Made by a program: the position numbers and the translations under genes
The notes under the pieces: model-generated
The model's input: the letters and a program-made list of their open reading frames with translations, nothing else
Told to the model about the DNA's origin: nothing
The model's database searches: none
Part shown: piece by piece, positions 1 through 64,000 of the stretch
Numbering within the stretch: the stretch's first letter is position 1
How the letters are laid out: every line of letters begins with the position of its first letter
Source of the DNA: Nitrosospira sp. Nsp14
GTDB lineage: Bacteria; Pseudomonadota; Gammaproteobacteria; Burkholderiales; Nitrosomonadaceae
Assembly (NCBI RefSeq): GCF_900113575.1
Contig: NZ_FOPV01000009.1
Span: 62,001-126,000, forward strand
DNA length: 64,000 nucleotides
Direction: 5' to 3'

Positions 1-404
1 TGCTCGCGGCTGTCACGGTCCATTCCTCCACCGGCATGGCGCCTCGCCTGGTAGCGCAGATAGAGCGCGTAGTGATCCGGGTGATAATACAAGTCGTGTT
101 GTATAGCCACCAACTTCTGATGGCGTTTCCACGAACGCCGCTGCGTGCGACTGAGCGTCAACTGGTCAGCCACTACCCGCACCGGCATGCAGGCGCAGCA
201 GTTGTCGCAGTGTGGACGATAAGTGAAAGCGCCGCTGCGCCGGAAACCGGCTTGCACCAGTTCGCCATAAACGCCGGTGTCGATAAGGTGGCTGGGTGTA
301 GCTACCTGAGAACGCGCCAATTGCTCCGGCAGGTAACTGCATGGATAAGACGCTGTCGTGTAAAACTGCAGCGCTGAAGAAGGAAGATCATTTAACTTGC
401 TCAT
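1..404 (-). CDS. bpt: Aspartate/glutamate leucyltransferase (Bpt/Ate family), 3' end outside window
   Basis: Translated by hand from the minus strand; the reading frame is open to base 1, giving the first 134 residues of a protein that is usually about 240-250 residues. The N-terminus carries the family pattern: [14 protein letters not shown] near residue 22, then [20 protein letters not shown] with its clustered cysteines, then PVRV and a basic SRTQRR stretch. The enzyme moves leucine from Leu-tRNA to proteins with N-terminal Asp or Glu and so marks them for ClpS/ClpAP. Its ATG overlaps the end of aat by 17 nt, so the two N-degron transferases form one transcription unit. The match to the family N-terminus is strong; only the C-terminus is unseen. 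Confidence 0.9.
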
Positions 405-1086
405 GATCAAGACACCATTTTTTGCCTCGTTCAGGATAGTGTACCAATTCTTTTAATTTCTGCCTAAATTCCTTCCGGGAAATTTCGCGCGCACCCAGCG
501 AGGCGAGATGTTCTGTTTTCATCTGGCAGTCGATCATTTCAAATCCCCAGCGCTGCAGTTGTGTTACCAGGTGTACAAACGCAATTTTGGAGGCGTCGGA
601 AACACGGAAAAACATTGATTCGCCGAAAAACATCTTACCCTGCCCGATGCCATACAAACCGCCAACCAGTTCTCCCTCTATCCACGTTTCCATTGAGTGG
701 GCCATGCCCATCTCGTGGAGCTTTTCGTAGGCCGCGATCATCTCCGCGTGAATCCAGGTGCCCGCCTGATCCCCGCGCGGAGCGGCGCAGGCTTCCATCA
801 CCTGTTTGAAAGCGCTGTCAGCGCGTATCTCGTAGTTTCCCCTCTTGAGGGCTTTGCGCAGGGAGCGCGAAATCTTTAGTTCTTGCGGGAACAACACCAT
901 GCGCGGATCGGGGCTCCACCATAAGATGGGCTCGCCTTCATTAAACCACGGGAAAATTCCGCGGCGGTACGCGTCTATTAACCGCGAAGGCGAAAGGTCT
1001 CCGCCGACCGCGAGCAACCCATTCGGCCGCGCGAGCGCGGTCTCCAATGGAGGAAAAGGCGATTCAGGATCCAGCCAGGGAATCAT
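388..1086 (-). CDS. aat: Leucyl/phenylalanyl-tRNA--protein transferase
   Basis: The 232-residue protein starts MIPWLDPES and contains the typical blocks [40 protein letters not shown], and later [19 protein letters not shown] and [18 protein letters not shown]. It transfers Leu or Phe from aminoacyl-tRNA to proteins with N-terminal Lys or Arg (primary N-degron step). Length fits the family. An in-frame TTG lies one codon upstream, but ATG at 1086 is the natural start. The downstream bpt overlaps its 3' end, so both branches of the leucine N-degron pathway are co-transcribed. Confidence 0.95.
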
Positions 1087-1144
1087 CAATACACCGTGAA
1101 ATTGATAAACGTTTTATTTTAAAACGGCTCGCCTAGCGGCGGAA

Positions 1145-1828
1145 CTATGGGAACGGTGTCTGATAATGCGTGGGATCAGGCACCTGGGCCGATTGAAATC
1201 CTGTTTGCCGTATCCGGCATGAATCGCACACGCCGCACGCCCGTCCAGCTTCGTCAGCCTGATAGCAGGACACGGTCAGGCTGTAATCGAGGCCTAGCGA
1301 AGCACCTTGTTTAATTATCTGGGCCTTGGACAGATGCATGAGGGGGGCATGGATATGTATTTTAGCGCCTTCGATTCCGGCTTTGGTGGCGAGGTTCGCC
1401 ATGTTTTCGAATGCCGTTATGTATTCGGGACGGCAATCGGGATAGCCGGAATAATCCACCGCGTTGACCCCGATAAAAATATGACGACTCTCGAGTACTT
1501 CTGCCCAGGCGAGCGCAAGAGACAGCATAATGGTATTTCGGGCAGGCACATAGGTGACCGGTATTCCCGGTTTGATTCCCTCGGCGGGAACAACGCGTGA
1601 TGGATCGGTCAGAGCCGAACCGCCGAAGGCGGAGAGGTCGACTGCAATTACCTTATGATCGCGTGCCCTGACCGACTCCACAAGCTTTGCAGCGGCGGCA
1701 AGTTCTGACACATGGCGCTGGCCGTAATCAATACTTAACGCGAAACATTCATAGCCGCTACTACGGGCAATGGCGAGCGTAGTACCCGAGTCCAGACCCC
1801 CGGACAACAGCACGACGGCCTTAGTCAT
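1145..1828 (-). CDS. queC: 7-cyano-7-deazaguanine synthase QueC
   Basis: QueC converts 7-carboxy-7-deazaguanine to preQ0 with ATP and ammonia in queuosine biosynthesis. The N-terminal PP-loop SGGLDS lies at residues 9-14, followed by a YGQRH motif near residue 36. The C-terminus carries the zinc-binding cysteines (C, then CGVCDSC) seen in the family. The protein is 227 residues with ATG at 1828; a TTG one codon upstream is the less likely start. It follows queE by 30 nt, so the two queuosine enzymes form one unit. Confidence 0.95.
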
Positions 1829-1858
1829 CAACTCCGGGGTAATGGATTCTTCCCATCA

Positions 1859-2596
1859 TCATCGCCCGGGGCCCTCACCCCAGAGCAACTTGTGCAACTG
1901 GACCTGCACCCGTACCGGCAGGCGGTCGCGCAGCACCCATTCAGCCAGCGAAGCCGGGTCAAGGCTGCCATATACCGGTGAAAATAAAATCGGGCAAATC
2001 CGATCGAGCTCGTGCTCGCGCATCACTGCGACGGACCATTCATAGTCGCTTTTATCGCACAGCACAAACTTCACTTCATCATGGGATGTCAGATGGTGGA
2101 GATTGGACCAACGGTTCTTATCCAGCTCGCCCGAACCGGGGGTCTTGATATCCACGATTCTGGATACGCGCAGGTCCAGTTTGGATATATCCATAGCGCC
2201 GCTGGTTTCGAGCGATACCGAATAGCCGGCGTCGCACAATAATTTGAGCAAGGTCGGGCACTCTCTTTGCGCAAGGGGCTCGCCTCCGGTCACGGTGACG
2301 TGACGGACGGCATAGCTCGCGATCTCATCAAGAATGGCGGAAATCGCGATGCGCTGGCCACCATAAAAAGCGTATTCGGTATCGCAATAATGACAGCGCA
2401 ACGGGCAGCCGGTCAGCCGCACAAATATCGTTGGCAGGCCGACGCGGCTGGTTTCCCCCTGCAGGGAAAGGAAAATCTCGCTGATGCGCAAATGGCCGTG
2501 CTCCGGCGACGCATAGGCCGGGTTTACAAGCTCGAATGAAGTTTGGATCATGTCGGGCAATGTGGGTCCACAGCACGAAATGTCAAGTAGAGGCAT
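1859..2596 (-). CDS. queE: 7-carboxy-7-deazaguanine synthase QueE (radical SAM)
   Basis: This is a radical SAM enzyme that contracts 6-carboxytetrahydropterin to 7-carboxy-7-deazaguanine, the substrate of QueC. The SEIFLSLQGETSRVGLPTIF block is followed by CPLRCHYC, a C-x3-C-x2-C cluster for the [4Fe-4S] centre, and VTGGEPL further on. The 245-residue reading has about 35 residues before the conserved start of the fold; a second ATG at 2551 (MIQTSFEL) would give a more usual length, and neither start has a convincing ribosome site. No queD lies in the window. Confidence 0.92.
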   Translation of the reverse strand: MPLLDISCCGPTLPDMIQTSFELVNPAYASPEHGHLRISEIFLSLQGETSRVGLPTIFVRLTGCPLRCHYCDTEYAFYGGQRIAISAILDEIASYAVRHVTVTGGEPLAQRECPTLLKLLCDAGYSVSLETSGAMDISKLDLRVSRIVDIKTPGSGELDKNRWSNLHHLTSHDEVKFVLCDKSDYEWSVAVMREHELDRICPILFSPVYGSLDPASLAEWVLRDRLPVRVQVQLHKLLWGEGPGR

Positions 2597-2653
2597 GTCG
2601 GTATCAGCCCATCGCGTGCACGACCGCGCCTGGCTGGTGAATTCACCAGCACG

Positions 2654-3562
2654 CTACTTCGAGTTGGCAAGCCGACGCTTTGCTTTCTCGGCGGCGTCGC
2701 TTCCAGGATATCTCGCGATAAGGGTTTCGAGAGTTTTTTTTGCGGCGGTTTTTTTACCCATTTCCTGCTGACTGCTGGCAATGTTGAGCATCGCATCCGG
2801 GGCCTTGGCGCTGTCCGGATAACTACTCAACAATTTCTCCTGAGCGGTAATTGCGTTTTTAAAGTCGCGCAGCGCGAAATACGAGTTACCGATCCAGTAT
2901 TGGGCACTCGGCAGATAACTTGAGGCCGGGTAACTTTTGATGAACTTGTTGAAATGAGAAATAGCATCCTTGTATTTGGCCGACTTGAACAGGGCGTAGG
3001 CTGTCTCATACGCCTGCGCCTCGCTGCTGTCAGCTGGCGCGGCGCTTCCATTCGAAACCGGAGCGGAAGAAGAGACCCCAGGAGCTGCTGCGGAAGCCAT
3101 GGCAGTAGTCTCTGCATCCGTGTCCGGCGCGCTGCCGGCATCAACGGATGAATGCATGTCAGCCTCCTTCTCTTTGGGGGCGAGTGCAGAGGAGTGCGAA
3201 CCCATGGTTTCGCCGTGCTGCTCGATGCGCCTTACCCGATCATCCAGGTCAATGTAAAAATCCTTCTGACGCTTCTGCGTCAGCTCACTCTCATTGCCCA
3301 ACACCTCGATCTGGCCCTGTAATTTATTCAGATCCACTCTCAGGTGCTCGATCTGATTATGCAGGTCCAACAGCGGTTGGTTGCTCAGCGCTTCATCGAG
3401 TTTGATAATGCGCGCCTCCAGCGCCTGAACCTGGCTGCGCAGTTCCGTTATCAGGGCCTGCTGCGCCGCGATCTGCTTGCGCGCCTCTTCGTCGTTGAAC
3501 AGGCCCGCGTAAGCTGGGTTACCGCCGATCAGAAGCAACAATAAAAAAGCGCGCAACCGCAT
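2654..3562 (-). CDS. cpoB: Cell division coordinator CpoB (YbgF)
   Basis: A periplasmic protein that links Tol-Pal to peptidoglycan synthesis at the division septum. A signal peptide ends near residue 19 (NPAYA|GLFND). It is followed by a coiled-coil trimerisation region (about residues 25-95, rich in Q, E, L), a low-complexity Ala/Ser/Pro linker (about 110-180) and tetratricopeptide repeats to the C-terminus, with YPASSYLPSAQYWIGNSYF and YPDSAKAPDAMLNIA typical of the family. It starts 2 nt after the pal stop codon and is the last gene of the Tol-Pal locus. Length 302 residues. Confidence 0.93.
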   Translation of the reverse strand: MRLRAFLLLLLIGGNPAYAGLFNDEEARKQIAAQQALITELRSQVQALEARIIKLDEALSNQPLLDLHNQIEHLRVDLNKLQGQIEVLGNESELTQKRQKDFYIDLDDRVRRIEQHGETMGSHSSALAPKEKEADMHSSVDAGSAPDTDAETTAMASAAAPGVSSSAPVSNGSAAPADSSEAQAYETAYALFKSAKYKDAISHFNKFIKSYPASSYLPSAQYWIGNSYFALRDFKNAITAQEKLLSSYPDSAKAPDAMLNIASSQQEMGKKTAAKKTLETLIARYPGSDAAEKAKRRLANSK

Positions 3563-3564
3563 CG

Positions 3565-4080
3565 TTACTCGCCCTGATAGCGGATATCGACGCGGCGGTT
3601 TTCTGCCCAGGAAGCCTCATCGTGACCACTGGCTCGCGGCTTTTCCTCGCCAAGACTGACAGACTCGATCTGGGATTCCTTGGCACCCGACAGCGTCATC
3701 GCATAGCGCACCGCATCGGCCCGTTTTTGTCCCAGTGCCAGGTTGTATTCACGGCTACCACGCTCGTCAGTATTACCTTGCAAAAGAACCCTGGCGTTTG
3801 GATTGCTGCGGAGGTACCCAGCATGGGCGCCGACGAGGGATTTATATTCATCCTTTACCACGAAGCTGTCGAATTCGAAATATACGCTGCGCCGGGAAAG
3901 AATATTATTCGGATCCGTGAGTGGATTGAGAGTCGGCGCAGCTTCCGTGGTCGCTCGAGGCGCTTCCGTCGCGGGTTTCGTTCCCACTGACTTGTCTTCG
4001 ACCTCGGCGTCCGATTTCTTGGTCTGGCTCGCGCATGCCGTTAAAAGACTGATCAATAATACAGCTACAACTTTTTTCAT
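3565..4080 (-). CDS. pal: Peptidoglycan-associated outer-membrane lipoprotein Pal
   Basis: Pal anchors the outer membrane to peptidoglycan and exchanges partners with TolB. The start MKKVVAVLLISLLTAC gives a lipoprotein signal with lipobox LTAC (acylated Cys at residue 16). ATG at 4080 has a good Shine-Dalgarno (AAAGGAAAT), so an upstream in-frame start at 4146 is rejected. The OmpA-like domain carries FEFDSFVVKDEY, GNTDERGSREYNLALGQKRA and NRRVDI, including the peptidoglycan-binding residues. 171 residues. It lies between tolB and cpoB. Confidence 0.95.
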   Translation of the reverse strand: MKKVVAVLLISLLTACASQTKKSDAEVEDKSVGTKPATEAPRATTEAAPTLNPLTDPNNILSRRSVYFEFDSFVVKDEYKSLVGAHAGYLRSNPNARVLLQGNTDERGSREYNLALGQKRADAVRYAMTLSGAKESQIESVSLGEEKPRASGHDEASWAENRRVDIRYQGE

Positions 4081-4115
4081 TTCATTTCCTTTGAGGTTGA
4101 CTAAAAATGCGGATG

Positions 4116-5417
4116 CTAGTTTTGCGGCCTTCGCATGGGTCCCCATGCCGGCTCTCTCATATCTCCAGCTTGCGTTGAAAGCTGTTGTCTTGTTCTGCCA
4201 TCGCTGGATACAGCGGATAATATACCACGGCCTTTTATTTCAGTTGCATAGAGTATGATCCTGCCATTGGGCGCGAAGCTGGGAGACTCGTCAAATCGCG
4301 AATCAGTAAGCAAATGTACCTGGCGTGTCGCCAAATCCTGTATCGCAACATTGAATCCTCCTCCGCCACGGTGGATAAACGTAAAGCTTTTTCCGTCAGG
4401 GCTGTAACGCGGGCTGACGTTATAGCTGCCCTCGAACGTAAGGCGTTCAGCCGACCTGGACGCACTCTCGGCTACCGGCATGCGATAAATCTGAGGACTG
4501 CCTCCGCGGTCAGAGGTAAAAATGATATAACGGCCATCCGGGGAAAAACTTGGCTCGGTATCGATACCGGAACTCTGACTAAGCCGCTGCAATCCCCCGC
4601 CATCGGCATTTATAAGGAAGATCTGCGACCCCCCCATCAGTGATAACACCACCGCAAGCTTGCTGCCATCCGGCGACCAGGCGGGTGCGCTGTTACTGCC
4701 CCGGAAATTGGCCACCGCTTTGCGCGCCCGTGTCGCCAGGGTCTGCACATAAACCACCGGTTTCTTGTTTTCGAACGACACATAGGCCAGCTTGGTACCG
4801 TCTGGAGACCAGGAGGGGGAGATGATCGGCTCAGTGTATTCGATCACCGGCTGGGAGTTATAGCCATCGGCGTCCGCCACCTGCAACGAATATTTCTTGC
4901 CTTGCTTCACGACATAGGCAATGCGCGTGCTGAATACGCCCACATCGCCCGTCAGTTTTTCGTAGATCATATCGGCAATGCGATGCGCGGCGGCGCGCAA
5001 TTGTTCCGCGGGCACGGTTTCCGCATAGCTCGCCAGTTGCTCCTGTTTTGCAACGTCCAGCAACTGGAACCGGATTGCGACCTGGCCGCCTGCCAGGGTT
5101 GTGGTGCTTCCAATCACCAGAGCGCCCGCGCCACGGTTTACCCAATCGGGATAACTCACCTCGACCGGTTCATGCGGCCTGAGACCCGCCGGATCTACCA
5201 GCCTGAACAACCCGCTGCGCTGCAAATCCGCTGCCACCACGGGTGTAATACTCTGGCTGAGTTTTTCTTCGGCGGCGAAGGGAACAATGGCGATCGGAAT
5301 CTGGGTTGCGCCACCACCGAAAATTTCAATATTGAGTGTGGCGTACGCATTCGCGCCCGCCAACCACAGAAAAAGGACAACAGCATAGCTGTAAAATCTG
5401 CACAGGCGAACTTGCAT
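4116..5417 (-). CDS. tolB: Tol-Pal translocation protein TolB
   Basis: This is a periplasmic beta-propeller that binds Pal and the TolA C-terminus. A signal peptide (MQVRLCRFYSYAVV..., cleaved after AYA) precedes the N-terminal domain. Repeated propeller blades each show a variant of SWSPDGTKLAYVS, AWSPDGSKLAVV, SFSPDGRYIIFTSDRGG or RYSPDGKSFTFIHR. I prefer ATG at 5417, which begins a clean signal peptide and follows a GAAGG site. An ATG at 5468 overlapping the tolA stop (ATGA) would add 17 residues and is possible. 433 residues. Confidence 0.94.
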   Translation of the reverse strand: MQVRLCRFYSYAVVLFLWLAGANAYATLNIEIFGGGATQIPIAIVPFAAEEKLSQSITPVVAADLQRSGLFRLVDPAGLRPHEPVEVSYPDWVNRGAGALVIGSTTTLAGGQVAIRFQLLDVAKQEQLASYAETVPAEQLRAAAHRIADMIYEKLTGDVGVFSTRIAYVVKQGKKYSLQVADADGYNSQPVIEYTEPIISPSWSPDGTKLAYVSFENKKPVVYVQTLATRARKAVANFRGSNSAPAWSPDGSKLAVVLSLMGGSQIFLINADGGGLQRLSQSSGIDTEPSFSPDGRYIIFTSDRGGSPQIYRMPVAESASRSAERLTFEGSYNVSPRYSPDGKSFTFIHRGGGGFNVAIQDLATRQVHLLTDSRFDESPSFAPNGRIILYATEIKGRGILSAVSSDGRTRQQLSTQAGDMREPAWGPMRRPQN

Positions 5418-5464
5418 GGGTATGGCCTTCAGGGGAATTCGCGGGAAGACGTAAATTATACCAG

Positions 5465-6340
5465 TCATTCTTGGTAATGCACCTTGACGTTCAAATTGCG
5501 GAATTTCAAGAACAGCGCGGGATCGGAAGGCAGCGGAAGCGGCTTGGACATAAAGATGCCGCGCTCCACGGCGCTATCGAAAGCGGGGTATCCACTCGTC
5601 CTGCGCATCTTCACCTCAAGGATATCCCCTCCGGGAAGCAGCGTAACGTCGAATTCCACAGCTGGATTTCCTGGGAGATCGGGCGGCATGACAATGTTCC
5701 TTCTGATCTTGGCCATGATCTTCGCCTTGTACTCGGCCATCTCATCCGCCAAACGGGATTGTGCCGCCGCCAGTTGCTGCCGCTTGTCATTTGCTTCCTG
5801 CTCCCGTTGAAGCTGCTCCACCTCGGCGGCGATTCTCGCTTTCTGCTCTTTCTCCTTCTGCTCTTTGTCCTTCAGCTCTTTCTCTTTCCGCTCCTTTTCC
5901 TTCTGCTCTTTCGCCTTCGATTCCCTCTCCGCCTGCTCCTTTAGTTCCTTTTCTTTCTTCGGCGGCTGCTTCTGCTCCACCGGCTTCTTTTCCGGCTTGG
6001 GTTTTTCGATTTTTTCCTTGAGAACAATATCGGGCTTCGCCGGGGGCGGAACCTCCGGCTCGGGTGGCAACGGCTTTGCCTCAGGAGGTGGAGGTGGAGG
6101 AGGCGGAGGCGGTGCGGGTGCCGGGGGCGCTGCTTTAGCCGCGGGCTGAACCGGCGGCGGGGGGGGCGGCAAGCTGCTCCACAAGTCCACGGTCATGCTT
6201 TCGGGAGGAGATGTTTTCCAGTTGAGGCCGAAAATCATAAACGCAAAGAAAACGATATGTACCACCACCGCCAGCACGCCCGCTCGCAACCGTCCCGGTT
6301 CAAGTTGCACCGAATTGCGCAATGCTATGCCGCCTGTCAC
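5465..6340 (-). CDS. tolA: Inner-membrane spanning protein TolA
   Basis: TolA couples the proton motive force used by TolQR to the outer membrane. One transmembrane helix lies near residues 19-40. It is followed by a proline-rich stretch (about 58-110), a long Lys/Glu-rich helix (about 110-185, repeats of KEKE and KEQKEKE) that would span the periplasm, and a compact C-terminal domain with IRRNIVMPPDLPGNPAVEF and a TonB-like end. It starts with GTG, 10 nt after tolR, with no ATG in frame. 291 residues, shorter than in E. coli. Confidence 0.93.
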   Translation of the reverse strand: MTGGIALRNSVQLEPGRLRAGVLAVVVHIVFFAFMIFGLNWKTSPPESMTVDLWSSLPPPPPPVQPAAKAAPPAPAPPPPPPPPPPEAKPLPPEPEVPPPAKPDIVLKEKIEKPKPEKKPVEQKQPPKKEKELKEQAERESKAKEQKEKERKEKELKDKEQKEKEQKARIAAEVEQLQREQEANDKRQQLAAAQSRLADEMAEYKAKIMAKIRRNIVMPPDLPGNPAVEFDVTLLPGGDILEVKMRRTSGYPAFDSAVERGIFMSKPLPLPSDPALFLKFRNLNVKVHYQE

Positions 6341-6350
6341 GTCGCACCGT

Positions 6351-6767
6351 TCATTTGGGTCTGGCCAGCAGCCCCACCTTCTTCACCTGCTGCTGTTGCA
6401 GAATATCCATTACATTTATCACTTCTTCGTAGCGGACGCTCTTATCGCCCGCAATTACCACCGGTTGTTCGGTGTTTACGGCCTGCTTCCGTTTGATTGC
6501 TTCGACAAGTTCGTCCCGGCTGATTTTCCGTTCGCCGCCGGCCACGGAACGGTCGTGCAGCCTGAGGCTGCCATCCGCCTTGACGATCACCTCGAGCGGC
6601 GCTACGGGCGGCGCCAGAGATTTGCCGATCTCGGGCAACTCGATCTGGCCGGGCGTGATCAGAGGGGCGGTAATCATGAAAATCACCAGCAGCACGAGCA
6701 TTACGTCAATGTATGGAACGACGTTTATCTCATTCATCAGGCGGCGTCGGCTGCGGCGCTCAGTCAC
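6351..6767 (-). CDS. tolR: Tol-Pal proton channel subunit TolR
   Basis: This is an ExbD/TolR-type subunit of the TolQR proton channel. The N-terminus is basic, then MNEINVVPYIDVMLVLLVIF gives the single membrane helix with the conserved proton-path aspartate. The periplasmic part has the LPEIG and VVIAGDKSVRYEEVINVMD blocks of the family. The start is GTG at 6767; an internal ATG ten codons later would remove only the basic leader. 138 residues. It lies 31 nt after tolQ. Confidence 0.94.
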   Translation of the reverse strand: MTERRSRRRLMNEINVVPYIDVMLVLLVIFMITAPLITPGQIELPEIGKSLAPPVAPLEVIVKADGSLRLHDRSVAGGERKISRDELVEAIKRKQAVNTEQPVVIAGDKSVRYEEVINVMDILQQQQVKKVGLLARPK

Positions 6768-6798
6768 GATAACCGCCCTACGAAGTAATACTCATCCC

Positions 6799-7485
6799 TC
6801 ATCCGGAAGCCTGCCGCTGCAATACGTTGGACAATTCTTCCATGAAACTCTCAAAGCGGGTTGCGAGACGATCGATGTGGCTTGCGTAACGGTTATAGGC
6901 GATCACCGCGGGGATGGCGGCAAATAGTCCCATGGCGGTCGCGATCAGCGCCTCGGCGATGCCCGGTGCGACATGAGCGATGGTAGCCTGGGAAACGTTG
7001 GACAATCCGCGGAAAGAGTTCATGATGCCCCAGACCGTGCCAAACAGTCCCACGTAGGGACTCACCGAACCAACTGTTGCCAGAAAGGAGAGATGGGACT
7101 CCAGGTTGTCCATTTCGCGCTGGTAAGTCGCCCGCATTGCCCGGCGCGTGCCGTCCATGACTACGCTGATATCCATGCCAGGTTGCCGCTTGTGCTTGAT
7201 GAATTCGCGGAAGCCTGCCTCGAAAATCCGCTCCATACTCCCCGCAGTATGACGCGACGCCGCGGCGCTTTGAAAAAGCGTGTTGAGGTCCGGGCCTTTC
7301 CAAAAGACATTCTCGAATTCGTCGCTCTGCTGCATCGCCTGACGGATCGCAAACAGCTTGCGAAAGATGTACCACCACGACAGAAAGGAAGTCAGCAGCA
7401 GCAACGCCATGACCAGTTGGACCGGCAGACTGGCGCTGCCGATGAGATGAAACATGGACATGTCCTGCGTAACCGCTGGGCTCAT
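6799..7485 (-). CDS. tolQ: Tol-Pal proton channel subunit TolQ
   Basis: An ExbB/TolQ homolog of 228 residues with three membrane helices: SLPVQLVMALLLLTSF near residues 18-35, then the pair around residues 135-195. The region with VGSVSPYVGLFGTVWGIMNS and VAPGIAEALIATAMGLFAAI is the family signature. The ATG at 7485 overlaps the ybgC stop (ATGA), which fixes the start. A much longer in-frame extension reads through ybgC in another frame and is not credible. It powers the Tol complex with TolR. Confidence 0.95.
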   Translation of the reverse strand: MSPAVTQDMSMFHLIGSASLPVQLVMALLLLTSFLSWWYIFRKLFAIRQAMQQSDEFENVFWKGPDLNTLFQSAAASRHTAGSMERIFEAGFREFIKHKRQPGMDISVVMDGTRRAMRATYQREMDNLESHLSFLATVGSVSPYVGLFGTVWGIMNSFRGLSNVSQATIAHVAPGIAEALIATAMGLFAAIPAVIAYNRYASHIDRLATRFESFMEELSNVLQRQASG

Positions 7486-7904
7486 GACCGAGCTCCCAGT
7501 TTTTGGCGCAACGGCGCCGGCACGCTCACCGGCCGGAGGCTCTCGGCTCCCACGCAAACCGCTTGCACCGTCGCGTTGGCCAGCAGAGTTGTCCCGCGCA
7601 GCACATGCTGCGAGATAGTAATGCGGCTTCTGCCCAACTCCGCCGCCTGTGCAGTGATGTGCAGCAAATCGTCCAGCAACGCCGGTTTGAAATATTCGAT
7701 ACTGAGGGAGCGAACCATGAAAACCACCTTGTGAACCTGAACCAATGAATGAATATCGAAGCCTAGCTCCCGCAGCCATTCGTAACGGGCACGCTCCATG
7801 AAATTGAGATAAGTGGAATGATAAACCACTCCGCCAGCATCGGTATCCTGATAATAAACGCGCAACGGCAGAGTAAAAATCGGATAAGTCGGGGAATTAT
7901 CCAT
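7482..7904 (-). CDS. ybgC: Tol-Pal-associated acyl-CoA thioesterase YbgC
   Basis: This is a cytoplasmic hotdog-fold thioesterase, the usual first gene of tol operons. LPLRVYYQDTDAGGVVYHSTYLNFMERARYEWL holds the catalytic aspartate of the 4HBT family (Y-x-D-T-D-x-G-x-V-x-H-x2-Y). 140 residues. Its stop overlaps the tolQ start by 4 nt, so the two are translationally coupled. The ATG at 7904 lies 61 nt from the end of ruvB, where a tol promoter may lie; I could not identify one with confidence. Confidence 0.93.
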   Translation of the reverse strand: MDNSPTYPIFTLPLRVYYQDTDAGGVVYHSTYLNFMERARYEWLRELGFDIHSLVQVHKVVFMVRSLSIEYFKPALLDDLLHITAQAAELGRSRITISQHVLRGTTLLANATVQAVCVGAESLRPVSVPAPLRQKLGARS

Positions 7905-7965
7905 CTATCTCAGGTATTGAACTTCTCGCGCACTTGCCCGCGAAAACCACGCACAATTTTTCGGG

Positions 7966-9009
7966 CTACTGACTATCATCCCACAACTCTCCACTCAACC
8001 CGTTTTTCGGCAGCGCGATACCAAAGTGCTGATAAGCGATCATGGTCGCCATGCGGCCGCGCGGCGTACGTTTCATGTAGCCCTGCTGGATCAGGTAGGG
8101 TTCCAGCACGTCCTCGATGGTGCCCCGCTCTTCGCTAATCGCGGCGGCAAGGTTGTCCACCCCAACCGGACCTCCCCCGAATTTTTCCATCACCGCCAGG
8201 AGCAGCTTTCTATCCATCACGTCCAGGCCAATGGAATCCACATCCAGCATGAGTAATGCCGCGTCCGCCACCTGCCGGGTAATGCCGCCGTCAGCCCTGA
8301 CCTGGGCGAAATCGCGCACGCGCCGCAGCAGTCGATTAACAATGCGCGGCGTGCCGCGCGAACGGCGGGCGATTTCCACGGCCCCATCGATTGAGATTTC
8401 CGCACTTAACAACGCGGCCGATCGCACTACGATCTTGGTCAGCTCTTCAGCCGTATAAAATTCAAGGCGTGAGATGATGCCAAAACGGTCGCGCAAGGGA
8501 TTGGTAAGCATGCCCGCGCGGGTAGTGGCCCCGACCAGGGTGAACGGCGGCAGATCGAGCTTGACCGAACGCGCGGCCGGCCCTTCACCAATCATGATAT
8601 CGAGCTGGTAATCCTCCAGCGCTGGATAAAGAATTTCCTCCACCACCGGAGAGAGACGGTGAATTTCGTCTATGAACAGCACGTCATTAGGTTCGAGATT
8701 AGTCAGCAATGCCGCCAGATCTCCCGGGCGCTCCAGCACTGGACCAGAAGTATGGCGCAGGCTTACGCCCATTTCCCGCGCAATGATGTGGGCAAGGGTA
8801 GTCTTGCCTAACCCGGGCGGACCAAACAGCAACACGTGGTCAAGCGCTTCCTGACGGCGCCGCGCCGCCTCGATGAAAATCTGCAACTGTCCGCGGATTT
8901 TTTCCTGACCGATGTATTCGGCCAAATGCTTGGGACGCAGCGCCCGCTCGAGTTCCTCTTCCCTCTGGGAAACGGGCGCGGAGGCGATGAGCCGATCTGT
9001 TTCAATCAT
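7966..9009 (-). CDS. ruvB: Holliday junction branch-migration ATPase RuvB
   Basis: RuvB is the AAA+ motor that drives Holliday-junction branch migration with RuvA. The N-terminal [18 protein letters not shown] block, the Walker [17 protein letters not shown] (near residue 63), the Walker B DEIH, the GATTRAGML sensor I region and the C-terminal winged helix ([17 protein letters not shown]) are all intact. 347 residues, the family's usual size. It lies 106 nt after ruvA in a ruvC-ruvA-ruvB unit. Confidence 0.96.
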
Positions 9010-9115
9010 TCAGTGCATACCCGATGCGCACGCCGCCGGATATTCCTGATAACGGAAATGTTAAGTCGAGCGAGCCGCCGATACCGGCGTGGCTACTATT
9101 GCGCATCTTCGGGTG

Positions 9116-9709
9116 CTACTTTTCTTTAGATAGGATTTTCAACGCCTGCCGTATACCGTCGGCCACATTAAGGTCCACGGGTAACTGCCTGATGGCCCAA
9201 CTGGCCTCGCGGTCATTATACCCCAGAGACAACAGGGCATTAAGCACGTCGCTGCCGCTGCTTGCCACACGCACCCCTCCTGCCGCCTCTGATGCGCCGT
9301 TCGCGCCGGTGCCGAGCTTGTCGCGTAACTCCAGCAATAGACGTTCCGCGGTTTTTTTTCCGACGCCCGGGATTTTGGTCAACCGCCCGCTATCCTGCGC
9401 CGCCACTGCCTGATGCAGGTCGGCCACGCTCAAGCCGGACAGCAGTGCAAGGGCGGTTCTGGCTCCAACGCCCGAGATTTTCACCAGCTGGCGAAATACC
9501 GATCGCTCCGCTTCCGTGGCGAAGCCGAAAAGCAGATGCACATCTTCGCGCACGACAAGATGGGTGTGAAGCACGATTTCGGTCCCGATGGCGGGCAGGT
9601 TATAGAATGTACTCATTGGCACGTCGATCTCATAGCCGACTCCGCGCACGTCCACGAGCACCAATGGCGGAATTTTCTCCAATAGCAAACCCGTTATTCT
9701 GCCGATCAT
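9116..9709 (-). CDS. ruvA: Holliday junction DNA helicase subunit RuvA
   Basis: RuvA binds four-way junctions and loads RuvB. The protein starts [12 protein letters not shown] and has the OB-fold N-terminus ([12 protein letters not shown]), two helix-hairpin-helix motifs ([19 protein letters not shown] and [19 protein letters not shown]), and the C-terminal RuvB-binding domain after an Ala/Gly-rich linker. The ATG at 9709 overlaps the ruvC stop as ATGA, which supports this start over an in-frame one 25 codons upstream. 197 residues. Confidence 0.95.
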
Positions 9710-10224
9710 ACCAATCGTCCTCGCTTCATGCGGTAACCCGCGGTAGACATGCCGCCCAGTCCCAACCCGCCATGAGCGTGGCATATCGCGCAGGCAAGGG
9801 CATCGGCCGCGTCTGTGCTGGGGTTGCCGCCAAGCTGCAGCAAGCGCTTGACCATTTCCTGAACCTGCTCTTTTTTCGCATGACCCTTGCCGACCACCGC
9901 CTGCTTGATCTGCAAGGCGGTATATTCAGCCACCACCAGATTATTCAGCACTGCGGTGCAGATTGCCGCCCCCCGCGCCTGTCCCAGCATCAACGTGGAC
10001 CGTGGATTGACATTGACGAATACTTGTTCCACCGCGACTTGATCGGGGCGGTGTTGAACGATAACCTCGTTGAGATGATCCATAATCGACTTCAGGCGTA
10101 ATGGCAGCTCGCCATCCTGTGTCTTGATACATCCGCTGCTGACGTAGGCAAGCTTGCTGGCTGTTTTGTCGATGACCCCAAAACCTGTAATTCGCAAGCC
10201 GGGGTCAATCCCAAGGATACGGAT
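9706..10224 (-). CDS. ruvC: Crossover junction endonuclease RuvC, apparent ATC start
   Basis: RuvC is the resolvase that cuts Holliday junctions. Read from an ATC codon at 10224, the protein is 172 residues and begins (M)[17 protein letters not shown]. Its four acidic catalytic residues then fall at D7, E66, D138 and D141, the E. coli numbering. No ATG, GTG or TTG lies between the upstream in-frame TAG (10279-10281) and the TTG at 10197, and starting at that TTG would remove D7 and the GIDPGL motif. A GAGG site at 10233-10236 sits 8 nt before the ATC. Either ATC is the start codon or an ATG was lost by mutation or sequencing error. The 3' end overlaps ruvA by 4 nt. Confidence 0.9.
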
Positions 10225-10323
10225 TTTGATTACCTCAAGTAATGGGGCCCCAAGGCTCCGGGCAGGGAAATCAATATACTAGACTTCGCGCGTGGATTCG
10301 TCGGGCACCGTGCGTGACGAAAA

Positions 10324-11049
10324 CTATTCATCCATTACGGCGGTCGTGTAAACCTCTTGCACATCGTCAATGTTTTCCAACGCATCGAGCAGTTTTTGCA
10401 TTCTTGTCGCATCATCGCCCGCCAACGCGGTCTCGTTGACCGGCTTCATCGTCACTTCAGCCAGTTCCGCCTTGAACCCCGACTTCTCCAGCGCTTCCCT
10501 GATTGCGACAAATTCGTAAGGCGCGGTGACGACTTCGATGCTGCCGTCCTCATGCGTGACGATGTCTTCGGCGCCGGCTTCGAGGGCAACTTCCATCAGC
10601 TTATCTTCATCGGTTCCGGGCGCAAAAAGAAGTTGTCCGCAGTGCTTGAACAGGAACGCCACCGAGCCATCCGTGCCGAGATTGCCGCCATACTTGGTGA
10701 AAGCGTGGCGCACATCCGCAACGGTACGGACGCGGTTGTCCGTCATGCAATCGACCAGCACGGCCGCGCCTGCGGTGCCATAGCCTTCGTAGCGTATTTC
10801 TTCGTAGTTGACGCCCTCCAGACCGCCGCTGCCGCGCTTGATGGCGCGTTCTACGTTGTCCTTGGGCATGTTTTGCTCGTATGCCTTATCTACAGCCAGG
10901 CGCAGCCGCGGATTACTATTGGGATCGCCCCCACCTAGCCTCGCGGCGACAGTGATCTCCTTGATGAGCCGGGTGAAAATCTTGCCGCGCTTGGCGTCCT
11001 GCGCGGCTTTCTTATGCTTGATATTAGCCCACTTGCTGTGACCCGCCAT
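10324..11049 (-). CDS. yebC: YebC/PmpR family protein
   Basis: This is a 241-residue member of the YebC family. Such proteins were described as transcriptional regulators, and more recent work ties them to translation of difficult peptide stretches. The start [23 protein letters not shown] is nearly invariant in the family, followed by three alpha/beta domains with [12 protein letters not shown] and [17 protein letters not shown]. It lies 99 nt upstream of ruvC on the same strand, a common yebC-ruvC arrangement. The 274 nt between it and thiO hold no gene that I can support. Confidence 0.94.
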
Positions 11050-11323
11050 GATATGCCCTTTACCCTCGTCCTCTTGTTGAGTAGTGCAATGGTATCACCG
11101 CGTGCCACGAGCATAAAGCGCGGAGCAGAGTGTGTTACGGCGCGTATATATTGCTCCCAGCGGAGACCCGAGAGGCGAGGGAATCCCTGAATAGGTCCTC
11201 CGCCTAGCGCATCTCGGGAATCGGGATCGCGAAATCCGCGTTCTGCCACCCACAGCGACTTTTGTCCACTTAAGGAAAACGGCAATACGGCTCCGCCAAG
11301 GCGGCAGGTCGATTTAACGATAT

Positions 11324-12436
11324 TCAGACGGGCCAGAGATAGGGGGTAATGTCGATTGGCTGGGGTGCGCCCGAAATGACGTTCGATATAAGCCGGGCGC
11401 TACCAGGCGCCATGGTAACGCCATATCGGTAATGGCCGCTATTGAGATAGAGGTTGGGGATTGTCGGATGATGATCGATAACCGGGACATTACCAGGCGA
11501 TCCCGGACGCAAACCGGCCCAGTGCGCGGAAAGGACGTCTTCGTTTAATTCCGGCACCAGCGCGCGCGCCTTTGCAAGTAGCATCTCCCGGGCCTCGGCG
11601 GTAGGGCCCTTGTCGAACCCGGCATCCTCCAGCGTACTACCAGCCAGAATGTGCCCATCCCGACGGGGAATCAAATAGAATTTTTCCGGTTCCTTCAACA
11701 CGATGACATCGAGGAGGCCGGGATCTGCCCTGAAAAGCAGGATTTGGCCGCGCACCGGCCAAATGTCGAGCTTTAGCGCGAGTTGATGCAGAAGCCTGCC
11801 GCTCCATGCCCCAGCGGTCACGACATAATTGGCCGCAGCGTGGTCCTCTCCCCGGCTGGTGCTGACTGACTCAACCCGGCCTCCCGCCATATTCCAGCGC
11901 GTGGCCTCTGTATCTTCAACGATGACGCCTCCACGCAGTTCCACTGCCTTCATTAGCGCTTGTAACAGGCGAGGATTGCGCACCTGGCATACGCTGGACA
12001 GCCAAAGCGCCGCTGCATCGTGTGAAAGTGCTGGTGCAACTTCATGAGAACGAACCCTGCTCATGGGAAAATTAAATCGTGCGCACCAGGCTTGCGCTAC
12101 GCGTATTCGGGCATCCAGCCGTCTCGCTTCTGGCTCGCTGCATTGCTCCGTAAGCACCAGCATTCCGGTCGCCTGATACTCGGGATCAATCCCCGTTTCA
12201 GTTCGTACGGCTTCGATAAATTCCGGATATAGCTGGTTGCTCAACTGCGTGAGCTGCGTGACAGCGTCAGGGTAATCCCAGGGCAATAACGGAGACAGGA
12301 TACCCGCGCCTGCCCATGACGACTCCTGCCCGCAGCGATTACGTTCCAGTAGGGTTACCGTCGCCCCCTGCCGCAACAATTCGTAAGCAGTAGCCAACCC
12401 GACGATTCCGCCGCCGATGATAAGAACGTCGCTCAA
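11324..12436 (-). CDS. thiO: Glycine oxidase ThiO (FAD-dependent)
   Basis: ThiO oxidises glycine to iminoglycine for the thiazole half of thiamine. The N-terminal FAD fold has GGGIVGLATAYELLRQGATV with the GxGxxG motif, then ESSWAGAGILSPL. The C-terminus has HWAGLRPGSPGNVPVIDHH and LNSGHYRYGVTMAP, typical of DAO-type oxidases with thiamine roles. It starts with TTG at 12436, 7 nt after AAGGA; no ATG in frame is nearby. 370 residues. No other thi gene is in the window, so another amino-acid oxidase of the DadA/ThiO group remains possible. Confidence 0.85.
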   Translation of the reverse strand: MSDVLIIGGGIVGLATAYELLRQGATVTLLERNRCGQESSWAGAGILSPLLPWDYPDAVTQLTQLSNQLYPEFIEAVRTETGIDPEYQATGMLVLTEQCSEPEARRLDARIRVAQAWCARFNFPMSRVRSHEVAPALSHDAAALWLSSVCQVRNPRLLQALMKAVELRGGVIVEDTEATRWNMAGGRVESVSTSRGEDHAAANYVVTAGAWSGRLLHQLALKLDIWPVRGQILLFRADPGLLDVIVLKEPEKFYLIPRRDGHILAGSTLEDAGFDKGPTAEAREMLLAKARALVPELNEDVLSAHWAGLRPGSPGNVPVIDHHPTIPNLYLNSGHYRYGVTMAPGSARLISNVISGAPQPIDITPYLWPV

Positions 12437-12533
12437 AAATCAATCCTTCGCATCGCCGGCAGTTTAAAGCAATTTTTCCACCGAAGCAGCGCAAGCTGGC
12501 GTTGGTCATAAAGATGAGCCTGGTCCAAAAAAC

Positions 12534-12562
12534 TTTATATCGGGAGGGTGAGCCGGTATAAT
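12534..12562 (+). promoter_or_regulatory. Sigma-70-type promoter of tRNA-Lys
   Basis: A perfect -10 box TATAAT at 12557-12562 has a -35-like TTTATA (4 of 6 matches) 17 nt upstream. It lies 21 nt before the mature tRNA start, as expected for a tRNA promoter. Confidence 0.65.
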
Positions 12563-12583
12563 GCACGTCCCTTGGGAATCAGT

Positions 12584-12659
12584 GGGTCGTTAGCTCAGCC
12601 GGTAGAGCAGCGGACTTTTAATCCGTTGGTCGCCAGTTCGAATCTGGCACGGCCTACCA
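12584..12659 (+). tRNA. tRNA-Lys (anticodon TTT)
   Basis: The 76-nt cloverleaf has acceptor stem GGGTCGT paired with ACGGCCT (including G-U pairs), the D-arm TAGCTCAGCCGGTAGAGC, anticodon loop CTTTTAA with anticodon TTT, T-arm CCAGTTCGAATCTGG and an encoded CCA end. The sequence downstream holds a truncated gene, so this tRNA may once have been an integration site. Confidence 0.96.
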
Positions 12660-12871
12660 ATACAATCAGTAGTTTACCTTGATAGTGACTTGGTATCATG
12701 CGCCGCGTGGGACACTGTTGGGGCACTTGAGGTGAACTGTATCCCCTCTGCCGCTTCTATACGTTTTGTCTTCTCTGTACCTATATCTGTATCTAGCAGT
12801 CGTCACCGTTACGTCGTTACCCCTATCGAGCGCCTAGGGGACCGGGATACCTTTGAGGCTACGCGTCCTGC

Positions 12872-13303
12872 TCACAAAGGGCCCGGCAGAAAGTGATGTA
12901 TCAGATCGTTACGCTCACGCCCCATCAGCTCTAAATTGGCACATTTGGACATGCGAAAGTCGCTGTGGCCAGTGCTTGTGAAGGTGAACGACATCCGCGG
13001 TTGCGTAATCTCTTCCGTCTCCTTTCGGGGCTCACCTGCATCTGACAGGATGGCGTCGCCATACTGCCTGATCAGCTTGCCCATCATCTGCGTCTCGATT
13101 TTTTCCGCCCGCTTCGCGCGGCGCTCCACAAAATCAATTGTGGTGCCGTCTGCATGGTGATTAGCTATCAGCAATTTTAGCAATCTCTCGATTGCCTGGA
13201 ACAGCAGCACATTGGGCCCAATCTTGCGAAGCACATCATCGCTCAAGGTCTTCATATGCGACACCTGATCATTTTTGTCCATTACCCGAAATCCTGTTGT
13301 CAT
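12872..13303 (-). pseudogene. Hypothetical protein, probably C-terminally truncated
   Basis: The 143-residue reading begins MTTGFRVMDKNDQVSHM and has LRKIGPNVLLFQAIERLLK and ends ERNDLIHHFLPGPL. From memory this resembles the first two thirds of a widespread proteobacterial protein of unknown function in which RNDLIHHFLP is followed by some 80 more residues. Here a stop comes four codons later. No enzyme motif is visible. The break is 210 nt from the tRNA-Lys, and between them lies a 35-codon frame of unknown origin. I infer a decayed or cut gene; it could also be an intact short version. Confidence 0.5.
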
Positions 13304-13449
13304 ATTCTAGACTTATTTCTCGAACCTCGAGGAAAACTGGCTGAATTTTTTTATCATGCATCGGTAGCAAGCCCATGCTTCTTGGCCCTTCTACGCGGCG
13401 ATTAGCGAGAGAACTCTCTCTGATCAATGAGGGGGAAAGAAGTGCAGGA

Positions 13450-14193
13450 TTACTTTCTCTTCTCTACTTCAAGCTTGTTGATGTAGCGTTGAATTAACGA
13501 TAGGGTAATATCGTCTACGTCGACATATTCACAACTGACACGCTGGCGGGGGATATCATTCACCCGCTGGAGCTCGACGCGCGTTACCCGGACGCTGGCC
13601 TTGAGGGTGCCCATTTCAGGAAGCATGATGCGGCAATTGGGGTAGATGGGACCTTTTTCGAAGACGACTTCGCATCCATAGTCCAGGAACGCCATTCCAC
13701 CACAACTGATATTCTGCAGAACAACGTCCACTGAAGAAGCCGATATATTTTGGAGCAAAGGAATGACGCACTTCACCGGCGAGACGATAGGCGTCGCAAT
13801 CCGGTAATACTCTCTTTTCTGGATCTGGAGAAGGCTTTCCGGTACTTCAGCAAGGAAAGCCTCCTTGCCTTCAAACAAGGTTTTACGCAGTTTCTGGCAC
13901 ATGAACTGGATCTTCACCTTGTTGGGGAATGCGACGATACTCAAGTCGCTGGTTTTGAGCGCTTTCTCATTGACTAAGCCATCCGCGCCGCAGTCCATAA
14001 CCATTTCATTTTGATGGGCATCTACGCTTAAGATGGTGGTCAGAAAAAAGCTGCCGCTCTCGCCAAAGTAACAAGTGGCAAGCGAACGGCTCCGCACCAT
14101 TAGGCGAAGTACAGAGAGAATTGCGATTTTGGAATGGGTACGGTATTTCTCATTGCTATCAAGGACCTCGGGTTTGTTTTCCTGTTTTAGCAT
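13450..14193 (-). CDS. ycgR: Cyclic-di-GMP-binding flagellar brake protein YcgR
   Basis: This is a two-domain protein of 247 residues. The N-terminal half fits the YcgR N-domain (beta-rich, residues about 20-120). The C-terminal PilZ domain has the c-di-GMP binding motifs RxxxR (in KREYYRI, near residue 131) and NxSxxG (NISCGG, near residue 168). In the family this protein acts on the flagellar motor at high c-di-GMP and slows it. No flagellar genes are in the window; the gene stands alone on the minus strand. Confidence 0.85.
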   Translation of the reverse strand: MLKQENKPEVLDSNEKYRTHSKIAILSVLRLMVRSRSLATCYFGESGSFFLTTILSVDAHQNEMVMDCGADGLVNEKALKTSDLSIVAFPNKVKIQFMCQKLRKTLFEGKEAFLAEVPESLLQIQKREYYRIATPIVSPVKCVIPLLQNISASSVDVVLQNISCGGMAFLDYGCEVVFEKGPIYPNCRIMLPEMGTLKASVRVTRVELQRVNDIPRQRVSCEYVDVDDITLSLIQRYINKLEVEKRK

Positions 14194-14594
14194 GAACTTG
14201 CTCTCTGCTGACCGGGATTGCCGATTTATGTTGAATATAACGATTACGTTGCTTTAAAGGCTGGCTTTAGAAGCCTCCCTGCAGTATGGTTTGCACAAGG
14301 TGTGCCATGGAGGGTAATAACGGCAGTAATGGGGGGAGAATTAAAGCGTCGATATGGCAAAAATTTTGAAACGCTCATTCCTATTCATTCTTTTCCTCTC
14401 TGAATGGCTTCTAGCGCACTTAAACGTCGTTCCGGGTCTTCGTCAGCTCTTGTACCGTGTGATGTTTTGCAGGCTCCGCACGAACAATCAGAACAGACTG
14501 ACATGCATCTGTTGCGAGGGTCTGCTGCACGGCTACAAGAGTCCACCGGGAGTAATGAACGTCTTCGGACTGGTGCCTCAATGGTGAGGGGTCG
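14194..14594. other. Region without a supportable gene
   Basis: About 400 nt between ycgR and the transposase remnant. Short frames on both strands overlap each other and lack ribosome sites and recognisable motifs. Part may be further decayed insertion-sequence DNA, but I can only recognise the piece from 14595. Confidence 0.5.
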
Positions 14595-14780
14595 TTCCGC
14601 GGCCAGCGTGCGCCCGGCCAATTGTTTCTTGAGCTCGCCGGCCAGCCCGGATTCTCCCGGAATCGATTCGGCATCCTTGTTCTTGAACTGGGCCAGCAGT
14701 TAATCAATCAGTTCATCCGGGAATAGCTTGGACGCCTTCGCTTTGGTCTTCCTGCTCTTGATGTTCATCGTATTTGTCAT
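14595..14780 (-). mobile_element. IS256-family transposase N-terminal remnant, frameshifted
   Basis: On the minus strand from ATG 14780 one frame reads a basic leader ending SKLFPDELI. After a one-base slip the next frame continues LLAQFKNKDAESI, then SGLAGELKKQLA and LAAE. Together this is the usual N-terminus of IS256-type transposases (PEEL...LLAQ...G..GL...LKK.L.ER.L.AE). A TAA in the second frame and the slip show it is dead. The rest of the transposase is missing. The remnant lies inside and past the 3' end of the heme-oxygenase-like gene. Confidence 0.65.
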
Positions 14781-15579
14781 GTTGTTTCCCTTTCGAGATC
14801 ATCTCATGACCTTCCCATACAAAATAACTGACAGGCTCGGCGGGGCCCATTCTTTTGCTTTGAATGATCATTTGTTCATAAGAGACGGAATGCTCATCGA
14901 CGTTACGCGCGTATTGCAACAGTGAATCCACCCAGTCGTTAAATAGCCTGAAGACACGATCGACAACCACCTCTGCTTTCTCGCGTTCGTCGTCGTTAAG
15001 AGCCGGAAGATCTAAATCGGCGAACCCGGGACCATTGATTGCGTGTGACGATTCCGCGATATAGTGCTTCGTGCCAAAGAATTCGCATTCTTCGCCGTTT
15101 TGCATAGTGATGCCTTGGCAGCTTCTGAAGAGGACTATTGACACAGCTTCAATCGCCTCCATCAACGCGAACAAACCATAGGATTCCAACTGTGTCGCTG
15201 TTGCGGTCAGTTCCAGAGACAACCGGCGGGAATGTTCAAATCCGGCACCCCATAAGACTCGGGTGGCGTCGGAAAGAGGCATCTTCATGTCGGCGTTGAC
15301 CTTATCGAGGTCGCGCAACAACCATTGCCAATGGAAATCCTCCTCATACGTGTGAGCATTCAACATGGCCTGAATGGGGTCAGCAACGCCGCCGGGCTTT
15401 TCTTTTCGGAAGACGTAGGTGTTCAGATCAGCGTACGCCATGATAAAAGGAATGGTGCTGGGAGCCCAGGATAGGCGTTTTTCTCCCGGCAAGTCGGTGT
15501 CGGATAGAAACTGCGTGAAAAACGGATGTCTCTCAAATTCATTTCTCGCGGTTTCGATATAGTCGATGATATTTTTCAT
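14713..15579 (-). CDS. Heme-oxygenase-like (iron-containing redox) protein with foreign C-terminus
   Basis: The 288-residue protein from ATG 15579 is all-helical and resembles the TENA/PqqC/heme-oxygenase-like iron proteins. It has YIETARNEFERHPFF at the start, then AHTYEEDFHWQWLLRDL, LMEAIEAVSIVLFR and KHYIAESSH, spaced as in that fold, with E and H residues able to bind metal. The substrate is unknown. The last 25 or so codons (from about GKQHDKYDEHQEQ) read the transposase remnant in another frame, so the native C-terminus is lost. An in-frame upstream start at 15738 adds a low-quality leader and is not favoured. No clear partner gene is next to it. Confidence 0.75.
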   Translation of the reverse strand: MKNIIDYIETARNEFERHPFFTQFLSDTDLPGEKRLSWAPSTIPFIMAYADLNTYVFRKEKPGGVADPIQAMLNAHTYEEDFHWQWLLRDLDKVNADMKMPLSDATRVLWGAGFEHSRRLSLELTATATQLESYGLFALMEAIEAVSIVLFRSCQGITMQNGEECEFFGTKHYIAESSHAINGPGFADLDLPALNDDEREKAEVVVDRVFRLFNDWVDSLLQYARNVDEHSVSYEQMIIQSKRMGPAEPVSYFVWEGHEMISKGKQHDKYDEHQEQEDQSEGVQAIPG

Positions 15580-16419
15580 GTTCTGGGCACCATTAAAACG
15601 TTTAGGGAACTGAATAAAAACCGCACTACGCCGCGGCTGACATGCAGCACAAGTACCTCCTGGAAAAAGGGCCGTTAGCTGCCTCGTGACACGTGAACGA
15701 GCAAGGGAAGGCGGGCTTCCAGACTGTGTTATCGGCAAACCTTTGTTTTTTCTTTAACGAAAATACGGCGCGGCAGTGAAGCGGACGCCGGAATGATGCT
15801 AGTCGCAAGTGCAAAGGTGCAGACCCGCGAATAGAAGTTCAATCAGGCCAAATCCTGGCTACGCGAGATAAGCTACGGCCGGCAGCGGCACGGAAGATGA
15901 TCGTAGGGTTACGATTCTGGAGACGTTTGTAAGACATTATCATGCATGGCGGCAATCTTGACGGCTGCAATCCCTGACCTTTGAAACGGTTCGGCCAGAT
16001 GTTCAAGTATCTGGTTGGTGCGCTGCAGTTCCTGTAGCCCGCTTCAGTGCGCGTCACCACTCAGCAAGACGCCTCGTGAGTTCTTCCTGGGCTATAGATG
16101 GTGGCGATGAACGTCTAGTGCGAAAAGCCGGAGATGACACCATCGCTCAGAAGGAAGAAACCACCTGCAAATATTGCGTGTGTGAGCCACCACATGTGAT
16201 TCCGGAGCCCGACCGAGGATGAAGGCAAGCGACGAGAGCGCGTGCCGTAGATCAGCGAAGTACTGATCAGTCGCTGCAACAAGATGACTGATCCGGTTTT
16301 CCTAAAGCAGATCAGTATGTCGCACTGGCCGGGTAACGGGTAAGACGAAGGGGAAAATAATTGTATTCTCGCTAATTGGTTTTAACGATTTAAATAATTA
16401 ACCAATCCCTGCACTTATA
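15580..16419. other. 840 nt without a supportable gene
   Basis: Only short unsupported frames are present. One minus-strand stretch near 15900-16030 encodes ELQRTNQILEHLAEPF, which looks protein-like but ends in a stop with no good start, and may be a remnant. Otherwise I see nothing. Confidence 0.5.
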
Positions 16420-16443
16420 GAATTAATAACCTATTATTAATTC
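16420..16443. repeat. Perfect AT-rich inverted repeat upstream of lectin gene
   Basis: GAATTAATAA and TTATTAATTC are perfect reverse complements of 10 bp separated by CCTA. The repeat is 90 nt before the ATG of the B-lectin gene in AT-rich DNA, in a place where an operator could lie. It may also be a cruciform-prone element without a regulator. Confidence 0.7.
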
Positions 16444-16532
16444 TGTATCACCCTTTTTTCAGCATCACTGACGGATGTGTATCAATTGTCCAATAGATGC
16501 GTTTCTTTAAACAAGAATGATAGGAGATCAAA

Positions 16533-17252
16533 ATGAAAATGAAATTCGGTGGGTTCGGGTCTCTTCTGATCTTGGCGTTAGTAAATTTTCCGGCGGTGGC
16601 GGCACCATCCGCGCCATGTACTAAAGAGATCGGGGAAGTTGTTCCTGACGTCGGTACTTATGTTAACGCCACGGCTGATACCAATTATTTTATTAAACCG
16701 GGCGAGTGCCTGGTCTCCCCGAACAAGCAATATATGGCTGTGCTTCAGCCTGATGGAAATTTTGTGGTGTACGAAACCCACCACATCGATTCTAAATCCG
16801 ATTATTGGAATAGTGGAACGCGGGATAATCGCAAGGCGGGTCTCTTAGTCCAGCCGGATGGGCGTTTCGTGATATATAAAGAGAAAGGGATCAAGCAAGG
16901 AACCGATGGCAAGTTTTATGGCGATCCATCGCGGGCTGTTTTCGTTTCAACTGTACGATCCGCACCATCGGATTATTATTTGGCCATAAAGAACGATGGT
17001 AATTTAGTCCTTTATCGTGGTACTCCCCCTGGGGTAAAGATGGTACCCGTTTGGGATTCCTTTACGTATCCTGCAATGAGGCGCTACTGCATCACGTTGA
17101 GTCAGCCCCATCGCGGCGTGGTTGGTATGAGAGAAGTCGACACCGCTAGCCCCGGCACTAAGGCTCCATATTATCTGGAGCAGCATAACAATATGTCTCT
17201 TCCCTCGTTTCGCGCCACTTCTTTTAGTACTGAACGTGGCAATTGTCCCTAG
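16533..17252 (+). CDS. Secreted bulb-type (B-)lectin domain protein
   Basis: A signal peptide (MKMKFGGFGSLLILALVNF..., cleaved near AVAA) precedes a B-lectin fold. Three copies of the QxDxNxVxY-type motif are visible: LQPDGNFVVY (intact), VQPDGRFVIY and IKNDGNLVLY (both altered). Such domains bind mannose in plants and several bacteriocins. Four cysteines could form disulphides. A GGAGA site 8 nt before the ATG supports the start. 239 residues. The gene is alone on its strand with a hairpin after it. Function is not known; adhesion, matrix binding or a lectin-like bacteriocin are options. Confidence 0.8.
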   Translation: MKMKFGGFGSLLILALVNFPAVAAPSAPCTKEIGEVVPDVGTYVNATADTNYFIKPGECLVSPNKQYMAVLQPDGNFVVYETHHIDSKSDYWNSGTRDNRKAGLLVQPDGRFVIYKEKGIKQGTDGKFYGDPSRAVFVSTVRSAPSDYYLAIKNDGNLVLYRGTPPGVKMVPVWDSFTYPAMRRYCITLSQPHRGVVGMREVDTASPGTKAPYYLEQHNNMSLPSFRATSFSTERGNCP

Positions 17253-17264
17253 GAAATTAGGTGT

Positions 17265-17293
17265 GGGGGTAAATCCAGTACACGTTTACCCCC
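17265..17293. terminator. Hairpin after lectin gene
   Basis: GGGGGTAAA pairs with TTTACCCCC (9 bp, loop 11 nt), 12 nt after the lectin stop. The T-run after it is short (TTT), so it may be a weak terminator, or serve both this gene and the convergent pyruvate-kinase-like gene. Confidence 0.55.
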
Positions 17294-17356
17294 TTTCAAA
17301 TCAGTACCTTCGCATGAACCTTGTTTTGTCCTGACCTGAATCGCGGGTTTATAGCG

Positions 17357-19252
17357 TTACCAATGCAGGCGCCGTAGCAATGAACGTTTTTTCCACTGGT
17401 GCCCCTGCATGCGTTGCAGGATGCTATCCAACATCTGGATCGCCTCTATAATGTGCGGCCCTTTGTTGAGCATGACACACTCGGCACGCTCTCCCATCGC
17501 AGCATCAGTAACTTCGGCGCGACTCGGCCTGCCTGTTTTGACCAACCCTTCCAGAACCTGAGTAGCCCAAATTACGGGAAGGTGCGCGGCCTCGGCCAGC
17601 CATAAAATTTCCTCTTGCAACTCGGCCAGTCGTTCATAACCACATTCCACGGCCAGATCGCCACGCGCGATCATGACCCCAGCGACCGGTGAGCCGAGGA
17701 GAGAAAATATCAGCTCCGGCAATTGCTCGAAAGCGGTACGTGTCTCAATCTTGATCACGATTCCCAGCTTTTCGGCATCAAGCCGTTTCAGCTGTTGCTG
17801 CAACAATGCGATATCCGAGGGCTTTCGCACGAAGGAAAGTCCAACCATATCCGCGTGACGGGCGACAAATTTTAGGTCGATTATGTCCTGGACTGTCAGG
17901 CCATCCAGATCAAGATCGCTATCCGGCAGATTGATGCCCTTGTCAGCCAGCAGCTTTTCTCCGCAATCACGAGCCTGGGTGATCTCAACCCTAATCTCGC
18001 CAGCGTTGACGTCGCGAATTACTCCGCCGATACGGCCATCATCGATCAGAATCCGCTCACCTGGGCGAACACCTGCGAAGACTTCTGGTAGAGAACAAGC
18101 AATACTGGCGGCACGTAACATCCGACCGCCATCGTCGAACTGAGCGGGACGCCCTGGAATCGAGTCACGCGTTATAATGAGGCTGTCGCCGCGATAAAGC
18201 CGAATAATTCCCGCCATTTCGGGAACCACACCTATCTCTCCGGCATAGTCATGATGTATCCCCCGTGCGGCCCCGGGGTCTGGTGCTCGCAACAGGTCAA
18301 GCGACAGGCCAGGCTTGACATATGCAGTTTGGGAAGACTCTCCCCAGCAACCAAAGCTCGCCTGCCCAACGACTTGTATGCTGCGCAACTTACCTCTAGC
18401 GTCGGTGAATTCAATATTGTCGCCTGCCATTACCTGCGCTAGCCAGTTTCCCTTGACTGGAATGCAAGCATCAGCTTCGACGCAGGAAGCGGCTTGCTCC
18501 TCGGGATACAACCAGATGCGAGCAGGCCGGAGCACTTTGCCGTACGCGTCGCGTTTCGGACGCCATTTGAGTACCGCGTGCCCAGACGCGATTTCGCCAG
18601 TACGTAGTTTAGGGCCACCCAAATCCATCAGGATGCGGCACTGACGTCCCGTTTCACGACGCGCCCGCTTGATCTGTCGGAGCAAGCGCATCCAAACGCT
18701 CATGTCGTCGTGCGCGCAATTGATACGCGCGCAGTCCATCCCTTGCAGGATCATTTTTTTGATCAGGGAATAGTCGTCCGCTGCCTCGCCGGGCAATGTG
18801 ACCAGAATGCGAACGCGCCTCTGTGCCGGAGGTTTACCAAGAAGGTTATAAGTGTTGGCTTCCAGCGGCGCGGGTCCCGTTGCCGGAGAATCGGCGAGGG
18901 AAGAGTAGAATTGCGATGACTGCTTACCCAAAACACATTCCAAGAGTGTGATGATGGCGTCCAGATTGTGAAGGACATGGGACTCCGCACGTCCCAGGGA
19001 CGATAATCCAGCCGCCGCGAGTTTTTCCTGCAAGGGACGTATATCGCGCCGCCGCAAGCCCAAATAATGAATCAGATTGGCGGCGCTGGGCCGATGGCGC
19101 GCCGCCACCTTCTCCAAGATCTCGGCGGATTCGCTTTCCAAGGTCATAAGGTCCTGTCGCAGGGCCGTCAATTCCCGCAACAAATCCGCGTAAGAATTTT
19201 TTTTGCTACGCTTAGATGAAGAGGTTTGCCGGTCTGGGCGGGACGGGTTCAT
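17357..19252 (-). CDS. Pyruvate-kinase-like protein with long N-terminal extension
   Basis: The 631-residue protein has about 130 N-terminal helical residues with no known match. A pyruvate kinase barrel follows: RILMDLGGPKLRTGEI, DLKFVARHADMVGLSFVRK, IVIKIET (catalytic lysine), MIARGDLAVECG and IWATQVLEGLVKTGRPSRAE. The B-domain region is enlarged (about residues 245-405), and the C-terminal allosteric domain of classical enzymes is absent. Most catalytic motifs are kept but several are divergent (ARINCAH for the usual RLNFSHG), so it may act as pyruvate kinase or on a related substrate. It is monocistronic, convergent with the lectin gene. Confidence 0.8.
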   Translation of the reverse strand: MNPSRPDRQTSSSKRSKKNSYADLLRELTALRQDLMTLESESAEILEKVAARHRPSAANLIHYLGLRRRDIRPLQEKLAAAGLSSLGRAESHVLHNLDAIITLLECVLGKQSSQFYSSLADSPATGPAPLEANTYNLLGKPPAQRRVRILVTLPGEAADDYSLIKKMILQGMDCARINCAHDDMSVWMRLLRQIKRARRETGRQCRILMDLGGPKLRTGEIASGHAVLKWRPKRDAYGKVLRPARIWLYPEEQAASCVEADACIPVKGNWLAQVMAGDNIEFTDARGKLRSIQVVGQASFGCWGESSQTAYVKPGLSLDLLRAPDPGAARGIHHDYAGEIGVVPEMAGIIRLYRGDSLIITRDSIPGRPAQFDDGGRMLRAASIACSLPEVFAGVRPGERILIDDGRIGGVIRDVNAGEIRVEITQARDCGEKLLADKGINLPDSDLDLDGLTVQDIIDLKFVARHADMVGLSFVRKPSDIALLQQQLKRLDAEKLGIVIKIETRTAFEQLPELIFSLLGSPVAGVMIARGDLAVECGYERLAELQEEILWLAEAAHLPVIWATQVLEGLVKTGRPSRAEVTDAAMGERAECVMLNKGPHIIEAIQMLDSILQRMQGHQWKKRSLLRRLHW

Positions 19253-19279
19253 GCTAGCTCTCCATAGGGGTCGGAAATA

Positions 19280-19310
19280 TTGTCATTGCATTGTTGCAAA
19301 GATATGACAA
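19280..19310. promoter_or_regulatory. Nested inverted repeat in the 5' region of the pyruvate-kinase-like gene
   Basis: TTGTCAT (19280-19286) and ATGACAA (19304-19310) are a 7-bp inverted repeat, with TTGCA/TGCAA nested inside. It begins 28 nt upstream of the ATG at 19252. On the plus strand TTGTCA followed 17 nt later by TATGAC also resembles a sigma-70 promoter. It could be an operator for the gene, or a divergent promoter. Confidence 0.45.
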
Positions 19311-19388
19311 TAAACCCGCGCGTCAACGTCGTTTTTTCTAATCAATCATTATAAGAATCAGAGGCTTATCCAGATAGCGTTCGAGTAT

Positions 19389-19416
19389 GGCCCCCAGTTA
19401 TGGGGGGTCTTTTTTT
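19389..19416 (+). terminator. Orphan intrinsic-terminator-like hairpin
   Basis: CCCCC (19391-19395) and GGGGG close a 6-nt loop, and are followed by TCTTTTTTT. No plus-strand gene precedes it. Together with the promoter-like boxes at 19280-19308 it would delimit a short non-coding transcript of about 100 nt; this is an inference only. Confidence 0.45.
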
Positions 19417-19634
19417 CCATCTCTTTAAAGTCTCACCACTGAAGTACTTACCCTTTCGCCTATAGACCAACCCCACGGGAATAGCCCGTGGTCGAATTTT
19501 CTGCCATCGACTTGAGTAGTGCCCGGCGCCGCCGGTACTCACCTGCCAGACGCCAGAACAGTTACCTCGCGGGATCACTGGGCCGGATCACTGAGGGTGT
19601 CCGTTTCTGTTACGGGAATGGGAAAATTGCTCTT

Positions 19635-19653
19635 TCCTGTTACTGTTGCAGGA
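19635..19653. repeat. Hairpin repeat unit, copy 1
   Basis: TCCTG-TTACTGTTG-CAGGA. It shares 16 of 19 bases with the unit at 19704-19722; differences are all in the loop. Confidence 0.65.
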
Positions 19654-19703
19654 GCCGGGGGTTAGCCCTACGGTTCCGCTTTAGGAAGAATCAGGAGATT
19701 TGG

Positions 19704-19722
19704 TCCTGTTATGGTAGCAGGA
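19704..19722. repeat. Hairpin repeat unit, copy 2
   Basis: TCCTG-TTATGGTAG-CAGGA, with the stem extended to 7 bp here (GGTCCTG/CAGGACC, 19702-19724). It is the second copy of the unit at 19635-19653, 69 nt away. Confidence 0.65.
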
Positions 19723-20179
19723 CCGTTTGAAGAGATTGATTGATGCAGTCGCAGATGCTGATTCTTCTGTGCGCAGACCATCACCCGCGTACCGTCACCC
19801 GCGCGGGTCCTGCATTTGATCTTCCGATTCCGATTACGGATATTGTATCCGTTACCGGTACAGCTAGCGGTTTCTGTTTCTTATTATCGCTCCCCGGCGG
19901 GATAACAGGGTGTATCTTCAGTGCAAGATTGCAGAGGGCGGAGGGCTCGCACCGCATGCGCGGGATTCTGGAACAGGACTGTAGCACGACCATACGGCCA
20001 AAATGTTTTCCAACCTGCCCAACTACGTCATTCTGGATCCGGACACCATTGGCGCGCGGCTGCGCTGTATGACGGTATCCTTTAGTTCCCAACCTGAACA
20101 TGAGCGGGGCCGGAAACCTGCAAGTCCGCTTTCATTCGAGAATTCCCGACCCTGCTTCAGTCCACCAAAAACGAAGATA

Positions 20180-20449
20180 CTATTTTTTCTCCTTGTACGG
20201 TTTCTTGTCCATTACTTCCTGATCTCTGTATTCGTATTTCACCCCCGGCGGCACATCGTCGGGTACCTTTTCGCGCATGATCTCGCTGGTTGAGCTTGGC
20301 TGTTTCCCATAATATTTGTCCCCGTCCTTTTTGCTGGACCCGGTGCTCGTCGTCGTTTCCTTGCCCTTGTCATGCGATTCAGCGGACACGCCGAAGCTAC
20401 AAACAGCCGTAAAGGCGGCGAGAATAACAGTCGATATGAGTTTGTTCAT
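20180..20449 (-). CDS. Small secreted lysine-rich protein of unknown function
   Basis: The 89-residue protein begins MNKLISTVILAAFTAVCSFG with a signal peptide cleaved near VSA|ES. The mature part is short and very hydrophilic, with many Lys, Asp, Ser and Thr residues and an end rich in Tyr and Lys (VKYEYRDQEVMDKKPYKEK). AGGAG lies 6 nt before the ATG. I do not recognise the family. The low-complexity mature region suggests an unstructured periplasmic protein. Confidence 0.7.
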   Translation of the reverse strand: MNKLISTVILAAFTAVCSFGVSAESHDKGKETTTSTGSSKKDGDKYYGKQPSSTSEIMREKVPDDVPPGVKYEYRDQEVMDKKPYKEKK

Positions 20450-20769
20450 TTCAGGCTCCTATTAGTGAGCTACGTGATAGATAAAAACATCGATCGCCCG
20501 TTTTGGTGCGTGGTAAGCATGTTCTTTGAATCCTGCGCCGAGCAGACCTTTCGCCTGGTTTCCCACAACGTTCATAAACAATACGAATGCTCTTCGATAT
20601 ATTCGGTGCGCTAACGCACCGATCCATGCATTACCGTTAATAGGAAGGGAGCGAAAAGGAAAGGTTTTTTTGTCCATTTAGCTGTCGGTAATGCTGAGCT
20701 TGTTTACACGGCAGATGATGACTGATCGATGCCCGCGCGTACGAAGTGCGAGCTGCCTTATGCGCGAAA

Positions 20770-20789
20770 GAGACTTCATGTGAAGTCTC
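20770..20789. repeat. 9-bp inverted repeat
   Basis: GAGACTTCA and TGAAGTCTC are perfect reverse complements with a 2-nt centre. The repeat lies in the non-coding stretch upstream of the repeat-containing secreted protein. Confidence 0.65.
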
Positions 20790-20884
20790 AATAATCGCCT
20801 TCAGCGCTAGGGATTCGCGATGTCTTCAACCAGCAGCAGTTACGATTGGAGAAATATATTCGTTGGTCGGTAGAGAGGAGCATT

Positions 20885-20929
20885 GCGTCTCCCTATAACT
20901 GCTAACGTAACGAGACGCCAAAGCGTCTC
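20885..20929 (+). promoter_or_regulatory. Three-arm repeat able to form two exclusive hairpins
   Basis: GCGTCTC (20885-20891), GAGACGC (20912-20918) and GCGTCTC (20923-20929) are exact. The middle arm can pair with either neighbour: a 20-nt loop with the first, or a 4-nt CAAA loop with the last. That is the architecture of an attenuator or switch. No T-run follows, and the next gene starts 198 nt downstream, so a regulatory role is inferred only. Confidence 0.4.
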
Positions 20930-21126
20930 ATACTCTGCCAAAAAGGGTCGCGCGTGGCCTGAACGAAGTCATCAGACCATTGGATTGCGAGGGAGCGAAG
21001 CGTTAGCGGCGAGCCCATGATGGGGTGTTTAGACCATGTGCTTGGTGCGACAACGTACGGAACAACTCTTGGGCTAGCGTATCATTTTAATACAGCAATT
21101 TTGCTGGATTGAAACGGGGAACGGCT

Positions 21127-21510
21127 ATGAAAAATACTTCGGCTTTAAAAAATACAACTCGATCGATCCTGATTGCCAGCGTTATGTTCGGCGTTACGGG
21201 CATGGTGCATGCTCAAAGCTCCACCGCCAAAACCGCCAAAAAACCGGGCAGCTCCATGTCGAGCCCGGCCGCGCACACATACGGTAAAGATGCAGCACGG
21301 GACTATGCAATCTCGCAAGGATCAGGCTCACATACGTATGGAAAAGACCAATCGGCCGACTATGCGCAGTCGCAAGGTTCGGGATTTCACGCGTATGGAA
21401 AAGATTCAGCAAGCGATTACTCAATGTCGCAAGGATCAAGCTCCACCGGACGGTCCACTGGGATGGGATCGAGTTCCTCGCAAGGCTCGAGCACCTCAGG
21501 AGGGGATTAA
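21127..21510 (+). CDS. Secreted protein with three tandem 19-residue repeats
   Basis: The 127-residue protein from ATG 21127 follows a GGGGA site; a TTG six codons upstream is rejected. A signal peptide ends near VHA|QSS. The mature part has three imperfect repeats of the form H-x-Y-G-K-D-x-A-x-D-Y-x-x-S-Q-G-S (HTYGKDAARDYAISQGSG and variants), then a Ser/Gly-rich tail. The repeats also show in DNA as a 57-nt period. I do not recognise a family; a surface or matrix protein of low complexity is a reasonable guess. Confidence 0.7.
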   Translation: MKNTSALKNTTRSILIASVMFGVTGMVHAQSSTAKTAKKPGSSMSSPAAHTYGKDAARDYAISQGSGSHTYGKDQSADYAQSQGSGFHAYGKDSASDYSMSQGSSSTGRSTGMGSSSSQGSSTSGGD

Positions 21511-21557
21511 CTACGGTCTGTTTCTTTAAGATCCGACCAGGTAGGCAGGCCGCCGGT

Positions 21558-21598
21558 AATCCGGTGTTTCCGGGGCTCCTTGGCGGAAACGCCGGATT
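21558..21598. terminator. Strong 15-bp hairpin after the repeat-containing protein
   Basis: AATCCGGTGTTTCCG pairs with CGGAAACGCCGGATT (one G-U pair) around an 11-nt loop, 47 nt after the stop codon at 21510. No T-run follows. It may end or stabilise the transcript, or be a dispersed intergenic repeat. Confidence 0.5.
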
Positions 21599-21830
21599 GG
21601 TTCCGATCTATTGTTGGCGGGCCAATTTGTGTGTAAAAGCTTGCCGTTCCCGGTGTCGAACGGACGAAGCGACGCTGCGCGGTAATGCGATTCCCAGCTA
21701 TTTTTATGGAAACAGATGCGGAGGAAGTATATAGCAAAGCGAAATCCCTCTGCGCCCCGTCCGGCATCGGCTTGACGAGAACTTGTTAAAGTCCTGTTGT
21801 AAGCCCACGCATCTCTTCCCCGAACGAATC

Positions 21831-22163
21831 TTAAAAATCAATCCGAGCGCTAATGGCGTCGTATACCTTTGAACTGAATGCGGCTGCCTGGTGAATTATT
21901 TCGCCCTCTGCCTGATCTTGAACCCTTCCTGTTTTGTATAGTTTTTCTCCGATTCTGAATGCATTTTCCCATGCCGCATTACATATGGGATTGCCGAAGA
22001 TTTTTTTCTTTTCTGCAATATGAGCGGCCAGTCCACTTAAGAACTTATCGTGGGTGCCGGAAAAATAGCCCCCTACGGTACAGAGTCGATAATCCTGTTC
22101 AGCTGCGATGCTGGAGCTCGAAAAGCCTACGAAAAGAACAGTTGCAATCCACCACATTCTCAT
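21831..22163 (-). CDS. Small secreted protein of unknown function
   Basis: The 110-residue protein from ATG 22163 has a GAGGGA site 4 nt upstream and a signal peptide (MRMWWIATVLFVGFSSSSIA|AEQ). The mature part of about 90 residues has two cysteines (C near residue 30 and near 63), an aromatic-glycine YFSGTHDKF stretch and helical C-terminal half. Longer in-frame starts upstream are unlikely. Family not recognised. Confidence 0.65.
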   Translation of the reverse strand: MRMWWIATVLFVGFSSSSIAAEQDYRLCTVGGYFSGTHDKFLSGLAAHIAEKKKIFGNPICNAAWENAFRIGEKLYKTGRVQDQAEGEIIHQAAAFSSKVYDAISARIDF

Positions 22164-23119
22164 AATATCCCTCGAATTAAGTGTTGATATTAGGCGGACA
22201 CACCCGCCAGCGTACCGGCCATTCACACCGCGGCGTCTCAGTTCTACCAAATTCCGTAGTTCATTTCATCCTGCTGCTTCGGGGCGATTCCAGCATATTG
22301 CCCTGAAACTGTGGTACGGGTATCCGGTAGCACCGCAGTTTTCAATATTGCGCCCGGCGGCCTTTAAAAACAAGAATCGTTATATGAAACGCCGCAACCA
22401 TATTGACGGAGCAGACCATCCTTCCCGATGGTTATCTCCGTATTGCCGGCTCGACCCTTCCGTTGGCCCGCCGCCGAATAAACGTATTATTCAAATCTTT
22501 CCTGCCAGATTTCCCGCGCTCGGATTTGACGGGTTTTTACATCGCTGTTTGTTAAAAAGCCCCCATTTTTCGAGCATAAGATGGACCTACAGTTGAACAA
22601 ACCGAGATCCGGAAAATCCGGATAAGTTTCGCCCGGTACAAGGGGCTTTTGCGGACGGACCCCATGGCGGAGGCAGGGTAGCATGGGTCCGAATTAGCCC
22701 AAGGGAACGGACGAAAAAAATGACCTTGAATGTTTTCAGCAAAGCCACCGGGCTGAAGGCCATCTGATCCGTAATCGCCGCTGCCGAGACAAGCCTATGC
22801 TTGGACCTACGTGGCATTTGGTTGACCGCTTTTGGTCGAGCCTCGGTCATGCCCGCCCTTTCAATACTCGCTGCGGAGATACTATCGGAGGCTTTGTTAC
22901 TACCCGTACCACACGGCCTGATTTATTTGGCCGCTGCGACAAAGAAAACGGCGGAATAACCGTTAACTGAATGTGATTCATTTGCAGAGCGCGCCGACCA
23001 TTTACCAAGGGATTCGCAGCGAAAGTTCGCCACACATCGCGTCAGCACGCACTGTCAGGGACTCTTGGTGATTCTTATATGTTGCACATCATTAGCTCGA
23101 TTAATCGGCAGGATTTCAT
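22164..23119. other. 950 nt without a supportable gene
   Basis: Frames of 57-160 codons occur on both strands, overlap each other and carry no motif, signal or ribosome site. The sequence just before 23120 includes the AGGA site of the histidine kinase gene. Confidence 0.5.
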
Positions 23120-26068
23120 ATGACGATCCGCAAATTGAGCCACATCTTTTACCTTGTAACGGGTTTTCTCATTCTTCTGCTTACACTGTTTGTCACACTC
23201 CGCTTCAATGAGCAGCGCAAGCTTACGCATGCGCAGGATGCCCGTCATGCCTCCTCCCGTGTTGCGGACGGGCTGCGGCAATCCTCCGATAACCTGACAC
23301 GTTTGGCTCGCAGCTTCGCCACTACCGGAAATCCGAAGTTCGAGCACATGTATTGGCAAACGCTTGCCATCCGCAACGGCGACCTGGCAACGCCACGCAA
23401 CTACGAACGAGGTTACTGGGATCTCGCCATCGGGGATCCCAATTTTCGTGCAGAGTATGAAAGTACAAAAATCTCCATGCGTACGCGATGGGAAAATCTT
23501 ACGCTCACGCAGGCGGAGACCGCTAAATTGGAGGAAGCTGAAAGCACGTCAAATTGGCTGGTACAGTCGGAACGAACCGCATTGAACGCAATGAAAGGCC
23601 TCTTTCAAGACGAGGCCGGGCACTTTGTCATCAAGGACAAGCCCAACATCGAACTTGCTCGTTTTATCTTGAACGACGAGACATATGATGCGGCCAAGGC
23701 GAGAATATCGCGGTCTATCAATGAATTTCATGAGCTGAACGACGCGCATACACGCGATATTATTGATCTTGCCCAAGAACGCACAAAGCTTTACGTTGCT
23801 GGCGTCTTCCTTACGTTGGCGGTTCTACTGGTGTGGTTTGTTCTTTCTTATTTTATAGTGAGGCGAAAAGTAGCAAGTTTGGAGTTGCTGGAACGACATA
23901 CCAAGAATAATACATCCCAGGGGAACGATACACCTCAATTTGACCTTGCGACGGAAGATGAGATTGGCCGGCTTTCACGCACAGTCGCCACGGCTCACTT
24001 CGAACGGGACCGCTACAACAGGGAACTGGAAGCCATGGTGGCGTCACGAACTGCGGAACTGGAGCATGCCCGGCGCGACGCGGAGCAGGCGAACCGAGCC
24101 AAATCGAGTTTTCTCGCTGCAATGAGTCACGAGATTCGCACGCCCATGAACGGCGTGATCGGCATGATCGATGTGCTGCATGAGACCAGCCTGCGCAAAG
24201 ACCAGGTGGAAATGGTCGATCTTGTGCGCGAATCAGCCTTGTCATTACTGAGTATCATTGATGACATTCTCGATTTTTCAAAAATCGAGGCGGGCAAGCT
24301 CCAGATCGAGCACGTGCCGCTTCCCATCGACGACGTGGCAGAGAAGGCCTGCAGCATCCTGGACCAACTCGCTCAGAAGAAGGGCGTGGAACTTACCTTA
24401 TTCATCGAACCCAACCTTCCTGCCGAAGTGGTCGGGGATGCGCTGCGGCTGCGTCAGGTTCTTCTTAATCTGGTCAGTAACGCCATAAAATTTTCCGCCA
24501 ACCAGCGACGACAAGGGAAGGTTTCAGTGCGCGTGTTGCTAGCCCACCAGAACCCGGAACGGATAATTGTCGAGTTCCAGGTGGTCGACAATGGCCTTGG
24601 CATGAATGAAGAAACCCAGAAAAAATTATTCACGCCTTTTACGCAAGCCGATATTTCGACGACCCGGCGCTTCGGCGGAACCGGGCTGGGACTGGTCATC
24701 TCACGTAATCTGGTTGAACTGATGGGGGGAGAAATCAGCGTCGAAAGTTCGATAGGGCAAGGCAGCACGTTTACCGTCCGCCTGCCTTTCAAGCCAAAGC
24801 CAGCGGGCACAGGCGACACATCTGCTACGACATCTGAAATCACCGGCTTGTCATGTCTCGTTGCCGGCGACGCGAAAGGATTGGCGCCCGATCTTGGCAT
24901 TTATCTTGAACGCGGGGACGCAAAGTTGGAGCGCGTCCACGATCTTTCCGCCATCCCGGAGTGGATCCGCCACTGCCCCCCCGGTCTGTGGGTAGTGGTG
25001 ATCGATGCTGAAGATACGGCTCCGCAGTTGGATAACCTCAATGCCGCGGGTCGCGAGCGGCCCGACCTGGACCTTCGTTTTGTCGTTATCGGCCGTGGAA
25101 AACGCCGCTGGCCGCGCTTGCGGGAAAATGGAGTTGTAACGGTGGATGGGAACCTGTTGCCCCGTCGCGCTTTGATCAAGGCGGTAGCTCTTGCGGCCAA
25201 CAGGACACGGGATGAAGCCAAACAACCGCTTCCCGCGCACGAGGCGTCTCTAGATCTTTCACCACGCATCCAGGCAGGGGAACGACCTCAGGTAATCCTG
25301 GTAGCCGAGGACAACGAGACCAATCAGGAGGTGATCCGGCGCCAGCTCGCCCTGCTGGGTTATGCGATCGCCGTGGCGGGCAACGGGCGGGAAGCATGGG
25401 AGCTGTGGAAAACCGGCAGGTACTCGTTACTACTGACCGATGTGCACATGCCTGAAATGGACGGCTATGAGCTGTGTGCCGCTATCCGAGCCAGCGAAAC
25501 CGGGATGACTCATATTCCCATCATCGCTGTCACTGCCAACGCGCTTAAGGGTGAAGCGGAGCATTGCCGCGCCATAGGAATGGATGATTACCTGAGCAAA
25601 CCACTTCAGCTAACGGATTTGAGGAAAGCATTGGAAAAATGGCTCCCACCTGCGATACCTGACAGATCTGCGGCAGAATCAACGGCGTACAGCGGTACGC
25701 TACCGACTCCAACGTCCGCTCCCGATGCGCGGACAGGTTCGGGGCTGATCGATATCGCCGTTCTCCAAAGACTGGTAGGAAATGACCCAGCGGTAATCAA
25801 CGAGTGCCTGCTGAGCTTTCGAAAAACGGCAACCAAGACGAGCGCTGAATTAAAAGCGGCCTATCGTGCTGGGCAAACGGCGCAGGTCGGAGCGGCGGCG
25901 CACAAGCTCAAGTCTTCGGCCCGCTCCGTTGGGGCTGTCTCGCTCGGAGAGTTATGCGCCAGCATGGAAGATGCCTGTTCTGCTAAAACGAACATAGAGC
26001 TGGATACTGTTATCCAACGTTTCGAGGCGGAAATAGCCGCCCTGGATGAATATCTTGGCTCCTCTTAA
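23120..26068 (+). CDS. Hybrid sensor histidine kinase with HPt domain
   Basis: The 982-residue membrane kinase has an N-terminal helix (about 8-27), a periplasmic helical sensor region (about 28-230), a second helix (about 231-252) and a HAMP-like segment. The HisKA block [14 protein letters not shown] (H337) follows, then the ATPase with [12 protein letters not shown] and [13 protein letters not shown]. After it comes a decayed receiver (about 575-705) lacking the phospho-acceptor pattern, an intact receiver ([14 protein letters not shown]774) and a C-terminal HPt domain ([13 protein letters not shown]928). This suggests an H-D-H phosphorelay. AGGA lies 7 nt before the ATG. The next gene, 56 nt on, is the likely partner. 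Confidence 0.92.
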
Positions 26069-26124
26069 CAAAAATGCGGAGACCTTCCAAAAACAGAAGG
26101 GGATTACATGGTCGCAGGGCCTTT

Positions 26125-27327
26125 ATGACACGTAAATCTTCGAGACCGGCGGCAACCATACTTATCGCGTCTGACAACATTGCCGACGGAGAACTGATAA
26201 AAACGATACTTGACGCAGAATTCGACAATGTTTTCATCTCCACTTCCCCCGACCGAATAGTAGAAGATTTCGAGCTGCACCTCCCTAATGTGCTGCTGCT
26301 TGCCTTCGATACTCTCGAAAAGTCGGAGCACTTCTATCGCAGTCTCAGAACGCGCAGCGAGGCGGCCGGGTCTTCGGAACACAGGGTCATCGTGCTCTGC
26401 GACAAGAATAATATCGGTCGGGCTTACCAGCTATGCAAGATGGAGCGCTTCCACGATTATGTGTTTTTTTGGCCGATGACACATGATGCACCACGTTTGC
26501 TCATGTCCTTGCATCTGGCGATACGTGAACTCACACTGTTGGACGCTAGCCCGACGGTGGAAGAGTTTGCCGCTCAGGCGCGACGCTTGAGTGAAATGGA
26601 AGCCCTTTTGCATAAACACATGGCGCACGGAAATCGGGAAATCGAGATCGCGGATTCCGTTATGCGCAAAGCCGAGCAAGAAATAGGTGCGGCTCTAGAT
26701 GAATTCTCCCGGCAGCTTGCCCAGGAGGACCCGCCGGCTGGCGAATACGCCATAACGGAAAAATTTGCCTGGTTTAAGCAAAACGAAATCGACCCCCGCC
26801 TGCGCAGTTTTGAGGAAGTCACCCAACCACTGAAATTATGGATAGATGGCTTCAAGCAGGAGTGTGCTCCTCACATAAAAACCGCCCGCGTGCTCAACGC
26901 AATGGCTGACCGGCTGCAACCGACGGTATTGGTTGTGGATGATGATAATTTCCAGTGGACAATCATAGCGAAGATACTGGAACCCTTGAAATATCGCGTG
27001 CTCTACGCCGAAAGCGGTCTGGCTGCGCTCGAACTTTTGCGGAACGTACGACCAGATCTTGTTCTGATGGACCTCATGATGCCCGATGTCAATGGTATCG
27101 ACACCACGCGCCGGCTAAAAGCGATCCCTGCCTTGGCAAACCTGCCGGTGATGATGATGACGGGAAAAAGCGAAGGCGATATTGTTATTCAGAGCCTTCG
27201 GGCGGGCGCGATCGACTTCGTCGTAAAACCGGTGGAGCGCGAGATCCTCGTCGGCAAAGTGGCCCAAATTCTGCGGATGATGAAGATGAACAGGGCGTTG
27301 GTTAAAAAAAAATGGGACGACATTTAG
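26125..27327 (+). CDS. Response regulator with degenerate N-terminal and intact C-terminal receivers
   Basis: The 400-residue protein has an N-terminal receiver-like domain (TILIASDNIADGELIK..., acceptor position not preserved), a helical middle and a C-terminal receiver with VLVVDDDNFQ, VLMDLMMPDVNG (acceptor D316) and VVKPVE. No DNA-binding or enzymatic output domain is present, so it probably acts through protein contacts or as a phosphate relay for the upstream kinase. I use ATG 26125 with GCAGGG 5 nt upstream. An ATG at 26074 would add 17 residues, and a 6-codon frame at 26108-26128 overlaps the chosen start. Confidence 0.85.
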   Translation: MTRKSSRPAATILIASDNIADGELIKTILDAEFDNVFISTSPDRIVEDFELHLPNVLLLAFDTLEKSEHFYRSLRTRSEAAGSSEHRVIVLCDKNNIGRAYQLCKMERFHDYVFFWPMTHDAPRLLMSLHLAIRELTLLDASPTVEEFAAQARRLSEMEALLHKHMAHGNREIEIADSVMRKAEQEIGAALDEFSRQLAQEDPPAGEYAITEKFAWFKQNEIDPRLRSFEEVTQPLKLWIDGFKQECAPHIKTARVLNAMADRLQPTVLVVDDDNFQWTIIAKILEPLKYRVLYAESGLAALELLRNVRPDLVLMDLMMPDVNGIDTTRRLKAIPALANLPVMMMTGKSEGDIVIQSLRAGAIDFVVKPVEREILVGKVAQILRMMKMNRALVKKKWDDI

Positions 27328-27469
27328 GGAGTCTCTTCTAAGACGAGAAACTCAAGCTCACGTTAGTTTGCTGGTGCTCTGGTTTTTTTGTTATAGTTCT
27401 ATGCAGGGTAATACGGCTTTTTCATACTCAGGCACCGCTTGACTCCCGCAGAGCCTTACAAGACTTAGC

Positions 27470-28522
27470 GTGAAAATCTCCTCTTTCCCTCTGTGCGCCA
27501 GGCCTTATGCGGCTCCTGCTTGGCTTCGCGGTGCGCATGCGCAAACCATCTACCCTTACTTTCTCGCACGTCCTGCCATCATTTACCGTCGTGAGCGCTG
27601 GGAACTGGACGATGGTGATTTCATTGATATCGACTGGCTTGATAACGTCGCCGATGCACCGCTGGTTGTCCTGTTTCATGGACTTGAGGGAAGCTCATCC
27701 AGCCACTATGCGCTGAGCATCATGGCGCTGCTCCGGCAATTGGGTTGGCGGGGCGCAGTGGTGCACTTCCGGGGTTGCTCCGGATCACCCAATCGGCTCG
27801 AACGCGCCTATCATGCCGGCGACTCAAACGAAATCGACTTCATACTGCGCCGGATCAGCGAACAGAGCAAACGGCCGGGCTTCCGTTTACCGCTTTACGC
27901 CGTAGGTGTTTCCCTGGGTGGTAACGCCTTGCTGAAATGGCTGGGCGAGCAAGGACGACAGGCATGTCAAGTGGTAGATGGCGTGGTGGCGGTTTCAGTG
28001 CCGCTGGATCTTGCAGCTGCTGGGGGTGCCCTGGCTTCGGGCTTTAACCTGCTCTACACTCGCCATTTTCTCGACACCCTGAAGCACAAGGCGCTTGAGA
28101 AACTCGATCGCTTTCCGAGCCTTTTTGACTCCGAGGCGGTAGCCGCATGCAAGACGCTGTACGAGTTTGACAATCTGGTAACCGCTCCCCTGCACGGTTT
28201 TCGCGACACCGAAGACTACTGGGAGCAATCAAGTAGCAAGCCCTGGCTGCGGCAGATCGAGGTGCCCACCCTCCTCATCAATGCCTTGAACGATCCTTTC
28301 ATGCCCGCTTCCGTGCTCCCACGATCCCAGGAAGTTTCCTCTGCCGTTGTTCGGGAATTCCCCGAGGAAGGCGGACATGCCGGATTTTTACATGCGCCGT
28401 TTCCGGGAAAGCTGACGTGGCTTCCCGAGAGAATTGTCAGTTTCTTTGGCCAGCAGGGCGGCCGAACGGCACTCCGGCCCATTGATACAGTTGATACCGT
28501 ACCCGAGCTCCAAATTTCCTGA
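27470..28522 (+). CDS. YheT-family alpha/beta hydrolase
   Basis: The 350-residue protein belongs to the YheT group (predicted hydrolases or carboxylesterases). FHGLEGSSSSHYA forms the oxyanion region. The nucleophile elbow GVSLGGNALLK has S148, NDPFMP has the acid D275 and GGHAGF the histidine H303. The early AWLRGAHAQTIYP motif is typical of this group. It starts with GTG and has no strong ribosome site. No close functional partner is seen; dnaE follows 279 nt on. Confidence 0.85.
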   Translation: MKISSFPLCARPYAAPAWLRGAHAQTIYPYFLARPAIIYRRERWELDDGDFIDIDWLDNVADAPLVVLFHGLEGSSSSHYALSIMALLRQLGWRGAVVHFRGCSGSPNRLERAYHAGDSNEIDFILRRISEQSKRPGFRLPLYAVGVSLGGNALLKWLGEQGRQACQVVDGVVAVSVPLDLAAAGGALASGFNLLYTRHFLDTLKHKALEKLDRFPSLFDSEAVAACKTLYEFDNLVTAPLHGFRDTEDYWEQSSSKPWLRQIEVPTLLINALNDPFMPASVLPRSQEVSSAVVREFPEEGGHAGFLHAPFPGKLTWLPERIVSFFGQQGGRTALRPIDTVDTVPELQIS

Positions 28523-28801
28523 GCGCGCCATTTCTCGCCCCCGCTTTTCTCCCGCGTTTTTCCGAGGCTTGTGGCGCGAGAGACGGTAGTACGTCACGTC
28601 TAACCCGCCACACAGGAACCGGCAGCAATATCGCTCACCGGCCCTTTTATATTTAAATCGATAGCGAGCCCGACCCTTGCCGAAGGTGTAAAATCAAAAC
28701 CCAGTTCAGCTCTAATCGGAATAAAGTCTATTCCCGACGTTGACGTACTGGCTTAACCGCAATGTATCGCTATCAGCCAGCCAATCAGTCTTACCCCCGT
28801 T

Positions 28802-31800
28802 ATGCCCATACACCCAACCTTCATTCACCTGCGGATGCACAGCGAGTATTCCGTCGTCGATGGCATTGTGCGTATCGACGAGGTGGTGGCAAAAGCAGCT
28901 GCCGAGGAGATGCCGGCGCTGGCGTTAACGGATCTCTGCAACCTGTTCGGCCTGGTCAAGTTTTATCAGGCGGCACGCAATAAGGGTATTAAACCGATTG
29001 TCGGCTGCGATGTGTGGATAAGCAATGAAGCCGACCGGGACAAGCCTTCCCGTATGTTGCTCTTGTGCCAGTCCCATGCCGGCTATCTGCTGTTGTGCCG
29101 TTTTCTTTCACGCGCCTACCGCGAGAATTATTATCGTGGGCGCGCCGAAATACGGAAATCCTGGTTAAGGGAAAGTGATATCGGCACAGACGGACTGATC
29201 GCTCTTTCGGGCGCAAATCTCGGGGAGATTGGTCTTGCACTGATACAGAACGATCTGACACAGGCCGATCTACTGGCCACGGAGTGGGCCGGCCTCTTCC
29301 CTGGCCGTTTTTATATCGAAATACAGCGTGCAGGGCATCCGAACACGGAGGCTGTCATGCAGCGCTCCCTGGTGCTGGCCTCAGCCCTGCATCTGCCAGT
29401 AGTTGCAACGCAGCCCGTACAGTTCCTGAATCCCGAAGACTACCGCGCGCACGAGGCAAGGGTATGCATCGCGGAAGGCTATGTGCTGGGTGACCGCCGC
29501 CGTCCGAGGCATTGCACGGAACAACAGTATTTTAAAAGCCAGGCAGAGATGGCGGAGTTGTTCACCGACGTTCCGGCGGCGCTTGCCAACACGGTGGAGA
29601 TCGCCAAGCGGTGCAGCCTGACGCTGGAGCTTGGCGTGAACCGCCTGCCGCTGTTTCCCACCCCCAATAACCAGAGCCTGGAGCTGTACCTGCGCAATCA
29701 GGCGGTTGCGGGTCTGGAAGCCCGCATGAAGTCACTTTTTGCCGATACGGTCCAGCGGGAGGCAAAAATGCCCAGTTATCGCGCACGGCTGGATTTTGAG
29801 GCTGACATCATCGTGCAAATGGGGTTTGCAGGCTATTTTCTAATCGTCGCCGATTTCATCAATTGGGCCAAAAGCAACGGGGTGCCGGTCGGGCCGGGCC
29901 GTGGCTCTGGCGCTGGCTCGCTGGTTGCGTACTCCTTAGGAATTACCGACCTTGATCCGCTTCGCTATGATTTGCTATTCGAGCGCTTTCTGAACCCTGA
30001 GCGCGTCTCCATGCCTGACTTCGACATAGATTTCTGCCAGGACGGACGGGAACACGTGATCGAATACGTGAAACAGAAGTACGGCGCAGAGAGCGTGTCC
30101 CAGATTGCCACGTTCGGGACCATGGCGGCAAAGGCGGTAGTGCGCGATGTCGGCCGGGTGCTGGACTTGCCTTACAATTTTGTGGATCAATTGGCGAAGC
30201 TTGTGCCGTTCGAACTGGGCATGACGCTGAAAAAGGCACGTGAAGAGGAACCGCAACTGAACGAGCGCGCCGAAGCGGAGGAAGAGGTACGCAATCTGCT
30301 GGAGCTGGCAGAGCGCCTCGAAGGGCTTACGCGCAACGTTGGCATGCATGCGGGGGGCGTGCTGATCGCATCCGGAAAGATCACGGATTTTTGTCCGGTC
30401 TATTGTACCGATTCGGGCGCATCGGTCATAAGCCAGCTGGATAAGGATGATGTGGAAAAGATCGGGCTGGTGAAATTCGACTTCCTGGGTCTGCGGACGT
30501 TGACCATACTCGACTGGACCATTCGATACATCCGCCAGCGTGAGCAAGGCGCCTCGCACGAAATTACCGGTTCCACGGCCTTTTCCCTCGAAAATCTGCC
30601 CTTGGATGATCCTGCCACCTATGCGTTATTGCGGCAGGGTAACGCTGTGGGTGTATTCCAGTTTGAATCACGCGGCATGAAAGACCTATTGCAGCGGGCC
30701 CGACCCGACCGATTCGAGGATATCATCGCGCTGGTTGCTTTGTACCGTCCGGGCCCGATGTCCCTGATCCCCGAGTTTACGGACCGCAAGCACGGCAAGC
30801 GCGTGGAGTATCTCGATCCTCGTTTGCAACCCATACTCGAACCGACCTATGGGGTCATGGTCTATCAGGAACAGGTCATGCAGATCGCACAGGTCATTGG
30901 CGGGTATAGCCTCGGCAGCGCCGATTTGCTGCGACGAGCAATGGGCAAGAAAAAACCCGAAGAAATGGCCCTGCAACGCGACATTTTCGTCGCCGGCGCG
31001 GTTAAGAACGGCATGACTGATCGGGATGCGGCCGAGCTCTTTGATCTGATGGAAAAGTTCGCCGGATACGGATTTAACAAATCGCATGCGGCGGCTTACG
31101 CCCTGATCGCGTTTCAGACTGCCTACCTGAAAGCGCACTATCCGGCCGAGTTTATGGCCGCTACCCTTTCCGCGGACATGGACGATACCGACAAGGTGCA
31201 CTCGTTCTTTGAGGACAGCGTTGCTAACGGGCTAGTCATGCTGCCGCCGGATATCAACCTGTCCGGTTACCGCTTTATTCCCGTGGACGCCAAAACCGTT
31301 CGGTACGGGCTGGGGGCGATAAAAGGAACGGGGGAATCGGCGATTGCGGCAATTATCAAAGCACGTGATATGGGCGGCCCTTACCAGGACTTGTTCGATT
31401 TCTGCCATCGGGTGGACAAGCGCATTGTAAACCGCCGCGTGTTGGAGTCGCTCGTCCGCGCGGGGGCGTTCGATTCCATCGATCCTCATCGGGCCGGCCT
31501 TCTCGCCTCCGTAGGTATTGCGCTCGAGTCGGCGGAGCAGGCCGGACGCGCAGCCAACCAGGTCAGTTTGTTCGGAGAGCGTGATACGCCGCTGGAAAGG
31601 TCGAGCCTCCTTAATGTGCCTGCGTGGCCGGAAAAGGAAAAGCTGAAGAATGAGAAAATGGCGCTGGGATTCTATTTGAGCGGCCACCCGTTCTACGCTT
31701 ATGCAGAAGAGTTGAAACATTTCGTGCGTAACCGCCTTGACCGGCTGAACCCGCAACGAGAACCGCAGCTTCTGGCTGGGATTGTTTACGCGATGCGCAC

Positions 31801-32296
31801 GCAGGTAACACGTCGGGGCAGGATGGGGATAATCGTACTGGACGATGGCAGCGCACGCGTGGAGCTGGTGGTATACAGCGAGTCATTCGAATCAGCGCGA
31901 AACTGGCTGAAAGAAGATCAGTTGCTGGTAGTGGAGGCCAGGGTTAGCAACAAGGGTGGAGAGGATGAGTATGGACTGCGGATTACGGCCGATCAGCTGT
32001 ATGATTTAAGCAGCGCCCGCTCACGCTACGCAAAACGCGTTGAGCTTCGTTGCAATGGATCGTCGGATGCCCGGAAACTGAGAGAACTGCTGGCACCCCA
32101 TCGCGGCAACTGTGGCAATGCGGGCGGAGCCGGTGCGGCAAATAAATTTTCCTGCCCCGTTTCTGTAATCTATCGCAACCGCGACGCGACATGCGAGGTT
32201 GAGCTGGGCGACACGTGGCGCGTAAGTCTGCACGACGATTTGCTGCAATCTCTGGCCGCTCATTTTGGGCCGGACTTGGTAAAAGTGATCTACTGA
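28802..32296 (+). CDS. dnaE: DNA polymerase III subunit alpha
   Basis: The replicative polymerase catalytic subunit, 1164 residues, full length for DnaE. The N-terminal PHP domain starts FIHLRMHSEYSVVDGIV. The catalytic palm includes VGPGRGSGAGSLVAY and MPDFDIDFCQDGR (two of the aspartates), then NVGMHAGGV and VMVYQEQVMQIAQ, FNKSHAAAYALIAFQTAYLK. The C-terminal part has the helix-hairpin-helix and OB regions (LAGIVYAMRTQVTRRGRMG). It is the usual housekeeping type, with MP at the start and no ribosome site that I can see. Confidence 0.97.
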   Translation: MPIHPTFIHLRMHSEYSVVDGIVRIDEVVAKAAAEEMPALALTDLCNLFGLVKFYQAARNKGIKPIVGCDVWISNEADRDKPSRMLLLCQSHAGYLLLCRFLSRAYRENYYRGRAEIRKSWLRESDIGTDGLIALSGANLGEIGLALIQNDLTQADLLATEWAGLFPGRFYIEIQRAGHPNTEAVMQRSLVLASALHLPVVATQPVQFLNPEDYRAHEARVCIAEGYVLGDRRRPRHCTEQQYFKSQAEMAELFTDVPAALANTVEIAKRCSLTLELGVNRLPLFPTPNNQSLELYLRNQAVAGLEARMKSLFADTVQREAKMPSYRARLDFEADIIVQMGFAGYFLIVADFINWAKSNGVPVGPGRGSGAGSLVAYSLGITDLDPLRYDLLFERFLNPERVSMPDFDIDFCQDGREHVIEYVKQKYGAESVSQIATFGTMAAKAVVRDVGRVLDLPYNFVDQLAKLVPFELGMTLKKAREEEPQLNERAEAEEEVRNLLELAERLEGLTRNVGMHAGGVLIASGKITDFCPVYCTDSGASVISQLDKDDVEKIGLVKFDFLGLRTLTILDWTIRYIRQREQGASHEITGSTAFSLENLPLDDPATYALLRQGNAVGVFQFESRGMKDLLQRARPDRFEDIIALVALYRPGPMSLIPEFTDRKHGKRVEYLDPRLQPILEPTYGVMVYQEQVMQIAQVIGGYSLGSADLLRRAMGKKKPEEMALQRDIFVAGAVKNGMTDRDAAELFDLMEKFAGYGFNKSHAAAYALIAFQTAYLKAHYPAEFMAATLSADMDDTDKVHSFFEDSVANGLVMLPPDINLSGYRFIPVDAKTVRYGLGAIKGTGESAIAAIIKARDMGGPYQDLFDFCHRVDKRIVNRRVLESLVRAGAFDSIDPHRAGLLASVGIALESAEQAGRAANQVSLFGERDTPLERSSLLNVPAWPEKEKLKNEKMALGFYLSGHPFYAYAEELKHFVRNRLDRLNPQREPQLLAGIVYAMRTQVTRRGRMGIIVLDDGSARVELVVYSESFESARNWLKEDQLLVVEARVSNKGGEDEYGLRITADQLYDLSSARSRYAKRVELRCNGSSDARKLRELLAPHRGNCGNAGGAGAANKFSCPVSVIYRNRDATCEVELGDTWRVSLHDDLLQSLAAHFGPDLVKVIY

Positions 32297-32455
32297 GATG
32301 CGGGGAGAAATCGAACAGCACGGACGGCGCCTGCATGAACAAGAGTCGGCTTGACCGTAGAGATGAGTGCCACTACTATGCGCATGCCCCGGCAACTATT
32401 TTTATTCTCGGGGGTAAATCGCCCGAGGTGGCAAGGTAAATAAAGAAGGAAAGAA

Positions 32456-33909
<1,454 letters not shown>

Positions 33910-34507
33910 TTTCTCGGGATTTCAAAAGTTGATAAAACACCTTGCCCGCGTGCCCCTGGCGCCATAACTGCCACTCAGCGCCAGGCTCAAGAACCTTTTC
34001 GTTTTCCACATAGACGAGCCCGCCGAGGGTAAGGTGGGAATGGAGTCGCGATAGCAGTTCGGGTAACAGCCCCAGCCGATAGGGGGGATCAAGAAAAATG
34101 ACGTCGAAGCGGCGGTGGTCGGAATCGATGAAATTCGACACGTCCATTGCCACCAATTCCACCTGCCCGCCTCCGAGTTTCCGCAAACTCGTTCTCAACA
34201 TTGCCATTATGCCAGGGTTGGATTCCACCATCACGACCTTCACGGCACCGCGTGACGCGGCCTCAAAACCCATGGCGCCGCTACCCGCGAATAAATCAAG
34301 GCAGCATTTGCCGCTCATATCCTGTCCCAGCCAGTTGAAGACGGTTTCACGCACACGATCGGGCGTGGGGCGCAAATCGGCATTCTCGGGAAATGTGATG
34401 ATACGGCTTCGCCATTCGCCGGCTATTATGCGGACTTTGTTTTTCACCAATGCGAATGTCGAGAATTGAAGTGCTTTCGACTGGGAACGCGCCAGCGAAA
34501 CCGCTTA

Positions 34508-35818
34508 TTATTTCGGTGCCACAGCTCCGACCACGACAGTTACCATCCCTTCCGGGTTGATGCGGCGCTGAAAAGCATCCTTGACCTGGGGAACGGTTAC
34601 CCGTTCCACCGCTTTTACGTAATCCTCCAAATAGGTCAGGGGAAGATTATAAAAACCGATCATGGCAAGAAATCCGATAATCTTCTTGTTGCTGTCGATG
34701 CGCAACGGAAAGCTGCCAATAATGTTCTGCTTGGCCTCCACAAGCTCTTTTTCTGTTGGACCACCTACCACAAAATCAGCCAGGACTTTTCGAGTCAGTA
34801 CGAGCGCTTCGTCAGACTGTTCCTTCCTGGTCTGCAGTCCTATCTCGAAAGGCCCCTTTTCCCTGAGCGGGGCAAAATGGCTATGCACGCTATAGGCCAA
34901 CCCTCGCTTCTGGCGGATCTCTTCCATTAGACGGGAGGTAAAGCCGCCCCCGCCGAGTATGTGATTGCCCACAAGCAATGGGAAATAGTCCGGATCGACG
35001 CGCTGGAGTCCCGGATACGCGAGCACGATATGGCTCTGCGTGGCAGGGTGGGCAATTTTTTGGACGCTTGGAACCGGCGCTATAACCTCTGGCAAAACAT
35101 CGGCCGGCTTTCCTTGCGGCAGTTCCTTCGTTAGCGATTCCGCGATTGCTGCCGCTTCCGCGCGGCTCACATCGCCCATGATCGCGATCACCGCACCCCC
35201 AGCGGTATAGCGGGTGCGATAGAAATCAGCCAAATCGTCGCGCTGCAAGCCGCTTACGCTGCCGACTTCGCCCGAACCGCGCAACCCATAGGGATGGTTA
35301 CCGTAGAGCATCTTCATCAATGCGCGATCAGCAATAGTGCCGGGCTTGGTGTCAGCTTCCTTCAATCCCGCGATGACCCGCGCCTTTTCCCGTTCCAGTA
35401 CGTCCCCGGCGAACTCCGGGCGCTGGACGACACGACCGAAAATATCCAGTGCCTGCCTGCGCTCTCGCGCGCTGCTGAGCGTGCGCAACGTGACGCCAGC
35501 CCGATCCTGGTCGAAGTGGGCGCCGAGCTGGGCGCCAACGTCAGCCAAACCTTTCGCAATCTGGTCTTCGGTCAGACCGCCGGCGCCCAGACTCAACAGG
35601 TGTAGGGATAATCCGGCACGGCCTGATTTATCCGCCGTGTCAGTACTGCTGCCGGCGTTGAAATCGACGCTGACATCGAGTATCGGCAAATCACGGCTTT
35701 CTATGAAATATACCTGGGTGCCTGCGGGCGTCTGCCAATGCTGGATGGGCAGCGTAGCGGAGACCCACTGGGAACAGCAGCTTAACAGCAGGAAAAACAT
35801 GAAGCGCATCACATGCAT
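34508..35818 (-). CDS. M16-family peptidase-like protein, non-catalytic subunit
   Basis: A 436-residue secreted protein with a signal peptide (MHVMRFMFFLLLSCCSQWVSA). The two M16 lobes are present, with GRAGLSLHLLSLGAGGL in place of the zinc-site HxxEH helix, so the site is lost. The second lobe has the Arg/Tyr region IRQKRGLAYSVHSHF. It likely forms a heterodimer with the catalytic M16 protein just upstream (69 nt). Two ATGs (35818, 35809) are possible starts. Confidence 0.88.
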   Translation of the reverse strand: MHVMRFMFFLLLSCCSQWVSATLPIQHWQTPAGTQVYFIESRDLPILDVSVDFNAGSSTDTADKSGRAGLSLHLLSLGAGGLTEDQIAKGLADVGAQLGAHFDQDRAGVTLRTLSSARERRQALDIFGRVVQRPEFAGDVLEREKARVIAGLKEADTKPGTIADRALMKMLYGNHPYGLRGSGEVGSVSGLQRDDLADFYRTRYTAGGAVIAIMGDVSRAEAAAIAESLTKELPQGKPADVLPEVIAPVPSVQKIAHPATQSHIVLAYPGLQRVDPDYFPLLVGNHILGGGGFTSRLMEEIRQKRGLAYSVHSHFAPLREKGPFEIGLQTRKEQSDEALVLTRKVLADFVVGGPTEKELVEAKQNIIGSFPLRIDSNKKIIGFLAMIGFYNLPLTYLEDYVKAVERVTVPQVKDAFQRRINPEGMVTVVVGAVAPK

Positions 35819-35887
35819 CGCGGCTCTCGTAAAAAACGCTTGGAATTCAACTTAGAAATGGGAATGGATCGGCATGCTTCCATCCTC

Positions 35888-37297
35888 TTAATGCCGCAAT
35901 GCGGGGGGCGGAGCAGAGGGCGCTTTCTGCTCCAGCGGCTGCGGATCCAGTACCGCAACCGTGAGCACGTCATCCTTCAGGTATTTCTTTGCTACATCGC
36001 GTACCTGTTCGGCAGTAACCGCTTTCAATTTATCGAGTATCGTATCGACATCACGGTATGACAACCCGATGCTTTCGAGCTGGCCGATTTCCATCGCCTG
36101 AAAAAACATCGAGTCAAGCTGGAAGACGTGCGCGGCAACGACCTGAGCCTTGACACGAGCGAGTTCCTCCTCGGTCACGCCCTCGCGCACAATCTTTTCC
36201 ACCTCGGCACGCAATGCCGTTTCAAGATCAACCGCTGTTTTTCCCTCGCTTGGGGTGCCATTCAGATAGAACATGCCTGGACCACGCGCGGTCGAATCGT
36301 AGCTCGCACCGGCGGAACTCGCAATCCGCTGCTCGCGCACCAGCGTCTTGTTGAGACGGGCCGACTCGTTGCCATCCAGCACCCCTGCGAGCATCTCCAG
36401 CGCGTAGGGTTCCCAATCGGTACTCGGGTTGCGCAACGCCGGAGCGTGGTAGACCATCATCAGATATGGCAGTTGCGCCGGCGCTTTCACTGTGAGCCGC
36501 TTGATCCCGACCTGTTGTGGCTCAATCTGGGGCTTGCGCTTATCCAGGGGTAATGGCTCCCCTCGCTTGATGGGCCCATAAAACTTTTGCGCCAAGGCAA
36601 AGACTTCCTTTGGGTTGACGTCGCCTACCACAACCAGCACAGCATTGTTTGGCGCATACCAGCGCTCATACCATGCCTTTGCATCGAGAAAGGTCATGTT
36701 TTCCAGATCGTTCATCCAGCCTATTATGGGATGGCGGTAAGGGTGCGCCTGATACGAAACCGCCATCAATTTTTCATGCACCAGAGAGCGTGCTTGATCA
36801 TCGGTGCGCAAGCGCCGTTCTTCCATCACCACTTGGATTTCTTTGGTAAATTCTTCTTCCGTCAGGATCAGGTTGCGCATCCGGTCGGACTCCAGCTCCA
36901 TCGCCAGTGGCAGCCGGGACTTATGCAGTTGCTGGAAATAAGCGGTATAGTCGCGGCTGGTGAAGGCGTTTTCGCGCCCGCCGGCGGCTGCGATGCGCCG
37001 AGAAAACTCGCCCCCGGGAATCTTTTTCGTTCCCTTGAACATCATATGCTCCAACACATGGGCCACGCCGGTCACGCCGTTCACTTCATCAATACTTCCG
37101 GCCTTGTACCAAATTTGCGAGATAACGACGGGAGAACGGTGATCTTCCCTGACAATCAGCCTAAGACCGTTGGCAAGCGTGTACTCATGCGTATGAGCGG
37201 TATTAGCAAAGAGGCTCCCCGGAAGCAGCAAAGCGAGCAGCATCGCAAACGACCGCAAACCCGTCCATAGCGAGGGAAGAGACGGAAAAGTCATCAT
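35888..37297 (-). CDS. M16-family zinc metallopeptidase, catalytic subunit
   Basis: The 469-residue protein has a signal peptide ending near SLFA|NTA. The inverted zinc motif HVLEH lies at residues 80-84 (H80, E83, H84) in GVAHVLEHMMFKGTKKIPGG, followed by ENAFTSRDYTAYFQ. Members of this group are periplasmic peptidases of short peptides, usually paired with an inactive homolog, which is the next gene here. Two adjacent ATG codons (37297, 37294) may serve as start. It is divergent from ftsY with 98 nt between. Confidence 0.92.
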   Translation of the reverse strand: MMTFPSLPSLWTGLRSFAMLLALLLPGSLFANTAHTHEYTLANGLRLIVREDHRSPVVISQIWYKAGSIDEVNGVTGVAHVLEHMMFKGTKKIPGGEFSRRIAAAGGRENAFTSRDYTAYFQQLHKSRLPLAMELESDRMRNLILTEEEFTKEIQVVMEERRLRTDDQARSLVHEKLMAVSYQAHPYRHPIIGWMNDLENMTFLDAKAWYERWYAPNNAVLVVVGDVNPKEVFALAQKFYGPIKRGEPLPLDKRKPQIEPQQVGIKRLTVKAPAQLPYLMMVYHAPALRNPSTDWEPYALEMLAGVLDGNESARLNKTLVREQRIASSAGASYDSTARGPGMFYLNGTPSEGKTAVDLETALRAEVEKIVREGVTEEELARVKAQVVAAHVFQLDSMFFQAMEIGQLESIGLSYRDVDTILDKLKAVTAEQVRDVAKKYLKDDVLTVAVLDPQPLEQKAPSAPPPALRH

Positions 37298-37395
37298 TTT
37301 TTTAACAACCTAAAGCCGGGTAAACGGATAAAATCGAAATAAGATCGCAATTGACGTACTCGCCGGGATTTCGACAAATATGACAGCCTACCAGA

Positions 37396-38379
37396 ATGCC
37401 GAGTTTCTTCAACTCCAAAAATAGCGCCGAGGCCGCCGGAGCCCCTTCCAACTGGGCCACAAGGGTGAGATCGGGTTTATCGCGTACCCGGCAAAACCTG
37501 GGCAAACACTTATCCGGCCTCTTCGGCAGCGGCAAGATCGACGAAGCGCTCTATGAGGAGTTGGAAACCGTCCTGCTCACGGCTGACGCCGGCGTGAGCG
37601 CGACCACATGGTTGCTCGATGAGCTGCGCAGGCAGGTCAAACGCAATGGCCTTACCGAGGCGATCGAACTCAAGGGAGCATTACAGGAAGCGCTCGTCGC
37701 GTTGCTTGAGCCTCTGTCGCAACCACTCGAAACCATTACGCACAAACCTTTCATCATCATGCTGGCGGGTGTGAACGGCGCCGGGAAAACCACCTCCATC
37801 GGCAAGCTCGCGCATCATTTTCAGCTGCAGGGAAAAACGGTGCTGCTTGCGGCCGGCGACACGTTTCGCGCCGCCGCGCGCGAGCAGCTGATGGCCTGGG
37901 GCGAGCGCAATAATATCGCGGTGATTGCGCAAGAGAATAGCGGGCAGCAAAAAGGGGACCCGGCCGCTGTTATATTCGATGCAGTTAATGCGGCAAAAGC
38001 CCGCGGAATCGACATTGTCCTGGCGGACACTGCCGGGCGGCTCGCCACGCAACTGCATCTCATGGAAGAAATCAAAAAAGTGAAGCGGGTTATTGCCAAG
38101 GCCGAGCCAAGTGCGCCGCATGAAACCCTGCTGGTGCTCGACGCGAACACCGGGCAGAATGCCGTTGCCCAGGTTAAAGCCTTCGATGATGCGCTCGGTT
38201 TGACCGGCCTCATCGTTACCAAGCTGGATGGTACCGCTAAAGGCGGGGTGATCGCCGCTATCGCGAGGCAACGCCACGATAAACAGCCGCTTCCGATCCG
38301 GTTTATCGGGGTAGGCGAGGGCATCGACGACTTGAGGCCGTTTGTTGCAAGTGAATTTGTCGAGGCGTTGTTTGATTGA
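37396..38379 (+). CDS. ftsY: Signal recognition particle receptor FtsY
   Basis: FtsY is the SRP-receptor GTPase that delivers nascent membrane proteins. The NG domain is complete: G1 GVNGAGKTTSIGKLA, DTFRAAAREQL, DTAGRLATQ and TKLDGTAKGG, with FIGVGEGIDDLRPF at the end. The acidic A domain seen in enterobacteria is missing, so the protein is 327 residues. It leads ftsE and ftsX, which follow on the same strand. Confidence 0.96.
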   Translation: MPSFFNSKNSAEAAGAPSNWATRVRSGLSRTRQNLGKHLSGLFGSGKIDEALYEELETVLLTADAGVSATTWLLDELRRQVKRNGLTEAIELKGALQEALVALLEPLSQPLETITHKPFIIMLAGVNGAGKTTSIGKLAHHFQLQGKTVLLAAGDTFRAAAREQLMAWGERNNIAVIAQENSGQQKGDPAAVIFDAVNAAKARGIDIVLADTAGRLATQLHLMEEIKKVKRVIAKAEPSAPHETLLVLDANTGQNAVAQVKAFDDALGLTGLIVTKLDGTAKGGVIAAIARQRHDKQPLPIRFIGVGEGIDDLRPFVASEFVEALFD

Positions 38380-38404
38380 AACAGCGCCATTATCGTAACG
38401 AAGC

Positions 38405-39058
38405 ATGATTAGCTTCAGTCAGGTCTACAAACGCTACCCAAACGGCTTCGAAGCGCTCAGGAACGTTTCCTTTACCCTTGAAACAGGCGAGATGGGCCTC
38501 ATCACCGGGCATTCAGGAGCGGGTAAGACCACGCTGCTAAGACTGATCGCCGCCATCGAGCGGCCGACAACCGGCAGCATTATCGTCAACGGGCAGAATA
38601 TCAGCGCGATCAAGAGCGGTGCGATCCCATTCCTGCGGCGCAACCTCGGTCTTGTGTTTCAGGATCAGAAAATTCTATTCGACCGCACGGTTTTCCAAAA
38701 TGTACTGCTCCCTCTGCAAATAAGCGGGTTCAGCTCGAGGGCGGCGACCGGACGAGTGCGCGCAGCGCTGGACAAAGTAGGGTTACTGAACCGGGAAAAA
38801 GCGCGCCCCATTACTCTGTCTGGCGGAGAGCAACAACGCCTTTGTATTGCCCGCGCGATCGTCAACAGGCCATCGATACTCATCGCCGATGAACCGACCA
38901 GCAATCTTGACCCAGATTATGCAAAAGATATCATGGAGATGTTTGTGTCATTTCACCAGGTGGGTGTCACGGTATTGATAGCGACCCACGACGTGCAGCT
39001 GCTGGGCAGCATGCAGCCGCGCATTTTCAGACTCAATCACGGTGAACTGGCGATATGA
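38405..39058 (+). CDS. ftsE: Cell division ATP-binding protein FtsE
   Basis: The 217-residue ABC ATPase works with FtsX to control peptidoglycan hydrolases at the septum. It shows Walker A GHSGAGKTTLL, the signature LSGGEQQRLCIARA and Walker B ILIADEPTSNLD. It starts 25 nt after ftsY and overlaps ftsX by 4 nt (ATGA). Confidence 0.96.
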   Translation: MISFSQVYKRYPNGFEALRNVSFTLETGEMGLITGHSGAGKTTLLRLIAAIERPTTGSIIVNGQNISAIKSGAIPFLRRNLGLVFQDQKILFDRTVFQNVLLPLQISGFSSRAATGRVRAALDKVGLLNREKARPITLSGGEQQRLCIARAIVNRPSILIADEPTSNLDPDYAKDIMEMFVSFHQVGVTVLIATHDVQLLGSMQPRIFRLNHGELAI

Positions 39059-39963
39059 GCGTTTGGCTTTCTCATCATTTTCACGCGCTTGCCGCCGCGA
39101 TCAAACGGTTGACACGCACCCCCACCGGCAGCCTGCTCAGCATCGCTGTGATCGGGATTGCTTTCAGCCTGCCGGCGGGTATTTACGTCCTGCTGGAAAA
39201 TCTCCAGTCCCTTTCAGGGCAATTCTCGGGAGCGCCTCAATTGAGCCTGTTTCTGAAGCTGGATGCAGACTCGGAGGCCGTTGCCGAGATCGAATCGCGC
39301 TTGAAACAACACCCGGATGTGGGCCGCTTTACGTTCATTCCCAAGGGCGCTGCGCTTGAGCAGCTCAAGCAGAGCAACGACTGGGGGGATGTCATGGATG
39401 GCCTCGAACGAAATCCCCTGCCGGACGCTTTTGTACTCAGCACCAGAAATATCTCCCCGGAGCGCCTGGAAGCCTTGCGTACCGAACTGGTGAAGCTGCC
39501 GCAGGTCGAGCATGCGCAACTTGACTCGGCTTGGGCGAAGCGTCTGGACGCCTTGCTGAAGCTGGGCCGCGCAGGTGTACTGATGCTCGCCGCTTTGCTA
39601 AGCTTCTCCCTGGTCGCAGTGGCATTTAATACCATACGTCTGCAAATAATGACTATGAGGGATGAAATAGAAGTATCCAAGTTGATCGGCGCAACGAGGG
39701 GTTTCATCCGCCGCCCTTTTCTGTACTTTGGGGCGATTCAGGGAGCGGTTGGCGGCGCGGCGGCATGGCTCATCATTTCGTGGGGAATTCATATGGCGGA
39801 TGAGCAACTGAAACACCTGATGAACCTTTATGAAGTGAATTTTCGTCTCTATCATCTCTCGCTGGAGGACAGCCTGAGCTTGTTGCTGTTATCCGCGCTG
39901 CTCGGCTGGATAGGGGCATGGTTGTCAGTGACATACCAATTGGGACGAATAGAACCTCGATAA
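39055..39963 (+). CDS. ftsX: Cell division protein FtsX
   Basis: The integral membrane partner of FtsE, 302 residues. One helix lies near residues 24-46, then a periplasmic domain, and three helices in the C-terminal half (about 170-192, 223-245 and 272-292). The IEVSKLIGATRGFIRRPFLY motif links it to the ATPase. It overlaps ftsE by 4 nt, so the two are coupled. Confidence 0.95.
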   Translation: MSVWLSHHFHALAAAIKRLTRTPTGSLLSIAVIGIAFSLPAGIYVLLENLQSLSGQFSGAPQLSLFLKLDADSEAVAEIESRLKQHPDVGRFTFIPKGAALEQLKQSNDWGDVMDGLERNPLPDAFVLSTRNISPERLEALRTELVKLPQVEHAQLDSAWAKRLDALLKLGRAGVLMLAALLSFSLVAVAFNTIRLQIMTMRDEIEVSKLIGATRGFIRRPFLYFGAIQGAVGGAAAWLIISWGIHMADEQLKHLMNLYEVNFRLYHLSLEDSLSLLLLSALLGWIGAWLSVTYQLGRIEPR

Positions 39964-40061
39964 TTCATGACCTTAAAAGGTATTCAGGAGGGAACTTTCG
40001 TACGCTATTGGCTCTCTTAACCGAAAAGAATTAAGATTTAGCGAAAAACTAAGGAGGATAC

Positions 40062-40910
40062 ATGACTTTTGCTCTAGCCGTACCCTCAGCCAGCGGCAGC
40101 ATTGAAAGCTACATCCAGTCGGTCGGTGGCTTTCGCATTCTTTCTCAGGAAGAAGAAATCCGTCTCGCGCGTTCGCTACGAGATGAAGGAAATATAGATG
40201 CTGCTCGCCAGCTGGTGCTGTCGCACTTGCGCGTGGTGGTCGCCATCGCGCGGGGCTACAAAGGCTATGGTCTGCCCCAGGCCGACCTGATACAGGAAGG
40301 CAATATCGGATTGATGAAAGCGGTCAAACGTTATGACCCCGAACGCGGGGTACGACTGGTTTCATTTGCAGTGCATTGGATCAAGGCCGAAATTCACGAA
40401 TTCATACTGCGCAATTGGCGGCTGGTGAAAATCGCTACGACCAAGGCGCAGCGAAAACTATTTTTCAATCTGCGCAGCATGAAGACGGTCCTGGACACGA
40501 TGAATACCGACGAGGTCAACGCCGTGGCTAGGCAGTTGGGGGTCAAGGCCGAAGAAGTCGTTGAAATGGAGACGCGTTTTAGTGGACGCGATATCTCGCT
40601 TGAACCGATGTGGGATGAAGACGAGGACGACACATTCAGTCCGATCGCTTATCTCACTGATGGCTTGGAACCGCAGCAACTCCTGGAAACAGAAGAGACC
40701 CGGAGAGTGCGCGGCGAAGGCCTGGAGCGCGCACTTGCAAGCCTCGACTCGCGCAGCAGGCGCATTATCGAAGCCCGCTGGTTGCGGGAAAAGGATACCG
40801 CCACCCTGCACGACCTTGCTGACGAGCTGGGAGTTTCTGCTGAGCGTGTCCGGCAGATCGAAGCCAAGGCCATGGAAAAAATGCGGACTGCCATGGGACC
40901 GAGCAGCTAA
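40062..40910 (+). CDS. rpoH: RNA polymerase sigma-32 factor RpoH
   Basis: The heat-shock sigma factor, 282 residues. Region 2 has LVLSHLRVVVAIARGYKGYG and YDPERGVRLVSFAVHWIKAEI. The RpoH box (QRKLFFNLR) is present, and region 4 carries LADELGVSAERVRQIEAKAM. A near-perfect Shine-Dalgarno (AAGGAGG) stands 5 nt before the ATG. It lies 98 nt after ftsX; the ftsYEX-rpoH order is conserved. Confidence 0.97.
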   Translation: MTFALAVPSASGSIESYIQSVGGFRILSQEEEIRLARSLRDEGNIDAARQLVLSHLRVVVAIARGYKGYGLPQADLIQEGNIGLMKAVKRYDPERGVRLVSFAVHWIKAEIHEFILRNWRLVKIATTKAQRKLFFNLRSMKTVLDTMNTDEVNAVARQLGVKAEEVVEMETRFSGRDISLEPMWDEDEDDTFSPIAYLTDGLEPQQLLETEETRRVRGEGLERALASLDSRSRRIIEARWLREKDTATLHDLADELGVSAERVRQIEAKAMEKMRTAMGPSS

Positions 40911-41228
40911 CGGAAGCAATAGCTGCTTGCAGTCCATCAACGCGTGTTGAGGGACTCCTCTTATTACGGCTCAACGAAGATTTGTAGTCGGGTTGAGGCG
41001 ACTGGGTCCGATACCCCCTGAACCCATCGTTTCCATATCGTCATGGATGGGATAGGCTGATGGCGATACGTTGCGCTTGACCTGTACGGCTCTTAAGTCT
41101 CTTACGCTGCGCAATGACCTTCAGTAGTTGACGTAGGTTGTTTTTAAGGAGTGTCATGATATTCTCATGCACGGTTGCAATCACCGTCCAGAGACTGTTC
41201 TGTTTCCTGCTCGTCCAATACGTTGCCA
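40911..41228. other. Gap between convergent rpoH and ibaG
   Basis: A 70-codon minus frame (41041-41253) overlaps the start of this gap and the end of ibaG and shows no recognisable motif. I call no gene here. Confidence 0.5.
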
Positions 41229-41477
41229 TTAGCCCTGACTGCTCACTGCCCACTGTTCCGGGGTGAGCGTTTTCATGGACAGGGCATGGATTTCCTGTTT
41301 CATCCTGTCGCCAAGGGCGCCATAGACCATCTGGTGCTGCCGCACCATATTCTTTCCGCGGAATTCAGCGCTCACGATAATCGCGTTGAAATGATACCCG
41401 TCGTCGCCTTCGACGTGCACCAGGTCGCACGGCATACCCGCCTCGATCTGACTTTTTATGCTCTCTGCTGTAACCAT
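41229..41477 (-). CDS. ibaG: BolA/IbaG family protein
   Basis: An 82-residue BolA-fold protein with GDDGYHFNAIIVSAEFRGKNMVRQHQMVYGALGDRMKQEIHALSMKT split into typical parts: GDDGYHF, the FRGKNMVRQHQMVY helix and the HALSMKTLTP end. A conserved Cys (C17) and histidines could bind a [2Fe-2S] cluster with a monothiol glutaredoxin. The ATG at 41477 has an AGGA site. It is the last gene of the mla-type cluster, as in other proteobacteria where it is named ibaG. Confidence 0.88.
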   Translation of the reverse strand: MVTAESIKSQIEAGMPCDLVHVEGDDGYHFNAIIVSAEFRGKNMVRQHQMVYGALGDRMKQEIHALSMKTLTPEQWAVSSQG

Positions 41478-41690
41478 TCTTCGTCCTGTAATAAAGTCAA
41501 CTAAGGAACCGCTGCACAAGCCGCCCTTCACGGACCGCGTTGCTGTCAAAATCCGGTGCTCCCAAGGGCCCCCCCAAACCCTGCCGAGCTGCAGGTCGGT
41601 CTACGTCGCTCAGCAGTGCATACGGTGCCCGAATTTACCTCACCCCAGGGAACCCGATATATCGAGCCGCGAGGCTTGTCCAGAGTTTCC

Positions 41691-42446
41691 CTAGTGCCGG
41701 ATTTTGTATCCGCTCTTCAGCATCCGCAACGTCACCCATGATACCGCCACAAAGCACACCACTACAATCCCGAGACTGATATAGGGTGAGATATCCGAGG
41801 CATTAAAAAAACCATAGCGGAAACCGTCGATCATATAGAAAAACGGATTCAGGTGAGACAACTGTTGCCAAAAAGGCGGCAATGAATGAAGGGAATAGAA
41901 TACCCCGGATAAAAAAGTGAGCGGCAGAATGACAAAGTTTTGGAAGGCTGCGAGCTGATCGAACTTGTCCGCCCAAATGCCCGCGATAATCCCGATGGCC
42001 CCCAGCAGCGCGCTCCCCATAAAGGCGAATAGAAATACCCACGGGAATGAGGCCACGGCCACATCGAAGAAGCCGACTGTCACCAGATATACGCCCAGCC
42101 CGACCGCGAGCCCGCGTACAACCGATGCCAGGACGTAGGCGAAAAAGATTTCCCGGTAGGATAGCGGTGACAACAGAACAAAAACCAGGTTGCCAGTGAT
42201 TTTTGACTGGATGAGGCTGGATGACGAATTGGCAAAAGCGTTCTGCAGCACCGCCATCATCACCAGGCCGGGGATCAGGAAGGCCGTATATGCCACGCCG
42301 GGGAAAGCCTCCACCTGCGCTTCCAGCACATGCGAGAAAATCATCAGGTAAAGTAGAGTGGACACCATCGGCGCGAATACTGTTTGAAATCCAACCTTCC
42401 AGAATCGCAACAACTCTTTGTATAGCAGAGTAAGAAACCCGGTCAT
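41691..42446 (-). CDS. ABC-2 type transporter permease
   Basis: A 251-residue membrane protein with six helices, starting MTGFLTLLYKELLRFWKVGF. The LLSPLSYREIFFAYVLAS and HLNPFFYMIDGFRYGFF motifs place it in the ABC-2/YadH group. Its ATG overlaps the ATPase stop by 4 nt. The substrate is not known; the context next to Mla suggests a role in the cell envelope. Confidence 0.9.
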   Translation of the reverse strand: MTGFLTLLYKELLRFWKVGFQTVFAPMVSTLLYLMIFSHVLEAQVEAFPGVAYTAFLIPGLVMMAVLQNAFANSSSSLIQSKITGNLVFVLLSPLSYREIFFAYVLASVVRGLAVGLGVYLVTVGFFDVAVASFPWVFLFAFMGSALLGAIGIIAGIWADKFDQLAAFQNFVILPLTFLSGVFYSLHSLPPFWQQLSHLNPFFYMIDGFRYGFFNASDISPYISLGIVVVCFVAVSWVTLRMLKSGYKIRH

Positions 42447-43372
42447 GAAGCGAAGGCTGCGGCGCGCGTTACCCCGGCAGTGCCTGTGATAGTTACGAAG
42501 ACTTCTTCCAGATCAGGTTGCAGAATTTCCATTTCGAGAATGCATGTTTTTTCCTCACGCAACGCAGCCAGTACGTCTTCTATTTGTGAATAGCCATTGA
42601 GCGTCAGAATGTGAAATCCCTCTTCCCGCTCGCTCATCAAAGGCTGCAGCACGGTCGGCAAAATATCCGGCGACAATCGCAACCGCATGGAGCACGTGGA
42701 CACGCTGGAAATGAGATTCCTGATACTGTCGAGTGCAACAATATGGCCTTGCTTCAGCATTGCCACCCGGTTGCACAAGGCTTCCGCCTCATCAAGATAG
42801 TGCGTGGTAAGCACAATCGTGTGCCCGTCGCGATTCAATTGCCTGATGAACCGCCAGAGCCCCTGACGCAGCTCCACGTCCACCCCTGCGGTCGGTTCGT
42901 CAAGTACGATTACAGGTGGCTTGTGAACCAGCGACTGAGCCACCAGTACGCGGCGCTTCATGCCGCCGGATAACGCACGCATGTTTGCGTCCGCCTTGCT
43001 GACAAGATCGAGCTGGTGCAGTATTTCCTCTATCCACGCCTCGTTATTCTTCAGGCCGTAATATCCAGACTGGATGGTTAGGGTTTCACGGACCGTAAAG
43101 AACGGGTCATACACCAGCTCCTGTGGTACGACCCCCAGCATACGACGAGCTTGACGATAATCCAAGACTACGTCATGTCCCATGACACTGGCACTGCCGC
43201 TGGTCGCAAGGGTTAACCCGGCGATGATATTGATAAGCGTAGTTTTACCGGCACCGTTGGGGCCGAGCAGGGCGAAAAATTCCCCTGCTTCTATTTCGAG
43301 ATCAACACCGCCCAATGCATGCAACGCGCCGAAACTCTTACGCAGTCGTTTGACTTCGATTGCCAGTGCCAT
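42443..43372 (-). CDS. ABC transporter ATP-binding protein (YadG-like)
   Basis: The 309-residue ATPase has Walker A LLGPNGAGKTTLI, signature ALSGGMKRRVLVA and Walker B VIVLDEPTAGVDVEL. It pairs with the ABC-2 permease gene it overlaps. The start ATG at 43372 (MALAIEVKRL) fits the family; an in-frame start 15 codons upstream is less likely. The C-terminal region has the extra domain of DrrA/YadG-type ATPases. Confidence 0.9.
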   Translation of the reverse strand: MALAIEVKRLRKSFGALHALGGVDLEIEAGEFFALLGPNGAGKTTLINIIAGLTLATSGSASVMGHDVVLDYRQARRMLGVVPQELVYDPFFTVRETLTIQSGYYGLKNNEAWIEEILHQLDLVSKADANMRALSGGMKRRVLVAQSLVHKPPVIVLDEPTAGVDVELRQGLWRFIRQLNRDGHTIVLTTHYLDEAEALCNRVAMLKQGHIVALDSIRNLISSVSTCSMRLRLSPDILPTVLQPLMSEREEGFHILTLNGYSQIEDVLAALREEKTCILEMEILQPDLEEVFVTITGTAGVTRAAAFAS

Positions 43373-43459
43373 TGAGAGCAGGGTATATGGGAGATAGGAA
43401 TGGCAGGCACTCAGCAACAGCGCGAATTATTCTGGCCAGGCATCTCGGTGAGGGGAACG

Positions 43460-43774
43460 TTAGTCCGGTTCCCGGCGCGCTTCTGCCAGAGGCACCAGTT
43501 CAGCCACCCCGTATAGTTGAACCAGGTTCTGCAGTTTGGGCGGTATATTAGCGAAATATATCTGGCGTCGGCGCCGGCCGGTCCCTCGCTGCCATTCAAG
43601 CAGCATGCTAACGGCTGACGAGTCCACTTCGGTGACGCCCGCTAGATCCACCACCTGGTTCTCCTGGCTAAACAGGGCTGCGCCTCGAGCAACCGTCGCC
43701 ACCACATTGTCGATGGTGACGGGGCCTGCAACGCTCAGTTCACCGCCTTCACGCACAGTCACTTCAGCATTCAT
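43460..43774 (-). CDS. mlaB: STAS-domain protein MlaB
   Basis: A 104-residue STAS-domain protein that supports assembly and activity of the MlaFE complex. The hallmark loop VVDLAGVTEVDSSAVSMLLEW is visible as AGVTEVDSSAVSMLLEW. The ATG at 43774 stands 1 nt after the mlaC stop; an upstream in-frame start is possible. It lies between mlaC and the ABC exporter genes. Confidence 0.87.
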   Translation of the reverse strand: MNAEVTVREGGELSVAGPVTIDNVVATVARGAALFSQENQVVDLAGVTEVDSSAVSMLLEWQRGTGRRRRQIYFANIPPKLQNLVQLYGVAELVPLAEARREPD

Positions 43775-43775
43775 C

Positions 43776-44420
43776 TCATTGAGCCAACGCAGCCTTCTTG
43801 TCCGAGGCAATCAGAGAGCGATTTTTGTCCGCGAGGGTCTTGATCAGTTTCTCCACACCGCCTTCGCGCACTTGGTTATTAAACGTGCTGCGGTAATTGG
43901 TCACCAGGCTCACACCTGCGACCGTAACGTCGTATACCTTCCATCCATCACCGGTTTTTTCCATGCTGTAGTCGATGGGGACCGGTTCCTGGCCCTGTTC
44001 CTGTATGACCCTGGTTTTTACAGTCGTATCGGTCTCGCCTCCCTTGCTTTTCAAGGGCTCGACCTTGATCGTTGCATCGCTGTAGTTCGACAGGGCGTTG
44101 GAATAGGTACGCACCAGCAACGTTCTGAACTCTTTCACCAGCTCCTGCTGTTGCTCAGGCGCAGCCTTCGACCAGTTCTTGCCCATCGCCAAACGGGTCA
44201 TGCGGTTAAAGTTGAAGTGAGGGAGGATCTTCGCTTCCACCAGATCAAGAATTTTCGCTTTATTGCCCCCTTGAATGTCCTTATCCTGTCTCACGATCGC
44301 AAGAACTTCCTGGGCCGTATTGTCCACCAGCGTATCCGGATTGGTTTCAGCTATCGCCCATGCAGGGATCGCCAGCAGCCATGCCAAAAGCATTAGCGGG
44401 ATGCCAAGATATTTTTTCAT
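43776..44420 (-). CDS. mlaC: Phospholipid-binding protein MlaC
   Basis: A 214-residue periplasmic carrier that shuttles phospholipids between the outer and inner membrane. A signal peptide (MKKYLGIPLMLLAWLLAIPAWA) is followed by ILPHFNFNRMTRLAMGKNW, VRTYSNALSNY, IDYSMEKTGDGWKVYDVTV and VAGVSLVTNYRSTF, typical of the family. It follows mlaD by 60 nt with no mlaA between. Confidence 0.94.
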   Translation of the reverse strand: MKKYLGIPLMLLAWLLAIPAWAIAETNPDTLVDNTAQEVLAIVRQDKDIQGGNKAKILDLVEAKILPHFNFNRMTRLAMGKNWSKAAPEQQQELVKEFRTLLVRTYSNALSNYSDATIKVEPLKSKGGETDTTVKTRVIQEQGQEPVPIDYSMEKTGDGWKVYDVTVAGVSLVTNYRSTFNNQVREGGVEKLIKTLADKNRSLIASDKKAALAQ

Positions 44421-44480
44421 ACGTTCCTCGTTTAAATTTACTTAGACCAAAAAAAGAATTGCTGTGCCAAAAGTGTCTCG

Positions 44481-44966
44481 TTAGTCCGCATCAGCCTTTT
44501 CCTTCCCATCACCTTCGGACGCCTTGTTGAACAGGAATCGTCCAATCATCTCTTCCAAGACCAGCGCTGAATTGGTTTTCATGATCTTGTCGCCGCTCTT
44601 CAGTAAAGCCTCGTCACCTCCCGCGGCGAGCCCGATGTACTGCTCGCCGATGAGACCAGACGTTAGGATACTCGCGAAGGTATCCTTTGGGAATTGGTAG
44701 CGGCTGTCGATGCTCATGATAACCTGGGCATCGAAAGTATCAGTGCTGAACTGTATGTCTGTCACTCGGCCTACTACCACCCCGGCGCTCTTTACCGGCG
44801 CCCTGACTTTCAAGCCCCCGATATTTTCAAAACTTCCTGTGACGGTATAGCTGTCGGATGCACTGTATGTTCCCAGATTCCCAACCTTGAAGGCCAGCAC
44901 GAGCAGCGCCCCGATCCCGGCTATGACAAATATTCCCACCCATAAATCCATCGTAGATCGCTGCAT
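44481..44966 (-). CDS. mlaD: Phospholipid transport substrate-binding protein MlaD
   Basis: An MCE-domain protein of 161 residues with an N-terminal helix (LWVGIFVIAGIGALLVLAFK) that anchors it to the inner membrane. The MCE part has GSFENIGGLKVRAPVKSAGV, VGRVTDIQ and SGLIGEQYIGL. It overlaps mlaE by one base (TGATG). Confidence 0.94.
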   Translation of the reverse strand: MQRSTMDLWVGIFVIAGIGALLVLAFKVGNLGTYSASDSYTVTGSFENIGGLKVRAPVKSAGVVVGRVTDIQFSTDTFDAQVIMSIDSRYQFPKDTFASILTSGLIGEQYIGLAAGGDEALLKSGDKIMKTNSALVLEEMIGRFLFNKASEGDGKEKADAD

Positions 44967-45763
44967 CAGCTCATTCCCCTGAACATGAACGAGGTCAAAA
45001 CAAAATCCAGGCCGAGAATTGCCAGCGACGAAGTCACGACAGTGCGCGTGGTTGCGCCGGATACACCCTCGGCCGTGGGTGACGCATCGTAGCCTTCGAA
45101 CACTGCTATCGCAGTTACCGCGACGCCGAAAACGCAGGTTTTTATTACGCCATTGACGATGTCGTAGCGGAAATCCACCGCATCTTGCATTTGCGACCAG
45201 AATGAGCCCTCATCCACCCCGATAAGCACTACCGCTACCAGGTAACCGCCAAATACGCCGACCGCGGAAAACAGCGCCGCCAGCAGAGGCATGGAAATCA
45301 CTCCCGCCCAGAATCGGGGAGCGACTACACGCGCAATAGGATCAACCGCCATCATTTCCATGGCCGCCAGTTGCTCGGTCGCTTTCATCAGGCCGATTTC
45401 CGCGGTAATTGCTGAGCCGGCACGGCTGGCAAACAATAGCGCCGCAACCACTGGCCCCAACTCACGCAACAGCGACAACGCCACCATTGTGCCCACGGCC
45501 GATTCCGCCCCGTATCTCTGCAGCGTTTCGTAGCCCTGCAACCCAAGGACCATGCCCACGAACAAACCCGACACCAGAATGATGATCAGCGACAATACAC
45601 CGGTGAAATATACCTCACGGATGATCAGGCCGAAACGACGCAGGCTGGTGCCCGATTTCAGCATTGTCAGCAGGAAAAAACGGCTGGCGTAGCCCAATCG
45701 CCAGACACTGTCTATTACGCGATGACCGACGCCCCTGATGCCAATAACAATGCGTCTAGGCAA
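44966..45763 (-). CDS. mlaE: Phospholipid transport permease MlaE
   Basis: The 265-residue permease has about six helices and the MlaE/YrbE blocks LRELGPVVAALLFASRAGSA and EIGLMKATEQLAAMEMM. It starts with TTG at 45763, 7 nt after GGAG; the next in-frame ATG is 33 codons later, inside the first conserved part. It overlaps mlaF by 8 nt. Confidence 0.93.
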   Translation of the reverse strand: MPRRIVIGIRGVGHRVIDSVWRLGYASRFFLLTMLKSGTSLRRFGLIIREVYFTGVLSLIIILVSGLFVGMVLGLQGYETLQRYGAESAVGTMVALSLLRELGPVVAALLFASRAGSAITAEIGLMKATEQLAAMEMMAVDPIARVVAPRFWAGVISMPLLAALFSAVGVFGGYLVAVVLIGVDEGSFWSQMQDAVDFRYDIVNGVIKTCVFGVAVTAIAVFEGYDASPTAEGVSGATTRTVVTSSLAILGLDFVLTSFMFRGMS

Positions 45764-46568
45764 AACTGTTCTCCAGTCTCAAATCGCGGGCATACGCCTG
45801 GGCCGGGTAGTGGAACGTAACGGGCCCGTCTTCTTCGCCGTGTACGAACTGATGTACGAACGGTGCAACCGACTCGCGTACTTCCGACGGGGTCCCATGC
45901 GCCGCAATCACGCCATCCGCAATGAAATAAACATAATCCACGATTTTTAAGGACTCTTGTACATCGTGCGTGACGACGACCGACGTCATGCCCAATGCAT
46001 CCGTCAGGCGGCGGATCAGATTACCGATGACTGTGAGCGAGATCGGGTCAAGCCCGGTAAAAGGCTCGTCATACATGATGAGAACCGGATCGAGCGCGAT
46101 GGAGCGCGCCAGCGCCACTCGTCTCGCCATTCCTCCAGAAAGCTGCGCGGGCATCAGGTCGTGCGCTCCACGCAGGCCGACGGCCTGCAGTTTCATGAGG
46201 ACCAGGTCGCGTATCATGGGGTCCGGCAGATCAGTGTGTTCCCGCATCTGGAACGCGACGTTGTCGAACACGGACAGATCGGTAAATAACGCCCCGAACT
46301 GGAACAGCATGCTCATTTTCCTGCGTATGCGGAAAAGCTCGTCCCGCGTCAGCTTATGCACGACATTGCCTTCGAGCTTGACATAACCTGAGGAAGGGCG
46401 AACCGCGCCCCCGATGAGACGCAGTAAAGTAGTCTTGCCGCTGCCGCTGCCACCCATGATGGCAATCACCTGGCCGCGGTGCATGTCCATATTGATCCCC
46501 TTGAGAATCGGGCGCTCTCCATAGGAGAAGTTCAGGTCCCTGATTTCAACCAAAGCGTCGAGTGCCAT
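45756..46568 (-). CDS. mlaF: Phospholipid transport ATP-binding protein MlaF
   Basis: The ATPase of the Mla system, 270 residues from ATG 46568. Walker A (GGSGSGKTT) lies at residues 39-47, with the signature QLSGGMARRVALARS and Walker B LIMYDEPFTGLDPIS. The longer in-frame reading adds 34 residues that do not fit the family. It is the first gene of mlaF-E-D-C-B. Confidence 0.93.
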   Translation of the reverse strand: MALDALVEIRDLNFSYGERPILKGINMDMHRGQVIAIMGGSGSGKTTLLRLIGGAVRPSSGYVKLEGNVVHKLTRDELFRIRRKMSMLFQFGALFTDLSVFDNVAFQMREHTDLPDPMIRDLVLMKLQAVGLRGAHDLMPAQLSGGMARRVALARSIALDPVLIMYDEPFTGLDPISLTVIGNLIRRLTDALGMTSVVVTHDVQESLKIVDYVYFIADGVIAAHGTPSEVRESVAPFVHQFVHGEEDGPVTFHYPAQAYARDLRLENSFA

Positions 46569-46732
46569 TCTGAAGGCGGATGAATGCGTAATTCGTAATG
46601 TCGATTTTAATCCAAATGCGCATACAGCACACCATTCTATCGCGCGCGGAGACGACACCATTCTCATCAAAAAAGTGGATAGGCCTGCGCCCCAGCCTGT
46701 GTTTTCGCCTGTTCAGTTCCTGCTCAGGGCAT

Positions 46733-47911
46733 TTAACTGCCAGGATAAAGCAGCGACAGGCGATACCCGGCTGCGTTCAGGTCGCCACTGTCCAAATGGA
46801 GGCTGATGTTGATTTCGTTATTCGGCGCAATGGCATCTGTCGGCTCCACCTTGTGCCCGAGATACGCTTCGGGCAGGAAAGTGCGGCTGGCGAGCGGTCG
46901 GTCTTTAGCATCGATGAGGGTCAGCTGAAACAACGGAAACGCTTGAGGATAGGATGCGTGATTGCGTACGGTGGCGCTGAGCGTAATCACGCCCGGGCGT
47001 TGCGCGTCCGACTGCATGTCTGATGTTTCGATGTTCAGCAATTTGGTTCGCTGAGGCAAGCGGATGGTGCAGTCTAATAGCTCGCAGTAACGCGCAAGGT
47101 ATGGCTTGGCGGCGGGGGCCATAACCGCCAACTCGGCACGATAGTGATAAGCAGCTTGCGCAGCCAGGAAAAAAAGCAGGATTAGACTGCCTAGGGCCCA
47201 GGCAAAAGTCCACGCGATGGTGTTTTGGCGGAACTCTGCTTTATCTGAAGCATACGCTCTCGACGAGTAGCTTTCTTCAGGAAAGTCTTCCTGATCCTGA
47301 GCAGTGGCCTCCGGCGTCCCCAAGACCGGCTCTTCCCGGCCATGGCCCGCGGTAAAAGCTCGCTGCTCCGGAGCGTTGGTCTCCTGCATCCGCCAGACGG
47401 GCTCTTTCCCGCCGACCTTCCTGTCAATCGAGCTCTCGTCGGACGCGGCCGCCGCTTCCCGTTCTCCACTTCGCGCTTCTTCGGCTGGCGGTTCCTCGAC
47501 CGGCTGCTCCTTGGCGGACTGTCCCCCGGCGGCGGGTATGAACGAAGGCATAGCCGGTGCTGGCGGCACCCCGTGCTGTGCTTCTTCCGCGACTGTTTGC
47601 GCGGCGCTTGAATCGGCGGGCTGGGTCAGAGGGCTTCCGCTTTCGACCCCGCTTGCGTGCCGCAAAGCTGGCTCGGACGCATCATTTGGCTGCTCCATCT
47701 CGGCTGCGACGGCAATTCCCCGTGCCGTCTGCTCAGCCTCTGGCGGAGCCGGGCGCGCAGGCTCCAGTTCGCGTAATGTCGCGAGCATGGAATAACCATT
47801 GAATACGTGCGCACACCGACCGCAGCGCACATCGCCGCCATGCGCCTGCAAATCCAGCGGCGTTACGCGGAAAGCCGTCGCACAATTAGGACACTGCGTT
47901 ATCAGGGACAT
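46733..47911 (-). CDS. Zinc-ribbon and DUF3426 membrane protein
   Basis: A 392-residue protein that begins MSLITQCPNCATAFRVTPLDL and has a zinc ribbon (CPNC...CGRC, MJ0042 type). A long acidic, low-complexity region (about 50-225), one transmembrane helix (WALGSLILLFFLAAQAAYHY, about 233-255) and a C-terminal domain (DUF3426) follow. Function is unknown. In many betaproteobacteria it follows accB-accC-prmA, as it does here (27 nt after prmA). Confidence 0.88.
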   Translation of the reverse strand: MSLITQCPNCATAFRVTPLDLQAHGGDVRCGRCAHVFNGYSMLATLRELEPARPAPPEAEQTARGIAVAAEMEQPNDASEPALRHASGVESGSPLTQPADSSAAQTVAEEAQHGVPPAPAMPSFIPAAGGQSAKEQPVEEPPAEEARSGEREAAAASDESSIDRKVGGKEPVWRMQETNAPEQRAFTAGHGREEPVLGTPEATAQDQEDFPEESYSSRAYASDKAEFRQNTIAWTFAWALGSLILLFFLAAQAAYHYRAELAVMAPAAKPYLARYCELLDCTIRLPQRTKLLNIETSDMQSDAQRPGVITLSATVRNHASYPQAFPLFQLTLIDAKDRPLASRTFLPEAYLGHKVEPTDAIAPNNEINISLHLDSGDLNAAGYRLSLLYPGS

Positions 47912-47938
47912 ATCTGTTCTGCTTTAGAGAAAATTGAA

Positions 47939-48865
47939 TCACGTTCTCGTTCCCGTCAACAAAACCCAACCGTCCTGTTCTCGCGCAATCCGTATATCAA
48001 ACGCGTGCCGATACGCTTGCGCGACTTCTTCGGCCTGTTCGGTTAATATCCCCGAAAGCGCGATGCGAGCTGCAGGTCGCGTAGCGCGCGTCAGTATGGG
48101 TTCCAGTACGATCAAAGGGCCGGCCAGGATGTTGGCGACAATCACATCCGCGCTGATCGCGTCTATTTCGCCCGTTCCACCCGCCCGGGCCGCATCGCCA
48201 GTCTCATGAAATTGCAATTGTGCTTCGCTGCAGCGATTGAGCAATGAATTTTGACGGCTGGCGTCAATTGCCTGCGGATCGATATCGATTCCAATGACGC
48301 GATGCGCGCCCAGTTTTGCGGCGGCAATGGCAAGTATGCCCGAACCACAGCCGTAATCCAGAACATCTTCTCCCCCGCGCAAGTTTTCGTCAAGCCATGC
48401 CAGGCAAAGTTGTGTAGTGGGATGACTACCCGTGCCGAAAGCCAGGCCGGGGTCGAGTATCAGATTCACTGCGTCTGGATCGGGTATCTGGTGCCAGCTT
48501 GGGACTACCCATAAGCGCGGGGATATTCGGATCGGACTGAACTGAGCCTGAGTAGCGCGGACCCAATCCTGCTCTTCCACGCGTGTCGTGCGATAGCTGG
48601 GCGGGAAAGGAAGCCCAACCGCATCCGTGGCAGCGTGCAAAATGGACGGTATGTCCGCTGCTTCATCGAATAAGGCGGTAACCTCCGATGCGACCCAAAT
48701 CTGCCCTTTTGCCTCGCCGACTTCATCGAACAGGGGCTGTTCACCCGCGGTGCCCGCTGCGGCGTCATGCAGGTCAGTTGACAGGGCGCCCAGCTCCATT
48801 AATGCGTCACTCAAAACTTGTGCATGAGTGTCATCGGTTTCGATGGCGAGCGATATCCATGGCAT
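47939..48865 (-). CDS. prmA: Ribosomal protein L11 methyltransferase
   Basis: PrmA trimethylates L11. The 308-residue protein has the N-terminal L11-binding domain, DPGLAFGTGSHPTTQLCL, the SAM motif LDYGCGSGILAIAAAKLGA, and VIVANILAGPLIVLEP with the catalytic-site region. It lies 167 nt downstream of accC. Confidence 0.95.
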   Translation of the reverse strand: MPWISLAIETDDTHAQVLSDALMELGALSTDLHDAAAGTAGEQPLFDEVGEAKGQIWVASEVTALFDEAADIPSILHAATDAVGLPFPPSYRTTRVEEQDWVRATQAQFSPIRISPRLWVVPSWHQIPDPDAVNLILDPGLAFGTGSHPTTQLCLAWLDENLRGGEDVLDYGCGSGILAIAAAKLGAHRVIGIDIDPQAIDASRQNSLLNRCSEAQLQFHETGDAARAGGTGEIDAISADVIVANILAGPLIVLEPILTRATRPAARIALSGILTEQAEEVAQAYRHAFDIRIAREQDGWVLLTGTRT

Positions 48866-49032
48866 AAGTTATAACCTCAAAAGATCCTGCACGTGCGCAT
48901 TTAGGGTCGATTCGGACGACCGCAAACATTCTCGAATGCACAGCTTCCGGCTACTGACCGTATTGAGAATAGCGATATCAGGACCGGATAGCGCGATACC
49001 CCTGCCCAGCCGCAATGCGATCGCAAGCTGAT

Positions 49033-50388
49033 CTATCCGGGCTTATTGTAGTTGGCGAGCTTTTGCTCCAGGTAATGGATACTGGTGCCGCCATTCAGGA
49101 ATGCGGCATCGGATAGCAGATCGAGATGTAGGGGGATGTTGGTTTTGATTCCCCCCACCACCATTTCGGATAGGGCAATCCGCATACGGGCAATCGCCTG
49201 CTCGCGATTTTCCCCGTACGCTATCACTTTGCCGATCATGGAATCATAATTGGGGGGTACGAAGTAATTATGGTAGACGTGGGAGTCGACGCGGATTCCC
49301 GGCCCGCCGGGCGCGTGATATTGGGTAATGCGGCCCGCAGATGGCGTAAGCTTATAAGGATCTTCGGCATTGACGCGGCATTCGATGGCATGACCCTTCC
49401 AGGTAACGTCCCGCTGGCGAATATTCAATTTTTCCCCAGCCGCCACTCGAATCTGCGCCTGGACCAGATCAATTCCGGTTACCGCTTCGGTGACGGGATG
49501 TTCGACCTGCAGGCGCGTGTTCATTTCGATGAAATAAAACTCGTTTCGTTCGAAAAGAAACTCAAACGTGCCTACGCCACGATAACCAAAACGGCGGCAA
49601 GCGTCCGCGCAACGGGTGCCGATCCTGTCCCGCAAACGCGTAGGGATGCCGACCGCGGGCGATTCCTCGAGTATTTTCTGGTGACGGCGCTGCATCGAGC
49701 ATTCCCGTTCTCCCAGGTGGATCGCATTGCGGTGTTCGTCAGCCAGCACTTGAAACTCAATGTGCCGAGGGTTTTCAAGGTATTTTTCTGCGTAAAGCGT
49801 CGGATTGCCGAACGCCGCCTGGGCTTCGTTCCGGGTAATGATAACCGCGTTGGACAATGCGGCTTCGGTATGTACCACCCGCATGCCCCGGCCGCCCCCG
49901 CCCGCAGCAGCCTTGATGATCACAGGGTAGCCAATAGCGCGCATAATCGCCTTGATTTCTTCCGGAGCATCGGGCAACGCGCCATTCGACCCGGGAACGC
50001 AGGGCACGCCCGCCTTTTTCATTGCCAACTTGGCGCTGACCTTATCGCCCATAAGCCGGATCGTGTCGGGCCGCGGCCCAATAAATACAAAGCCGCTCCG
50101 TTCCACACGTTCGGCAAAGTCGGCATTTTCCGACAGGAATCCGTAGCCAGGATGGATCGCCTCGGCGTCGGTTACTTCCGCCGCGCTGATGATCGCGGGG
50201 ATATTAAGATAACTCTGAGCTGAAGGGGCGGGTCCGATACAGACAGATTCATCGGCGAGTTTGACATATTTCGCGTCGGCGTCCACCTCCGAGTGTACCG
50301 CTACCGTCTTGATACCCATCTCGCGGCACGCACGCTGTATCCGCAGTGCGATTTCACCACGATTGGCAATTAGTATTTTTCCGAACAT
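49033..50388 (-). CDS. accC: Biotin carboxylase subunit of acetyl-CoA carboxylase
   Basis: AccC carboxylates the biotin carried on AccB at the first step of fatty-acid synthesis. The 451-residue protein starts [22 protein letters not shown], has the ATP-grasp loop [41 protein letters not shown] and [20 protein letters not shown] with the catalytic residues. It starts 30 nt after accB. Confidence 0.97.
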
Positions 50389-50418
50389 GTTTACCTAGGT
50401 AACTCAGACGGGACCATA

Positions 50419-50880
50419 TCAATCGATTACAAATAGCGGTTCGCCATACTCTACCGGCTGCCCGTTTTCCACCAGAACAGCCCTTATCACTCCGCTTTTG
50501 TCGGACTCGATTTCGTTTAAGAGCTTCATCGCCTCGACAATGCAGAGCGTATCGCCTTCCTTGACCGTCTGTCCTACCTCCACGAAGGCAGGGGCGCCCG
50601 GCGCAGAGCTACGGTAAAACGTTCCCACCATGGGTGATTTTACAACGTGGCCTTCGGGAATGGTTTCGGCAGGCTGGGGAGGCACGGAGCCCGCGCCCGT
50701 TTGGATGACGGAAGCGGGTGCCTGCGGCTGAGCCATGGTCACTGTTGGGGTGGCGGAACCTTGCGCCGGGTTTGCGGATTTGCTGATGCGAACTTTTTCT
50801 TCACCTTCAGTAATCTCCAGTTCGGCGATACCGGATTCCTCGACCAGGTCAATCAGCTTTTTGAGCTTTCTAAGATCCAT
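50419..50880 (-). CDS. accB: Biotin carboxyl carrier protein of acetyl-CoA carboxylase
   Basis: AccB of 153 residues. The N-terminal [18 protein letters not shown] block, an Ala/Pro/Gln-rich linker (about 38-75) and a C-terminal biotinyl domain with the acceptor K119 in [16 protein letters not shown]; the usual EAMKM reads EAMKL here. It leads accC in a conserved pair. Confidence 0.96.
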
Positions 50881-51036
50881 AATAGCCTCCCGGGGAACAC
50901 CCCAGATTTTTCTTAACTTGCTTAATCAATATTGTTTGTTATTGGACCGTGGTCTGGTCGAAATATTGGGAATGCAGCATCTGCTTTTGGTACAAGCCCA
51001 TACCAGCCCACGCACTAGAATCGCCACTTGCCCTGC

Positions 51037-51516
51037 TCATCCCGATCCGTCTCCCTCGGCGACGCGTATGGACAGGACATAGTCCAGGGCGAGCTCATAC
51101 CCTTTCGGTCCGAGGCCAGTGATTACACCCCGTGCAAGATCCGAGAAATACGACTTTTTGCGAAACGGCTCGCGCGCGAAGACGTTGGAAAGATGAACTT
51201 CAATGAAAGGAATCTCAGTCGCCGCAAGCGCATCCCTCAACGCAATGCTAGTGTGAGTAAAAGCGGCAGGATTGATGATAATAAAGTCGGTTTGTTCCCG
51301 ACTCGCGTCCTGAACACGATCGATCAGCTCGGCTTCGGCATTACTTTGAAAGTACGTTAATCTCGTTCCCGCTTTTGCAGCCAATTTCGTCAAATTACTG
51401 TTAATTTCTTCGAGTGTCGCCCTTCCGTAGATATTCGGCTCGCGAGTCCCCAACATATTCAGGTTGGGTCCGTGCAGGACCAGAACGTGTTGTGCTTGAG
51501 TCGCCCCCTTTTTCAT
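51037..51516 (-). CDS. aroQ: Type II 3-dehydroquinate dehydratase
   Basis: A shikimate-pathway enzyme of 159 residues. [53 protein letters not shown] and [20 protein letters not shown] hold the active-site Tyr, Asn, His and Arg. The gene lies 156 nt upstream of accB on the same strand, the usual order in betaproteobacteria. Confidence 0.95.
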
Positions 51517-51767
51517 GGCCGCAAGTTTGACGCAAACCGGGAAAAAAGTCTAGCTGTGACGAACTTATCGGCGAAAATCGCGGAATATACGCGGATTTCA
51601 GAATAAATCGGTAGGGCAGCCGATCTGATATGCGAAAATCGAGTCAAGCCCGACTTGTCAGGAGCACATTACAGCGGTTGGGTGGAAACCAGCCCAGGAC
51701 AACTGTTTCGCTGGCGGCTTACCGCGGTTTCATGATGGGGCTCTTCGGTTCGAATATACTTGGCCGT

Positions 51768-51796
51768 TTGCCCGCAGTTCTTCAAACCTCTATAAT
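51768..51796 (+). promoter_or_regulatory. Sigma-70-type promoter of tRNA-Thr
   Basis: A perfect -10 box TATAAT (51791-51796) stands 17 nt after TTGCCC (51768-51773, 4 of 6 matches) and 18 nt before the tRNA. Confidence 0.7.
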
Positions 51797-51814
51797 CCTA
51801 TTTCGCTTCACGAG

Positions 51815-51890
<76 letters not shown>

Positions 51891-52381
51891 TAAAAACAAA
51901 GCATTATCGGAATTGCCAAGGACGGGATGACACGCGGGGTAACGTAGGGGTAACTTCGTAGGGAACTACCGCTCTCGACTGGCAGGTTTCACCGCCGATG
52001 ACCTCGTGGTTTCCCGTCTGCGTCTTATCAAACCGGCCGCCACGCTCGGCTCTAGACAACCAGACCGTAACCTCGAACGAATGCGCTGCTACTTGATGGC
52101 TCGGCTGTCGGTAAGATGACCCGTAGCTAGGAGCGGGTCGCTAGACGAGGTTGCGAGTGCCTTTTGTCCACACTTGGGACTGGCCGTGATCGATCAGCGC
52201 CATCACAGATGAACACACCCACCTGGAACTACCGCCACCTTCTGGGGGCATTTTGCGAAAGTACCATCCAGACAACGCCTTCTCTACTCGGACATTGATC
52301 CACGGCTTATGCTTTGCTTGAAGCTCGCCCGCCGTTCTGTGGTGCCGGGTGGGTAGTCGGACTAAAGCCGATGCACGCCAA
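51891..52381. other. 490 nt between tRNA-Thr and hsdS, no clear gene
   Basis: No integrase or direct repeat of the tRNA end could be recognised. A minus frame from about 52420 to 52155 reads VRVEKALSGWYFRKMPPEGG without a usable start and ends in TAG; it looks protein-like and may be a remnant. Confidence 0.45.
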
Positions 52382-54067
52382 TCATGCGGCGTTTTGGAGA
52401 ATCGGACACAGCGCGCCGTGCAGTGCGGCTTTCAGGAGGCGGCGGGTGGCAGCGGCTGTGATGGTAACTTGAGCTTCCAGTTGGTCACAAAGCTTCATCA
52501 ACTCATCCACCTTCGCAACGATCCGATATTGCTCGGCGAGGGGTGGGAGTGCTACTAACATGTTCTTCAGCGCCGTCCCGTTAACATTCGCCTGTCCAGT
52601 TTGTTTTTTAATTAATGGAATAATCTGAGTTTCGCGAAACTCAGATGTGTTCATAGCCAAATTTAGGTAATGGGGACAGCCGGAAGTCGGCGATGAGCGA
52701 ATCCGTATTAAATATGAGGCAAAAGTTCTGGCGTCATCCTCGTCAAGGTAAATACCAGTCTTCCCGACGAGTTCAGCGCTATTCGTCCGGTTGTACAGAA
52801 TATCAAGCTTGCGCAGGTAAAGCGCCGGAAGTTCATTCGACGATTCTGGTATCCTTTTCTCACTTCTGTAAATGATTCGTCCATCCTGAATGTTACCCAT
52901 TGTGAGAACAGGCACCCCATTGTCAGCAGTATGGGACTTCAGGGATGTTCCATACTGGGTGAACAGAACGGCGCTCCCGATACGCGCCCATATCCAGTTA
53001 TCCGGAATTGCGAATGGATGGGCGTCCGGATGAACAGGTTCAAGGGGTGGTTCTCGGCGAATCGATCCTTTTTTAACAAGATCGGAGCGCTCTACTGCTA
53101 CTCGGTGGAGCAATTCAGTCGCTGGTTCGTCGTCGGGGTCTTGGGGAACAAGTTTGCCTCGCACGGCGAGATTGAGGATAGTTTGACGCAGCTGCTTGAT
53201 ATGCGCTGGACGGGTGGTTAGGCGCGGCAGGTGGTCAAAGATGAAATGGTCGCCGGCGCAACACGGTTCGTTACCGCTAGGCTGGTTCAGCTGCTGCAAG
53301 CTGGCAGCTAGCAAACGGTCGCGCCCTTTCTCCCGCTCGTGAGTTGCCGCTTCTAACTGGTCGCACAGCGACATAAGTTCATCGACGCGACCCTGAACAG
53401 TTGGCGTAATGATGGGCACCGGTACTTCTGCGATTTTGCCAATTGTTAACGTCACGTTTGCGGTGCCATTCATTTTTGACACGAGCAACTCAGCCCTGAA
53501 CGCCGTCAGGTATTCAAAAAGAAATCGAGCAGAAATCAACTTTTCATCAATGGGAAATACCGCGCACAGAATCGTTCCGAGTGCGAACTTGCCTTCTTGA
53601 TAATGGAGCCGATTCAAACTGGCATGACCGTGCCCAGTAGATGAAACCATCGGAACAATGGCGGCCGTACCGTCGAAATCATAGTGATCACAGGTTGAAC
53701 GCCCCTCCCCCGTAGTAACAAGGGGAAATTCGCCCGGGGTCGCGCCCTGAATTCCGGTCAGCCCTTTTTGGAGGCTTGCTAAGTTGCCGAGACGCTCAAA
53801 TGTACGATGGGCCATATCTGGGCCCGGGAGTTCTTCTGACCTTATTGGATCCATTGCTTTCTGCTTCTTAAGCCTACCCTGCTTAATGAGTATGGCGGCT
53901 TTGGCTTCAATACGGTTGAGCATTTCCGACGCAGAAATATCCGCGTCCGGCCTTTCCAACAGCTTTCCTCGAATTGCCAAATTAACAATGTAGCGGCGGA
54001 GCAGTGGAATATTTTCAGGGTCATTGGTAACCAGATCAAAACGCTCCAAGAGGGCTCTTTCACTCAT
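52382..54067 (-). CDS. hsdS: Type I restriction enzyme specificity subunit HsdS
   Basis: A 561-residue protein with two target-recognition domains, each followed by a conserved helix: VDELMSLCDQLEAATHEREK (about 228-250) and VDELMKLCDQLEAQVTITAA near the C-terminus. Each half contains the ILNLAVRGKL-type and PLAEQYRIVAKV-type spacers. It names the DNA sequence recognised by the HsdR-HsdM complex. Its ATG overlaps hsdM by 4 nt. The recognition sequence cannot be read from the protein. Confidence 0.92.
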   Translation of the reverse strand: MSERALLERFDLVTNDPENIPLLRRYIVNLAIRGKLLERPDADISASEMLNRIEAKAAILIKQGRLKKQKAMDPIRSEELPGPDMAHRTFERLGNLASLQKGLTGIQGATPGEFPLVTTGEGRSTCDHYDFDGTAAIVPMVSSTGHGHASLNRLHYQEGKFALGTILCAVFPIDEKLISARFLFEYLTAFRAELLVSKMNGTANVTLTIGKIAEVPVPIITPTVQGRVDELMSLCDQLEAATHEREKGRDRLLAASLQQLNQPSGNEPCCAGDHFIFDHLPRLTTRPAHIKQLRQTILNLAVRGKLVPQDPDDEPATELLHRVAVERSDLVKKGSIRREPPLEPVHPDAHPFAIPDNWIWARIGSAVLFTQYGTSLKSHTADNGVPVLTMGNIQDGRIIYRSEKRIPESSNELPALYLRKLDILYNRTNSAELVGKTGIYLDEDDARTFASYLIRIRSSPTSGCPHYLNLAMNTSEFRETQIIPLIKKQTGQANVNGTALKNMLVALPPLAEQYRIVAKVDELMKLCDQLEAQVTITAAATRRLLKAALHGALCPILQNAA

Positions 54068-55521
54068 CGCAGCAAAGCTTCTTCAAGAATCGCCCTAAGT
54101 TGGTCACGAATAGCTTTTGTTTTTTGCTCGGTCGCTACGAGTTCGATTAGTAGTTGCTCTGGATCGGCGTGATCGTTGGGAATGATGCGCGGATTCTTAA
54201 AGTCTAGGTTGTAGTTGCGCGCCTTGATGTCGTCTATGCTGACTTTCCAGGCTAGATCTGTTTCCACCCGGTTCCCGCGTCCTGCCTCGCCCCACCACTC
54301 GAGACAGCCTTGCAGGTATTCCGTTTTCATGGGCTTTGTCATTGAGTAGGCTTGCTGCCCTTCTGGCACACGATGCTCGTAGAACCAAATTTCTTCCGTC
54401 GGCGTGCCCTTTTCGAAGAACAGCAGATTGGTGCCTATACTCGCGTAAGGTTTGAACACACTGTTGGGCAGGCGCACAACGGTGTGCAAGTTGCACTCTT
54501 CGAGCAGGTGTTCTTTTAGCCGCGTTTTCACGCCTTCACCAAACAGGGAGCCATCTGGCAACACAATAGCAGCGCGACCACCGGGTTTGAGCAGTCGGAT
54601 AAACAGGGCCAGAAACAGATCGGCCGTTTCTTTGGTGCGAAAATGTGAGGGGAAATTAGACTCGATACCGTCTTCTTCCTTGCCCCCAAATGGCGGGTTA
54701 GTGAGGATGATGTCCACCCGGTCGGTTGGGCCATAGCTGATGTAAGGCCGCGCCAGTGTATTGTCGTGACGCACGAAGCTGGGTTCCTCAATGCCGTGCA
54801 GCAACATATTTGTGACGCAGAGCATGTGCGGGAGCTGTTTTTTTTCTACCGCTCGCAGGTTCGTCAGCATGCTTTGTTCATCCTCGACTGTTTTGACATA
54901 GCGGTCGCGCATATGTCGAATAGCGCAGGTGAGAAATCCACCAGTTCCACATGAGGGGTCAAGCAGGATTTCGCCCGGCTTAGGATCGATTCGATCGACC
55001 ATGAAGGCGGTGACAGCACGAGGAGTGTAATATTCGCCCGCATTGCCAGCGCTTTGTAGATCGTTGAGCAATTGCTCGTAGATGGAGCCGAAATGCTTGC
55101 GCTCGGTCAGGTCATTGAAGTCCACGCGACTAATTTTATTGATGACCTGCCGCATGAGATGGCCAGACTTCATGTAGTTGTGGGCATCTTCAAAGACACT
55201 GCGGACCACGCGGCAGCGGTTAGCACTGTTGCCCGAGGCGGGAAGTGCCTTGAGCTTAGGGAATAACTCGATGTTAATGAAGGTTTGCAGCGCTTCCCCG
55301 GTGATACCCTCGGGATCACTCGCCCAAGCTCGCCATTGCAGAGCTTTCGGGATTGGCGACCGGTAATTGTCCTGCATCACCTCGAGCTGTTGATCCTGGT
55401 CATCGATTATTTTCAGGAAAAACATCCAGCAAAGCTGGGAGAGACGCTGGGCATCCCCATCGACACCCACATCCTGGCGCATGATATTTTGGATGGATTT
55501 AACCGTATTCCTGACTGACAT
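54064..55521 (-). CDS. hsdM: Type I restriction-modification DNA methyltransferase HsdM
   Basis: An N6-adenine methyltransferase of 485 residues. The N-terminal HsdM helical domain (about 1-140) precedes YYTPRAVTAFMV, the SAM motif DPSCGTGGF (188-196) and catalytic NPPF (275-278). It follows hsdR by 3 nt and overlaps hsdS, so the three genes form one operon. Confidence 0.95.
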   Translation of the reverse strand: MSVRNTVKSIQNIMRQDVGVDGDAQRLSQLCWMFFLKIIDDQDQQLEVMQDNYRSPIPKALQWRAWASDPEGITGEALQTFINIELFPKLKALPASGNSANRCRVVRSVFEDAHNYMKSGHLMRQVINKISRVDFNDLTERKHFGSIYEQLLNDLQSAGNAGEYYTPRAVTAFMVDRIDPKPGEILLDPSCGTGGFLTCAIRHMRDRYVKTVEDEQSMLTNLRAVEKKQLPHMLCVTNMLLHGIEEPSFVRHDNTLARPYISYGPTDRVDIILTNPPFGGKEEDGIESNFPSHFRTKETADLFLALFIRLLKPGGRAAIVLPDGSLFGEGVKTRLKEHLLEECNLHTVVRLPNSVFKPYASIGTNLLFFEKGTPTEEIWFYEHRVPEGQQAYSMTKPMKTEYLQGCLEWWGEAGRGNRVETDLAWKVSIDDIKARNYNLDFKNPRIIPNDHADPEQLLIELVATEQKTKAIRDQLRAILEEALLR

Positions 55522-55524
55522 GAT

Positions 55525-57984
55525 TTAAACAATATCCTGATAAAGAGCGGTTTGCAGTTCATGAACCGCGTTCTCGAAACTGGTGCGAGACCCGAATTGC
55601 TTAATGAGCTGGAATGGTGTTCCCATCCTGTTGAAGGGCGAGATTTCCAGAATCTTGCTGTTATCCAGACCGCTGATAATGCCCTCGTCCTGATACTTGG
55701 CTAGGAGCGCTTCTAGCACAGCCCGTGCTTGTGCCCCGTACTTTGTGAATACATCGCGTTTGCGCACATTATTGGCTCGGTCGCGCCGTGTCAAAGGCGG
55801 CTGATCGAAAGCAATGTGACAAATCAGGTCGAAGGGATCAAGGTCTTTATCTACTTCTTCCAACAACGGGGCCAGCAACAATCCTGCTTCCGCCAGTTCT
55901 TCAATAATGGCTTCCTTCCGCTCGACAGATCTCCACCGACGCAGGAATTGATCAAGACTAATGTATTGCTGCCGAATTGCCTTACGACTGTAGTCGCGCA
56001 GAGATTCAGTAATTAATTTGCCGTCTTCATCCAGATATTCTACCCGCTCGGTGAGCACGGCCACCGGGTTGCCCTTGATATAGAACTTGCGAGGGCTGTC
56101 GCCATCGTCCGGCGGTAGATCGATAACCGGCGGGTCGCCATCGACTACCGTTTCATCCTCGCCAGGCTGTGGCGGAATAGGCTCTTCATTGTCGTCATCG
56201 GATGGCGGCACATCGTCCGGCGGGACGACAGGGTCGTCCTCACCGGGCTCGTAAATCTGGGCGGGCTCGCCGTCGAAATCGGGGTCGGCAAAATGGTTGG
56301 TCGCTCTGCGGAAGTCGACTAGGGTGAAATAGTACTTTTTCGTATCTTCATGCACCCGGGTGCCACGTCCCACGATCTGCTTGAACTCGGTCATGGAGCC
56401 GATTTCTCGGTCGAGCACAATCAACCGACAGGTTTGTGCATCGACTCCGGTGGACAGCAGGCGTGAGGTGGTGACAATAACTGGGTACGGCGCCTCGGGA
56501 TCAATAAAATTGCCAATTTGCGCTGCCCCTTCGCTATCGTTCCCCGTGATCCGCATCACGTAGCGCACGTTTCGTTGGACAAGGTCCTGGTTCTCATTGA
56601 TGAAGGCTTGGCGCATCCGAGCCGCATGTTCGGTATCGACGCAAAAAACAATCGTCTTCTGCATCCGATTGCCGCTTTGCTTCAGGTGGTCCGACACCCA
56701 CTTGGCGACACGCCTCGTGCGTTCGTCAATCACGAGGTTGCGGTCAAAATCTTTTTGATTGTAGATGCGGTCTTCGATTTCATGGCCATAATCGTCCACT
56801 TCCGCTTGCTGGGGCCGATAACCTTCTGCATCAACGTCCAGATGTACCTTAATGACTTTATAGGGGGCAAGGAAGCCGTCGCGAATGCCCTGTCTCAGGG
56901 TGTAGGTGTATACCGGCGCCCCGAAGTAATGGATGTTTGAAACATACTCGGTTTCCTTGGGTGTGGCGGTAAGGCCAATTTGCGTAGCGGTGGAAAAATA
57001 TTCGAGGATTTCCCGCCAAGTGGAATCTTCGGCCGCGCTGCCCCGATGACATTCGTCGATAACGATGAGATCGAAGAAGCTAGGCGAAAACTCGCGGAAC
57101 AGTTTTTGTCGTTCGTCAGGGCCCGTAATTGCCTGATACAGCCCGAGATATATCTCATAAGACGTGTTGATGCGGCGGTGCTTGTCGACTGCAGTTGTAA
57201 TGACCTCTAAATTCCCATCATCCCGTTCAATGGTTTTGGCACCGGTGCTAAGTTTGGCCATAGCCGCACCGAAAGGGCGGAAGTCGTTGACCATAGTTTG
57301 GTCGATCAGAACATTTCGGTCTGCCAAAAATAGGATGCGTTTCTTTAGCCCGACGTTCCATAGACGCCAGATGATCTGAAAAGCTGTGTAAGTTTTGCCG
57401 GTGCCGGTTGCCATGACGAGCAAAATACGATTTTGCCCTTTACTGACGGCTTCAACCGCGGCGTTGATAGCATTGCGCTGGTAGTAGCGTGGCTCCTTGC
57501 CACTGCCGTCGTCGTGATAAGGTTGCAGGACAATCTCTTCCTGTTCAGATTCCAGTCCTTTCCAGATACAGTATTGCTTCCATAAGGTTGCAGAGCTCGG
57601 AAATGCGTCGAGCGCAAGCGTGGTTTCCAGTTGGGCACTCAGGCCCGTGCGGTCATGAAACGCGAACCCATCGCCGTTGGAAGCGAATACAAAGGGGATA
57701 TCGAGTGTGACGGCATAATCCAGCGCCTGCTGCATCCCATCGCCTACGGCAAAGTTATTGTCCTTCGCTTCTATCAGGGCGATAGGGAAGTGCTGATGAT
57801 AGAGGATGTAATCAGCCCGCTTCGCCTTGCCTCGCGTGACCAGCTTGCCCCGGACGATGATGCGACCCTTAGTGAAAAAGACCTCGCGGCGAATCTGGGC
57901 TAACTCATTCCATCCCGCCTGTATAACTGCAGGTGTAATGTACTTGGCGCAAATGTCGGATTCGCTCAGCGTTTTTTTGCTCAT
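55525..57984 (-). CDS. hsdR: Type I restriction enzyme endonuclease subunit HsdR
   Basis: An 819-residue translocase-nuclease of the EcoEI-like type. The N-terminal nuclease has D58 and E72-A-K74 (ALIEAKD), the PD-(D/E)XK core. Then Walker A MATGTGKT (191-198), DECH (310-313) and the TATP motif (339-342), followed by helicase motif VI near QIVGRGTRVHED. An acidic Pro/Asp-rich stretch (about 580-630) lies between the motor and the C-terminal domain. First gene of the hsdR-hsdM-hsdS operon, in apparent working order. Confidence 0.95.
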   Translation of the reverse strand: MSKKTLSESDICAKYITPAVIQAGWNELAQIRREVFFTKGRIIVRGKLVTRGKAKRADYILYHQHFPIALIEAKDNNFAVGDGMQQALDYAVTLDIPFVFASNGDGFAFHDRTGLSAQLETTLALDAFPSSATLWKQYCIWKGLESEQEEIVLQPYHDDGSGKEPRYYQRNAINAAVEAVSKGQNRILLVMATGTGKTYTAFQIIWRLWNVGLKKRILFLADRNVLIDQTMVNDFRPFGAAMAKLSTGAKTIERDDGNLEVITTAVDKHRRINTSYEIYLGLYQAITGPDERQKLFREFSPSFFDLIVIDECHRGSAAEDSTWREILEYFSTATQIGLTATPKETEYVSNIHYFGAPVYTYTLRQGIRDGFLAPYKVIKVHLDVDAEGYRPQQAEVDDYGHEIEDRIYNQKDFDRNLVIDERTRRVAKWVSDHLKQSGNRMQKTIVFCVDTEHAARMRQAFINENQDLVQRNVRYVMRITGNDSEGAAQIGNFIDPEAPYPVIVTTSRLLSTGVDAQTCRLIVLDREIGSMTEFKQIVGRGTRVHEDTKKYYFTLVDFRRATNHFADPDFDGEPAQIYEPGEDDPVVPPDDVPPSDDDNEEPIPPQPGEDETVVDGDPPVIDLPPDDGDSPRKFYIKGNPVAVLTERVEYLDEDGKLITESLRDYSRKAIRQQYISLDQFLRRWRSVERKEAIIEELAEAGLLLAPLLEEVDKDLDPFDLICHIAFDQPPLTRRDRANNVRKRDVFTKYGAQARAVLEALLAKYQDEGIISGLDNSKILEISPFNRMGTPFQLIKQFGSRTSFENAVHELQTALYQDIV

Positions 57985-58245
57985 GTTGCCCTATTTGAAA
58001 CACGAGACCGTCGAGAGCAATACTGGGTAGGTCAGGCATATTCACCAAACCGTTGGGTTAGAGCTCTCACCTGTCGACAAACCGACCTCATGGGCCGTCT
58101 CAGCAATTCTATCAAACTCGGCAGTACACGCCATGGTCTAAGGTACACCGGAGCATTTCCTTTTCATCATAAAGGTAGCTTTTGCTATATCGGCGCCTGG
58201 TATACGTAACTTCGTATCTGCTTCGGCTATCAAAGCTGGCAATGG

Positions 58246-58590
58246 TTAGACGAAATTGGGCTTAACAATAGACTCAATTTCTTTTGCGAACTTAACGTCC
58301 AGTTTTTTGAAAGCGTCAATTACCTCTGGCCAACATACGCTTACGTATAGCCTTGCTTCGCACTCTTCGATAGTGGCGATGATCTCGTTGGCGGTTTTGA
58401 TGTCTCGGAAATGTTCTAAGTTAGACCACCTTTTTCGCAACAACTTGCGCACGTAGATCGAGTAGACGCCTGCTTTAGTCCGGGTGGCGACAATATAGTC
58501 CGTCCAATCAGAGATCATATTGTCGCCTTCCTCCTCAAAAAGCAAAGCTGCAGGACAACGCGCGAATGCCAGCGGGTGTTCATTCACCAT
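58246..58590 (-). CDS. Hypothetical protein, 114 residues
   Basis: ATG 58590 has an AAGGA site 7 nt upstream, so a start at 58632 is rejected. The protein has an N-terminal ISDWTDYIVATRTKAGVYSIYVR segment that looks beta-rich, then helices rich in Lys and Glu (IIATIEECEARL, KKLDVKFAKEIESIVKP). No signal peptide, membrane helix or known motif. It lies upstream of hsdR on the same strand, 261 nt away, and may belong to the same accessory block. Confidence 0.6.
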   Translation of the reverse strand: MVNEHPLAFARCPAALLFEEEGDNMISDWTDYIVATRTKAGVYSIYVRKLLRKRWSNLEHFRDIKTANEIIATIEECEARLYVSVCWPEVIDAFKKLDVKFAKEIESIVKPNFV

Positions 58591-58701
58591 TATTTTTCCT
58601 TTTCGAATCAAGCAAACGGTCATAATCGTCAAATGAGGAGGCGAGCTATCCGGACTTGAACAATGTGCAGGGCTAGATCAGACCTGTAATATCAATCGCA
58701 C

Positions 58702-58836
58702 CTACAACGCCGCCGCTGCTTCAATCTTCCGCGTTATTTCCTCAACATCCCCTAGCAGATTCATAGCATCGGATTTGTAACCCTTTAGTGGCGGCTCTAA
58801 CTGCCGTCCCGACCATAGGCTATTGACGGAGTTCAT
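58702..58836 (-). CDS. Possible small ORF or gene remnant, 44 residues
   Basis: The minus strand reads MNSVNSLWSGRQLEPPLKGY followed by a helical end rich in Glu and Ala (EEITRKIEAAAAL). The composition is protein-like but no ribosome site is seen, and the frame is closed by TGA seven codons upstream. It could be the tail of a decayed gene or a small protein. Confidence 0.3.
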   Translation of the reverse strand: MNSVNSLWSGRQLEPPLKGYKSDAMNLLGDVEEITRKIEAAAAL

Positions 58837-59524
58837 GCTGTTTTTGCTGCCGTTTCAAATCGGATCGTGGTAACGTTATCCGGTTCGTCTACATCGATGC
58901 TGACGTTGCTCAGGTCTCTTCCAAACCCTCGAGCAAGTATTTGCGGGTGGGCAAGAAATCTTCAAACGCGAAGGCGAGAAGCAACCCGACAGAAAGATGC
59001 ACTTTCGGTATCCATTACATCACCCTCGGTTGATTTGTCGTGGCTGGCAGGCGCCCTCCTACCAGCTGCACAAGCTCGTCACCTATTAAGCCACCTGTTG
59101 TTTATTAAATAAATCAGCCTTTTTTGGTCTTAACCATAGGACAGCGGAACAATAGCGTGTGGCCTGCTAACTGTATTACTGGCACAGGCTCGATCATACG
59201 GCTATGGAGATTAATGAACAGTGGACCTTAGTACAGCTTTTTCCGTGCAGGCAAACCTAGCCGGTGAACGTATCACGGTTGGACTTTCAAGCTGAGTAGT
59301 CGCGAGGTGTACGTCAGTCCAATAGTTATTTCTACAATAATTAGTAGACTCGCGTTTAGACATGCTTGAGCTAATGGACGTTTCAGAGTTAGTCAGGAAG
59401 GGCTTTTTGCTGTAGTCGTTCGGATCTAATTTGAGACTTGTCTTACAGAGTTGGGGTTGCTCCAGAAGTTTATCGCGTGACGTCCGCAGTTGCCCCGTTT
59501 ATAAAAAGGGGAAGGAGGCGAGGA
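58837..59524. other. 690 nt without a supportable gene
   Basis: Only one plus frame (58867-59112) is over 60 codons, and it has no motif or ribosome site. AT-rich DNA near 59320-59440 may hold the promoter of the next gene, but I see no clear boxes. Confidence 0.5.
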
Positions 59525-60283
59525 ATGATTGATGAGGTATACGACCCGAATTGGACGGCAAAGGTTACGGTGCCTGTACGCAGGGTCGGAACTAAATGGG
59601 AATTCTTCTATGGTGGAGACGTCCCCGTACACGAAGGAACCATTGGCAACCTTGTTATCCCTATCGCGCAAATCATGGACAAAGCCTTTCTTAAAATGGT
59701 TAGTGACGAGACTGTTGTCAAGATCCTGGATGAGGGTACGAAATTATTGGTAGCCCTCAGTGACCGAGGCGCGGGTATGAGATATGTACGGGTAGGACGA
59801 CCTTGGCCAGATGTTCCCATCGAAAACATGCCTCCAGGCACGACACGGTTCGAACAAATTGTGATTGGCCCGCCGAACATATCTATCCCCCGACAAAGGG
59901 AATTGGTCGCAAAAAAGATGGGGGGTGGACTTTGGATTCGGCTAAAGGGACTCGAGCGTTCAGAGCTGGAGTGCAGTACTGTACATGTGCCGGAAGAAGT
60001 ATCTCATAAGGATGCGGTTAGCCTCAATCACGCGTTAACGCTGCTATCACAACATTACGAAACACATCGCATTTCACACACCGGTAATGTCTACGAACGG
60101 GTCTTTTACCAGGAAGAGAATAATAAGTGGTATCCCATCGGGCACCTCCGAGAGGGAGTCCGAGCGCGGGCAGAGAGGAGCGTTATTGCATCAGTTTGGG
60201 ACAGAATTGAAGAGAAGTTAGGCTGGTGCCAGCTAATCCCTGAACCAAAGCCGATCAATGGGCGCCGTCGTTCACGTAAATAG
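59525..60283 (+). CDS. Hypothetical protein, 252 residues
   Basis: The start MIDEVYDPNWTAKVTVPVRR has an unusually strong ribosome site (AAGGAGGCGAGGA), so the upstream TTG start is rejected. The N-terminal half is beta-rich with VGRPWPDVPIENMPPGTTR, and the C-terminal part is helical and basic, ending in GRRRSRK. There is no signal peptide or membrane helix. I know no family. It is convergent with the HEPN-like gene, 132 nt between stops, and may be a third part of the same accessory module or an unrelated gene. Confidence 0.7.
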   Translation: MIDEVYDPNWTAKVTVPVRRVGTKWEFFYGGDVPVHEGTIGNLVIPIAQIMDKAFLKMVSDETVVKILDEGTKLLVALSDRGAGMRYVRVGRPWPDVPIENMPPGTTRFEQIVIGPPNISIPRQRELVAKKMGGGLWIRLKGLERSELECSTVHVPEEVSHKDAVSLNHALTLLSQHYETHRISHTGNVYERVFYQEENNKWYPIGHLREGVRARAERSVIASVWDRIEEKLGWCQLIPEPKPINGRRRSRK

Positions 60284-60415
60284 CAAGGGGTAATTTACGG
60301 CGATTTATTACTTCCGCCTGTTTTCTACTCTGGAAGGGCCCGTACGCTAGCGGTTAAAAATCAACCGGTCTCTATAGATATAGAGTTGTTTTTGTCGTAT
60401 CCAAATATGGCCGCT

Positions 60416-61717
60416 TCAGTCGAGATAACGAATGAATGTTGAATACTGTCCAGCATCGAAGGTAGGATCAAGCTTAAGGGCCAGATCGCGTAAAAAACCG
60501 TGATCGTCCGAGGCCCGACTTCTTGCCCAAGTTTGGCTGTTACTTTCTATCCCCTCAATGAGGTCAACGCAATCGCCGATCTCATACCGCCCCAACCTTG
60601 GCCGGATGGCCTCGCTAAAACGTCGATCCGCAGTATCGTAGCTGCCGCTGGCGACGTAATATTTATTGGCTAGCCGAACAACTACCTTATCCCATTCGGG
60701 GGACTCTGACAGTTCCTCAAGGGCTTTCCACATGTTGGTATCAATCTGCGGACTTTCTTGTCCAAGAATCCACTCGCCCAACCGCATACCATGCTCCTGC
60801 AAGCTCTCCGCTGTGAACCAGGCCATGCACCTCCCCCACACGCTATGTTCCGCAGCATGTTGAATTGCCGTTTTTGCGTGATTGGCCAATAATCGGTACA
60901 AATATGGTTCTTTTGAGAGGAAACCGATGAGATAGACGACGGGGCTACCAGTAGGCGCTATCTCGCTGAAATAGTCTTTGTCTGTTTCGACCAAGCTTCT
61001 GAAACCATGCGGGTTTCGCGAGAATAGCAACTTCAGCGCCCTGTAGTTAATGTCTCGGTTTTTCTCGCAACGCTCATTGGTGAGCCGAAACGCAAACCTC
61101 CATAATGCCCGAAACACAAGCTTCTCAACCTCCGGATTGAAGCGCGCGAAATACTTACTCTCCAAGTACGCTTTTAGTTGCTTGTCGTCGATCAGAATAC
61201 TTGATGTCTGTTCGAGATTTTCAACAAGGTCATCTACGATTTGTTTGGACAGAATAGGTGCTTTAGTAAGCAAACCATCAAGGGTATTGCGAATCATTGC
61301 GCGGGCCGTTTCCCGGTTGGGTCGGTGCAACTGGAAGTTCGCGTTCACCACCGGATGTGCGGCGAGATGGCGCTGTCTCTGCAGATGCAACAAATTTTCC
61401 CGATCCGCGATATCGAGTAGCTGGGTTTGCTCGGCAACCGCCACAACCAGCTTAGTTTCCCAAATCGGCGACCGTTCGTTTTCCTGTTGCAGCTTACCGA
61501 TCTCAGTCAGAATGTCCTTGGCCTTTGCATCGCCATAGAGGTCGTCGAGGTTCTGTAACTTGAAGAGGAGATCGCAGACGGCAACTGCCCACAGCATAAC
61601 GACTGATGATCGGTAGTTACCCGACTCATAACAGCTCAACACCTCTAAAAAATATTCCTTGGTTCGTGCGTCGAAAATCTGGGTTGCACGCTGCTCAATA
61701 GAATACTCGTCAAACAT
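60416..61717 (-). CDS. Hypothetical protein with HEPN-like N-terminal domain
   Basis: The 433-residue protein begins with helices GNYRSSVVMLWAVAVCDLLF and ends this domain with LQRQRHLAAHPV. It contains R116-x4-H121 (RHLAAH), the R-x4-6-H signature of HEPN ribonucleases and the RN.laHp-like pattern of HEPN families. The remaining 300 residues are helical, with no known motif. GAGAGGTGG stands before the ATG. It lies after the 61953-62912 gene on the same strand, 235 nt away. HEPN proteins often cleave RNA in abortive infection and toxin-antitoxin systems; the role here is inferred. Confidence 0.75.
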   Translation of the reverse strand: MFDEYSIEQRATQIFDARTKEYFLEVLSCYESGNYRSSVVMLWAVAVCDLLFKLQNLDDLYGDAKAKDILTEIGKLQQENERSPIWETKLVVAVAEQTQLLDIADRENLLHLQRQRHLAAHPVVNANFQLHRPNRETARAMIRNTLDGLLTKAPILSKQIVDDLVENLEQTSSILIDDKQLKAYLESKYFARFNPEVEKLVFRALWRFAFRLTNERCEKNRDINYRALKLLFSRNPHGFRSLVETDKDYFSEIAPTGSPVVYLIGFLSKEPYLYRLLANHAKTAIQHAAEHSVWGRCMAWFTAESLQEHGMRLGEWILGQESPQIDTNMWKALEELSESPEWDKVVVRLANKYYVASGSYDTADRRFSEAIRPRLGRYEIGDCVDLIEGIESNSQTWARSRASDDHGFLRDLALKLDPTFDAGQYSTFIRYLD

Positions 61718-61952
61718 CTACCACCTCTCTTTGGAAACATAGACGTTAGCAAAACGGCACTTCCCCATGTGTGAAGGGGCTTGCCGGATTGCCTTCGACG
61801 AAGGGATTGACGGGCGGGATAGTGCACTCAATCTCGAATCAAGGTTTGGAAAATTTGGGGCACGGAAATTAGCAGCCTCAAGCGCAAAGTTTTCCTGCCC
61901 ACCGCCGTGGGAACTTTTTGTGACAATTGTTCTTTTTTTGCTGTCATTACGC

Positions 61953-62912
61953 TCACCATCGAACTAAGGCAAACTGTTCTATACCGAATTCCTGGCGAAG
62001 GTAATCACCCCAATACAACCAAGCCTCTAGGCCATTGTCGTTTGCTCGCATACTTTCGGGAAGCAGAAAACCATTTTCAGCGTTATCTTCCGCAGCAAAC
62101 AGCTCCCGCAAACGCCTACCTGCATCGTTAATCGAAATGAATCCGTGATCGTCTTGAACGGTCCCAGCCACTTTCGCTAAGAAACTCGTCAAGCTAGTCC
62201 CAACATCGGGCAATGCGAGGGGGGAGTGGAAGCATAAATCTGAACCCCCCTCTGTAAAACTGTAGCTGTGCTTAGCGTCCGATACTATTGAGTGGGGTGG
62301 AATGGAAATATGCTCGCGCAATACAGGAACTTGATCGAATTTGATTTCGCCACTCGTACTGGAGATCAGGATTTCCTCCAATTCCCAAGGGCTGCTGCGC
62401 CAAAATATTGGCCACAACATTAACCCCGACATGTGGACATGAAACCTGTATGCAGACCGTTCGAGAAACAACGGGCAAACATACGCCGCATCCCCAACAC
62501 CGGCAGAGAGCAGCCGCTTACGCAGACGGTACAAGACGTTGTGTTGGTAGTCGTAGTGCTGTTCCCGCTTCTTGCGCAACTCGAAGTACAAAGTGTGAGG
62601 CGACACGGGCAAACGTAGCTTTTCTCTGTCGGCAATGACCTTGGCTGTACTGATGTCGGGGTATGCAGATGGCCGTTTGAATTGCATGTAAAAAGGCTTG
62701 AAACTCTTCAGATACCCATCCAATCGCGCATCCGCTCCCAGCCATCGCTCCTGCCGCCGGGAAAACGGTTTGATTGAAAAACGAAGGCGGGGAAAACTCA
62801 ATACGGACAAAAAGGATTCAATAGCGAAACCAACAGTGTCTTCGGTGAAGTCCGCATCGAGGCGAAAACTATTTTTATTCGTCTTTGCCAAATATATCTC
62901 TCTTTTGATCAT
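61953..62912 (-). CDS. Hypothetical protein with possible PD-(D/E)XK-like core
   Basis: The 319-residue reading from ATG 62912 (MIKREIYLAKTNKN) has no strong ribosome site; an in-frame start 17 codons upstream is possible. ERWLGADARLDG followed by FKPFYMQFKRP resembles the acidic-x(15)-QxK core (D61, Q77, K79) of nucleases of the PD-(D/E)XK superfamily with glutamine in place of the second acid. The rest shows no known motif. The pairing with the HEPN-like gene downstream is the reason to see them as one unit. A non-nuclease role cannot be excluded. Confidence 0.6.
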   Translation of the reverse strand: MIKREIYLAKTNKNSFRLDADFTEDTVGFAIESFLSVLSFPRLRFSIKPFSRRQERWLGADARLDGYLKSFKPFYMQFKRPSAYPDISTAKVIADREKLRLPVSPHTLYFELRKKREQHYDYQHNVLYRLRKRLLSAGVGDAAYVCPLFLERSAYRFHVHMSGLMLWPIFWRSSPWELEEILISSTSGEIKFDQVPVLREHISIPPHSIVSDAKHSYSFTEGGSDLCFHSPLALPDVGTSLTSFLAKVAGTVQDDHGFISINDAGRRLRELFAAEDNAENGFLLPESMRANDNGLEAWLYWGDYLRQEFGIEQFALVRW

Positions 62913-63607
62913 GTTAGAAATTGTGAAACTCCTCAAGCAGCGAGAAGCCCCCGAGCGCGACATCGAGCGTCCCCCGGCTCTAAATTCTTCTCATAGACTC
63001 AATCCAACCATTTGTAGTCCCTGGTTTAGCTATATATTCTGAGCCCCTCGAATTCATGCGCAAATAAATGCTGGGAAGCCTCATTAGCTCATCTCAGGTT
63101 TTTTGTGCGCACGTCAAGGGGCCTGCCGTAATCACCGCGATCCTAATTGCACTACAGTTCATGTAAAACATACCCCTGCACGATGGGTTATATAACCAGA
63201 AATGGATACCCTAAATAATACGAAGGCTCCCACAACCACCGCTATGCTCAAGTCCACCGGATATTACTGCTGAGGTAGGATAATAACCCCTTTGAGCTAA
63301 GCAATTTGGATTTAAGCGTATCAAATGGAGAGGGTGTTCATGCCATCGCCGGACCGAACATCGAGCAAAAGCACGAGACGAATAACGAACAAGAAACGGC
63401 AAGAGAAAAGAGAAAATGACGTTTTAATAGTGGCGAATGATCGCCGTATTCGAATGACCCCAAATTTTAAATGAATCTCATACCAATACTCAGTACCAGC
63501 GCTAGGAGTAGGTGGAAATTAGATGCGCAGGGCTTTCAACTGACAAAGATAAAAGACCGGTTTACAATCCTTTCCACAAGCGACGGCTGGGGCCTGCCTG
63601 TCCTTCC
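62913..63607. other. 690 nt without a supportable gene
   Basis: Frames of 60-115 codons on both strands lack motifs and ribosome sites. I see no repeat or RNA gene. Confidence 0.5.
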
Positions 63608-63814
63608 CTATTCTGATATTCGCCTCCTTTGCTCTTTTAGCAACAGGGACAATTCGCGCAGCAAAGGACGTGTACCGCCCTTATATGCGTTACGTGCCAC
63701 TTTTGCCTTGCCCTCCGGGGTTCGAGCCCCTATTGAATGCTCCCACGGTTTCCATTGCTGAATCAGCTCTGATTGCTTCGCCCGCTGGTTCCACGTCCAT
63801 TTTCTCGCCGCCAT
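63608..63814 (-). CDS. Small conserved basic protein (TPEGKA type)
   Basis: The 68-residue protein begins MAARKWTWNQRAKQSELIQQ and has WKPWEHSIGARTPEGKAKVARNAYKGG in pieces: WKPWEHS, RTPEGKA and NAYKGG. I recall many similar short proteins (WKPWE.S.G..T.EGKA...NA.KGG) in betaproteobacteria and phage-derived DNA, without known function. An AGAGGTAGG site precedes the ATG. It overlaps the upstream gene by 125 nt in another frame, an arrangement I also recall for this pair. Confidence 0.7.
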   Translation of the reverse strand: MAARKWTWNQRAKQSELIQQWKPWEHSIGARTPEGKAKVARNAYKGGTRPLLRELSLLLKEQRRRISE

Positions 63815-64000
63815 GACCTACCTCTAATAGTTCGTTTTGCTGCATTTCATTTTTTCCCGGCCGCATCGCTGACAACGGCGCAGTTATCGCATTGTTAACC
63901 TGCTGGTGGCCATGCGCGATATTTGTTTGCCCTGAATATATTGTTGGTGGATTCTTGATTGCTGCCAAGGATTCAAGGGTAGCTCTGCACTGGGTTTGTG
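63690..64000 (-). CDS. C-terminal part of conserved accessory protein, 5' end outside window
   Basis: The frame is open through 64000. It reads CRATLESLAAIKNP and then QTNIAHGHQQVNN, a pattern I recall from proteins of accessory DNA in betaproteobacteria (LA.IKNP...QANIA.G.QQVNNG). The last part is low-complexity and hydrophilic. An internal TTG at 63968 could be taken for a start, but the conserved stretch continues upstream. Function is unknown. Its 3' end overlaps the next small gene by 125 nt. Confidence 0.65.
   Translation of the reverse strand, partial: QTQCRATLESLAAIKNPPTIYSGQTNIAHGHQQVNNAITAPLSAMRPGKNEMQQNELLEVGHGGEKMDVEPAGEAIRADSAMETVGAFNRGSNPGGQGKSGT

Follow-up and report, generated by a model that had tools for sequence, protein, structure and literature searches.

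Examination of the window, by which we mean the whole stretch of 64,000 nucleotides analysed, confirmed two open reading frames (ORFs) on the minus strand that the initial annotation had described as a gene pair. The upstream member is located at 61953..62912 and encodes 319 aa (336 aa if translation began at an in-frame ATG at 62963), and the downstream member, at 60416..61717, encodes 433 aa. The two genes are separated by a gap of 235 nt (61718–61952), which contains a terminator-like stem at 61892–61913, located on the plus strand. Between positions 57900 and 63500, neither promoter-like sites (5, versus 6.6 in shuffled sequences) nor terminator-like sites (4, versus 6.2) exceeded the shuffled expectation; thus, these sites were uninformative on co-transcription of the pair.

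The type I restriction–modification (RM) genes hsdRMS, which had also been noted nearby, were confirmed by Pfam, PADLOC and NCBIfam on the same strand, 2.4 kb downstream of the 433-aa gene. HsdR (55525–57984, minus strand) belongs to the EcoAI/FtnUII family (NCBIfam NF046051, 1149 bits against a cutoff of 550; PADLOC REase_I), and together with the methyltransferase HsdM (54064–55521, minus strand; Pfam N6_Mtase, E 1.9e-70; PADLOC MTase_I) and the specificity subunit HsdS (52382–54067, minus strand; Pfam Methylase_S, E 6.3e-13; PADLOC Specificity_I) it constitutes a type I RM system of this family. Two ORFs lie between the 433-aa gene and hsdR, one of 281 aa on the plus strand (59438..60283), opposite to its neighbours, and one of 128 aa on the minus strand (58246..58632); neither had an accepted family match in Pfam, PADLOC, PHROGs or NCBIfam.

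Both genes and the type I RM locus are contained in an integrative element of 17.8 kb bounded by two copies of the end of tRNA-Thr(CGU). One end of the element is the 3′ part of the tRNA (49 bases at 51842..51890, plus strand, within 51815–51890 of the window), and the second tRNA end, which repeats 48 of the 49 bases, was found beyond the window at contig positions 131678–131726 (window coordinate 69678–69726; L013:6179–6227). Read from this far end, the element contains, beyond the window, a tyrosine integrase (contig 130336–131532), a 283-aa ORF, an HTH_17/excisionase-like gene and a DUF3631 gene, followed by a 232-aa ORF at the start of the mobility end (63690..64000, reaching 64388; minus strand), the gene pair and the RM locus. 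Further out, about 8–12 kb past the end of the element, lie genes with Pfam matches to AMO, Monooxygenase_B and CopC (L013:14277–18365); those matching AMO and Monooxygenase_B suggest that the host is probably an ammonia oxidiser.

The aroQ/tRNA region was present in 22 of the 23 genomes of the genus, own genome included. A second tRNA end was located 7 to 16 kb away in three of the 22 other genomes (G767, G777 and G765); in G768, there was no second tRNA copy, the right-hand flank started 608 bases after the tRNA, and the site (L030) looks empty. No tblastn match to the 433-aa gene, the 319-aa gene or the 281-aa ORF was detected in the three sister islands. Their PADLOC scan covered nine chosen proteins and revealed different contents. 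The G767 island contained an integrase 76% identical to that of the element, another type I RM system and an ATPase gene with partial GajA/AriA-type matches; the G777 island, a cytosine methylase, a HEPN_MAE_28990 protein and an NsnA/PD-T4-2_A-like protein; and the G765 island, a DRT (UG9) reverse transcriptase with an RTasPolA neighbour. The site of tRNA-Thr(CGU) looks like an integration hotspot in the genus. Counting the element itself, four of the 23 genomes (stretches L013 and L027–L029) had a second tRNA end 7–18 kb off, with islands that match different PADLOC defence models.

Both members of the pair had been described as being of unknown family, and their proposed functions were read from motifs: RHLAAH, residues 116–121 of the 433-aa protein, as the R-x4-H motif of a HEPN-like domain, and GADARL...QFK in the 319-aa protein, which places D61 and K79, as a PD-(D/E)XK-like core. 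These motifs are by themselves near chance. When the 433-aa protein was shuffled 2000 times, 1086 of the shuffles contained R-x4-H, as did 21 of the 54 gene-like ORFs of the window; for the 319-aa protein, 189 of 2000 shuffles contained GxD-x9-25-[DEQ]xK, which was also present in 6 of those 54 ORFs. Narrower patterns were rarer (R-H-x3-H, 31 of 2000; GxD-x9-25-QxK, 48 of 2000), and were picked after the sequence had been seen. Since the shuffle counts were near chance, we rejected the motif as proof of either fold; the HEPN gene is settled by family-level evidence, not by its motif.

The family-level searches revealed that the 433-aa protein matches the PADLOC model PD-T7-3 (PDLC04108) with an E value of 6.5e-164 over residues 3–428 (profile positions 2–428 of 432). 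The description as unknown family therefore no longer applies to this gene, but still fits the 319-aa gene, for which no match was accepted. Profile search against the PDB revealed matches of the 433-aa protein to 9wxf, 'Dandelion' (E 1.2e-72, residues 5–426), to 9wx2, named 'Dandelion-hepn' by its depositors (E 6.8e-41, residues 5–157), and to 9wwz (residues 156–426, the C-terminal helical domain). A literature search for 'Dandelion' as a defence protein found no paper. R116, H121 and P122 were kept in all 21 homologue loci aligning at these positions; the other four of the 25 homologue loci searched had no alignment over the R116–P122 region. The PD-T7-3 and 9wx2 matches, as well as this conservation, bear out the HEPN assignment of the downstream gene.

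The AlphaFold model of the 433-aa protein was all-helical with a pLDDT of 75.6. Block means of pLDDT ranged from 29 to 73 for residues 1–160, the N-terminal domain being only moderately confident, and from 82 to 94 for the helices of residues 201–390. A Foldseek search with this model, against a PDB library extending to April 2026, yielded nothing at E≤0.001; the best match was to a designed protein (E 0.014), followed by mostly helical-repeat proteins among the matches listed. HEPN membership is therefore supported by sequence, not by fold comparison. On these profile matches, the protein is assigned an N-terminal HEPN domain with R116–H121, followed by an all-helical domain, and the gene, by the same assignment, adds a member to the already published anti-phage family PD-T7-3. 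This member is probably RNA-cutting.

PD-T7-3, identified in a functional selection, confers protection on E. coli that is stronger for T-even phages than for T7 (Vassallo et al. 2022, PMC9519451). In a review table, it is entered as HEPN (PMC10952713). The related protein BxaP (ORF376) is described as structurally similar to PD-T7-3, inserted in BREX type 3 loci, protective against T4, likely by abortive infection, and active in a strain that has neither BREX nor type I RM; it is given an N-terminal DUF4145 domain, HEPN-related according to that paper, and a C-terminal region with a weak HEAT-like match (PMC10799925). We infer that P121 of BxaP may correspond to P122 of the 433-aa protein. 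The account of BxaP also states that PD-T7-3 does not appear in defence islands (PMC10799925), whereas the 433-aa gene here sits in an element with type I RM. PD-T7-3 is also reported as frequent in a Pseudomonas island hotspot (PMC12629846).

Analysis of homologue contexts revealed eight homologues of the 433-aa protein at an identity of at least 69% (L002, L003, L005 and L032–L036). In seven of them, all except L003, the homologue is the gene immediately after a helicase gene that belongs to a BREX-like or BREX-related operon. This helicase is BrxHII-like in L002, L032, L033, L034 and L036; in L005 and L035, it is the PLD-helicase of an operon with DUF499, DUF3780 and DUF1156. PADLOC labels were obtained for the L002 and L005 operons and helicase matches for all seven loci. 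Note that the helicases were 90–92% and 98% identical within the two sets, so the seven loci represent few independent cases. Five of the seven are viral contigs, which differs from the published description of phage homologues in type I RM loci only (PMC10799925). As a separate observation, the helicase-then-PD-T7-3 order in seven of the eight close homologues suggests translational coupling, as an auxiliary effector.

The 433-aa protein as lone query found no relative in viral contigs, and the alignment as query found five. Matches were detected in 174 plasmid records, of which nine covered at least 80% of the protein; contexts were examined for six records, one of them lacking annotation. 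On an Agrobacterium plasmid, the homologue was located alone between trb and tra genes, without a partner, and ORF1 of the P2-EC30 Z-region, a short record, was likewise a homologue with no partner gene. PD-T7-3 homologues, some of them weak, were found in 4 of 299 other genomes of the order and in 6 of 397 other genomes of the phylum. In Cardiobacterium valvarum, the gene was split over two frames (L004:8001–9318; residues 1–67 and 65–425); this copy is probably inactive or reflects a sequencing error.

PrrC with its RM system is a model for a protein that is triggered by failed restriction. The 433-aa protein could act comparably, belonging to the nearby type I RM system as a subunit or accessory and responding when restriction fails. 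The recurrent company with DNA-restriction genes, seen in the seven of eight homologues located after a BREX-like or BREX-related helicase, is in favour of this, as is the report that phage homologues of BxaP occur only within type I RM loci (PMC10799925). However, 2.4 kb of DNA that includes an opposite-strand ORF separates the gene from hsdR, relatives of HsdR, HsdM or HsdS at E≤1e-3 were found in none of the 25 PD-T7-3 homologue loci within the available flanks, and BxaP is described as working without RM or BREX (PMC10799925). We consider a dependence on the RM system rather unlikely. The setting of the 433-aa gene agrees with the reported company of the PD-T7-3 family with DNA-restriction systems.

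The initial annotation had gone further and suggested that the pair, with its RNA- and DNA-cutting domains, fits an undescribed defence system. In such a two-component system, a PD-(D/E)XK DNase would cooperate with a HEPN RNase. The arrangement itself, two adjacent genes on the same strand 235 nt apart, and the retention of E32 and D61...Q77-x-K79 in the single homologue of the 319-aa protein are compatible with such a system. The co-occurrence search that the annotation had named as a check did not find the genes together. None of the 25 PD-T7-3 homologue loci contained the 319-aa gene at E≤1e-3, and the nearest match covered 33 residues (E 0.12). Flanks were about 1.5 kb or less at ten of these loci and were cut by contig edges at several more; a further limit is that three loci (L008, L019 and L020) are weak homologues that were not re-found by tblastn. 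In the other direction, no PD-T7-3 match was found in the one record with a homologue of the 319-aa protein (L012; 0 of 1), which may be a fragment. With a single relative found, the lack of co-occurrence is based on two occurrences of the 319-aa family. In addition, PD-T7-3 and BxaP are described as acting without such a partner (PMC9519451, PMC10799925), and the DNase assignment of the 319-aa protein has neither profile nor fold support. Because none of the 25 PD-T7-3 loci carries the 319-aa gene and the L012 record lacks PD-T7-3, the pairing fails as far as tested: a two-gene HEPN plus PD-(D/E)XK system is not supported, and we regard joint action of the two proteins as very improbable. Thus, the HEPN half of the initial reading stood, as an already known family, the pairing did not, and the nuclease half is unproven.

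Searches with the 319-aa protein revealed an orphan. Pfam, PADLOC and PHROGs returned nothing for it at E≤1, and NCBIfam only a sub-cutoff PAAR match (12 bits, E 0.15); at E≤10, Pfam gave only DUF7219 (E 0.15), on the homologue. A match of the pair formed by the protein and its homologue to a DUF1812 protein in the PDB profile search (43 residues, E 7.7e-4) was taken as chance, and profile comparison of the same pair with HsdR revealed nothing. The genome samples searched, which overlap, comprised 300 genomes of the order, 398 of the phylum, 125 of the family and 369 of the class; in each of them, the own genome was the only one to match. Plasmids and phages contained none at E≤0.01, and with the homologue as query they gave matches only at E 0.5 and 0.7. 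Repeated scans of viral contigs returned one contig each time, IMGVR_UViG_2788500486_000005 (L012), whose protein, the sole homologue found, is 57% identical over 316 aligned positions. Comparison of the two genes over 315 codons revealed 116, 76 and 210 differences at codon positions 1, 2 and 3, respectively, a pattern which indicates that the 319-aa gene is translated and under selection.

The residues E32, D61, Q77 and K79 of the 319-aa protein are identical in the homologue, as are many residues at 57% identity. Their spacing, with E32, D61 and Q77-x-K79, fits the PD-(D/E)XK motif, and the predicted order of helix, strands, helix and strand would resemble that fold in a model that is itself unreliable (pLDDT 34.2, pTM 0.24, all residues below 50). 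The protein has no PD-(D/E)XK profile, PDB or fold support, and the motif is common by chance. A PD-(D/E)XK nuclease is possible at motif level, neither confirmed nor excluded.

The context of the homologue bears on what the 319-aa gene may do. In the phage-like contig, the homologue is flanked by the genes of a head-tail adaptor and a major head protein and runs on the opposite strand to them, and this placement between head genes speaks for a phage or element gene outside defence, such as a satellite or prophage accessory gene, which we regard as close to an even possibility. Against this, genes that match defence models are present in the sister islands at this tRNA, and prophage-borne defence genes can have the same layout. 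Because the same-site islands carry genes that match PADLOC defence models, the 319-aa orphan can fairly be considered a candidate for a defence function. A more specific proposal, tentative and somewhat doubtful, is that the gene is of a very rare, undescribed kind that acts alone against phages or plasmids, possibly encodes a divergent PD-(D/E)XK nuclease, and is moved as cargo by tRNA-Thr islands and phages. The tRNA-Thr site is a ready place to seek new defence genes, the orphan included. On the same contig, 4 kb from the homologue, we also observed a 203-aa protein with RNDIAH, an R-x4-H motif (L012:9916–10527, minus strand); its match to Pfam HEPN_RiboL-PSP was weak and below the cutoff (E 0.026), and PADLOC gave none at E≤1e-5.

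Taken together, the pair is very probably not one system. The two genes would instead be separate cargo of the 17.8-kb tRNA-Thr(CGU) element, which also carries type I RM, the 433-aa gene being a PD-T7-3/Dandelion gene whose product is likely a lone sensor and RNase, and the 319-aa gene independent rare cargo. The element would have entered the 3′ end of tRNA-Thr(CGU) by means of its own tyrosine integrase. The 433-aa HEPN protein, if this copy is active, would be kept inactive until a phage is sensed, perhaps by the helical C-terminal domain; it would most likely sense infection alone and then cleave RNA, and this cleavage would stop phage growth, probably together with the cell, by abortive infection. 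Type I RM may form the first line of defence and the HEPN protein the second. The 319-aa gene is perhaps defensive by the company it keeps, with a nuclease role possible.

Comparison with known systems places the 433-aa gene closest to PD-T7-3, to which it corresponds by a full-length profile match and by R-x4-H in a predicted N-terminal HEPN domain; the comparison was made by profile, and the E. coli prophage homologue, P2-EC30 ORF1, is 34% identical to the 433-aa protein. It differs from PD-T7-3 in its location inside a tRNA-Thr element with type I RM, and activity of this copy is putative. The likeness to Dandelion (9wxf, 9wx2 and 9wwz) extends over residues 5–426 of 433, including the HEPN domain named by the depositors, although Dandelion is a distinct protein, distantly related to the one described here. 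BxaP resembles the 433-aa protein by its published description, as a PD-T7-3-like protein associated with BREX type 3 and, in phages, with type I RM (PMC10799925). The type of arrangement seen here, with a HEPN gene of the PD-T7-3 kind close to type I RM genes, has thus been described before.
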